Source: Pseudomonadota bacterium
GTDB lineage: Bacteria > Desulfobacterota > Desulfobulbia > Desulfobulbales > SURF-16
Reading direction: 5' to 3'
DNA length: 35,094 bases
NCBI GenBank assembly: GCA_018897105.1
Contig: JAHILF010000082.1
Coordinates: forward strand, 1 to 35,094
The position numbers and the translations under genes are program-made. Every line of letters begins with the position of its first letter. The first letter of the stretch is position 1. This document shows positions 1 to 35,094 of the stretch, piece after piece. The notes under the pieces were generated by a model. The model ran no database searches and was not told the DNA's origin. It worked only from the letters and a program-made list of their open reading frames with translations.

Positions 1-21
1 GAAAAACTGACTACACTCGTC

Positions 22-90
22 GTCACCCCGGCGAAGGCCGGGGTCCAGAATTGTCGTAACTACCTGGATTCCGGCCTTCGCCGGAATGAC
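22..90. repeat. Paired REP-like inverted repeat
   Basis: Two 27-base arms (22-48 and 64-90) are inverted copies of each other with 23 of 27 positions matching. Each arm is itself a small hairpin of the type CCCCGGC-GAAG-GCCGGGG. GTCATTCCGGCGAAGGCCGG-type arms are a well-known dispersed intergenic repeat in many proteobacterial genomes. No gene was found in 1-279. Confidence 0.75.
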
Positions 91-279
91 GAACCTGGGC
101 TCAGGCAACCGGCGAAAAGGCTTAAGTTAATGACATTGGATGATAAATACTAAGAAATTACAAGGCAAATTTGATAGATAATATTATCATAGTTGCTTGG
201 CCCGCCTGTCTGTCCTGCCAGAATGCCGCAGATACAAAAATCCAGGGAATTTTTTTTTGACAAAATTTAAAAAAAATCG

Positions 280-307
280 GGAACCTTTTAGGCAGAGATT
301 ACGTTAT
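280..307 (+). promoter_or_regulatory. Possible ECF-type, autoregulated promoter
   Basis: GGAACC (280-285), a spacer of 16 bases, then CGTTAT (302-307). This resembles the GGAAC...CGT pattern that many ECF sigma factors recognise. It lies just before the ATG at 323 of an ECF sigma gene, so autoregulation is a natural inference. It would leave a very short leader without a Shine-Dalgarno site. A sigma-70-like TTGACA at 257-262 has no convincing -10 partner. Confidence 0.35.
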
Positions 308-322
308 CATATTGATAACCCT

Positions 323-886
323 ATGGAAAAAGTAATCGGCCTCATACAGTATTTTTCCCAGACTTCTGACTTTGAGAAGATCCTGCATCCTTACATTTTG
401 AAACTGCATCGGGTAGCGTTCCGCCTGTGCGGATCAGCCTCGGATGCAGAAGATCTGGTTCAGGATGTCCTGGTCAAGGTTTATCCAAAACGCCAAACTC
501 TGGCCAGCCTGGAAAATCCCGGGCCGTGGCTGGTGAAGGTATTATACCGTACGTTTATCGACCAACGCCGGCGCATGACTAGGTCCCCCTTACATCTTCT
601 ACTGAATAGCCACGATGAAGAAAACAACCCGGTTCTGGATTCGTTACCTTGCTCAAATCGCGGTCCCGAAGAAATTTCGGAAAACAACCAGGTGCGGGAA
701 AAACTGATGAGGGCAATCAATTCTCTCAATCTTGACCAGAAGCATCTCTGCATACTGCATGATGTTGAGGGGTACACGTTAAATGAACTGGAACAAATCC
801 TGGACACTCCGATCGGCACCCTGAAATCCAGACTTCATCGTGCCAGAGCGAGTCTCAGAAAAATATTACAGCATGAAACCTTTTAG
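323..886 (+). CDS. ECF-family RNA polymerase sigma factor
   Basis: A 187-residue sigma-70 family protein of the extracytoplasmic function type. Region 2 is visible near residues 20-70 (LHRVAFRLCGSASDAEDLVQ, then DVLVKVY) and region 4 near 130-185, with the helix-turn-helix around YTLNELEQILDTPIGTLKSR and an RLHRAR segment. It would direct RNA polymerase to a small regulon. The frame is open back to a TTG at 197, but the first 42 codons have no sigma-like sequence and a candidate ECF promoter lies between, so the ATG at 323 is preferred. The next gene, 38 bases downstream, is a zinc-finger anti-sigma factor, which fits a membrane-signalling pair. Confidence 0.88.
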   Translation: MEKVIGLIQYFSQTSDFEKILHPYILKLHRVAFRLCGSASDAEDLVQDVLVKVYPKRQTLASLENPGPWLVKVLYRTFIDQRRRMTRSPLHLLLNSHDEENNPVLDSLPCSNRGPEEISENNQVREKLMRAINSLNLDQKHLCILHDVEGYTLNELEQILDTPIGTLKSRLHRARASLRKILQHETF

Positions 887-924
887 TCAACTCACTCGTT
901 TATATATTTATAAGGTGAATAATT

Positions 925-1599
925 ATGAACTGTAAACAAGCACTGGAATATAGAGACGATTATATTGATGGCTATCTCAGTCAGGATGAGAAAACTGCCG
1001 TCAGAGAGCACCTTGATAATTGTCAGCAATGCCACGCGGCTTTTATGCGTGATGAGGAGATGCTCCAGGCATTGCGTGCGTTGCCGTTTCCTGCGCCGTC
1101 TCCGGGATTTGTCAGCCATTCTATACAGCATGCCAAATCCGCAGGTAGATGGCAGATACCTAAGAGTCTGACTCCTCTTTTAAGTGCCGCCATGGCTGCC
1201 TGTCTCGTTTTATGGCTGGTAACCGGTTTACCCCGCATGAGTGTGCATCCGACCCAGAAGTTGCCCACTGCCCAGGTAATCATAAAAATTAATGAAGAGA
1301 AAATTGTCAATGTGGTGGTCAATGCGCCCCGTGACCTGCTTGATGCACATGTCACCATTGAGTTGCCGGAGCAGCTCGAAATGGTTGGCTTCCCAGGGAT
1401 AAGAGAGATAGAGTGGAGAACCGATCTGCGCAAGGGGAAAAATCTGCTGAGTCTGCCAATTGTTGCGAAACGTACCGGAAATGTTGAGCTGGTAGCGCGC
1501 ATTGACCATGATAATAAAAGCAAGCTGCTGAAACTTGCAATGCAGATACATAACAGTCATGCAAGAGAAAATTTGCATGATGCCAAATATATGGTTTAA
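925..1599 (+). CDS. Membrane anti-sigma factor with zinc-finger (zf-HC2) domain
   Basis: A 224-residue protein. The N-terminal 60 residues carry a ZAS/zf-HC2 anti-sigma motif, H-x3-C-x2-C (HLDNCQQC), with an additional early Cys at residue 3. One membrane segment follows at about residues 85-105 (SAAMAACLVLWLVTG). The remaining ~110 residues would be periplasmic and look beta-rich. Directly after the ECF sigma gene, it very likely holds that sigma factor inactive at the inner membrane until an envelope signal is sensed by the outer domain. That domain has no motif I recognise. The upstream AAGGTG is a suitable ribosome site for the ATG at 925. Confidence 0.85.
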   Translation: MNCKQALEYRDDYIDGYLSQDEKTAVREHLDNCQQCHAAFMRDEEMLQALRALPFPAPSPGFVSHSIQHAKSAGRWQIPKSLTPLLSAAMAACLVLWLVTGLPRMSVHPTQKLPTAQVIIKINEEKIVNVVVNAPRDLLDAHVTIELPEQLEMVGFPGIREIEWRTDLRKGKNLLSLPIVAKRTGNVELVARIDHDNKSKLLKLAMQIHNSHARENLHDAKYMV

Positions 1600-1650
1600 T
1601 AAAACAATCTAATTTTATTAGAATACTTTTTTGGAGCATGAGGTGAGTTG

Positions 1651-2238
1651 ATGAAATATTTATGGGTGAGTTCAGTCTTTATGGCAGGACTGATTTTGAG
1701 CGGAGGTAATGCTTTTGCGCAAAGCGGGAATATACAATACGACAGGGATCAGAATCTGTCCGAGAGCCAACTCCTGCTGGCAGATGCCTCTCTTGACCTT
1801 GACATCACCATGGAGGTTGTTGATGAAGATGTCCAGTCCTCCAAAGATATCACGAATGTTATAGAGTTACCGCTTCGTTCCCGGTACCGGGAAATGGAAA
1901 GGCATCAGGAACAACTGGGCAATGGACCCGGCGAAGGAAAGGGGCAAGGCCCAAACCTTTTTTTGGAAGGGAACCCTGAGTCCCAACAACGTATTAATCG
2001 TCCTGTTGACACCGCTCGTCCTGTTGACACCGCTCGTCCTGTTGATACCGCTCGTCCTGTTGACACCGCTCGTCCTGTTGACACCGCTCGTCCTGTTGAT
2101 ACCGCTCGTCCTGTTGATACCGCTCGTCCTGTTGATACCGCTCGTCCTGTTGACACCTCTCGTCCTGACAGTACCGGATCAGCGGGCAACAGAGATACTA
2201 TAACAGGACCTTCCGACAGCGGTGCCAAGGGTAATTGA
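1651..2238 (+). CDS. Secreted protein with nine RPVDTA hexapeptide repeats
   Basis: A 195-residue protein of unknown function. A clear signal peptide (MKYLWVSSVFMAGLILSGGN, then AFAQS) indicates export. The mature part is acidic near the start, then Gly/Pro-rich, and from about residue 117 has nine perfect or near-perfect RPVDTA repeats followed by a degenerate unit and a Ser/Thr/Gly-rich tail. The repeat is proline-rich and low-complexity, so an extended or disordered spacer in the periplasm or at the surface is likely. It follows the sigma/anti-sigma pair by about 50 bases and is a probable target or partner of that pair. The ATG at 1651 is preferred over an adjacent TTG because AGGTGAG (1641-1647) precedes it. 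Confidence 0.7.
   Translation: MKYLWVSSVFMAGLILSGGNAFAQSGNIQYDRDQNLSESQLLLADASLDLDITMEVVDEDVQSSKDITNVIELPLRSRYREMERHQEQLGNGPGEGKGQGPNLFLEGNPESQQRINRPVDTARPVDTARPVDTARPVDTARPVDTARPVDTARPVDTARPVDTARPVDTSRPDSTGSAGNRDTITGPSDSGAKGN
1999..2160 (+). repeat. 18-bp tandem repeat, nine copies
   Basis: Nine head-to-tail copies of CGTCCTGTTGACACCGCT, each encoding RPVDTA (the last RPVDTS). Copies differ mainly at one synonymous site (GAC in copies 1, 2, 4, 5, 9; GAT in 3, 6, 7, 8), so the array has expanded and possibly partly homogenised while staying in frame. A diverged tenth unit follows at 2161. Confidence 0.95.
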
Positions 2239-2325
2239 CAGCAGAACAGGGATACAAACAAAAAAGGTAACTGATTTATATTGTTAAATAATCATTTCTA
2301 GATCGACGATTAATCAGCATAGCCT

Positions 2326-2357
2326 AAAAGCCCCGGAAAATCCGTGGCTTTTTTTTT
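2326..2357 (+). terminator. Rho-independent terminator
   Basis: Stem AAAAGCC...GGCTTTT extended by CGGA/TCCG with a short A loop, followed by a run of T through 2357. It lies about 90 bases downstream of the RPVDTA-repeat gene and would end the sigma/anti-sigma/repeat-protein transcript. Confidence 0.85.
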
Positions 2358-2470
2358 CGTTTACCTGCCAATCAAACAAATTTCCCGCACGGTGCCCATA
2401 TCTTTTTCCCCCGCCAGTCAAATCAAATGTTTATAATCAGCATTTTAAGGATTGCAAATAGCTTCTGAAA

Positions 2471-2497
2471 TTGGCACAATCGCTAGTGTGATATAAA
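2471..2497 (+). promoter_or_regulatory. Likely sigma-70 promoter with extended -10
   Basis: TTGGCA at 2471-2476 and TATAAA at 2492-2497 with a 15-base spacer. An extended -10 (TG at 2489-2490, one base before the hexamer) compensates for the short spacer. The predicted start lies near 2504, just upstream of the AAGGAAGAGGT ribosome site of the next gene. Confidence 0.45.
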
Positions 2498-2517
2498 CAA
2501 TCTGTCAAGGAAGAGGT

Positions 2518-3816
2518 ATGCAACTCATTAATCATTTGCTGCGCTGGAAAATTTTTCTGCCATTTTTTCTAATTGTCCTGATTCTGCTCAGTCAGGAAGT
2601 ATGCGCTGAGAATCAACCTGAATCGTCCGCTTTTCAAGCCGGGATCACTGCTTTCAAACAAGGAGATTATAACAGTGCTCTGGTTTTTTTTCATGAGGCT
2701 GAATCCTTGGGATTTGAAAAGCCATCATTGTATTACAACATCGGCGTCTGCTGTTATAAATTAGGTCGCTATCAGGAGGCTGAAGAGGCCTTTCGCAAAA
2801 CTGCCGCGTTTCCGCAAATGGCTCCACTGGCATTTTACAATCTGGGCGTTGTCGCAGAAAAACAATCCGACCACGAGAAGGCCCTCTACTGGCTGCACAA
2901 ATCATATGATAATGCCGAGGCTGATGATGTAAATCTGCGGGTGCTGGCCGCCAACGCCCTAGCTCAGATCGAAGGCAAGCCCGCCCCTTCTGACTGGGCC
3001 AGTTATGTATCATTCGGCCTGGGCTATGATGACAATGTAGAACTGCTACCTGATTCGGATTTTCTGCAGGCCAGCAATATGGACGATTGGTTTCTTGATA
3101 TGTATCTTTTTACAAGAAGGTTCTTTACCGGGAATTCATCTTCCTCAGGCTCGTATTTTCAAGCCGGCCTCTCCTATCTGAAATATGCTGAAGTGGGAGA
3201 ATACGATACCGGTACGGTCGACCTGGCATTATTTTACTGGAAACAGGCTGGCAGCTATCAATTAGAGGGGGGCGGCGGTTACTATTACAGCACCATTGAC
3301 GGGCAAAGTTATGAACAGAGCCCGATGATCAGCTTACAGGCAAAACGAACCCTGTGGCCATCAACCAACTTACGTTTCCGTTACCGTCTGAATTACTTCG
3401 ATGTATTGGATTCCGACTACGATTATCTGTCTGGTTGGCGCCACAGAACCATGGCAGAACTTTCCAGAAGGTGGGGAAATTATAACGGTTACCTGGCCTA
3501 TACACTTGAACTCAATGATCGCGATGACGAAGATTACTCCCCAACCAGGCATCTTTTCAGCGCTGGAGTTGATATGAAACCGCTGGACAATATCGGGGTT
3601 AATCTCTATGTCGGCTATCGTTCCAGCCATTATGACATTGCATCCTTTGATGACCGGGAGGAGGAGAGGTTTAACGCTACGCTTAACCTTACCTACTTTC
3701 TGGTTAATGGCTGGGAAATCTCCTGCAAAGTTGAGTACGCCGACAACGAATCTGATGATGATTTATACGACTATACACGCAATGCGGTTACGCTGTATTT
3801 TGCCCGCCTCTTTTGA
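2518..3816 (+). CDS. Exported TPR and outer-membrane beta-barrel protein
   Basis: A 432-residue protein. A signal peptide spans about residues 1-30 (hydrophobic FLPFFLIVLILLS, cleavage near VCAEN). Residues ~37-155 form TPR-like helical pairs (AFKQGDYNSALVFFHEAE, YYNIGVCCYKLGRYQEAEEA, AFYNLGVVAEKQSDHEKAL). From ~160 onward the sequence alternates aromatic and polar residues in short strands with acidic turns (SFGLGYDDNVEL, GGGYYYSTIDG) and ends in Phe (YFARLF), as outer-membrane barrels do. A periplasmic TPR scaffold attached to a barrel suggests secretion or surface assembly of a polymer or protein. The substrate cannot be named. It has its own promoter and a strong ribosome site (AAGGAAGAGGT), separate from the upstream terminator. 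Confidence 0.75.
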   Translation: MQLINHLLRWKIFLPFFLIVLILLSQEVCAENQPESSAFQAGITAFKQGDYNSALVFFHEAESLGFEKPSLYYNIGVCCYKLGRYQEAEEAFRKTAAFPQMAPLAFYNLGVVAEKQSDHEKALYWLHKSYDNAEADDVNLRVLAANALAQIEGKPAPSDWASYVSFGLGYDDNVELLPDSDFLQASNMDDWFLDMYLFTRRFFTGNSSSSGSYFQAGLSYLKYAEVGEYDTGTVDLALFYWKQAGSYQLEGGGGYYYSTIDGQSYEQSPMISLQAKRTLWPSTNLRFRYRLNYFDVLDSDYDYLSGWRHRTMAELSRRWGNYNGYLAYTLELNDRDDEDYSPTRHLFSAGVDMKPLDNIGVNLYVGYRSSHYDIASFDDREEERFNATLNLTYFLVNGWEISCKVEYADNESDDDLYDYTRNAVTLYFARLF

Positions 3817-3857
3817 AAAACAATCTGAGATTTAAGTCTGGTAGAGACTCATCTCCG

Positions 3858-3879
3858 ACTGCCCGTTTCCCAGGGCAGT
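3858..3879 (+). terminator. Weak hairpin after the TPR-barrel gene
   Basis: ACTGCCC (3858-3864) pairs with GGGCAGT (3873-3879) around an 8-base loop, 42 bases after the stop codon of the TPR-barrel gene. No proper T tract follows, so termination is uncertain. No gene was found in 3817-4097. Confidence 0.35.
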
Positions 3880-4097
3880 TCATATTTCATACAACTTTAA
3901 AGCTATTCGACCATCCGCATCAGGCAGAAACTGAGCCCGAGTGAGTCCGTAGCCTGACTGATTGTCGATTACGTCAACCGGCAAAAGAGAAGGAGAATGC
4001 CGGCAATACAGTTCCCTGAAAACCCTGCATGCCAGCCAGGATATCCGTCCGCACTGTTCCACCAGCTCCTCATGACATTAAATAGAAACTCGTAATC

Positions 4098-5555
4098 ATG
4101 ACTTACGGCCCATTGAGAAAAAAAATCCTTATCACCGGCGCCACCGGCTACATCGGCCGAAGACTGCAGATCCGTCTGCTCGAAAATCCCGCCGTTGACC
4201 TGCGTCTGCTGGTCAGAAACCGCAACAAGGTCAACCCGCAGCTTGGTCACGAGATGGAAATTGTCGAGGGCGACACCTTTCAGCAGCAGCAACTTGCCCA
4301 AGCCGTTGCTGGCGTTGATACCACCTACTACCTCATTCATTCCATGGGGGCCGGGGCGGATTTTGAACGGCTTGACCGAACGAGCGCAGAAAATTTCCGG
4401 GATGCCTGCATTGCCGCCGGTGTAAAGCGCATTGTCTATCTTGGCGGCCTCGGAGTAAAGGAATCAGCCAGCAAACATCTGCTCAGCCGCATTGAAACCG
4501 GAGAAATTCTTTCCGCCAGACCAGCTGAGATTCAGACGATCTGGGTCAGGGCCGGGGTCATCATCGGCTCAGGCAGCGCCAGTTTTGAAATTATCCGTAA
4601 CCTGGTGCAGAAACTGCCGCTGATGATAACACCAAGATGGGTCACCACCCAGACCCAACCCATTGCCGTGGATGACGTGCTCTCATATCTTATCGCCAGC
4701 CATGACCTTGATTACCAGGGCAACCTGGTGGTTGACATCGGCTGCGGCCGGATGAAATTCGGGGAGATGCTGAGTGAGGCGGCAGAGGCAATGGGTCTTG
4801 CGCGTTTCATTATTCCGGTGCCGGTTCTCACCCCGAGGTTGTCAGCCTACTGGCTGCTCCTGTTTACCCCGGTTCCTTTCAAAATCGCCGCGGCGCTGGT
4901 TGAAGGACTCAAATCGGAAACCGTCATGCAGAATGACCATGCCGTCCGTTATTTCCCGCAAATCAGACCCATTGCCTACCGAGAGGCAGTTTTACAGGCC
5001 ATCAATGAAATTGAACAGCACCAGGTTCTCAGCCGCTGGTGCGACTCAAGCGGCGGAGCGGTTTGTGACATCACTACTCAGGAAGACATTGCCGCAGCCG
5101 TGCTCCGGGATCAACGGATCTATGATTTCGGTGATATTGCCGGTGAAAAAATATATGCAGCCCTCTGTTCCATCGGCGGGGAATCAGGCTGGTTCACCTA
5201 CAATTTCCTCTGGAAATTAAGGGGACTTATCGACAAATTTTTTGGAGGTTTCGGTCTAAATAGGGGCAGACGTGATCCGACAGATCTGCGGGTTGGGGAT
5301 GCGCTGGATTTCTGGAAGGTCGTTGACCTGAAACCAAATAAACGGCTGCTGCTGCTGGCCCAGATGAAGCTTCCCGGCAAGGCGTGGCTTGAATTTGACC
5401 TTCAGGGTCATACATTGATTCAGACCGCTCATTTTTATCCAAGAGGAATCTGGGGGAGACTGTATTGGTACTCTGTCCTGCCTTTCCACTTTCTGGTCTT
5501 CAGAGACCTGATCAAAAAAATCGTCAACCAAGCCGAAAAAAAAACCTCAACATAG
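4098..5555 (+). CDS. SDR-family NAD(P)-binding oxidoreductase with DUF2867-type C-terminal domain
   Basis: A 485-residue protein. Residues ~9-30 carry the Rossmann nucleotide-binding pattern (ILITGATGYIGRRL, GxxGxxG). The N-terminal ~300 residues resemble atypical short-chain dehydrogenases of the NmrA/YbjT type, with NAD(P) binding and a substrate pocket but no clear YxxxK pair. The C-terminal ~170 residues (FWKVVDLKPNKRLLLLAQMK, AWLEFDLQ, FYPRGIWGRLYWYSVLPFH) match the DUF2867 domain often fused to such proteins. The substrate is unknown. No good ribosome site precedes the ATG at 4098. It is a single-gene unit closed by the terminator at 5570-5609. Confidence 0.85.
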   Translation: MTYGPLRKKILITGATGYIGRRLQIRLLENPAVDLRLLVRNRNKVNPQLGHEMEIVEGDTFQQQQLAQAVAGVDTTYYLIHSMGAGADFERLDRTSAENFRDACIAAGVKRIVYLGGLGVKESASKHLLSRIETGEILSARPAEIQTIWVRAGVIIGSGSASFEIIRNLVQKLPLMITPRWVTTQTQPIAVDDVLSYLIASHDLDYQGNLVVDIGCGRMKFGEMLSEAAEAMGLARFIIPVPVLTPRLSAYWLLLFTPVPFKIAAALVEGLKSETVMQNDHAVRYFPQIRPIAYREAVLQAINEIEQHQVLSRWCDSSGGAVCDITTQEDIAAAVLRDQRIYDFGDIAGEKIYAALCSIGGESGWFTYNFLWKLRGLIDKFFGGFGLNRGRRDPTDLRVGDALDFWKVVDLKPNKRLLLLAQMKLPGKAWLEFDLQGHTLIQTAHFYPRGIWGRLYWYSVLPFHFLVFRDLIKKIVNQAEKKTST

Positions 5556-5569
5556 AGGCATAACAATAA

Positions 5570-5609
5570 AAAAAATGGGCAGTTCCTCAACGACCACTGC
5601 CCATTTTTT
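5570..5609. terminator. Bidirectional terminator
   Basis: AAAAAATGGGCAGT (5570-5583) pairs perfectly with ACTGCCCATTTTTT (5596-5609). The A run on one side and T run on the other let it work on both strands. It lies between the oxidoreductase gene on the plus strand and the chemotaxis remnant on the minus strand, which converge here. Confidence 0.92.
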
Positions 5610-5634
5610 CTAATGGTAACAAATAAACGGCTCT

Positions 5635-6175
5635 TTAAAAAGATGGGGTAAAATCAACGAACTCCTTGTCCGCTTTACTGTTCCTGTTTTCTGTCGCGCA
5701 ACAGCATTTCCCGATGTGGGTGAGTCACCAATAATCGCCTTCCCTGCCCTGCCCTGCGCCTGTTCACTGCCCCCTTCAGCCGGACTCTGGCCGGCATTGG
5801 AACCCTGGCCGGATGCCGCTTCGACCTGAACAGCGCCCTCATTGATATTGTTTATGGCCAGCCTTAACGGCTTGGTAATGAACATGGAAAGAACAAAGGC
5901 CAGGGCAATGCCGACAAGCAGGGTTACTATGCTGATCCCCTCCATGACCAACATAGAATTCCGTCTTGCCCTGAGAACTTCGCCGGACATCCCGTAGGCA
6001 GCAGCATTATTGATATCGTTGAATTCGGCCACACCCTCCTTAGACCCGGCCGCACTCAACTCCACCCCATCTGCCGCTGCTGCAATATCGGCTTGCACCT
6101 GACCATTGTTACAAGCATTAATCAAATTCCTTGCAGCATGAATAAACTTGTCATGCTTTCCAGCACCTTCTCATT
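5635..6175 (-). pseudogene. Remnant of a methyl-accepting chemotaxis protein
   Basis: An open frame without a clear start (preceded by a stop near 6175) encodes the end of a periplasmic sensor domain, a membrane segment (ISIVTLLVGIALAFVLSMFI), a HAMP linker (TKPLRLAINNINEGAVQVEA) and the beginning of the signalling helix (ASGQGSNAGQSPAEGGSEQA). The highly conserved cytoplasmic signalling hairpin, normally about 200-250 residues, is absent. The original frame runs on to 5610 as nonsense. Shifted by one base, the same DNA reads KADKEFVDFTPSF and stops at 5635, which looks like a genuine MCP C-terminal tail. This implies an internal deletion joining HAMP to the tail out of frame. A normal MCP exceeds 500 residues. 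Confidence 0.75.
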
Positions 6176-6208
6176 AAGTTACACTGCGACTCCTCCATTC
6201 ACCCCTGC

Positions 6209-6604
6209 TTAGAATGGCGCTGACATCTCGTTTTTTGCCAGCGGCAGGGGCAGTTTGGCCGCTTTCTTTTTAATATTGATGACTTCCGATACTGCGTCGA
6301 CAATAATGCCAACCTCGGAAACCACCCCCTTAGATGCTTGCATTTCAACAACCATGATGCAGGTTTTCTCCGTGTAACCAGCGCTTTCCATATTCCATTT
6401 CTGCCGGATATCCACCACAGGAATGAACTTACCCCGGTAGTTGATTACCCCTTCCATTGAGACCGGAAGCCCTGGCACGGAAATAATCGACATCAGGTCA
6501 GTAACCTCTTTAACCTTAACAATACCGAAACCATGAGTTTCACAGCCATGACTGAAAGCCAGATATTTTCCTTGACCAACGGTTCTTTTCTGCTGTTTTT
6601 CCAT
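6209..6604 (-). CDS. CheW-like coupling protein, C-terminally shortened
   Basis: A 131-residue protein with the CheW fold: YLAFSHGCETHGFGIVKVKE, VPGLPVSMEGVINYRGKFIP, VVDIRQKW and VGIIVDAVSEVINI are all characteristic. CheW links chemoreceptors to the CheA kinase. The start at 6604 is set by an excellent ribosome site (GAGGAGG). After VINIK the sequence changes to KKAAKLPLPLAKNEMSAPF and stops, about 30 residues before the usual end, so the last beta strands are missing. With the gutted MCP just downstream, this suggests the cluster is decaying and CheW may be inactive. Confidence 0.8.
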   Translation of the reverse strand: MEKQQKRTVGQGKYLAFSHGCETHGFGIVKVKEVTDLMSIISVPGLPVSMEGVINYRGKFIPVVDIRQKWNMESAGYTEKTCIMVVEMQASKGVVSEVGIIVDAVSEVINIKKKAAKLPLPLAKNEMSAPF

Positions 6605-6632
6605 AAGGCCCTCCTCAGTGGGCAGCAAATTT

Positions 6633-7088
6633 TCAGAAATGCCTGTCAACGCCCATCTTACCCTGCTGCGGCAAAGTTCCGGTCATGCCGGCATGTTGTC
6701 GTTTTACGGCAATCATCTTAATAGTGAGCATAATCTGCATCGGCAGAACCGGTTTTTTCAGGGAAGCATCAATATCCGGCCTGATGACTTTATTCATCAA
6801 GTCAATATTACCGAATCCGGAAACCATCAACACAGACACAGCGGGAAAATACTGATGCAGCCAACGGACAAGATCAACACCCTGCATGTTGGTCATGAAA
6901 AATTCCACCACAACCAGATCAAAGGGTTGCCCGTCAGACTCAGCGGCCAGCACCATGCTTTTTGCCGTATTTGCGTCATGGGTGGCGAAGACCTCAAATC
7001 CTTCACGTTTGAGATGACGTTCAACAGAATGGCTGAAAACCTCATTGTCATCTACGATCAACACCTTGTTAATATGGGTATGAATCAT
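6633..7088 (-). CDS. Stand-alone receiver-domain protein with Glu at the phosphorylation site
   Basis: A 151-residue single-domain response regulator. The acidic pair (IVDDNE, residues 11-16), Ser of MVSGFG and Lys of LKKPV are in the expected places. At the phospho-acceptor position the sequence is FDLVVVEFFM: Glu62 (codon at 6903-6905) replaces Asp. Receivers with this change are often unable to be phosphorylated and sometimes mimic the active form. It heads the small minus-strand cluster with CheW and the MCP remnant; 28 bases separate it from CheW. AGAGGAT precedes the ATG. The C-terminal 20 residues (HAGMTGTLPQQGKMGVDRHF) do not look like a domain. Confidence 0.85.
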   Translation of the reverse strand: MIHTHINKVLIVDDNEVFSHSVERHLKREGFEVFATHDANTAKSMVLAAESDGQPFDLVVVEFFMTNMQGVDLVRWLHQYFPAVSVLMVSGFGNIDLMNKVIRPDIDASLKKPVLPMQIMLTIKMIAVKRQHAGMTGTLPQQGKMGVDRHF

Positions 7089-7396
7089 TATATCCTCTTG
7101 AAAACGTCAAAATCGTCCCCGACCAGATCTATGGACCCAGACCCAGGCGGAAACCTTGCATCTTCTGGAAACTATTGCAATGCAGCTGCCAATAGCGACG
7201 AGCAAGGAAAAAGAAAACTAATCAGCTGGAATGATAGAGTTTTTTTACAAGCAAGAGGAACAACCGTTAGGGGAACTGCGACATAAATATCACAACCCGT
7301 GGGGATTGAACAGATGGGGGGGAGTTCCCCGTATGGTTAACAGCTCATTTTTTCAGGAATAATTTGTAAAAGACATTTAAGTCACCTCTCCGCGAC
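7089..7396. other. Intergenic stretch, 308 bases
   Basis: No supported gene on either strand. It must contain the promoter of the receiver/CheW/MCP cluster, but no convincing -35/-10 pair was found. The right end holds a terminator-like hairpin for the NtrC-type gene. Confidence 0.6.
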
Positions 7397-7405
7397 CTAA
7401 ATGTC
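7372..7405 (-). terminator. Terminator of the histidine kinase/NtrC operon
   Basis: GACATTTAAGTC (7372-7383) and GACCTAAATGTC (7394-7405) form a 12-pair stem with one mismatch. It overlaps the stop codon of the NtrC-type regulator on the minus strand. TTTTACAAATT follows on that strand. Confidence 0.65.
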
Positions 7406-8767
7406 ATCAAGGATCTGCCGCCACCCAGTCTGTTTTTTCATTTCGGCAATCTTTCTCTGTAAATGCCTGAGAGTGACCCCGAGGATTTTTGCCGCCTGTT
7501 GGCGATCACCCTGGGTTTGACGCAGCACATAAGCGGTATGGGCCTCGGTATCCTCTTTCAAGGTGCAGAGTTTCCTGGCAAAACTGAATACCGGAGCCCC
7601 AGCCTGCTGCCCAAAGTCATCGGGGGTGATGAAAGGCCCCGGGGCCATGAGAACGGCATTTTCCACTTTTTGTGCCAGTTCCCGGATATTGCCGGGGTAT
7701 TCCTGTTGCTGCAGATGCGCCATGGCCTCGGGGGTGAAACCACTCAGCACTTTGCCGTGGCGCAGACAGGCTTTGCGGAGAAAATGATCGGCAAGCAGGG
7801 CAATATCGCCATCACGTTCCCGCAAGGGCGGCAGGTGAAGATGAACGGATTTCAGGCGGTACATGAGGTCAAGCCTGAATGCTCCCGTCTGGCATGCCTT
7901 GTCCAGATCAAGGTTGGTGGCGGACACGATGTGGACATTAACGGAAATCTGTTGCGGGTCACCAAGACGGGTAACCTTCTTCTCCTCGAGCACCCGCAGA
8001 AATTTTACCTGCAGGGTTTTCGGCAACTCACCGATCTCATCGAGAAAAAGGGTGCCGCCATCGGCTTGCTCAAAATAACCCGGATAACTGGCGTTAGCCC
8101 CGGTAAATGCCCCTTTGGCATATCCGAAAAACTGGCTTTCAAAAAGTGAATCCGTCACAGAGGCCACATTGACCGCGATAAAAGGTCCATCCGGTTCAGG
8201 CCCCCCCAGATGAATCGCCTTGGCAAGCAACTCCTTGCCGGTACCGGAATCACCGGTAATCAGCACGGGGTTACCGCTACGGGCCATGGTCTGGGCAAAG
8301 AGCAGCAGTTCTTTCATGCGGGGACTCTGGGAGAGTATGGCAGCAAAGGCATTTGACAGCACCCGGTCCTGCCGCGAGCTGGCTCCGGCCAATCCGGTCA
8401 GCAATCCCCGCCGTTCATAGGCATGTTCAAGAGTCAACAGCAGCCGCTCGTTTTCCACCGGCTTTACCAGATAATCGTAAGCCCCCAGGCGTAATGCCTT
8501 CACCGCCGTGTTGACGTCATCAACCGCCGTTAACATGATAAATTCCGTGTGTGGCTTGAATGGTTTTACCGCCTCAAGAAGCTGTAATCCATCCATCTCG
8601 GGCATGAGCAGATCGACAAAGACCAAATCGAAATCACTGGCCTTGATTCTTGCCGCGGCAGCAGGGGCGCTGTCACAAACCTCGACATCCTGATAACCGC
8701 GACGCCTCAATATTCGCTGCAACGAACTTAACGCAATGGGTTCATCATCAACCACAAATATCTTCAT
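7397..8767 (-). CDS. NtrC-family sigma-54-dependent response regulator
   Basis: A 456-residue activator. Receiver domain at residues 1-120 with the acidic pair VVDDE, phospho-acceptor Asp52 (FVDLLMP) and Lys102 (YLVKPV). AAA+ domain at ~145-375 with Walker A GDSGTGKE (172-179), the sigma-54 contact loop GAFTGA (219-224) and Walker B GGTLFLDEIGELP. A Fis-type helix-turn-helix lies at the end (QAAKILGVTLRHLQRKIAEM). It should activate sigma-54 promoters when phosphorylated. Its ATG overlaps the stop of the upstream histidine kinase by 4 bases, so the two are translated together and form one two-component system. Targets are unknown; no good -24/-12 site was seen in the window. Confidence 0.95.
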   Translation of the reverse strand: MKIFVVDDEPIALSSLQRILRRRGYQDVEVCDSAPAAAARIKASDFDLVFVDLLMPEMDGLQLLEAVKPFKPHTEFIMLTAVDDVNTAVKALRLGAYDYLVKPVENERLLLTLEHAYERRGLLTGLAGASSRQDRVLSNAFAAILSQSPRMKELLLFAQTMARSGNPVLITGDSGTGKELLAKAIHLGGPEPDGPFIAVNVASVTDSLFESQFFGYAKGAFTGANASYPGYFEQADGGTLFLDEIGELPKTLQVKFLRVLEEKKVTRLGDPQQISVNVHIVSATNLDLDKACQTGAFRLDLMYRLKSVHLHLPPLRERDGDIALLADHFLRKACLRHGKVLSGFTPEAMAHLQQQEYPGNIRELAQKVENAVLMAPGPFITPDDFGQQAGAPVFSFARKLCTLKEDTEAHTAYVLRQTQGDRQQAAKILGVTLRHLQRKIAEMKKQTGWRQILDDI

Positions 8768-10377
8768 ATCCGGAGCCTGCCAATTTTCTTGATGATCTTT
8801 GCCAGTTTTTCAAGCTGCAACGGCCTGGCCAGAAAATAATCCGGCAGGATATCCCGCCTGGCACAATGATGCTCTTTCTCGGCCAGGTCTGCAAGGCAGA
8901 AAACAGTCAGTAAGGGAAATTTCCTTTTGATATTGCCCAGCATCGGCCAACCGACTACTTCATGGGTCAGCTTATCGCACAGCACCATATCTACTTCAGG
9001 ATGGTCCTGCAAAAAAGAGATGACCTCGTCAGTTGATGTTAAACTCAGGGCAGGCAGCCTCTCTACCCTGGCAAAAAAAGAATTTAACAGAACAAGGGTC
9101 TGCGGCTCTTCATCGACACAGAGAATGGTCGACTGCAGATCAAACTGGCTCTGACGGCGGTCAATGGGAAGGATAACAGTGAATTTTGTTCCCAGCCCGG
9201 GTCGGGATAACACGCAGATACGGCCCTTATGCTCCTGCACCAGGCCGTAGGACACTGAAAGTCCCAGGCCTGTCCCCCCGGAACTCCTTCTGGTGGTAAA
9301 AAAAGGTTCAAAAATATGCTCCGTCTCCGATGGCGCCATGCCGCGTCCGTTGTCTTCCACCTCAACAATAATGGAATGCAGACGTATATTGACCCGGGTG
9401 CGAATGGAAATTTTCCCTTTCTCCTTCTCCGGTATCGCCTGGGCGGCATTCATAATCAGATTGGCCATCACCTGTTCCAGTTTCTGGTAGTGGCCATGAA
9501 ACTGAGGCAGATTTTCCTCCAGTTCCAGTTCAATCCGGGCCACGGATTTACGCGCCTGAGCGCCGACAATTGTCAAAACATCATTGATCACCTTATTGAA
9601 ATCAACCAGGCTGCTCGGCGCGCTTTCATCCAGTCGGGCAAAATCCTTGAGGTTGGCGACAATCTTATTGATCCTGTCAGAGCCTGTTTTGATCGCATGA
9701 ATAATCTCGCCCATCTCCCCGGTCAGTTCCTGCAGGGTGAGATTGGCATGTCTGCTGTCAGGATGGTTTTCCGCGTACGCATTGATGATCGGCACAAAAA
9801 TCTCCCAGGATTCTTCCAGCAAAGGAATATTGTAGGTAATAAAGCTGTTGGGATTGTTGATCTCGTGGGCGACGCCAGCAACAACCTCACCGAGGGAGGC
9901 CAGTTTGTCCGCCTGGATCACCTGCTGCATATGCATATCGGCCTCCTGCTTCATTTTCTTCTCATCACTGACATCCTGCACCACGCCGACAATATAATCA
10001 TTTCTGCCGTCACTATCCTTGATCATCCTGCTGAAGCTGCTCATCCATTTATAAGAACCGTCGGCCACCTGCAATCTATACTCCCGACTCAGTATTCCTT
10101 CATTGATGAGCATTTGCATTTCAGCCATGACACGGGTCCGGTCATCCGGATGAACGTGATCCAGCCAGAATGCCGGATCATCCATGAACAGTTCGGCTGC
10201 ATAGCCGGTAATCGTTTCCACCGATTTCCCCATAAAAGTAATGGCAAGGTCCCCATCCGCCCTGCGGGTATAGGGTATGATCGGCAGAGACTCCATGATA
10301 ACTGACAGCTGTTCATGGGCTGCCTTGAGCTGCTGAACCATTGCCACAAGTTCATCGTATGTCGGTTTGTTCGTCAC
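8764..10377 (-). CDS. PAS-domain sensor histidine kinase with C-terminal receiver-like domain
   Basis: A 537-residue cytoplasmic kinase with no membrane segment. A short coiled segment is followed by a PAS/PAC domain (~25-145; SLPIIPYTRRADGDLAITFM, DYIVGVVQDVSDEKK). The dimerisation domain carries the phospho-His in GVAHEINNP, and the ATPase domain has N (EDNGRGM) and G (GGTGLGLS) boxes. The last ~115 residues look like a receiver (ILCVDEEP, MVLCDKLT) in which the conserved Lys is Arg (LARPL), so it may not be phosphorylated normally. The GTG at 10377 is chosen because GGAGGT sits 7 bases upstream; an in-frame TTG at 10392 overlaps that site. Partner: the NtrC-type regulator just downstream. 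Confidence 0.93.
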   Translation of the reverse strand: MTNKPTYDELVAMVQQLKAAHEQLSVIMESLPIIPYTRRADGDLAITFMGKSVETITGYAAELFMDDPAFWLDHVHPDDRTRVMAEMQMLINEGILSREYRLQVADGSYKWMSSFSRMIKDSDGRNDYIVGVVQDVSDEKKMKQEADMHMQQVIQADKLASLGEVVAGVAHEINNPNSFITYNIPLLEESWEIFVPIINAYAENHPDSRHANLTLQELTGEMGEIIHAIKTGSDRINKIVANLKDFARLDESAPSSLVDFNKVINDVLTIVGAQARKSVARIELELEENLPQFHGHYQKLEQVMANLIMNAAQAIPEKEKGKISIRTRVNIRLHSIIVEVEDNGRGMAPSETEHIFEPFFTTRRSSGGTGLGLSVSYGLVQEHKGRICVLSRPGLGTKFTVILPIDRRQSQFDLQSTILCVDEEPQTLVLLNSFFARVERLPALSLTSTDEVISFLQDHPEVDMVLCDKLTHEVVGWPMLGNIKRKFPLLTVFCLADLAEKEHHCARRDILPDYFLARPLQLEKLAKIIKKIGRLRI

Positions 10378-10450
10378 CCTAGAGACCTCCAACTATGCGG
10401 CGGATCTTTCTAATCCTCTGACTGCCATTTACGCGCACGACAATGACGTC

Positions 10451-13384
10451 TCACTCTTTCAGCATCACACATCGCGCATCCCGGCCATCTATCTTGATGA
10501 CAAAAGGCCTGGCGCAACGGACATGGCGCAGGTACTTCAACCCCTTGATAAGCTGCTGTTTCTGCAGCCACTGCCAGTCAAGACGGTCATCCGTTCCCTC
10601 GGTTACGGTGATATAGGGTATAGCCATTGAGCTGATATTGTGGAAAAAATGGGTTCCCTGGGACGGCTCGGCCTTCATCTTTTCGTTGCGCAGTTCAATC
10701 ATGGCCCCCACGGCGGAAATATCCTGCCACTGGACGGGAATGCCGAGCCAGCTGTCCGCCGAGCCCCAGCGACCGGGACCGACGAGCAGATAGGACCGCT
10801 GTTGGTCCTGCAGCAGACGGTTCAACTGACTGACTTCCCGAGCGATCTCCCGGGTGTATGCCGCATCAAACTCCATGGGGTCCACATAGACGATATCGCT
10901 GATGGTTGAAAATCTCCCGTGCCCCAGGGCTTGGGTAGAAACACAAAAGGCAGCGGCCCTATCCTCATCACTTATCCGCACATCGCTCTCGCCCATGCCT
11001 GCCGCCATGGGCCGCATCTGCAGGAAATAAAATTCGCTCTGTTCAGGATCCACAGGATTGAGGTCCACGGCAAACTCGATTTCCACCGGGCAGCCCATCC
11101 CCCGGCGGCCGATTTCCAGGACTTCGGCAATGTACTGCGCCAAGGGGAAAAGCTTATATTTCAATATCCGGGCAAAGGTCAGAATATTGGCCCCGCCATG
11201 ACTGCTGTCCCGTATGCGGTGCTCGTCAGCAATATAGGAACTGGACAGCATCTGCACCGGCAGTTCGTCTGTCGCCTCGCTGATGTCCCGTCTGGCCAGA
11301 TTGCTACCCGGATGAAAACCCAGTTCCACCGGATAGTCCACCATTTTCAGGGCATAAAAAAAACGCTGGGCATTGGCCAGCACATCATCAACCGTGGAAA
11401 AATGGGGCAGGACCTCGGGATACCGGGGAGAAAAGCGCAGGCTCTTTTCACCTTCGACCACGGTCTTGCCGAAACCAAGGGCAATATGGGCCACGCCCTC
11501 CTCGGGCAGCATCGGCGCGACCGGATAAAAATTATGGGACTGGGCCACCCCGGCCAGGGCAGGATAGAAATAATCGCCGTACCCACTGCCGACAATCTGC
11601 TGGACAATGACCGCCATCCGGTCGGCATAGGACTTTCCGGACTGGACACGCTGGGAATAGGCCAGGGGCCCGGCAAAACAGGTTGAGGCATAGACCAGTT
11701 TGACGGCGGCAAGGAACTGCTGCAGCCGCACGGAAAAATCAGGATGATTATTGGGCAGCATGTAGGTGCTGTAAAGACCTGCATAGGGTTTGAACTGGGC
11801 ATCCTCCTGCAGGCTGGAAGAGCGGATGGATAACGGGCCGGATACCTGGACAAGATAGCCCTTCAGTTTTTCGAGCAGCCAGGCAGGCATTGAGGCTGCC
11901 AGAAAACGGGCGGCAATCTCTTCATCAGGCTCTGCGCTTGCGAAATTCTGCAGTTTATTATCTGCCACAAAGGCATCATAACCGTCCGAGGCAATGACCA
12001 GGGTCTTGGGCAGCTTGATATGAACGCCAAGGCCGGCCAGCTGTTCTGCGGCGGCAAATTGATTGGCCATGAAGGCAATGCCCCTGGCCTTACCGCCCAG
12101 CGAGCCCTTGCCTATTTTGACAAAGTCCATGATCTCCCCGTCAAACTCCTTTGGCGAGAACTGGGCGACAATGCCTTTCTGCCGCCTGATTCTGAGTTTG
12201 TGAATGGTGTCAATGAGAAAAGAGCGCATGGCCTGGGGCGAAGCAAAGTCGGATGTCCGTAACTTGTGCAGACGGTTAGCCACATCCACCTCGGACCGGG
12301 CCATGATCCAGTTGGAGAAATGATTGCGGGAAGCGTGGTAGAGCAGCGACTCTTCCGGGATAAGGGCAATCTTCTCTTCAAAGGAGCGCAGACTGTCGGC
12401 CCAGCCCACCACCGTGCCATCCGGCCTGCGGAAGACAAAATCCCCAAAGCCCAGGTGGTGCAGGAAGAAATCATGTATTTGCCCGGCCAGGGCCGGTGCA
12501 TGCTTGTCAACGAATACGGCGGGAATTTTGAGCGCCTGCTCGCGGTTTGTCGGGTCAGCGCTCATCAGCAGCAGGGGCAGGTCCGGGACCAGCGAACGGA
12601 AATGCTTGAGCAGTTTCAGTCCGGCTCGGTCATCAAGCCTCTTTTTATGGGGAAACCGTCCGTCGGCGATGACCCCGTAAACATAAGGCCGGAAGGCGTT
12701 AAAGAGCCTGACCGCCTCTTCAAAATCGGGCACAGCCAGAATCTTGGGACGAGCCCGCATCTTCAGCAGCCGGTGCTCATCGTTGAGACTGTCGGAGAGC
12801 ACCCCCTGGGTCTGTTTCACCACCTCGTTGTAGAGCAGAGGCAGCAGATAGGAGAGGTAATGGGGGGAATCCTCCACCAGGATCAGAACCCGCACTCCGG
12901 CTTTCTTGGTGTCCCTGGCCACATTGAGGTGGTCTTCGACGTTTTTGACAATGGCCAGCAGCAGAGTGGGGTCGGACAGCCAGATGAAGAAATGATCGAT
13001 GCCCGTGGTATCCGCTCTCTCGGGATCAACGGTCACCGAGCGCAGACTGTGGGTAAGCAGCACCACCGGCAGCCGCGAATTTATTTTTTTAATTCTCCGG
13101 CCGAGGCTCCAGGCATCCATGTCATCCACATTGGGCATGGTGATGACGAGATCAAATTTTTTCAGCTCAAGGATCTGCAGGGCCTCTCCGGCGGAATTGA
13201 CCCGTTGCAGCCGGGGCGGATGGCTGAGATTGAGCCCCTGATACTCATCAATAATGCGGGTGGCCAGACTGCCATCCTCCTCCATGATAAAAGCATCATA
13301 CGGGCTTGCCACCAGCAGGATTTCCCGGATTTTCCGCGACATCAACTCATGAAAGACCTGAAAATCGGTTTCCACCCCGGTCAT
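10451..13384 (-). CDS. PEP/pyruvate-binding (PPDK N-terminal-like) protein with two receiver-like domains
   Basis: A 977-residue protein. Residues ~18-165 resemble a receiver without its Asp (FDLVITMPNVDDMDAW). Residues ~167-310 resemble a second receiver retaining acidic (VEDS), Asp (IADGRFP), Ser (MSADP) and Lys (VDKHA) positions. From ~435 the ATP-grasp-like domain of PEP synthase/PPDK follows (KGSLGGKARGIAFMANQF, PLSIRSSSLQEDAQFKPYAG, VGPGRWGS). The swivelling phospho-His domain and C-terminal PEP barrel are absent, so ordinary PEP synthesis is unlikely; a regulatory or phosphotransfer role is possible. The start overlaps korC by 4 bases (ATGA), linking it to the 2-oxoacid oxidoreductase operon. 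Confidence 0.85.
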   Translation of the reverse strand: MTGVETDFQVFHELMSRKIREILLVASPYDAFIMEEDGSLATRIIDEYQGLNLSHPPRLQRVNSAGEALQILELKKFDLVITMPNVDDMDAWSLGRRIKKINSRLPVVLLTHSLRSVTVDPERADTTGIDHFFIWLSDPTLLLAIVKNVEDHLNVARDTKKAGVRVLILVEDSPHYLSYLLPLLYNEVVKQTQGVLSDSLNDEHRLLKMRARPKILAVPDFEEAVRLFNAFRPYVYGVIADGRFPHKKRLDDRAGLKLLKHFRSLVPDLPLLLMSADPTNREQALKIPAVFVDKHAPALAGQIHDFFLHHLGFGDFVFRRPDGTVVGWADSLRSFEEKIALIPEESLLYHASRNHFSNWIMARSEVDVANRLHKLRTSDFASPQAMRSFLIDTIHKLRIRRQKGIVAQFSPKEFDGEIMDFVKIGKGSLGGKARGIAFMANQFAAAEQLAGLGVHIKLPKTLVIASDGYDAFVADNKLQNFASAEPDEEIAARFLAASMPAWLLEKLKGYLVQVSGPLSIRSSSLQEDAQFKPYAGLYSTYMLPNNHPDFSVRLQQFLAAVKLVYASTCFAGPLAYSQRVQSGKSYADRMAVIVQQIVGSGYGDYFYPALAGVAQSHNFYPVAPMLPEEGVAHIALGFGKTVVEGEKSLRFSPRYPEVLPHFSTVDDVLANAQRFFYALKMVDYPVELGFHPGSNLARRDISEATDELPVQMLSSSYIADEHRIRDSSHGGANILTFARILKYKLFPLAQYIAEVLEIGRRGMGCPVEIEFAVDLNPVDPEQSEFYFLQMRPMAAGMGESDVRISDEDRAAAFCVSTQALGHGRFSTISDIVYVDPMEFDAAYTREIAREVSQLNRLLQDQQRSYLLVGPGRWGSADSWLGIPVQWQDISAVGAMIELRNEKMKAEPSQGTHFFHNISSMAIPYITVTEGTDDRLDWQWLQKQQLIKGLKYLRHVRCARPFVIKIDGRDARCVMLKE

Positions 13385-13974
13385 ACCTCTTTTTCTTCCT
13401 CAGTGTCAATAAAACGGGGCAGAGCGGCGAGATCCTGTCGTCGAGCAGCCTCGGCGCCCGCATGCAGGGCTCGGATATTGAGTTCCTTGAATTTTGCCGG
13501 TACCCGGCTGGCAACCGCCTTTTCCAGGCTTGCCAGCGACACCTTGCCGCAGACCAGCCCCACTGCCCCCAGGGCGACAATGTTGGCCACCAGTTCGTTA
13601 CCGAGCTGCTGCCGGGCAATCCGGGTAAAGGGGAGAACAAGCGCCCGGCTGGTGGGCAGCTGTTCCACAAAAGTGGCGTCCGCCACCAGGATGCCATCGG
13701 GTTTAAAATCAACAAAATAGGCATCCAGGGCAGGCTGGTTCATGGCCAGGAAAAGATCCATGCGGATGACCTTGGGATAATCGATCTCCTCAGGACTGAT
13801 GACAATCTCGGCCTTGCTTTTACCCCCCCTGGCCTCGGGTCCGTAACTCTGGGTCTGGCAGACATGGTACCCCTCATGGATGCCGGCCGCCTCGGCAAAG
13901 ATGACCGCCGCCAGGATGATCCCCTGCCCGCCGGAACCACCGAATCTCATCTCATATCGTTCTTCTTTCATCAT
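13381..13974 (-). CDS. korC: 2-oxoacid:ferredoxin oxidoreductase, gamma subunit
   Basis: A 197-residue protein with the gamma-subunit signature (MRFGGSGGQGIILAAVIFAE, SYGPEARGGKSKAEIVIS). With the alpha, beta and ferredoxin subunits upstream it forms a CoA-dependent enzyme that oxidatively decarboxylates a 2-oxoacid (2-oxoglutarate is the best guess) and reduces ferredoxin, or runs in reverse in CO2 fixation. The frame is open further upstream, but those codons overlap korB and look unrelated. The ATG at 13974 (or 13971) directly precedes the conserved sequence and leaves a 25-base gap after korB. Its stop overlaps the next gene by 4 bases. Confidence 0.9.
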   Translation of the reverse strand: MMKEERYEMRFGGSGGQGIILAAVIFAEAAGIHEGYHVCQTQSYGPEARGGKSKAEIVISPEEIDYPKVIRMDLFLAMNQPALDAYFVDFKPDGILVADATFVEQLPTSRALVLPFTRIARQQLGNELVANIVALGAVGLVCGKVSLASLEKAVASRVPAKFKELNIRALHAGAEAARRQDLAALPRFIDTEEEKEV

Positions 13975-13999
13975 CACCACGCCCTGCAGATTACCGCGG

Positions 14000-14830
14000 T
14001 CACTCCTGCTGCGCCCGCTCACGGATCTTCTGATATTCTTCCAAATAGTTGGGCTTATCCACATCAGCCAGCACACCAATGGTGAATCTGTCGCCCATCT
14101 CTTCCTCGCTCATCTTTGCCGCCCGGTCAACGGACACCGCATTTTCATTGAAATAACGCATCATGGTGACCGGATCATTCATCTGATTACGCCGACCGTA
14201 CTGGGTATGGCAGTTGGACATCACCTCGATAACGCTGAAACCTTTCTTGACAATCCCCCTGGCAAGAAGCCCATCGAGCATGGCGGCATGATACACCGTG
14301 CCCCTGGCCACAAACGAGGCACCGGCCGTCACGGCAAGCTCGGCAATGGGAAAGGCATGTTCAATATTTCCCCAGGCAGCGGTGGAGGCAAAGGAACCGT
14401 ATGGGGTGGTGGGTGAATACTGGCCGCCGGTCATGCCGTATATCTGGTTATTGATAATAATGGCGGTGAGATCGATATTGCGCCGGGCCGCATGGATGAA
14501 ATGATTGCCGCCGATGGCAGTGGCATCGCCGTCACCCATGACGGTGATCACGGTGAGGGCGGGCTTGGCAAGCTTGATGCCGGTGGCAAAGGTCAGAGCC
14601 CGGCCATGGGTGGTATGCAGGGTGTTGAAATCCACATAAACCGGCATCCGGCCGGAGCAGCCGATGCCAGAGGCGAGCACCAGTTCATCTTTTTCCAGCC
14701 CGAGCTTGGCAATGGCCCGGATGAGAGAACCCAGAACAATGCCGTTGCCGCAACCCGGGCACCAGACATGGGGGAATTTCTTATCGTGCCGGAGATAATC
14801 ATGACGCACGCTGTTCATTTTTTCTATCAT
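14000..14830 (-). CDS. korB: 2-oxoacid:ferredoxin oxidoreductase, beta (TPP-binding) subunit
   Basis: A 276-residue catalytic subunit. An iron-sulfur ligand pattern CPGCGNG appears near residue 24. The thiamine diphosphate/Mg site is GDGDATAIGGNHFIHAARRN followed by a NNQIYGMTGGQ segment, characteristic of KorB/VorB. An AAGGAAAGG ribosome site precedes the ATG at 14830. It follows korA after 52 bases and precedes korC. Substrate choice (2-oxoglutarate or a branched-chain 2-oxoacid) cannot be fixed by eye; the ferredoxin-alpha-beta-gamma order is typical of KorDABC. Confidence 0.93.
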   Translation of the reverse strand: MIEKMNSVRHDYLRHDKKFPHVWCPGCGNGIVLGSLIRAIAKLGLEKDELVLASGIGCSGRMPVYVDFNTLHTTHGRALTFATGIKLAKPALTVITVMGDGDATAIGGNHFIHAARRNIDLTAIIINNQIYGMTGGQYSPTTPYGSFASTAAWGNIEHAFPIAELAVTAGASFVARGTVYHAAMLDGLLARGIVKKGFSVIEVMSNCHTQYGRRNQMNDPVTMMRYFNENAVSVDRAAKMSEEEMGDRFTIGVLADVDKPNYLEEYQKIRERAQQE

Positions 14831-14882
14831 TGGCCTTTCCTTAACTGACAGGGAAAAATCCCCAGAAGCCTATAATTTGCGA

Positions 14883-16022
14883 TCACATGGCAAGCAGATG
14901 ATCATATATCTCATCAGGGGTGATGAATTGACCGTCCACCCGGTTATGCCGGACAATCTCCGTGTCACGGTTCACCCGCTTCACCTCTCGTATCATCTGT
15001 CCCATATTCATTTCCGGCACCAGCACCCGGCGGCATTGCCGCAGTACGGTTTCCACCGCCTTTCTGGGGAATGGAAAGAGGGTAATGAGCTGCAGCAGAC
15101 CGGCCCTGATCCCCTGGCTTCTGGCCAGCCTGACGGCCCGCAGGGCGGAACGGGACACTGCGCCGTAGGCGATCACGGCAATTTCCGCATCCTCCAGCAT
15201 GACCGGATTAGTCATCTGGATTTCAGCAAAGCCATTGGTGATCTTGCGGAACAGCCGGCGGATAAAGGCGTCCACCTCCTCGGGCCGCTCGGTGGGAAAG
15301 CCGCGCACATCATGGATGAGCCCGGTGACGTGGTGCCGGTAGCCGCTGCCCATGGCAGCCATGGCAGGCACCCCGCGGCTGTTGTCTTCATAGGGAATAT
15401 ACCACTCCGGGGGCACAGCGGGGCGGGTACGGTCAATGACCGTGATGCCGGCCGGATCGGTCAGGACAACGGTTTCCCTGGTATGGGCCACGATCTCATC
15501 CGACAGCACAATCACCGGCACCCGGTACTTCTCGGCCAGGTTAAAGGCCTGGACAATAATGGTAAAACAATCGTTCACGGTTGAGACGGCCAGCACGATT
15601 ACCGGATGATCACCATGGGTGCCCCATCGGGCCTGCATGACATCGCCCTGGGCAGGGCTGGTGGACAGCCCGGTGCTGGGACCGGCCCGCATGACATTGA
15701 CCACCACACAGGGCACCTCCGCTGCACAGGCAAAACCAAGGTTTTCCTGCAGCAGGGAAAAGCCCGGACCGCTGGTTGCCGTGAGGCTCTTAACCCCGGC
15801 CAGCGAAGCGCCGATGATGGCGCCCATGCCGGCTATCTCATCTTCCATCTGGATAAAGGTGCCATTGAGCGCAGGCAGGCGAAGGGACATCAGCTCAGCG
15901 ATCTCCGAGGCCGGGGTAATGGGATACCCGGCAAAAAAACGACAGCCCGCGGCCAGAGCACCTTCAACAATGGCTTCATTTCCCTGCAGGAGCTGACGCG
16001 GTCCAATTTTATCACTCACCAT
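14883..16022 (-). CDS. korA: 2-oxoacid:ferredoxin oxidoreductase, alpha subunit
   Basis: A 379-residue alpha subunit with the pyrimidine-binding region FFAGYPITPASEIAELMS and QMEDEIAGMGAIIGASLAGV, and a CoA/domain-II part ending in NRVDGQFITPDEIYDHLLAM. It lacks the fused gamma domain seen in some homologues, which agrees with the separate korC. The start at 16022 is supported by GGAGAGG upstream. The gene begins inside the last 11 bases of korD, so the two are translationally coupled. Confidence 0.92.
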   Translation of the reverse strand: MVSDKIGPRQLLQGNEAIVEGALAAGCRFFAGYPITPASEIAELMSLRLPALNGTFIQMEDEIAGMGAIIGASLAGVKSLTATSGPGFSLLQENLGFACAAEVPCVVVNVMRAGPSTGLSTSPAQGDVMQARWGTHGDHPVIVLAVSTVNDCFTIIVQAFNLAEKYRVPVIVLSDEIVAHTRETVVLTDPAGITVIDRTRPAVPPEWYIPYEDNSRGVPAMAAMGSGYRHHVTGLIHDVRGFPTERPEEVDAFIRRLFRKITNGFAEIQMTNPVMLEDAEIAVIAYGAVSRSALRAVRLARSQGIRAGLLQLITLFPFPRKAVETVLRQCRRVLVPEMNMGQMIREVKRVNRDTEIVRHNRVDGQFITPDEIYDHLLAM

Positions 16023-16389
16023 TTGCCTCTCCAGCCTCTGTGCTCTCAACTGTTTTCTTGTGCTGTTCCGCTCCCGATTGGCATTCGGTAATGGTTATGG
16101 CAAAGTCGGGACAATGAATTTCACAGAAACCGCAGCCGACACATGCATCAGGCTGGGCCACCACCGGCTTGCCCTGTTCATTTCTGCTGAAAACCTGTTG
16201 CGGGCAGAAAGCAATACAGATGCCGCAAGCCTTGCACCAGTCATAAAAGATGGTCTGGCTGAAGAGCCTGCTCCCTTTTTCTTTCTCTTGCCCTGTCACC
16301 TGCCGGCAATCATTATCCGCAGTTTTGCCCATGATGACGTCCTGGCAAGGGTCGTTATCCGGTTCACCGTTTTTTAAATTTTCCGACAT
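16012..16389 (-). CDS. korD: Ferredoxin-like 2x[4Fe-4S] subunit of 2-oxoacid oxidoreductase
   Basis: A 125-residue protein with two complete [4Fe-4S] motifs, CKACGICIAFCP and CVGCGFCEIHCP, in the central part. It passes electrons from the TPP subunit to soluble ferredoxin. The N-terminal 45 residues and the C-terminal 20 are charged, variable extensions without a recognised domain. First gene of the korDABC operon: AAGGTGG precedes the ATG and a good promoter lies about 85 bases upstream. Confidence 0.9.
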   Translation of the reverse strand: MSENLKNGEPDNDPCQDVIMGKTADNDCRQVTGQEKEKGSRLFSQTIFYDWCKACGICIAFCPQQVFSRNEQGKPVVAQPDACVGCGFCEIHCPDFAITITECQSGAEQHKKTVESTEAGEANGE

Positions 16390-16471
16390 TCAGTGCCACC
16401 TTCCCCTCTGCGGCCAATGCACCCCACAGCAGACAAGTTACGGTAAAAATGAGAAGATTATTTTTCTTATC

Positions 16472-16499
16472 ATTCTATTCTATCAGAGATTTTAGTCAA
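16472..16499 (-). promoter_or_regulatory. Promoter of the korDABC operon
   Basis: On the minus strand, TTGACT (16499-16494), 16-base spacer, TAGAAT (16477-16472). The predicted start near 16465 leaves a leader of about 75 bases before korD. No gene was seen in 16390-16678. Confidence 0.55.
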
Positions 16500-16678
16500 C
16501 CAGCCAATATTTTTAGATAGTTACCATGATATCATCTTTTGCCGAAATACGGCGGCAAGCTATTCATCAAAACTACATGAAAGAGGCACGAGCAACGCAG
16601 AAAAAGCAAAGAAGGGGAAACTGAAAACTCTAAAAAGAAAAGGATGGGCGAGAGGTGACTGAAATGAGATTCAGAGGA

Positions 16679-17248
16679 TCAAACAGCGTGACTTTCTGAC
16701 AAAATTGAGACGAATTTTTGCAGCAGTTGCGGAGCTGAACCTTTGGTGTCGAAAACGATCAGGGAATTGCCCGGCAGTTCGTCGGGGAACTCGAAACTCT
16801 CCTTCTGCCGTTGGAAGATCTCCCAGGTGCCGTCGGATACGGCCTGCGGATTTCTGGCGCGCATTGCCAGGCGCCGCGCTGTTTCCTCCTCATCACATTG
16901 GCAGAGGATGAAAAAAAGAGAGGCACCCCATTCAGCGGCACACTGCGCCACCCGCTCACGCTCACTCCGCTTATGATAGGAGCCGTCAAGCACCACGGAC
17001 TGGTTCCCGCTCAGCTCTCTTCTGGCATGACCAAGCAGAGCATCATAGGTCATGCGGGTGAATTCCGGGGTGTAGATGCCCTGGTTCAAGGGGCTTCCCT
17101 GGCGGGACTCAGGCATCTTGCCGGACAGTTCCTTGCGTACAACATCCGTGTTGAAATAGGGTAATGAGAACTGCTTGGCCAGGCCTCGGGCCAGGGTGCT
17201 CTTGCCGCTGGCAATCAACCCCATGAAGACAAAGAGGCTAGCCGGCAT
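16679..17248 (-). CDS. P-loop kinase, AAA-type (COG0645-like)
   Basis: A 189-residue nucleotide-binding protein. Walker A GLIASGKST lies at residues ~10-18, followed by a typical small-molecule kinase layout with a DVVRKEL segment, VVLDGSYHKRSERERV and an Arg-rich lid (EETARRLAMRARNPQAVSDG). It looks like the C-terminal half of the widespread two-domain proteins that fuse an aminoglycoside-phosphotransferase-like domain to this kinase. Here it starts inside the last 11 bases of the APH-like gene, in another frame. The substrate is unknown. The ATG at 17248 is preferred because upstream codons belong to the neighbour. Confidence 0.8.
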   Translation of the reverse strand: MPASLFVFMGLIASGKSTLARGLAKQFSLPYFNTDVVRKELSGKMPESRQGSPLNQGIYTPEFTRMTYDALLGHARRELSGNQSVVLDGSYHKRSERERVAQCAAEWGASLFFILCQCDEEETARRLAMRARNPQAVSDGTWEIFQRQKESFEFPDELPGNSLIVFDTKGSAPQLLQKFVSILSESHAV

Positions 17249-18236
17249 ATTTCTCGGCCAGCAGAAAATATTTTTCCGCCTGGACCAGGGCACTGTTGCG
17301 GGTTCTCTCGTCTACCTCAGGCGCATGGGCGGTAAACAAACCAATCTTGCCGCGCACATAAGCCCGGTAACATTTATAAAAGGGCAACACGGCAAGCAGC
17401 CCGGTGTCCCCGCTTGCCGCCACAAAACGGTCAATGAAGAAGTCGGAAAGTGTCTTTAAACCATGGAAATCGAGATCCATGGCCAGAAAGGCCACATCGC
17501 TTGCCACATCACAGTAGCGGAAACGTTCATTGAACTCGATGCAGTCAAAAATATAGACCTTGTCAGCTAGACAGATATTGGCCGAATACAGATCACCGTG
17601 GCAGTCTTTCACCCGGTTTGCACTGCGCTCCAGAAAAAGGGATTCATTATGCAGAAAAGCGCGGGCATAACTGCTGATGGCATCAAACTGACTCTGCTCA
17701 AGTGCCCCCTTGCCGATAAAACCCCTGGTCTGGTCAAAGTTTTCCAGCACATTGACGCCCACGGCCTGGGCCGTGCCGAAGCTTGCGATCTCTCCCCCGC
17801 CAGCTGCCCGTTTATAGAACGGCACCAGGGTTGCGACGATGTCGTTGATATGGGACGTGCTCAGCTCGCCCCTTTCAATCATCCGGCCCATCATCCGCTC
17901 CTGGGGCATCATCTTCATCCTGACCCCATAATCAACAGGTTCATCTGTACCGCCGAAAGTAAAACCTGCGCCCTGCCGGAAGACCGAAAAAACATCAAGA
18001 TAGATGTCCGGGCAGAGACGGCGGTTTAGCAGCAACTCCTGCTGGCAGTAATGATGACGTTTGTCCAGGGTGGTGAAATCCAGGAAACCGAAGTTGACCG
18101 GTTTCTTGAACTTATAAACGAAATCCCCGGCCAGCAGAACATAGGAGATATGGGTCTGCACCAGCTCAACCCTGTCCACCGGATGATCATAGTGGGCAGG
18201 GTCAAGAAACCAGGTGATGAAATCAGGCAGGGACAT
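17238..18236 (-). CDS. Aminoglycoside-phosphotransferase-like kinase (COG2187-like)
   Basis: A 332-residue protein with an APH-type catalytic loop and metal site: HGDLYSANICLADKVYIFDC, followed by IEFNERFRYCDVASDVAFLA. The N-terminal region (VLLAGDFVYKFKKPVNFGFL) supplies the nucleotide-binding Lys. The physiological substrate is unknown; such proteins are not generally antibiotic-resistance enzymes. AAGGTGAG precedes the start and overlaps the end of ahcY, so it belongs to the metK-ahcY operon. Its C-terminus (AEKYFLLAEKYAG) is the usual linker to the P-loop kinase domain, here cut off by a stop and continued in another frame. Confidence 0.85.
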   Translation of the reverse strand: MSLPDFITWFLDPAHYDHPVDRVELVQTHISYVLLAGDFVYKFKKPVNFGFLDFTTLDKRHHYCQQELLLNRRLCPDIYLDVFSVFRQGAGFTFGGTDEPVDYGVRMKMMPQERMMGRMIERGELSTSHINDIVATLVPFYKRAAGGGEIASFGTAQAVGVNVLENFDQTRGFIGKGALEQSQFDAISSYARAFLHNESLFLERSANRVKDCHGDLYSANICLADKVYIFDCIEFNERFRYCDVASDVAFLAMDLDFHGLKTLSDFFIDRFVAASGDTGLLAVLPFYKCYRAYVRGKIGLFTAHAPEVDERTRNSALVQAEKYFLLAEKYAG

Positions 18237-18248
18237 CAGGCACTCACC

Positions 18249-19544
18249 TTAGTAACGGTAATAATCCGGCTTATAAGGGCCGCTCACAGGCACACCGATA
18301 TAGTCAGCCTGCTCCTTGGTCAGAGTGGTAAGATGGACGCCGATTTTCTGCAGATGCAGACGCGCCACCTTTTCATCAAGATGCTTGGGGAGGAAATAGA
18401 CCTTATTCTCCATCTTATCGCTGTATTTCCACAGTTCAATCTGGGCCATCACCTGATTGGTGAAGGAGTTACTCATGACGAAACTGGGGTGACCGGTGGC
18501 GCAGCCAAGGTTCACCAGGCGGCCCTCAGCCAGGACAATGATCCTTTTGCCATCAGGGAAGATGACATGATCAACCTGGGGTTTGATATTTTCCCAGGTC
18601 AGATTTCGGATGGAGGCGATATCAATTTCACTGTCAAAATGGCCGATATTGCAGACAATTGCCTGATCCTTCATGACGTCCATATGGGCTCGGTTGATGA
18701 CCCTGAGATTGCCGGTGCAGGTGACAAAGATCTCGCCCACCGGGGCCGCCTCTTCCATGGTGACCACCCGATAGCCTTCCATGGCCGCCTGCAGGGCGCA
18801 GATGGGATCGATCTCGGTGATCAGCACGGTGGCGCCCATCCCCCGCAGGGCCTGGGCACAGCCCTTGCCGACATCGCCGTAACCGCAAACCACCGCGGTT
18901 TTCCCTGCAACCATCACATCGGTGCCCCGTTTGATGCCGTCAATCAAGGATTCGCGGCAGCCGTAGAGATTATCGAATTTGGATTTGGTCACGGAATCAT
19001 TGACATTGAATGCCGGGGCAAGCAATTTGCCGTCCCGCATCATCTCATTGAGCCGGTGCACACCGGTGGTTGTCTCCTCACTGATGCCCTTTATATCCTT
19101 CATCAATTCCGGATACTTCTCATGCATGATCTGGGTGAGATCACCGCCGTCGTCAAGAATCAGATTCGGCCGCCAGTTATCCGGCCCAAAAATGGTCTGG
19201 TCAATACACCACCAGAACTCCTCCTCGTTTTCACCCTTCCAGGCAAAGACAGGAAGGCCTGCAGCAGCCATGGCCGCTGCGGCATGATCCTGGGTGGAGA
19301 AGATATTGCATGAAGACCAGCGAATCTCGGCGCCGAGTTCCACCAGGGTTTCCATCAGCACCGCAGTCTGGATGGTCATATGCAGGCAGCCGGCGATTCG
19401 TGCGCCTTTCAGTGGTTTCTGGCCGGCATACTCTTTACGCACCGCCATCAGACCCGGCATTTCCGTTTCCGCAATGGCGACCTCCTTGCGGCCCCATCCG
19501 GCAAGACCCATATCAGCTACTTTATAATCAGTAAATTCACTCAT
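18249..19544 (-). CDS. ahcY: Adenosylhomocysteinase (S-adenosylhomocysteine hydrolase)
   Basis: A 431-residue enzyme that splits S-adenosylhomocysteine into adenosine and homocysteine, removing the inhibitory product of methyl transfer. Visible hallmarks: early [20 protein letters not shown], the NAD-binding [40 protein letters not shown] and the C-terminal KPDYYRY with the Tyr/Lys that reaches into the neighbouring subunit's NAD site. Full length. Its ATG shares one base with the metK stop (TAATG), giving tight coupling of the two steps of the methyl cycle. Confidence 0.98.
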
Positions 19545-20722
19545 TATTTATTTCCTTTAATACCGGCAGCATCCCGCAGGATATCTGCCTTGTCGGTTTT
19601 TTCCCAGGTAAATTCGCTGCGCTCCCGGCCGAAATGACCGTATGCCGCAGTTTTCTTATAAATCGGCCGCAACAGATCAAGATGCTGAATAATCGCCTTG
19701 GGCCGCAGATCAAAATGGGCCATGACCAGTTCCCTGATCTTCTCATTGCTGATCTTGCCGGTGCCGAAGGTATCGATATTGATGGATACCGGTTGGGAAA
19801 TACCGATGGCATAGGCCACCTGCACCTCAACCTCGGTGGCAAGACCTGCGGCTACGATATTTTTGGCGACATAACGCCCCATATAGGAGGAGGAACGATC
19901 AACCTTGGAAGGATCCTTGCCCGAGAAGGCCCCACCGCCGTGGGATCCCCTGCCGCCATAGGTGTCGACAATGATTTTGCGGCCGGTGACTCCGCAGTCG
20001 CCGACAGGTCCGCCGATAACAAAACGGCCGGTGGGATTAATGAAAAACTTGGTGTTTTTATCAATCATGTTCGGGGGCAGCACCGGTTTGATGATTTCCT
20101 CCATCACCCCTTCTTTCAGATCCTCATAATCCACAATGGCATTATGCTGGGTGGAGAGAACAACCGCTTCAATTCTCTTGGGACAGTTATCCTCATATTC
20201 GATGGTCACCTGGCTCTTGCCGTCAGGACGGAGCCAGGGAAGGCGGCCGTTTTTGCGTACCTCCGCCTGTCGCTTCATCAACCGGTGGGCATAGATGATG
20301 GGCATGGGCATCAACACTTTTGTTTCCGAACAGGCATAGCCGAACATGAGCCCCTGATCACCGGCGCCCTGATCAAGATCAAGTCCTGTTCCTTCATTAA
20401 CGCCCATGGCAATATCGGGAGACTGTTTATCGATACTGGTCAAAACGGCACAGGACTGGGAATCAAAACCCATCTCAGAAGAATTGTAGCCGATTTCCCT
20501 GATCGTATCCCTGACAATCTGTGGCATATCCACCCAGGCTGTGGTGGTTATCTCTCCTGCGATGATCACCATACCCGTGGTAACCAAGGTTTCACAGGCA
20601 ACCCTGGCAAATTTGTCCTGTGCCAGAATGCCGTCCAGAACAGCATCAGAAATCTGATCTGCGACCTTATCAGGATGACCTTCAGAAACAGACTCTGAGG
20701 TAAAAAGATAGTTTATTGACAT
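19544..20722 (-). CDS. metK: S-adenosylmethionine synthetase
   Basis: A 392-residue enzyme that makes S-adenosylmethionine from methionine and ATP. Signatures: [20 protein letters not shown] (N-terminal ATP/metal site), [12 protein letters not shown], and the phosphate loop [16 protein letters not shown]. Full length. GGGGAGA lies close before the ATG at 20722. It is the first gene of a four-gene operon with ahcY, the APH-like kinase and the P-loop kinase. No SAM- or SAH-riboswitch signature was recognised in the leader. Confidence 0.98.
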
Positions 20723-21339
20723 ATTTCTCCCCTAAAAAAACAAGCAAAATAATGAAAAAATTAACTGCAAACAATATTCCAAACTACCCGTTTCCGCAGG
20801 CGTTCGCAAGCTTTTTCACCGCACAAAAGGATTGCGCCGATTTGAAAAAATTACCTGAATCAGTGAGACATCCTGGCTTCCCCGTAAAAATTGGCGGCCG
20901 CGAAAAATTTTCAGCACCGCAACTGCTAAAATTTATACATTGCTGACGTATTGCTGATAAATTGGGACAGCGTTCTCGTTGTTCTTTGAAAAATTGCCAA
21001 ATTTGCCTGTTTTTTGACGTATTTCTCCGTCAAGGCTGCTGCGCAGTTCCATTTTCCGGCGATATCTCTTCTTTTGGTAATTAACCACAGGCAAGCCAGT
21101 TATAAACGCGTTGAAACGCGTCAAATGCGCAGCAGTGGCGGCTGAACCTCAGCTTCAGTTTTCTGCCGGTTTCAGGTCTGACCTTGCCACCGCGGCGCAC
21201 CAAACTATCCCATTTTGCCTAACCCCCATCTAAACCTCTCATTTTCTGTAAAAAATAACTATACGCAACATCTGTTTTTCATTATTATATATAATTAATT
21301 AACTGATTTATTTTCACCCAATACTTTAGGAGATTCTTC
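20723..21339. other. Intergenic region between metK and the Sec-rhodanese gene
   Basis: A 617-base region flanked by genes pointing away from each other. The metK leader contains no recognised riboswitch. Two ACGCGT hexamers 4 bases apart (21106-21111 and 21116-21121) lie next to TTGACG and TATAAC on the minus strand with only 14 bases between, so a promoter there is doubtful. The part from 20933 to 21203 may be an integrase remnant. The AT-rich stretch at 21270-21325 probably holds the promoter of the rhodanese gene. Confidence 0.5.
20933..21203 (-). pseudogene. Possible N-terminal remnant of a tyrosine recombinase (phage integrase)
   Basis: Two overlapping minus-strand frames together resemble the arm-binding N-terminal domain of Min27-like integrases (DUF3596 type). 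The first, 21203-21081, reads RRGGKVRPETGRKLKLRF, close to the usual RxGGSVRPETGKL pattern. The second, shifted and starting at 21124, reads TGLPVVNYQKKRYRRKMELR then SSLDGEIRQKTGKF, close to the TALPDTxANRKxME...AEIxxGTF pattern. A frameshift between them and absence of the catalytic domain would make it a dead fragment. Similarity is judged from memory of the family, so confidence is modest. Confidence 0.4.
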
Positions 21340-22659
21340 ATGAGAAAAACGTTTCTGAAATTAGTACCATTGTGCCTGATGGTCGCCCTGATCAATCCCG
21401 CCTTTGCTGCAGATCAGGGAGGAAAACCATCCGTGAACCAGCAGACGCAGCAGTCACAGCAGAAAGAAGCGAATGTATATACAGGGCAGATAGTAGGTAA
21501 ATCAGAGAAGGCGAAAACTGTTTCCATCGAAGTAGGCAAAGGCGATCAGGTAAAAACCATGATGCTCAAGTTTGACGAGCAGACCAAAGGGGTTGACCAA
21601 GCCGTCAAAGGACACGCCGCGATCATCAAGTTTGAAATGCGGGGAAACAATAAATATGCGACCGAGATCAAACCCAAACTGGCTAAATTGCCAGAGGGGG
21701 TCACGGAAATAAAGACAGAGACACTGCAGGAATTGTTAAAAAACCATACTGATATGTTTCTGGTGGATGCGCGGCCTGCAAGCAGGTATGGGCAATCCCA
21801 CCTTCCCGGTGCGGTATCCATCCCGGTTGCTCTCCTGCAGAAAAAGCAGGCCGCTGCACTGCCCCTGAATAAAGACAAGCTGATTGTATTTTACTGCGGA
21901 GGGCCCACGTGAGGCATGTCAACTACTAACGCCGGTCTGGCGAAAAAATTAGGCTATAAGAACATCCTCGTATACCTTGATGGTGAACCTGCCTGGTCCA
22001 AGGCTAATCTGCCCACCTATTCAACCAACAATTTCATTAAAACCGGCAATGTGGTGCTTGTTGATATACGACCAAGCGCGATAGCGGTACAAGCAAGGAT
22101 CAAGGGGGCATACAGTGTGCCCTACGAGGATCTCGAAGACAGGCTGGATGATGTTCCCCGCAACGCCCCGATTGTCCTTTATGGAGATGACGAGGTGATG
22201 GATGCGGTCATCGACACGCGCGAAGAGGGATTTAATTTTGTTTCTCTCGTTGAGGGTGGATTTAACGGCTGGCTCTTGGCCGGCGAGCCTGTCGAAACGG
22301 GGCCGATTTTCAATACCGAGATTAAATGGGTGCGCAAACTCGGCAAAGGAGAAGTGTCGGTTGCTGACTTCAGAAAGGCCGCAACAGGAGAAGACAAAGA
22401 CGCGGTCATCGTTGATGCGCGAACCAAGGAAGAAGTTGCCGAACTGGGTATGTTCAAGAATACCATCAACATCCCCCTTGATGAACTGTCCGCCAGAATG
22501 AATGAACTGCCCAAAGATAAAAAAATCTATGTCCACTGCTCCACCGGTGCGCGAGCTGATATGGCATACAATGAGCTGGTTAATAACGGTTTTAATGTGA
22601 AATTCCTGCTGCTGAACATCAGTGATGCGGAATGTGACTGCGAAATCATCCGGCCATGA
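21340..22659 (+). CDS. Periplasmic triple-rhodanese protein, probable selenoprotein (Sec191)
   Basis: A 439-residue protein read through an in-frame UGA at 21910-21912. Signal peptide at residues 1-23 (PAFAAD). Residues ~45-120 form a small beta-rich domain. Rhodanese 1 (~125-245) has VDARPASRYGQSHLPGAVSI and FYCGGPT-U-GMSTTNAGLA; homologues usually have CGGPTC, so U191 takes the place of the second Cys, with Cys186 kept. Rhodanese 2 (~230-325) lacks a Cys at its loop (VLYGDDE). Rhodanese 3 (~340-430) has Cys400 (YVHCSTGARAD). It ends ECDCEIIRP. TAGGAGA precedes the ATG. A SECIS-like hairpin follows the UGA. Sulfur or selenium transfer in the periplasm is inferred. Conventional gene finders would report a truncated 190-residue protein and a second fragment. 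Confidence 0.85.
21910..21942 (+). other. bSECIS-like element of the triple-rhodanese gene
   Basis: UGA (21910-21912), then a stem CGCC/GGCG (21930-21933 with 21939-21942) with loop GGTCT starting 21 bases after the UGA. The E. coli fdhF SECIS has a comparable short stem with an AGGUCU apical loop about 18 bases after its UGA. Confidence 0.65.
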
Positions 22660-22715
22660 TTTTTTTATAATCACAATCTGACTGGGGAAGCGCACCCAGC
22701 CTGCAGAAAGCAAAA

Positions 22716-22752
22716 GGGCCGACATCGCAAACAATAATGTCGGCCTTTTTTT
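22716..22752 (+). terminator. Rho-independent terminator of the triple-rhodanese gene
   Basis: GGCCGACAT (22717-22725) pairs with ATGTCGGCC (22737-22745) and is followed by a T run. Located 57 bases after the rhodanese stop codon. The A run to its left could also let it act for the minus-strand remnant. Confidence 0.9.
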
Positions 22753-22759
22753 ATCGTCC

Positions 22760-23246
22760 TCCGGCATGCCCTGAAAGAGATGGATCTTGTAGCCGTTTTT
22801 TCTTAACGGCGAGGCCTTGGCCATTGCCGCCGCGGCCGCCTCGAAAATGACATCAGCACCAAGGGTGCCTGCTCCAGCTCCACGGCCAGGGTGAGACAGG
22901 CATAACGGGGCAGATCATCGATGAGCACCGTGCAGGCGCCGCATTCACCCCGCTCGCAGCCGACCTTGGTGCCGGTCAGGCCGAGATGCTCCCGCAACAC
23001 ATGAAGCAGCGACCAGCGCGGCTCCACCAGCAGCTGGTGGGACCGGTCATTGACCGTGAGGGTGACCACCACCGCCTTCTCGGCGGCAAGTTCGGCGCTT
23101 GAGGCCTCCTTAGCCGAGGAAAGCTTGCCGGTGGTGGCAAGGGCCGCCATGGCCCCCACCCCCACCGAGGTTAGAAAGCCGCGCAGGGTAAAGCCCCGCC
23201 GGCATTGACATTGACCGGTTTTCTCTTCATCTTCTTTATTCCTCAT
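22760..23246 (-). pseudogene. Deletion remnant of a molybdenum hydroxylase: [2Fe-2S] subunit joined to FAD-subunit tail
   Basis: From the ATG at 23246 (GGGAGAG ribosome site) the frame encodes a Tat-like leader (RRGFTLRGFL) and the plant-type [2Fe-2S] domain of a xanthine-dehydrogenase-family small subunit (GTKVGCERGECGACTVLIDD). After AVELEQAPLV the frame becomes nonsense and stops at 22803, before the second [2Fe-2S] domain. In the neighbouring frame the DNA continues as AAAAMAKASPLRKNGYKIHL then FQGM, which looks like the C-terminus of the FAD-binding subunit of the same enzyme family. A deletion therefore seems to have removed the rest of the iron-sulfur gene and most of the FAD gene (and any large subunit between). 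The product is almost certainly non-functional. Confidence 0.7.
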
Positions 23247-23306
23247 TTTTTCTCTCCCAGCAGGTTGAGTTTCATGAAAGCTGAGTAAATGTGAAGAAAA
23301 ACAAAC

Positions 23307-23358
23307 CTCGCATTTGTTATTTTTGCAAGAAAAAAACTGCTATAAAATGGCAGGAAAA
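23307..23358. repeat. Conserved 52-base intergenic element, copy A
   Basis: Shares CTCGCATTTGT, GCAAGA and ATGGCAGGAAAA, in the same order and spacing, with 30933-30983. Both copies lie upstream of a minus-strand gene in the same relative orientation. No coding potential. Confidence 0.6.
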
Positions 23359-23394
23359 ATGCTGATGCAATCCTAAAAAGTCTCTTTCCCCTCA

Positions 23395-23459
23395 GAGCAC
23401 ACCGAGATCACCGAGAAATATTTTTTATTGCAGTTAGTGAGCCCTGTGCTCTCGGTGAT
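23395..23459. repeat. Inverted repeat with CACCGAGA core
   Basis: ATCACCGAGA (23407-23416) pairs perfectly with TCTCGGTGAT (23450-23459), and GAGCAC near 23395 has a partner GTGCTC. It is similar in style to the ACCACGGAGAGCACAGAG repeat at 26439-26508 and belongs to the dispersed CACAGAG/CACCGAG-rich elements common in this bacterial group. Confidence 0.6.
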
Positions 23460-23494
23460 GAATTTCTCGATTTGCAAATTTTTTACTTTTTAAC

Positions 23495-23532
23495 TTGACA
23501 GAAACGAACAAACATATAAACATTTACTTATT
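23495..23532 (+). promoter_or_regulatory. Promoter and probable ArsR-family operator, site 1
   Basis: TTGACA (23495-23500) is followed by an AT-rich region with TAAACA 16 bases on. A 22-base motif at 23511-23532 starts AACATATAAACA and ends TTATT. The same motif, 20 of 22 identical, lies in the promoter at 27882-27903. Its position over the -10 region, upstream of an ArsR gene, is what an autorepressor operator would show. Confidence 0.6.
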
Positions 23533-23586
23533 CGATATACCCCACCAAATGTTCCGGTTTGCTCATTGACCAGCAAACAAACCCGC

Positions 23587-23931
23587 ATGGAGACACCGTT
23601 GGAAAACACCCTAACCACCAAGGCCGCGACGCCGGCCGGTCTGCAGGCTGCCGCCTTCGTGGCCAAAGCACTTGCCGATGAAAATCGGCTGCGCATCATC
23701 CTGAGCCTGACGCAAGGGAAAAAATCGGTTTCCCGGATTGTCGAGGAACTGGGCATTTCCCAACCCCTGGTGTCACACCATCTCAAGGAACTCAAGCGGG
23801 CGCTGCTGGTGAACGTGGAGCGCAGCGGCCCGTTCATCTATTATGAACTGGCCGACCAGCGCATCATGACAATCCTGATGGACTTAACCGGCCTGGCAAC
23901 AGACCTGCTGACCAACCGGACAGCATTTTAA
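23587..23931 (+). CDS. ArsR/SmtB-family transcriptional regulator without cysteines
   Basis: A 114-residue winged-helix protein: AKALADENRLRIILSLTQGK leads into the recognition unit VSRIVEELGISQPLVSHHLK and a wing with GPFIYYELADQ. It contains no cysteine at all, so neither the ELCVCD metal site nor the paired-Cys persulfide switch of SqrR/BigR can operate; its inducer is unknown. The ATG at 23587 was chosen over an in-frame TTG at 23566; neither has a good ribosome site. It heads the operon of three probable selenoproteins and likely represses its own promoter and that at 27.85 kb through a shared motif. Confidence 0.88.
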   Translation: METPLENTLTTKAATPAGLQAAAFVAKALADENRLRIILSLTQGKKSVSRIVEELGISQPLVSHHLKELKRALLVNVERSGPFIYYELADQRIMTILMDLTGLATDLLTNRTAF

Positions 23932-23948
23932 CGATAAAAAGGTGAATG

Positions 23949-24413
23949 ATGAAGGAACTACAGCAAATTCTTGACACCATGGAGCCGGGTGAGGCACTGG
24001 CGGCTTTAACGCCGCAACTCAAGAAAATCCTCGCGCATCTTGATGAGGAGACCGCGGTCGGTTTTGTGACCGGCCTGATGAATGGGCCGGACGGGGACAA
24101 GGTTTCCAGCATGGTGAATCTCTGACTGGCCGAATGCATGGGCGAAGGTGTCGACCCAACGCATATGTGCCAGAGTCTGGTGCACAAGGTGGCTCAATCC
24201 AAGCAGCTGATGGCGGTCACCGATCCCGATATCCTGGTGCTTTTTGAGAGCTGGCTTGATGAACTGGAGGACGAGGTGAAGGACTACCTGCGGCAGCATC
24301 CCAAAGGCGACGCAGCAGAGCTGGCCGACAACCTGGGTCTCTCAAAAAGCGGCGCTGATTTCCTGCTGGCCAAACTCCGGCGGGAAGACCAACTAGAAGG
24401 AGGCGGACAATGA
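23949..24413 (+). CDS. Unrecognised helical protein, probable selenoprotein (Sec59)
   Basis: A 154-residue protein read through UGA at 24123-24125. The segment before (LAALTPQLKKILAHLDEETA, MNGPDGDKVSSMVNL-U) and after it (LAECMGEGVDPTHMCQSLVH) forms one continuous amphipathic helical reading, with further Cys at residues 63 and 74. The C-terminal part (LRQHPKGDAAELADNLGLSK) looks like a helix-turn-helix or winged-helix fold. I do not recognise the family. AAGGTG precedes the ATG. It is 17 bases after arsR and its stop overlaps the start of the next selenoprotein gene (ATGA). The hairpin after the UGA is the best SECIS candidate in the window. A regulatory or adaptor role for the redox operon is only a guess. 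Confidence 0.7.
24123..24164 (+). other. bSECIS-like element of the Sec59 protein gene
   Basis: After UGA (24123-24125), ATGC and TGGGCG pair with CG-CCCA (one bulged A) and GCAT to form a long hairpin. The apical loop AAGGTGT (24145-24151) starts 19 bases after the UGA and contains GGU. Confidence 0.65.
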
Positions 24414-26122
24414 AAAGATTCTGGTTCATCATCTTGCTGCTTGCCGTAAGCGGCGTCACGGGCATGGGCACGGCATGCGCCGCCACCATGGCCGAGGTGA
24501 AGAAAGAGGCGGAGCGGGGCGGCTATAAGTTGATCACAACCGATGAGCTGTGGAGCATGGTCAGCCGCGAACCTGCCAGCATATTGATGGTGGATACCCG
24601 GCAGGAATGGGAGTATGCGGCGGGCCACATTGCGGGTGCGGTGAACTTTCCCATGGAGCCCACCTGGCTTTCCCGCCTGACCAGGCGCGGCGAGCTGGAG
24701 CAGTTCCTCGGCCCGGACAAAGAGAAACATATTGTCTTTTACTGAGCAGGCCTGGCCTGAGTCCGCAGTGACTCGGCAGCCCGGGTGGCTGTCTCGCTTG
24801 GTTACACCAATATTTACCGTGATCCGCTGGGCTTTCCCGAGTGGCAGACCAAGGGCCTGCCCACGGCGACCACCGCAGCAACCGGGCAGGATGGGGTGAT
24901 TCGCCCCTCACCCGCGGCAACACCAGGGACCATGCGGGGCTGGACCCTGGCGCTCACCCTGGCCGGCATCTTTCTGGGCGGCATGGCGCTCAATCTGACC
25001 CCCTGCGTCTATCCGCTCATCCCCATCACCGTTTCCTATTTCGGCGGCCGCAGCGGCCAGGGCCAGGGGAAACTGCTGGCCCACGGCTTCTTTTACATCA
25101 TCGGCCTGGCCATGACCAATTCCATTCTTGGTGTGGTGGCCGCCACGACCGGCGGCCTCATGGGCGCCATGCTGCAGAACCCCTGGGTGCTGGCCACCGT
25201 TGCCGCGGTGCTGCTTGTTTTTGCCAGCAGTCTTTTCGGCTTCTGGGAGCTGCGCCTGCCCAGCGGCCTGACCCAGGCCGCCTCGAAAAATTATGCCGGC
25301 TATTTCGGCACCTTCTTCATGGGCATGACCCTCGGGGTGGTGGCGGCGCCGTGTATCGGCCCCTTCGTGCTCGGCCTGCTTACCTGGGTGGCCAGCACGG
25401 CGGATCCTGTTTTCGGTTTCACCATTTTTTTCACCCTGAGTCTCGGACTTGGCCTGCCCCTGTTCATCCTTGCCATGTTCTCCGGCAAGCTGGAGAAAAT
25501 GCCCCGCTCCGGCGAATGGATGAACTGGGTGAGGAAGGCGATGGGCTGGGTGCTGGTGGGCATGGCCGCCTATTTTATCCGGCCCCTGCTGCCGAAGGCA
25601 ATCAGCGTCGCGCTCTATGTCCTGCTCGCCCTGGCCGCCGGTCTCCATCTCGGCTGGCTTGACAGGACCAAGGCCGCCTTCCTGTCCTTTGCCTGGATAA
25701 AAAAAGGGGTCGGCGCGGCCGGGATCGCGCTGGCCGTTTTTCTGGCCGTATCCTGGCTGTTGCGGGGGCCCGGGGTTGCCTGGCAGTCCTACTCGCCGGA
25801 GCTTCTCGACCAGGCAAAAACCGCGGGCCGGCCGGTGATCATCGATTTCTATGCCACCTGGTGCGCACCCTGCCGGGAGCTTGACGAGATTACCTTTCAC
25901 GATCCGGCGGTGGTCGAGAAATCCGCCGACTTCGTCATGGTGAAAATCGATCTCACCGCCGGCGACAACCCTGTCTACCAGCAGCTCGTCAGGGACTATG
26001 AGGTCAAGGGCGTGCCAACCGTTGTTTTCCTGGACCCAAACGGCAGCGAGCGGCATGACATGCGGCTGGTGGATTTCATGCCGCCGCCCGAGTTTATGCA
26101 GTGGCTGGAGAAAATTCAATAG
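24410..26122 (+). CDS. Rhodanese-DsbD fusion, probable selenoprotein with two Sec (112 and 117)
   Basis: A 570-residue protein read through UGA at 24743-24745 and 24758-24760. Signal peptide at residues 1-24. Rhodanese domain ~35-150: MVDTRQEWEYAAGHIAGAVN, then HIVFY-U-AGLA-U-VRSDSAA and LGYTNIYRDPLGFPEWQ; both UGAs replace the C-x4-C cysteines of related rhodaneses. Membrane CcdA/DsbD-beta domain ~175-455 with paired transmembrane Cys199 (NLTPCVYP) and Cys315 (AAPCIGP). C-terminal thioredoxin domain with FYATWCAPC (Cys485/488). DsbD normally has an immunoglobulin-like N-terminal domain; here a Sec rhodanese takes its place, so electrons from the cytoplasm probably reach a sulfur (or selenium) carrier in the periplasm. 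Start overlaps the previous stop (ATGA), with GGAGG upstream. Confidence 0.88.
24743..24776 (+). other. SECIS-like hairpin for Sec112
   Basis: UGA at 24743-24745; stem GAGTC/GACTC (24759-24763 with 24770-24774), loop CGCAGT starting 18 bases downstream. The stem includes part of the second UGA codon. The loop is a weaker match than the others (GU but no GGU). Confidence 0.45.
24758..24791 (+). other. SECIS-like hairpin for Sec117
   Basis: UGA at 24758-24760; stem CAGCC/GGCTG (24777-24781 with 24787-24791), loop CGGGT starting 21 bases downstream and containing GGU. Confidence 0.55.
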
Positions 26123-26133
26123 AGGAGGACACC

Positions 26134-26403
26134 ATGCAGAAAGTTCGATTTTTTCTAAACGACCCGAACGGCAAGAGTTGCAGCCATTTCAAGCAAATGT
26201 TGACCAGGTTGGGCGAAAAATTTGACATACCCTTCGAGGTTATCGAAAGGCCGCGCCACGAATACCAGAGCCTGGCCTACGCCGACCTTGGTCTGCCCAA
26301 GGCGCCGGCCATCATGATCGGCGGCGACGTCATAGTCGAGGGCCGGGATATCGACGAACAGGAATTGGAAAAGATTCTCAGCCAGCGCCTGGCGGGAAAA
26401 TGA
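26134..26403 (+). CDS. Small thioredoxin/glutaredoxin-like protein, Cys form
   Basis: An 89-residue cytoplasmic protein: MQKVRFFLNDPNGKSCSHFK, then a helix, a beta strand (FEVIERPR), a PAIMIGGDVIVEGRDI strand-turn and a final helix, all matching the glutaredoxin/thioredoxin layout with a cis-Pro region (KAPAIM). Cys16 occupies the N-terminal position of the redox site; there is no second Cys in a CxxC. GAGGAGG lies just before the ATG, 11 bases after the DsbD fusion. It is the cysteine paralogue of the Sec-containing gene at 26525. Confidence 0.8.
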   Translation: MQKVRFFLNDPNGKSCSHFKQMLTRLGEKFDIPFEVIERPRHEYQSLAYADLGLPKAPAIMIGGDVIVEGRDIDEQELEKILSQRLAGK

Positions 26404-26438
26404 ACGAATCAGGATGAATTCGTAAACACTGAAAATTA

Positions 26439-26508
26439 ACCACGGAGAGCACAGAGCCCACAGAGACAACTAACTGTACTTAAAAAAAATCTCTGCGCGC
26501 TCTGTGGT
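26439..26508. repeat. Inverted repeat ACCACGGAGAGC-type
   Basis: ACCACGGAGAGCACAGAG (26439-26456) and CTCTGCGCGCTCTGTGGT (26491-26508) pair at 15 of 18 positions. It belongs to the dispersed CACAGAG-type elements and separates the Cys and Sec copies of the small redox gene; the A run in its loop (26482-26489) does not make it a typical terminator. Confidence 0.7.
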
Positions 26509-26524
26509 GAAAAGGGAGGATACC

Positions 26525-26845
26525 ATGCTGAAAGTACGATTTTTCTTAAACGAGCCCAACGGCGGCCCGTGAAAACATTTCAACAAGATGATGCCCAGGC
26601 TGGGCACTAAGTACGACATTGAAATTGAAGTAAATTCTCGGCCAAAGGCCGAATATCTGACCGACGAATATTTCGCCCTCGATCTGCCGGTTGCTCCGGC
26701 CGTCATGGTGGGAGAGGAAATCCTCACCGAAGGCAAGGACGTTGACGACCATACGGTCGAGATGGCCATCTGCCGCCAGCTTGGCCTGCCGGAACCGGCG
26801 CCGGAGGAAAAGAAAGGCGTATTGGGCCGCCTGTTCGGCCGCTGA
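26525..26845 (+). CDS. Small thioredoxin/glutaredoxin-like protein, Sec form (Sec16)
   Basis: A 106-residue protein read through UGA at 26570-26572. The sequence MLKVRFFLNEPNGGP-U-KHF aligns without gaps to the upstream paralogue MQKVRFFLNDPNGKS-C-SHF, so U16 stands exactly where the paralogue has Cys16. The rest also matches (FALDLPVAPAVMVGEEILTE compared with YADLGLPKAPAIMIGGDVIV). A C-terminal extension (PAPEEKKGVLGRLFGR) is basic. GGGAGG precedes the ATG. Without read-through the gene would be a 15-residue stub followed by an open frame lacking a good start. A SECIS-like hairpin follows. Confidence 0.88.
26570..26606 (+). other. bSECIS-like element of the Sec16 protein gene
   Basis: UGA at 26570-26572; stem TGCCC/GGGCA (26592-26596 with 26602-26606) with loop AGGCT starting 24 bases after the UGA. 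The spacing falls inside the usual bacterial range. Confidence 0.6.
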
Positions 26846-26858
26846 TCAGTCGACAGGT

Positions 26859-27572
26859 ATGAAACAAATGAAAACAAACACCGGGCAAAACGGGAAAACA
26901 AAAGGCCGAGGCGCGCTCAAGGCGGCGGTCCTGGTGCTTTTTATCGGCGCCGCGATCGTCCTGGTGCGCTACACTCCGGCAAAAGAGTATCTGTCCCCGG
27001 CGCAGGTCAATGCCATGCTGGAGACAACCGGCATCTGGGCGCCGGCGGCATATATTTTCTTCTATGCGGCCGGCGTATGCCTTTTTGTGCCGGGCACTCT
27101 GCTCACCGCGGTGGGCGCGGCCGTATTCGGACCCTATCAGGGTTTTGTCTATGTCTGGCTGGGAGCGATGCTGGGAGCGGCCGGCGCCTTTCTCATCGGC
27201 CGCTATCTTGGCAGGGATTTCGCCGCCTCGCTTGTCGGACCTCGTTTGCAAAAATACGACGAGGCAATCGGGCGAAACGGCTTTGCCACCGTCCTGTACC
27301 TGCGGCTTGCTTATTTCCCCTTCACCCCGATGAATTTCGGCATGGGGCTCACCAGGGTAAAATTCGGCGATTATCTGCTGGGTACGGGGATTGGCATTCT
27401 GGCAGGCACTTTTATTCTCACCTTTTTTATCGGCACCCTCCGGCAGGTATGGGCCAGCGGCGACTGGAGCCGGCTCAACAGCTGGCAGACCTATCTCTCT
27501 GTTTCCCTATTTATTTTTTCGTTTTTTCTGCCAAAGATTGCCCGAAAAATGCGCCGGGAGAAAATACAGTAA
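26859..27572 (+). CDS. TVP38/TMEM64 (DedA-like) membrane protein
   Basis: A 237-residue integral membrane protein. Hydrophobic segments at ~20-40, 63-90, 92-120, 165-200 and 210-230. The family core is visible: FVPGTLLTAVGAAVFGPYQG, GAMLGAAGAFLIGRYLGRDF and YLRLAYFPFTPMNFGMGLTR. These proteins act in lipid scrambling or transport; some are linked to mercury or selenite handling. It is 13 bases after the Sec16 gene and probably the last gene of the ArsR-led operon. An in-frame ATG at 26868 is an alternative start with a slightly better-spaced AGGT. Confidence 0.85.
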   Translation: MKQMKTNTGQNGKTKGRGALKAAVLVLFIGAAIVLVRYTPAKEYLSPAQVNAMLETTGIWAPAAYIFFYAAGVCLFVPGTLLTAVGAAVFGPYQGFVYVWLGAMLGAAGAFLIGRYLGRDFAASLVGPRLQKYDEAIGRNGFATVLYLRLAYFPFTPMNFGMGLTRVKFGDYLLGTGIGILAGTFILTFFIGTLRQVWASGDWSRLNSWQTYLSVSLFIFSFFLPKIARKMRREKIQ

Positions 27573-27847
27573 TTCCCGGCAGCTGGCGATCAGAAGCTGT
27601 GCCGTTGCGGCAATTGCCCAGGGCGTCGTCTGAAAATGGGATTCATGCGGCTGTATGAAAAATCCCACGATATTGGTTCCTCCCTTCCGGCCCAACTTCC
27701 CTTAGACCTGCTGGTGGACGATACCCGCCCTTTCGGCGGCCCGTCCCCTTATCTTCTCTTCACCTCTGCCAATATACGACAAGGTATACAGTTGGCGGGA
27801 GAAAACTCCCTGGGACATGCGGTATTCTTTAGCCGTGTTTTTTCATC
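27573..27847. other. Intergenic stretch after the TVP38 gene
   Basis: No supported gene. TGGGAT (27637-27642) pairs with ATCCCA (27662-27667), with an inner TCAT/ATGA pair, to give a hairpin without a T tract that may be a weak terminator. A short plus-strand open frame at 27636-27851 has no recognisable sequence and no ribosome site. Confidence 0.5.
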
Positions 27848-27903
27848 TTGACATTCAGCGAAAACAACTTATTTATATATTAACATATAAACACTTATTT
27901 ATT
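27848..27903 (+). promoter_or_regulatory. Promoter and probable ArsR-family operator, site 2
   Basis: TTGACA (27848-27853), an 18-base spacer, TTTATA (27872-27877), then the 22-base motif (27882-27903) that also occurs at 23511-23532. The motif sits at the expected transcription start, where a bound repressor would block initiation of the RHH-DsrE-SQR operon. Confidence 0.6.
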
Positions 27904-27928
27904 TATCGCAGGCAAGGAGGAAACAGCC

Positions 27929-28198
27929 ATGAACACCACGACATCAACTCACGACAAGGCCGCTGTTGGTCTCACCATTAAATTGCCCGTCAAAATCATG
28001 GACACGCTGCATGACATGGTTACCGCCAAGGATGTTGACATCAACACCCTGATTTCCGGGTACATCAGCAGGGGGATTGATCATGACATGCCGGCGGCAC
28101 GCCGGAAATGTTTTATCAACCACGTCAAGGATATCCTGATGAAACACAAAGTGCCGTCAGAGGCCATCGCCGAGATTAACGATAAGTTCGGCTATTAA
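27929..28198 (+). CDS. Small ribbon-helix-helix-like protein
   Basis: An 89-residue protein. VGLTIKLPVKIMDTLHDMVT followed by VDINTLISGYISRGI resembles the beta-strand plus two helices of RHH/CopG DNA-binding proteins. The C-terminal half (CFINHVKDILMKHKVPSEAI) is helical. AAGGAGG precedes the ATG. It leads the operon with the DsrE-family gene and the SQR fragment, under the second ArsR-type operator. It may be a second regulator or a small partner protein; not recognised further. Confidence 0.65.
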   Translation: MNTTTSTHDKAAVGLTIKLPVKIMDTLHDMVTAKDVDINTLISGYISRGIDHDMPAARRKCFINHVKDILMKHKVPSEAIAEINDKFGY

Positions 28199-28282
28199 GG
28201 GCCTGCGAATGCGATATTACATAATGACACGCATTGAGATCATAAAGGCGCAGGCCGCACTGCGGCAAAAGGAGGTAACGTT

Positions 28283-28702
28283 ATGACAGGAAAGAAAAAG
28301 GTGTCGATCATGATCTTCCACGACGAACTCTGCCAGGTCTTTAACGGCCTGATGACCGCCATCAGCCTGCAACGGGCCGGGGCCGAGGTCACGATCTTTT
28401 TCGGCTCGCGGGGGATCAACGCGGTGCACAAGGACAAGATCAGCCAGCTCAAATGCCTGCCGGACCAGCCGGAGGAGGAGCAGAAAAAGGTCAAGGCCCG
28501 CATGGAGGCCATGAACCTGCCGACCCCGGAGGATATGCTGCTCATGCTGCACATGGAAGGGGCCACCTTGCTCGCCTGCCCCTTAAACAAGGCGGTCTTT
28601 GAATTTAAGGAGGACGACTTCATCGAAGGGGTGGCCCTGGCCGACCCGGAGACCTATTACACCGGCACCGTCATCCCGGCGGACATGAACCTGGTCTTCT
28701 GA
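28283..28702 (+). CDS. DsrE/DsrF/DrsH-like sulfur carrier protein
   Basis: A 139-residue protein with the DsrE fold: KKVSIMIFHDELCQVFNGLM (strand, then helix), a central AEVTIFFGSRGINAV strand-helix, and GATLLACPLNKAVF, where the Cys is in the conserved persulfide-carrying position of this family. Cys residues also occur at LCQVF and LKCLP. It probably accepts or delivers sulfane sulfur in the cytoplasm. AAGGAGGT precedes the ATG. Neighbours are the RHH protein and a broken sulfide:quinone-reductase-like gene. Confidence 0.85.
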   Translation: MTGKKKVSIMIFHDELCQVFNGLMTAISLQRAGAEVTIFFGSRGINAVHKDKISQLKCLPDQPEEEQKKVKARMEAMNLPTPEDMLLMLHMEGATLLACPLNKAVFEFKEDDFIEGVALADPETYYTGTVIPADMNLVF

Positions 28703-28715
28703 GGAGAAAGTAATC

Positions 28716-29240
28716 ATGGTGAAAATCGTTGTGCTGGGCGGTTCCTTCGGCGGGCTGACCGCGGCCCTGGAGCTGAAGAGACTGCTGGGCCGCCAGGCTG
28801 AGGTGACGGCGGTGAGTGCCGAAGACCGTTTTGTTTTTTTGCCGTCGCTGCCCTGGCTGATAACTCGGCATCCATTTCAAAGGCCAGTTCGTAGGACGGA
28901 CCGAAACAACTCACCATCTGGGCCGAGCCCACCACTACCGGTCCGGGATTGTCCAGAATCGCTTGCCAATTCCTGCCGGTCCGCACCGCATGATCGATGG
29001 TGAAGGTGCAGTCGGTGTGGCCCTTGTCCGGCCCCAGGCCGGGAATCTCATCAAAGGCGAGTTGGGGACCGGTGGACACGACGAGATAATCATAGCTGAG
29101 TTCGCCAAGGCCGGTTCGCACCCGGCGTGACTCCGGCTCCACCTCCAGGGCCGCGGCATGGACGAAGTTGATCCCCCGGGGCTGAAGGATATCGGCGACT
29201 TTCAGGGTGATGTCCCCAGGCTTACGCCAGCCCATGATTC
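28716..29240 (+). pseudogene. Sulfide:quinone reductase-like flavoprotein broken by an inversion
   Basis: On the plus strand 28716-28861 encodes a perfect FAD-binding start (MVKIVVLGGSFGGLTAALEL, then FVFLPSLPWL) with a GAGGAG ribosome site. It stops being coding at 28862. The expected continuation is found on the opposite strand, read from 29238 down to 28862: MGWRKPGDITLKVADILQPR, SYDYLVVSTGPQLAFDEIPG, then VSCFGPSYELAFEMDAEL. The two pieces join naturally at PWLI/MGW. A segment of about 375 bases is thus inverted within the gene, and the C-terminal half (after AFEMDAEL) is missing. Such enzymes oxidise sulfide or act as NADH-type flavoproteins; this copy should be dead unless the inversion is an assembly error. 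Confidence 0.75.
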
Positions 29241-29367
29241 TCCTCTCCATGGGAATCAAGATGGGGATCATCGTCACACTCGGCGCCCCGGCCTGGTCGG
29301 TTATCGTCTTTGAGGTTCTCCTGAACGGCACTTCCATGTTCAACCGCCGAACATATCTCCCGCACGA

Positions 29368-30285
29368 CTAGCCCATGACCGCCATGGCCGCCATCATCTC
29401 CTGAAACTGCGGGTTGGCCTTTTCCAGCGGCGCATCACCCGGGGAGGCATTGCTCGCATAAATCGGGTCCTTCAATACCAGGCTGGCATGGGATACCCCG
29501 ACAGCCTCGGGGATGCGGAAAAAGGTGAACCGATCAGGTATCGATACCTTCTGCAGGTCTTCGATGCCGGTGATATTTGCCGTGCTATCACTCTCGGAAT
29601 GGGCAGCAAAGACCCGTTTAGGGAATGGTTTTTTCGGATTGAAATGTTTGATCAGTGTGTCGGTTTCCTTGATCATCTTGGACAATTCCCGGGCGCCATC
29701 CATGTCCATGCGGCAGTAGCGATAGGGATTGGCACCGATCAGGTGTTTGTCATTATCCAACACGTCGGCCATGAAGGTGCGCAGCAACCGCTCTTTCAAC
29801 TCACCGACTAATCCGCCAATACCACCCGCGAGATCCAGCGCTGCTGAAAAGAGATACAGGGTGCCATTGATTTTTTTGTTTTTGACAGCGGTATAAAAGC
29901 TCAGTGTTCCTCCCGTGGATAATCCGCCGATACTGACCTTGGCGGATTTTGCCGCAGCCACCTCCACCGCGAAGTCCACGTTGGCTTTCCACTCTTTCAG
30001 CTTAACACCTTCCATCCCCTGTGGTTCCTTGAGTCCATGAAAATGCAGGAGTGGCAGATAGACGTTATATCCCATTTTTTTAAAGAAATAGTCCCCAATT
30101 GCGGTCAAGAAATACGGCGAGTCGGTGAGGCCATGGACCAGGACAATGGACTTCTCCGCCGGCTCCTCATGTTCCATGATTCGGGGATAACAGCCATCCC
30201 GCACGGCCTCGGCGGAGAAATAGCGGAACTGCTTATAGTAATCCAGCCATTCGTGATCACGGCCTTTGCGTGCTGGGTGGTCCAT
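29368..30285 (-). CDS. Alpha/beta hydrolase (carboxylesterase-like)
   Basis: A 305-residue protein. KSIVLVHGLTDSPYFLTAIG carries the HG oxyanion motif, VSIGGLSTGGTLSFYTA gives the nucleophile elbow GxSxG, the acid is probably Asp in AAHSESDSTAN, and His in GVSHASLVLKD completes the triad. No signal peptide, so cytoplasmic. The natural substrate is not known. AAGGAGAA precedes the ATG at 30285; upstream in-frame codons (to 30315) are unlikely. Monocistronic or co-transcribed with the upstream VOC gene (46 bases apart). Confidence 0.85.
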   Translation of the reverse strand: MDHPARKGRDHEWLDYYKQFRYFSAEAVRDGCYPRIMEHEEPAEKSIVLVHGLTDSPYFLTAIGDYFFKKMGYNVYLPLLHFHGLKEPQGMEGVKLKEWKANVDFAVEVAAAKSAKVSIGGLSTGGTLSFYTAVKNKKINGTLYLFSAALDLAGGIGGLVGELKERLLRTFMADVLDNDKHLIGANPYRYCRMDMDGARELSKMIKETDTLIKHFNPKKPFPKRVFAAHSESDSTANITGIEDLQKVSIPDRFTFFRIPEAVGVSHASLVLKDPIYASNASPGDAPLEKANPQFQEMMAAMAVMG

Positions 30286-30330
30286 GGTTATTTCTCCTTC
30301 TGGTGGATTGATCAATCGAGCGAAACCGGA

Positions 30331-30844
30331 CTATGCCATGCCCGGTCCGGCAGCCGCTATTTTTAAGGTTTCAATTTCAATTTTCTTCATTTGCAGCATT
30401 GCCTGCATAACCCTCCGCGATTTTTCAGGATCAGGGTCGCTCAACATTTCACTCAGCACCATGGGAACTATCTGCCAGGATACACCGTATTTGTCTTTCA
30501 ACCAGCCGCATTGCTGAGCCTGTGGGTTTCCGCCCTCGGAGAGTTTTCCCCAGTAATAGTCTACTTCATCCTGTGACTCGCAATTGACGAGAAATGAAAT
30601 TGCCTCCGTGAATTTAAAATAAGGCCCGCCGTTCAACGCCACAAATTCCTGGCCAGCGAGTTGGAAGGACATGGTCATTACCGTGCCCTTCGGCCTACCG
30701 GAAGCCTCCGCCCCTTCTTTTCCATAATGGGAAATGGTCACGATTTTAGAATTTTCAAAAATCGAGATGTAAAAAAAGCGCTGCCTCTTCGGCTTGATCA
30801 TCGAACCATAGGAAAGGGGTGATTCTCTGCAGGGTGGATTGCAT
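30331..30844 (-). pseudogene. VOC-family (PhnB/3-demethylubiquinone methyltransferase-like) protein with a frameshift
   Basis: From the ATG at 30844, with an AAGGAGA ribosome site, the frame reads MQSTLQRITPFLWFDDQAEE, then AA, which is the typical start of this family. At a run of seven T (30777-30771 on the minus strand) the frame is lost; the next frame continues FYISIFENSKIVTISHYGKE and runs to VALNGGPYFKFTEAISFLVN, CGWLKDKYGVSWQIVPMVL and the end at 30331. With six T the protein would be intact (EEAALFYISIFENSKI) and about 170 residues long. So either one T was gained in the genome or the base call is wrong. The function of these glyoxalase-fold proteins is mostly unknown. Confidence 0.8.
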
Positions 30845-30932
30845 GGTAATTCTCCTTCATATCTGCACAGGGTCTACTGAAAAAGGAACTGAAAAGCAGC
30901 TCAAGACTTAATAAAAGCTCAAAAAAACGTAA

Positions 30933-30983
30933 CTCGCATTTGTAAATTTCGCAAGACAAAGCGGCAAGATAATGGCAGGAAAA
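30933..30983. repeat. Conserved intergenic element, copy B
   Basis: Second copy of the element at 23307-23358. CTCGCATTTGT, GCAAGA and ATGGCAGGAAAA are conserved in order and spacing. Confidence 0.6.
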
Positions 30984-30986
30984 GTC

Positions 30987-31028
30987 AAAAAAACCGGCCC
31001 GCCCTTTTAACGGGCAACCCGGTTTTTT
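30987..31028. terminator. Bidirectional terminator
   Basis: AAAAAACCGG and CCGGTTTTTT (ending at 31028) form the outer stem and GCCCG/CGGGC the inner stem. Runs of A and T on the two sides suit both strands. It lies about 207 bases downstream of the CBS-protein gene on the minus strand. Confidence 0.85.
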
Positions 31029-31156
31029 CGTCTGCAAATATCGCCTGTTCGCTTTTGCGCCAAGGCTTGGCTGGCAATGACCGGCATCGTCCGTTGCCCA
31101 GCTTCGTCTACGAATTTCAGGCGCCGTTGCCACTTATCCATTACATCGCTAACCAT
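31007..31156 (-). other. Small open frame of uncertain status
   Basis: A 49-codon frame (MVSDVMDKWQRRLKFVDEAG start) ending inside the terminator hairpin. In-frame codons just upstream read NTVIGTRGHSQ, which faintly resembles a universal-stress-protein end. No ribosome site. It may be the tail of a lost gene. Nothing else was found in 30845-31234. Confidence 0.2.
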
Positions 31157-31234
31157 TTGGCTATGGCCCCTTGTGCCGATCACAGTATTGGGATATTACA
31201 GTTATTTTTTACAACGGGTTAGTCAACCGCGGGG

Positions 31235-31648
31235 CTATGCGATGGCCAGCTTCAACAGGTCGACAATGGAGACAAGACCGACCCGCTCATCCTCGCCGGA
31301 AACCAGCAGGTGGTGGACCCCGGCCAGATTCAATACGCCAAGGGCGGTTTTCACGGTCTTGGTTGAATCAATCTGCACGCAGGGCAATTTCGAACGTTCG
31401 GTGGTGATCATTTCACAGGGAGTCATGCATCTGGAGGCCTTGGTGATATCCAGGTCCTCGCTACGGTCAACACACATCATTAAATCCGAATCCGTCAGCA
31501 CGCCAACCACCTCATCGCCTAATTTTACCGCCAGGGCCGCTGTTTTACTGGCACTCATCTTTTCAATGGCAACCCGGAGACTGTCCTCCATGTCCACACA
31601 CACGGTATCCCAATTCACTGCTTTATTTATTTCATCGTTGAGTCCCAT
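31235..31648 (-). CDS. CBS-domain pair protein
   Basis: A 137-residue protein made of two CBS motifs (LAVKLGDEVVGVLTDSDLMM and LGVLNLAGVHHLLVSGEDER, then VGLVSIVDLL). CBS pairs bind adenosine nucleotides and act as energy or ligand sensors for other proteins; no partner domain is fused here. AAGGAG precedes the ATG. It has no close neighbour on the same strand other than the cytochrome/barrel operon over 440 bases upstream. Confidence 0.85.
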   Translation of the reverse strand: MGLNDEINKAVNWDTVCVDMEDSLRVAIEKMSASKTAALAVKLGDEVVGVLTDSDLMMCVDRSEDLDITKASRCMTPCEMITTERSKLPCVQIDSTKTVKTALGVLNLAGVHHLLVSGEDERVGLVSIVDLLKLAIA

Positions 31649-32048
31649 GGTTCATCACTCCTTTTTCCTGTTTTAAGGCATTATGCCGTTGATGTCATGA
31701 TTTCTGCTATGCCGCAATCGTGGCCGGCAATGCCCGGCAAGAGCACTCCCCGGCACAGGCGATCCGGCAAAACAACTTATCAGGCAGCCGGCAATAGCAA
31801 TATTCTCACCTTCGCAATAGTTTATTTCAATTTTCGCGCCAAAGATCCTGTCGAACGGCAAGATACCTTCTCTGCGGGTAATCATCTGTTTGTACTTTCT
31901 TTTTTATGCAACAACCAGGTCGCAATAGATACAGGAAATGAGACGGTTGAGGTGGTTGAAATCCACTTTCACAAGACAATCCGGTCTGGCAGGACTTGGG
32001 CTTAGCCGCGCAGGTTGGAGAGCGGAGAAAGGTTACGAAATCAAAGAG
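31649..32048. other. Intergenic stretch, about 400 bases
   Basis: No supported gene. A minus-strand open frame at 31673-31885 has no ribosome site or known motif. The promoter of the CBS gene must lie here, but no clear hexamers were seen. Confidence 0.5.
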
Positions 32049-32077
32049 GGGATGGGGGCAAAGATTGCCCCCATCCC
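32049..32077 (-). terminator. Terminator of the cytochrome/barrel operon
   Basis: GGGATGGGGGCAA (32049-32061) and TTGCCCCCATCCC (32065-32077) form a perfect 13-pair stem with loop AGA, 16 bases after the barrel stop codon on the minus strand. The following T-rich stretch is moderate (CTCTTTGATTT). Confidence 0.85.
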
Positions 32078-32092
32078 GGATGGTGGTTTTTC

Positions 32093-34159
32093 TTAGAAAC
32101 CGTAGCGAACTGTCAGATAACCGATATTAGCTTCATAGTCGTGGTCTGCATAGGCTCCGGACAGGTAGGTGCCGCTATTGGGTATATAGCTGTAGCCCTC
32201 GTACTGGAGGTCTCTATAGGTATACTTCTCAAACACATAGCCCAGATTGAGGTCGAGCTGTTTGCTGAAGGCATAGACCAGCTTTGCCTCCAGCCGTTTC
32301 TTGCTGTAGTCGTCATAGGGTTCGAGATCCTGCAAGGCTGTGTCGCCCTGGCTGGTGAAGGTGCTCTTGCCGTCGGACTTCTGGTATTCCCAGGAGACGA
32401 TAAGCTTTAAGATGTCCTCCATCAGCCGCACCTGGGTGGACAGGCCATAGGTCCAGAAATTATCCTTTATCTCCTGGTTCCACAGGTAGGAGGCGGCATT
32501 GCCGTCATTTACCGTGGGATCGGCCAACTGGGGCGGCGTACCCGAGCCTGCGGCAAAGTTGTAATGATCCGCCTCGGCCTTCGTGTATTCATAACCGGCA
32601 AAACCGCTCAGGTTGAACAGGCTGTAGCCGTGCCAGAGGAAGTCCAGATACACCTGATGCCGCTTGTCCTCGGTCCTGCCCAGGACGACCTTGTCATAGT
32701 CGTTGATGATGTAGCTGTAGTCCAGGCCGAGATCAAGGGTATCCAGGGGATAGAATTCCAGGGTGAGTTTGACCGCATCCCTGCTTTTGTCCGTGACATC
32801 GTAACGCTGGACATACTGGACTATATACTCGGCATCGGTGTCGGTTACCCCGGTCAGATCAAAGTCAGTGTCCGTATCCCGCTCCAGATGTGAATACTTC
32901 AGTTTGGCCGTGACATATTCAGACATGGAGTTCTTCAGCTGAAGGTAGACGGTATTGTCGGTATTGTTGTCCGCATCCGGCCGGTTGTGCCGGTCAACAT
33001 ACTGATATTCATAGCCTATTTCTGCTTTGGAGCGCCAGGGCAGCTTGTAGCCGATATCGATCCCCGCATCATCCTTGCTGTAATCAAAGAGATCGGTGGC
33101 ATTGCTTTCAATGGTGCCCAGGCCGTTATCATAGGCGATGATATCGGAGTTGTTTTCCTTATCCGTATACCGGTAATAGAGTCGGGCATCGAGTTCCCTG
33201 GTGGGCTGGCTGACCAGCACCGCTGCGAGATTAGTGTAAATGATCTCGCCGTCAAAGGTTGCTCTGTTTAAGTCCAGCGGCGCGGTGAGATTCAATTCGG
33301 AGATGGAAAAATCATCCTCCAGCTTGGCATAGCTGCCGCTCAGGGTAAAAGTCGACATGAAGGGCAGCTCGCGCATGGTCAAGTTGGCGCCGATCTTGCC
33401 GTAATCGTTTTCCGGCGGCATGATGCTGGTCTCCGTGGTCAGGGCAAACGGATTCTCCCAGTTCAGGTAAAGATTGTTGTTATCAAAAGAGCTGAGCATA
33501 CCCGACAGGGTAAAATTCATGGTCTTGGAGCGGTAGCCGGCCATCAGGTTAAGATCATTGGTCTGGTAATCAACCGGCTCCGGCAGCTCCACCGTGCCGC
33601 CGAAATCGCCGGCAGCCAGGGGTTTCACTCCCTCGGTCTCAAGCCGGCTTGCCCCGATCTTCACAAAAAACGGGGTGCCCAATGACACCTCCAGTTCACC
33701 ACCGTACTTTTTTCTCTCTATGGAATAATCAAAGGAGGACCAGTTCGCTTCCGGGGCCGGAGCAGCGCCGGAATAGCTGAGATTATCAGTCCCCACGCCC
33801 GAATAAAAGGTTTTGGCATCAAAAGAGTAATTATGCGGGGTTTCATCATAGTTCAGCTTGTATTTAAACTTGCCGAACTGACCTCCCTTCAGCCAGTAGT
33901 CCTGATCATCCAGACCGATATTGGTCCCCTCCAGCCCAAAATAGTAGGATCCTTTGTAGGCTTCCAGCAGGACATTGCCGAGCACATCGTCATCAAGGTC
34001 ACGGTATTCCTGAAATTTAGCACTGTTATCCTGATCATCCACGCCCATGACGCCCAGTTCCAGCGAACCGGTCACCACGGCAGCCTCCTCAGCCGCCATG
34101 ACGTAAGAGGGGGTGAGCAGTAATGTTGCCGCAATAAGTGATATATATCTTCTTTTCAT
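32093..34159 (-). CDS. MtrB/PioB-family outer-membrane beta-barrel
   Basis: A 688-residue protein. Signal peptide at 1-22 (TPSYVMAAE). The whole mature protein alternates short amphipathic strands with acidic, Tyr/Asn/Asp-rich turns (YFGLEGTNIGLDDQDYWLKG, KFKYKLNYDETPHNYSFDAK) and ends YLTVRYGF with the C-terminal Phe of barrels. Such MtrB/PioB proteins form a pore that holds a multihaem cytochrome so that electrons cross the outer membrane. The N-terminal CxxC seen in some MtrB proteins is absent. An AGGAGGAG ribosome site lies just before the ATG, 11 bases after the cytochrome gene, so the two are an operon for extracellular or periplasm-to-outside electron transfer. Confidence 0.9.
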   Translation of the reverse strand: MKRRYISLIAATLLLTPSYVMAAEEAAVVTGSLELGVMGVDDQDNSAKFQEYRDLDDDVLGNVLLEAYKGSYYFGLEGTNIGLDDQDYWLKGGQFGKFKYKLNYDETPHNYSFDAKTFYSGVGTDNLSYSGAAPAPEANWSSFDYSIERKKYGGELEVSLGTPFFVKIGASRLETEGVKPLAAGDFGGTVELPEPVDYQTNDLNLMAGYRSKTMNFTLSGMLSSFDNNNLYLNWENPFALTTETSIMPPENDYGKIGANLTMRELPFMSTFTLSGSYAKLEDDFSISELNLTAPLDLNRATFDGEIIYTNLAAVLVSQPTRELDARLYYRYTDKENNSDIIAYDNGLGTIESNATDLFDYSKDDAGIDIGYKLPWRSKAEIGYEYQYVDRHNRPDADNNTDNTVYLQLKNSMSEYVTAKLKYSHLERDTDTDFDLTGVTDTDAEYIVQYVQRYDVTDKSRDAVKLTLEFYPLDTLDLGLDYSYIINDYDKVVLGRTEDKRHQVYLDFLWHGYSLFNLSGFAGYEYTKAEADHYNFAAGSGTPPQLADPTVNDGNAASYLWNQEIKDNFWTYGLSTQVRLMEDILKLIVSWEYQKSDGKSTFTSQGDTALQDLEPYDDYSKKRLEAKLVYAFSKQLDLNLGYVFEKYTYRDLQYEGYSYIPNSGTYLSGAYADHDYEANIGYLTVRYGF

Positions 34160-34170
34160 ATCCGCTCCTC

Positions 34171-34884
34171 CTATTGTCTCAGACCATGATTTTCGAAATT
34201 GGCGCTCCCATGGATGGCACCATGACAGTTCAGACAGGAGCGGGCGAAGAATCTGTTGCTCGGACTGGAACCGGTAAAGCCTGCATTGGCATCATACGGG
34301 GTACCGGGGTGGCGGGACCAGTCGTGGCAGTCCTGACAGACGTTGGGGACCTTTTCCACCAGCAGTTTGGCGTGTCTGCTGCCATGGGGAGAATGACAGA
34401 TCAAACAGTTCTCCTCAACCGGCGAATGCTCCCAGACAAAGGGACCTCTTTTTTCCGCATGGCACTGGTAACACAGCTGGTTGACCGTATCGTCCTTGAT
34501 CATGTGTTGTGTTGCGGTGCCATGGGTGTTGTGGCAGTCAGAGCACTTGATCTTGTTCTCGATGATGGGATGGTGGGACTGTTTGTTTACCGCGACTTTG
34601 ATGTCCCGGTGGCAGGTAAAACATTTGGTCGGCTGATCCACCGCGCCACGGGTGGCGTGCATGGTATGACAGTTAAAACAGGAAATATCGTTTCTGCTGT
34701 GCTTGCTCATCTTCCACATGGCCATGTGGGTGTCGCTGTCATGACAGGCCAGGCATTTGGCGCTCAGTTCATCGACTGCGCTGCCCCCTTTTGCCTGGTA
34801 AACCAGGACGTTCTTCATGGTGGGATCTGCAACGTGGGCATCCGTATCCCCGTGACAGGTCTGGCAGCCGTGCTGTTCTCCCAT
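34171..34884 (-). CDS. DmsE-type multihaem c-type cytochrome, nine CxxCH, 5' end damaged
   Basis: At least 237 residues with nine CxxCH motifs (CQTCH, CLACH, CFNCH, CFTCH, CSDCH, CYQCH, CLICH, CQDCH, CLNCH) and many distal His. DmsE/MtrA-like decahaem proteins sit inside MtrB barrels; the barrel gene is 11 bases downstream. The ATG at 34884 has no signal peptide, though haem attachment needs export. The frame is open upstream (FHAKIWKG precedes it, typical for this family) to a stop near 34970. In another frame CYCHTADIRR appears where the first haem motif is expected. A frameshift or deletion probably disrupted the tenth haem and signal peptide. Given as CDS because the rest is intact; it may be a pseudogene. 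Confidence 0.8.
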   Translation of the reverse strand: MGEQHGCQTCHGDTDAHVADPTMKNVLVYQAKGGSAVDELSAKCLACHDSDTHMAMWKMSKHSRNDISCFNCHTMHATRGAVDQPTKCFTCHRDIKVAVNKQSHHPIIENKIKCSDCHNTHGTATQHMIKDDTVNQLCYQCHAEKRGPFVWEHSPVEENCLICHSPHGSRHAKLLVEKVPNVCQDCHDWSRHPGTPYDANAGFTGSSPSNRFFARSCLNCHGAIHGSANFENHGLRQ

Positions 34885-35094
34885 GCCCTTCCAGATCTTC
34901 GCATGAAACGTGGTGTCAAAGGTCAGATCTCCTGATGTCGGCAGTATGACAGTAGCAACTAATTCTTTCTAATGTGCTGAAATAGCGTTAAATTGTGTAC
35001 CTGCTCACAAGGGAGGCCACAAACGACAGCTTCCAAGCAGGATTTCTTCTTGGTACCATTTCAGACATGGATGGTGCCAGGAGAACTTTGAAGA
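34885..35094. other. Window edge, damaged cytochrome 5' region
   Basis: 34885-34965 continues the cytochrome frame on the minus strand without a start or signal peptide. Beyond 34990 two open plus-strand frames run off the edge (one reads LLTREATNDSFQAGFLLG); I recognise neither. Confidence 0.4.

Follow-up and report, generated by a model that had tools for sequence, protein, structure and literature searches.

The closest described counterpart of the gene analysed here is TsoB, which a table in a review (PMC13188914), with reference to Haft and Tolstoy 2025, describes as a fusion of rhodanese and DsbD that has a UxxxxU motif and two selenocysteines (Sec); few families with two Sec appear among the rows of that table that were consulted. 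A literature search for TsoB returned that review alone, and a search on tandem SECIS elements gave nothing on point in the titles and abstract starts among the matches listed, the naming paper lying outside the coverage of the search.

We analysed a window of 35,094 nucleotides (contig JAHILF010000082.1 of assembly GCA_018897105.1, forward strand; all coordinates below are those of the window unless a locus is named), and the two-UGA gene that it contains is a TsoB, a member of a known family, in a tso locus of a known kind. NCBIfam places the read-through protein in NF045694, "rhodanese/DsbD fusion-like selenoprotein TsoB", with 933 bits against a cut-off of 805, in a match covering profile positions 24-571 of 572. 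The protein has the UxxxxU motif with two in-frame UGA codons in its rhodanese domain, and genes for TsoA, TsoC and TsoR lie beside tsoB, a neighbourhood feature that we took from the shared names. The initial annotation, made from the sequence alone, had singled out the fusion of a Sec-pair rhodanese to DsbD as unusual; the fusion is real, but it is less surprising than was thought, TsoB having already been named and catalogued.

The tsoB gene and its neighbourhood

The tsoB gene extends over 24410-26122 of the forward strand, an assignment based on the open frame, the NCBIfam match and Pfam domains, and its frame contains stops only at codon 112, at codon 117 and at the end. Reading the frame and matching it to Pfam bore out the coordinates and domain order first given for this gene, and also the description of a frame with two UGAs 15 bases apart that is otherwise unbroken. 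An N-terminal signal or anchor segment opens the protein and is followed by a rhodanese domain (residues 43-147), a DsbD transmembrane domain (182-393; PF02683, 153.9 bits) and a C-terminal thioredoxin-type domain (457-566), for which Pfam thioredoxin domains were also matched and in which the motif is C485APC488. The active-site loop of the rhodanese reads U-A-G-L-A-U, and five alignments to solved rhodaneses, from a total of 10 hits, show two extra residues in it. In those five alignments the residue encoded by the first UGA (Sec codon 112; 24743-24745, forward strand) stands at the catalytic-cysteine place of rhodaneses, and that encoded by the second (Sec codon 117; 24758-24760, forward strand) falls in or beside the two-residue insertion, the placement of the gap differing from one alignment to another. 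The cysteines of the putative relay are conserved among 56 TsoB sequences (C199 in 56 and C315 in 55; C485 and C488 in 53, the other 3 having gaps there). Only 2 of the 56 have Cys at the position of C23, close to the signal segment, so that C23 is not a conserved lipoprotein cysteine.

Upstream of tsoB on the same strand are tsoR (23599-23931, start codon TTG assumed), encoding an ArsR/SmtB-type regulator (NF045707, 164.5 bits, cut-off 115), and tsoA (23946-24413), encoding a LULAEC selenoprotein (NF045695, 213.2 bits, cut-off 170) with its UGA Sec codon at 24123-24125. The stop codon of tsoA is itself a UGA that overlaps the start of tsoB (ATGA), and since UGA also serves as a stop at this locus, its decoding is dependent on context. 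Downstream, again on the forward strand, are two copies of tsoC, the first a Cys form with NDPNGKSC (26134-26403; NF045708, 127.5 bits, cut-off 45) and the second a Sec form with NEPNGGPU (26525-26845; 143.9 bits against the same cut-off) whose UGA Sec codon is at 26570-26572, and then a gene for a VTT-domain membrane protein of the TVP38/DedA type (26859-27572; PF09335, 80.8 bits). Farther along the window an MtrB/PioB-type outer-membrane porin adjoins a multihaem cytochrome (32093-34159 and 34171-34884), as in extracellular electron transfer clusters.

Neighbours were counted over 57 loci, which are the 56 plus a Cys copy described below and many of which are cut by contig ends. TsoC was matched in 50 of them, TsoA in 46 and a TsoR-like protein in 49, the last figure including three loci (L048, L052 and L085) that have weak ArsR paralogues only. 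The VTT protein is a frequent neighbour as well, lying near tsoB in 25 of the 57 loci, in one of them on the opposite strand. Sec is present in the LULA motif of all 46 TsoA rows, and 70 of the 71 TsoC rows (from 50 loci) carry Sec, the only Cys form being the first copy in the window (26134-26403). At that place UGA is found in its close relatives (L046, L043 and L044), and the copy probably represents a recent change from Sec to Cys. A predicted structure of TsoC, built on an alignment of 40 of the 71 rows, had a pLDDT of 91.9 and found thioredoxins as its best structural matches (E 3e-3, TM about 0.5), suggesting, in modest terms, a small thioredoxin-like protein. The corresponding TsoA model (alignment of 37 of the 46 rows) was of low confidence, with a pLDDT of 70.5 and a pTM of 0.40; no Foldseek match had an E-value better than 0.38, those that scored best spanned only about 45 residues, mostly of winged-helix-type domains, and they do not enter the interpretation. 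In at least one locus, L052, the usual place of tsoR and tsoA is occupied by a fusion of an ArsR-type domain with a C-x4-C rhodanese (YCRGPYC; 4515-5186, if the TGA at 5184-5186 is its end), and L048 gives the same weak matches.

Conservation and probable recoding of the UGA pair

Fifty-nine distinct regions, from loci L009-L105 and the window, reach the two-residue motif, a count in which identical copies were merged, a duplicate of the window locus (L027) was dropped and ten loci whose match stops short of the motif were excluded. The codons at the two places are TGA/TGA in 56 of these regions and TGC/TGT in one; the remaining two are not TsoB: L033 (TGT/TGT) belongs to the N-terminal domain of a normal DsbD, and the second match of L046 (TGC/TGA) is a tri-rhodanese. 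Among unfiltered TsoB-type regions, then, 56 of 57 have both UGAs, one has Cys at both places and none is mixed, and the spacing of the two UGAs, checked on the TGA/TGA regions only, is exactly 15 nt in all 56. The Cys/Cys copy (L092, in genome G278) is full-length, and its TGC and TGT codons stand in a single continuous open frame that runs across the rhodanese and DsbD parts; no tsoR, tsoA or tsoC matches were found in the 15 kb examined at that locus. Of 395 genomes of the phylum, counting the one from which the window comes, 22 passed the TsoB cut-off, at 23 places, of which 22 contain exactly two TGA codons and one contains none. A scan of genome contigs yielded 43 loci, among them loci of the named isolates Desulfoprunum benzoelyticum DSM 28570, Desulfobulbus sp. 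Tol-SR and Desulforhopalus sp. IMCC35007.

These counts agree with what the initial annotation had anticipated for homologue columns 112 and 117, namely Cys or Sec. Its remark that related rhodaneses have two cysteines there finds examples in L092 and in the C-x4-C form of 6 of 29 tri-rhodanese loci, and the retention of the UGA pair in nearly all TsoB-type homologue regions rules out the chance nonsense mutation that it had called unlikely. The idea that a pair of nonsense changes in a decaying DsbD fusion, or sequencing errors, put two stops within 15 bases of a draft assembly of 177 contigs has practically no chance of being right and was rejected, as both TGAs are conserved among homologues (56 of 57 regions, from many assemblies that include the named isolates at L060, L067 and L081), the rest of the frame is intact and silent-site conservation peaks at the UGAs.

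The genome from which the window was taken encodes the Sec machinery that the initial annotation had proposed to look for, each component scoring over its cut-off: tRNA-Sec (71.5 bits, gathering score 47), SelB (373.4 bits), SelA (616 bits) and SelD (379.9 bits). In 14 control genomes the same cut-offs were passed by tRNA-Sec in 5, SelB in 2, SelA in 1 and SelD in 2, and given these controls a tRNA-Sec match on its own would carry the least weight of the four. Homologues with Cys at the UGA positions exist, both in L092 (TGC/TGT) and among tri-rhodaneses (C-x4-C). Comparative sequence evidence thus makes the selenocysteine reading of both UGAs in tsoB well supported, and TsoB is in all likelihood a genuine membrane protein that contains selenium. 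As a separate observation, the selD match (G000:C135:31619-32545) itself contains one in-frame TGA.

Translation might instead end at the first UGA, leaving a 111-residue fragment, with a separate DsbD-like protein initiated at the GTG at 24785. A GTG-started open reading frame does exist (24785-26122), and genomes G191 and G278 carry U-x4-U rhodaneses that stand alone, with no DsbD part. We nevertheless consider this arrangement very improbable: the 111-residue fragment would be without the catalytic residue, the RNA constraint and the paired UGAs fit recoding, and the Cys/Cys copy in G278 is one uninterrupted frame through both domains. Some termination at a UGA may occur, giving a minor product, alongside the full-length protein with Sec at both positions that we favour.

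Candidate SECIS hairpins after the UGAs

Single-sequence folds of the RNA of the window did not exceed shuffles in stability (z -0.60, -0.55 and -1.32), and because such folding did not tell SECIS elements from shuffles, we turned to the alignment for SECIS evidence. In a codon alignment of the 56 TsoB sequences, mean same-codon usage was 0.435 over 458 columns; codons 118-127, straight after the second UGA, ranked first of 401 ten-codon windows with a value of 0.742. Within this stretch all 56 sequences encode Asp121 by GAC, a codon used at 19-62% in the other eight Asp columns. At Val118 the third base is C or U in 55 of 55, which ranks highest among 25 Val columns, and at Val126 it is a pyrimidine in 0 of 56, which ranks lowest.

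Two putative hairpins would explain this silent-site pattern. The first, proposed as the SECIS for the first UGA (24759-24774, forward strand), consists of 5 bp (GAGUC/GACUC) closing the loop CGCAGU, and its 5' arm includes two bases of the second UGA. All five pairs can form in 52 of the 56 sequences and four pairs in the other 4; the 56-sequence alignment contains no compensatory change in this hairpin, and RNAalifold favours another pairing in that stretch. Hairpin 1 is proposed from silent-site conservation only, the constrained codons being 118 and 121. The second hairpin, proposed for the second UGA (24776-24792, forward strand), has 6 bp and the loop CGGGU; all six pairs can form in 53 of 56 sequences and five in the other 3, and RNAalifold recovered it unaided. 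Four of its six pairs involve bases largely set by the protein sequence, and compensatory changes are seen at two pairs that join silent positions (GC 43, AU 8, CG 2, GU 1 and other 2 at one; CG 54 and UA 2 at the other). The silent pair between codons 123 and 127 ranks 30th of 3986 third-position pairs by excess pairing; six third-position pairs exceed 90% pairing and have 5 or more two-sided changes, and of these only 123/127 has three Watson-Crick types, so that it is a strong pair, yet not unique as a single pair. For both hairpins jointly, 98.9% of cells are paired and 12 cells have a two-sided change. None of 500 shuffles was as high in cells paired, in cells with two-sided change or in covariation score, but on the other two of the five measures the hairpins do not stand out, 24 of 500 shuffles being at least as high in pairs with two-sided change and 55 of 500 in further pair types.

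The bSECIS model as outlined in the review (PMC13188914) specifies a loop of 3-9 nt, a stem of 4-16 bp, a G in the first two loop places and a distance of 16-37 nt. Both hairpins agree in loop, stem and spacing with the geometric part of this model, which also has a free-energy part: their loops are 6 nt and 5 nt, G occupies the second loop place in 56 of 56 sequences in each, and the distances are 18 nt from the first UGA to loop 1 and 21 nt from the second UGA to loop 2.

Hairpin 2 lies 36 nt from the first UGA, also within the published 16-37 nt range (PMC13188914), and could serve both UGAs by itself if the conservation of codons 118-121 had some other cause. Covariation is found in hairpin 2 only, and hairpin 1 was not picked by RNAalifold, both of which suit such an arrangement; we think it unlikely, though deserving of some weight, as hairpin 1, unlike hairpin 2, accounts for the invariant GAC at codon 121 (56/56) and the third-place pyrimidine at codon 118 (55/55). 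With both hairpins in place, the two UGAs would be decoded successively. Hairpin 1 would serve the first UGA and would melt once the ribosome arrived at the second, which is located in its stem, and hairpin 2 would thereafter serve the second UGA. The alignment thereby supplies a directly testable model for the recoding of two UGAs 15 nt apart.

A possible electron relay and its known relatives

The domain order of TsoB is that of DsbD with the N-terminal domain swapped, and the residues of a redox chain are conserved, and for these reasons we propose that cytoplasmic thioredoxin or the thioredoxin-like TsoC would supply electrons to the membrane pair C199/C315, from which they would pass to C485/C488 of the periplasmic thioredoxin domain and go on to reduce the Sec112/Sec117 pair. 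From domain order and residue conservation we infer a diselenide bond and a trans-membrane relay. The Sec pair might then rapidly reduce a sulfur or selenium species in the periplasm, such as a persulfide, a polysulfide or an oxidised selenium compound, this substrate step being the least certain part of the explanation.

The rhodanese loop could transfer sulfur instead of accepting electrons, in which case TsoB would be mainly a periplasmic sulfurtransferase or selenium carrier that its DsbD part merely resets. The rhodanese fold assigned by Pfam is in keeping with such a role, as are the ArsR-rhodanese fusion in the tsoR/tsoA place of L052, with the same weak matches in L048, and the VTT/TVP38 neighbour in 25 of 57 loci, a type of membrane protein linked to selenite handling. 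Against it, we reason that dithiol-type redox exchange would be better served by a second Sec at i+5 than would transfer by a single residue, and the domain order of TsoB is that of DsbD, whose N-terminal domain is the reductase end point; we therefore regard a primary transfer or carrier function as doubtful, if still a serious competitor to the reductase.

Taken whole, the explanation of TsoB as a Sec-pair selenoprotein, decoded serially with two hairpins and working as a reductase fed by its DsbD module, is one that we hold with considerable confidence on sequence grounds. A stricter version, in which a diselenide-forming trans-membrane reductase is combined with two SECIS elements and decoding of the first UGA, with melting of hairpin 1, necessarily precedes the second, is tentative and falls somewhat short of an even chance. 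TsoB is of interest as a two-Sec protein that sits on a membrane electron conduit, and the two-hairpin model and the position-by-position comparison of Cys and Sec are the parts most worth following.

Compared with TsoB as described by NF045694, the protein of the window shows the same full-length match over cut-off, rhodanese/DsbD fusion, UxxxxU motif and two Sec, and its locus has the same neighbours, TsoA, TsoC and the regulator TsoR; no essential difference was found, the first of the two TsoC copies in the window having Cys. TsoB and DsbD (NF001419) have in common, in the same order, a membrane domain with a Cys pair and a C-terminal thioredoxin domain, but TsoB stays under the DsbD cut-off (265.6 of 330 bits) and has a Sec-pair rhodanese where DsbD has its N-terminal domain. 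The LYCAU-type rhodanese-related (seleno)protein (NF041203) is, like TsoB, a rhodanese selenoprotein, but TsoB scores only 37 bits against its cut-off of 115, and the LYCAU type is given a CxU motif in the table of the review (PMC13188914), in contrast to UxxxxU.

Stand-alone, membrane-anchored rhodaneses with YUAGLAUVRS and two in-frame UGAs were found in two genomes, at L136 435-932 (G191:C53) and at L137 354-857 (G278:C40), the latter with a C-x4-C rhodanese open reading frame downstream (1422-1934). TsoB too has a membrane-anchor segment and a YUAGLAUVRS rhodanese, whereas the stand-alone frames are without the DsbD or thioredoxin part. Because U-x4-U rhodaneses stand alone in G191 and G278, the Sec-pair loop is not tied to the DsbD fusion; such a loop apparently need not be reduced by a fused DsbD, and the stand-alone forms would have to be reduced by another protein.

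The window itself also contains a tri-rhodanese gene (21340-22659) that ends 1.75 kb upstream of tsoB and has the motif YCGGPTU (C-x4-U), with one in-frame UGA at 21910-21912. No NCBIfam model scored over cut-off on it, and the entry UxxS rhodanese form 1 of the review (PMC13188914) may correspond to it. Tri-rhodanese matches at E 1e-30 or better occur in 38 of the 395 phylum genomes, and every one of the 29 loci mapped, that of the window among them, has Cys at the first place, with Sec at the second in 23 and Cys in 6; this count leaves out L115, whose match stops before the motif, and an additional C-x4-C match in L114. TsoB shares with this family a rhodanese loop with a pair at i and i+5, but the first position of the tri-rhodaneses is Cys and they have no DsbD part. 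A series from C-x4-C through C-x4-U to U-x4-U is seen across these rhodanese families as compared by sequence, no order of change being implied, and sulfur can be compared with selenium at each position in naturally occurring proteins, namely the Cys/Cys copy, the stand-alone U-x4-U proteins and the C-x4-U relatives.
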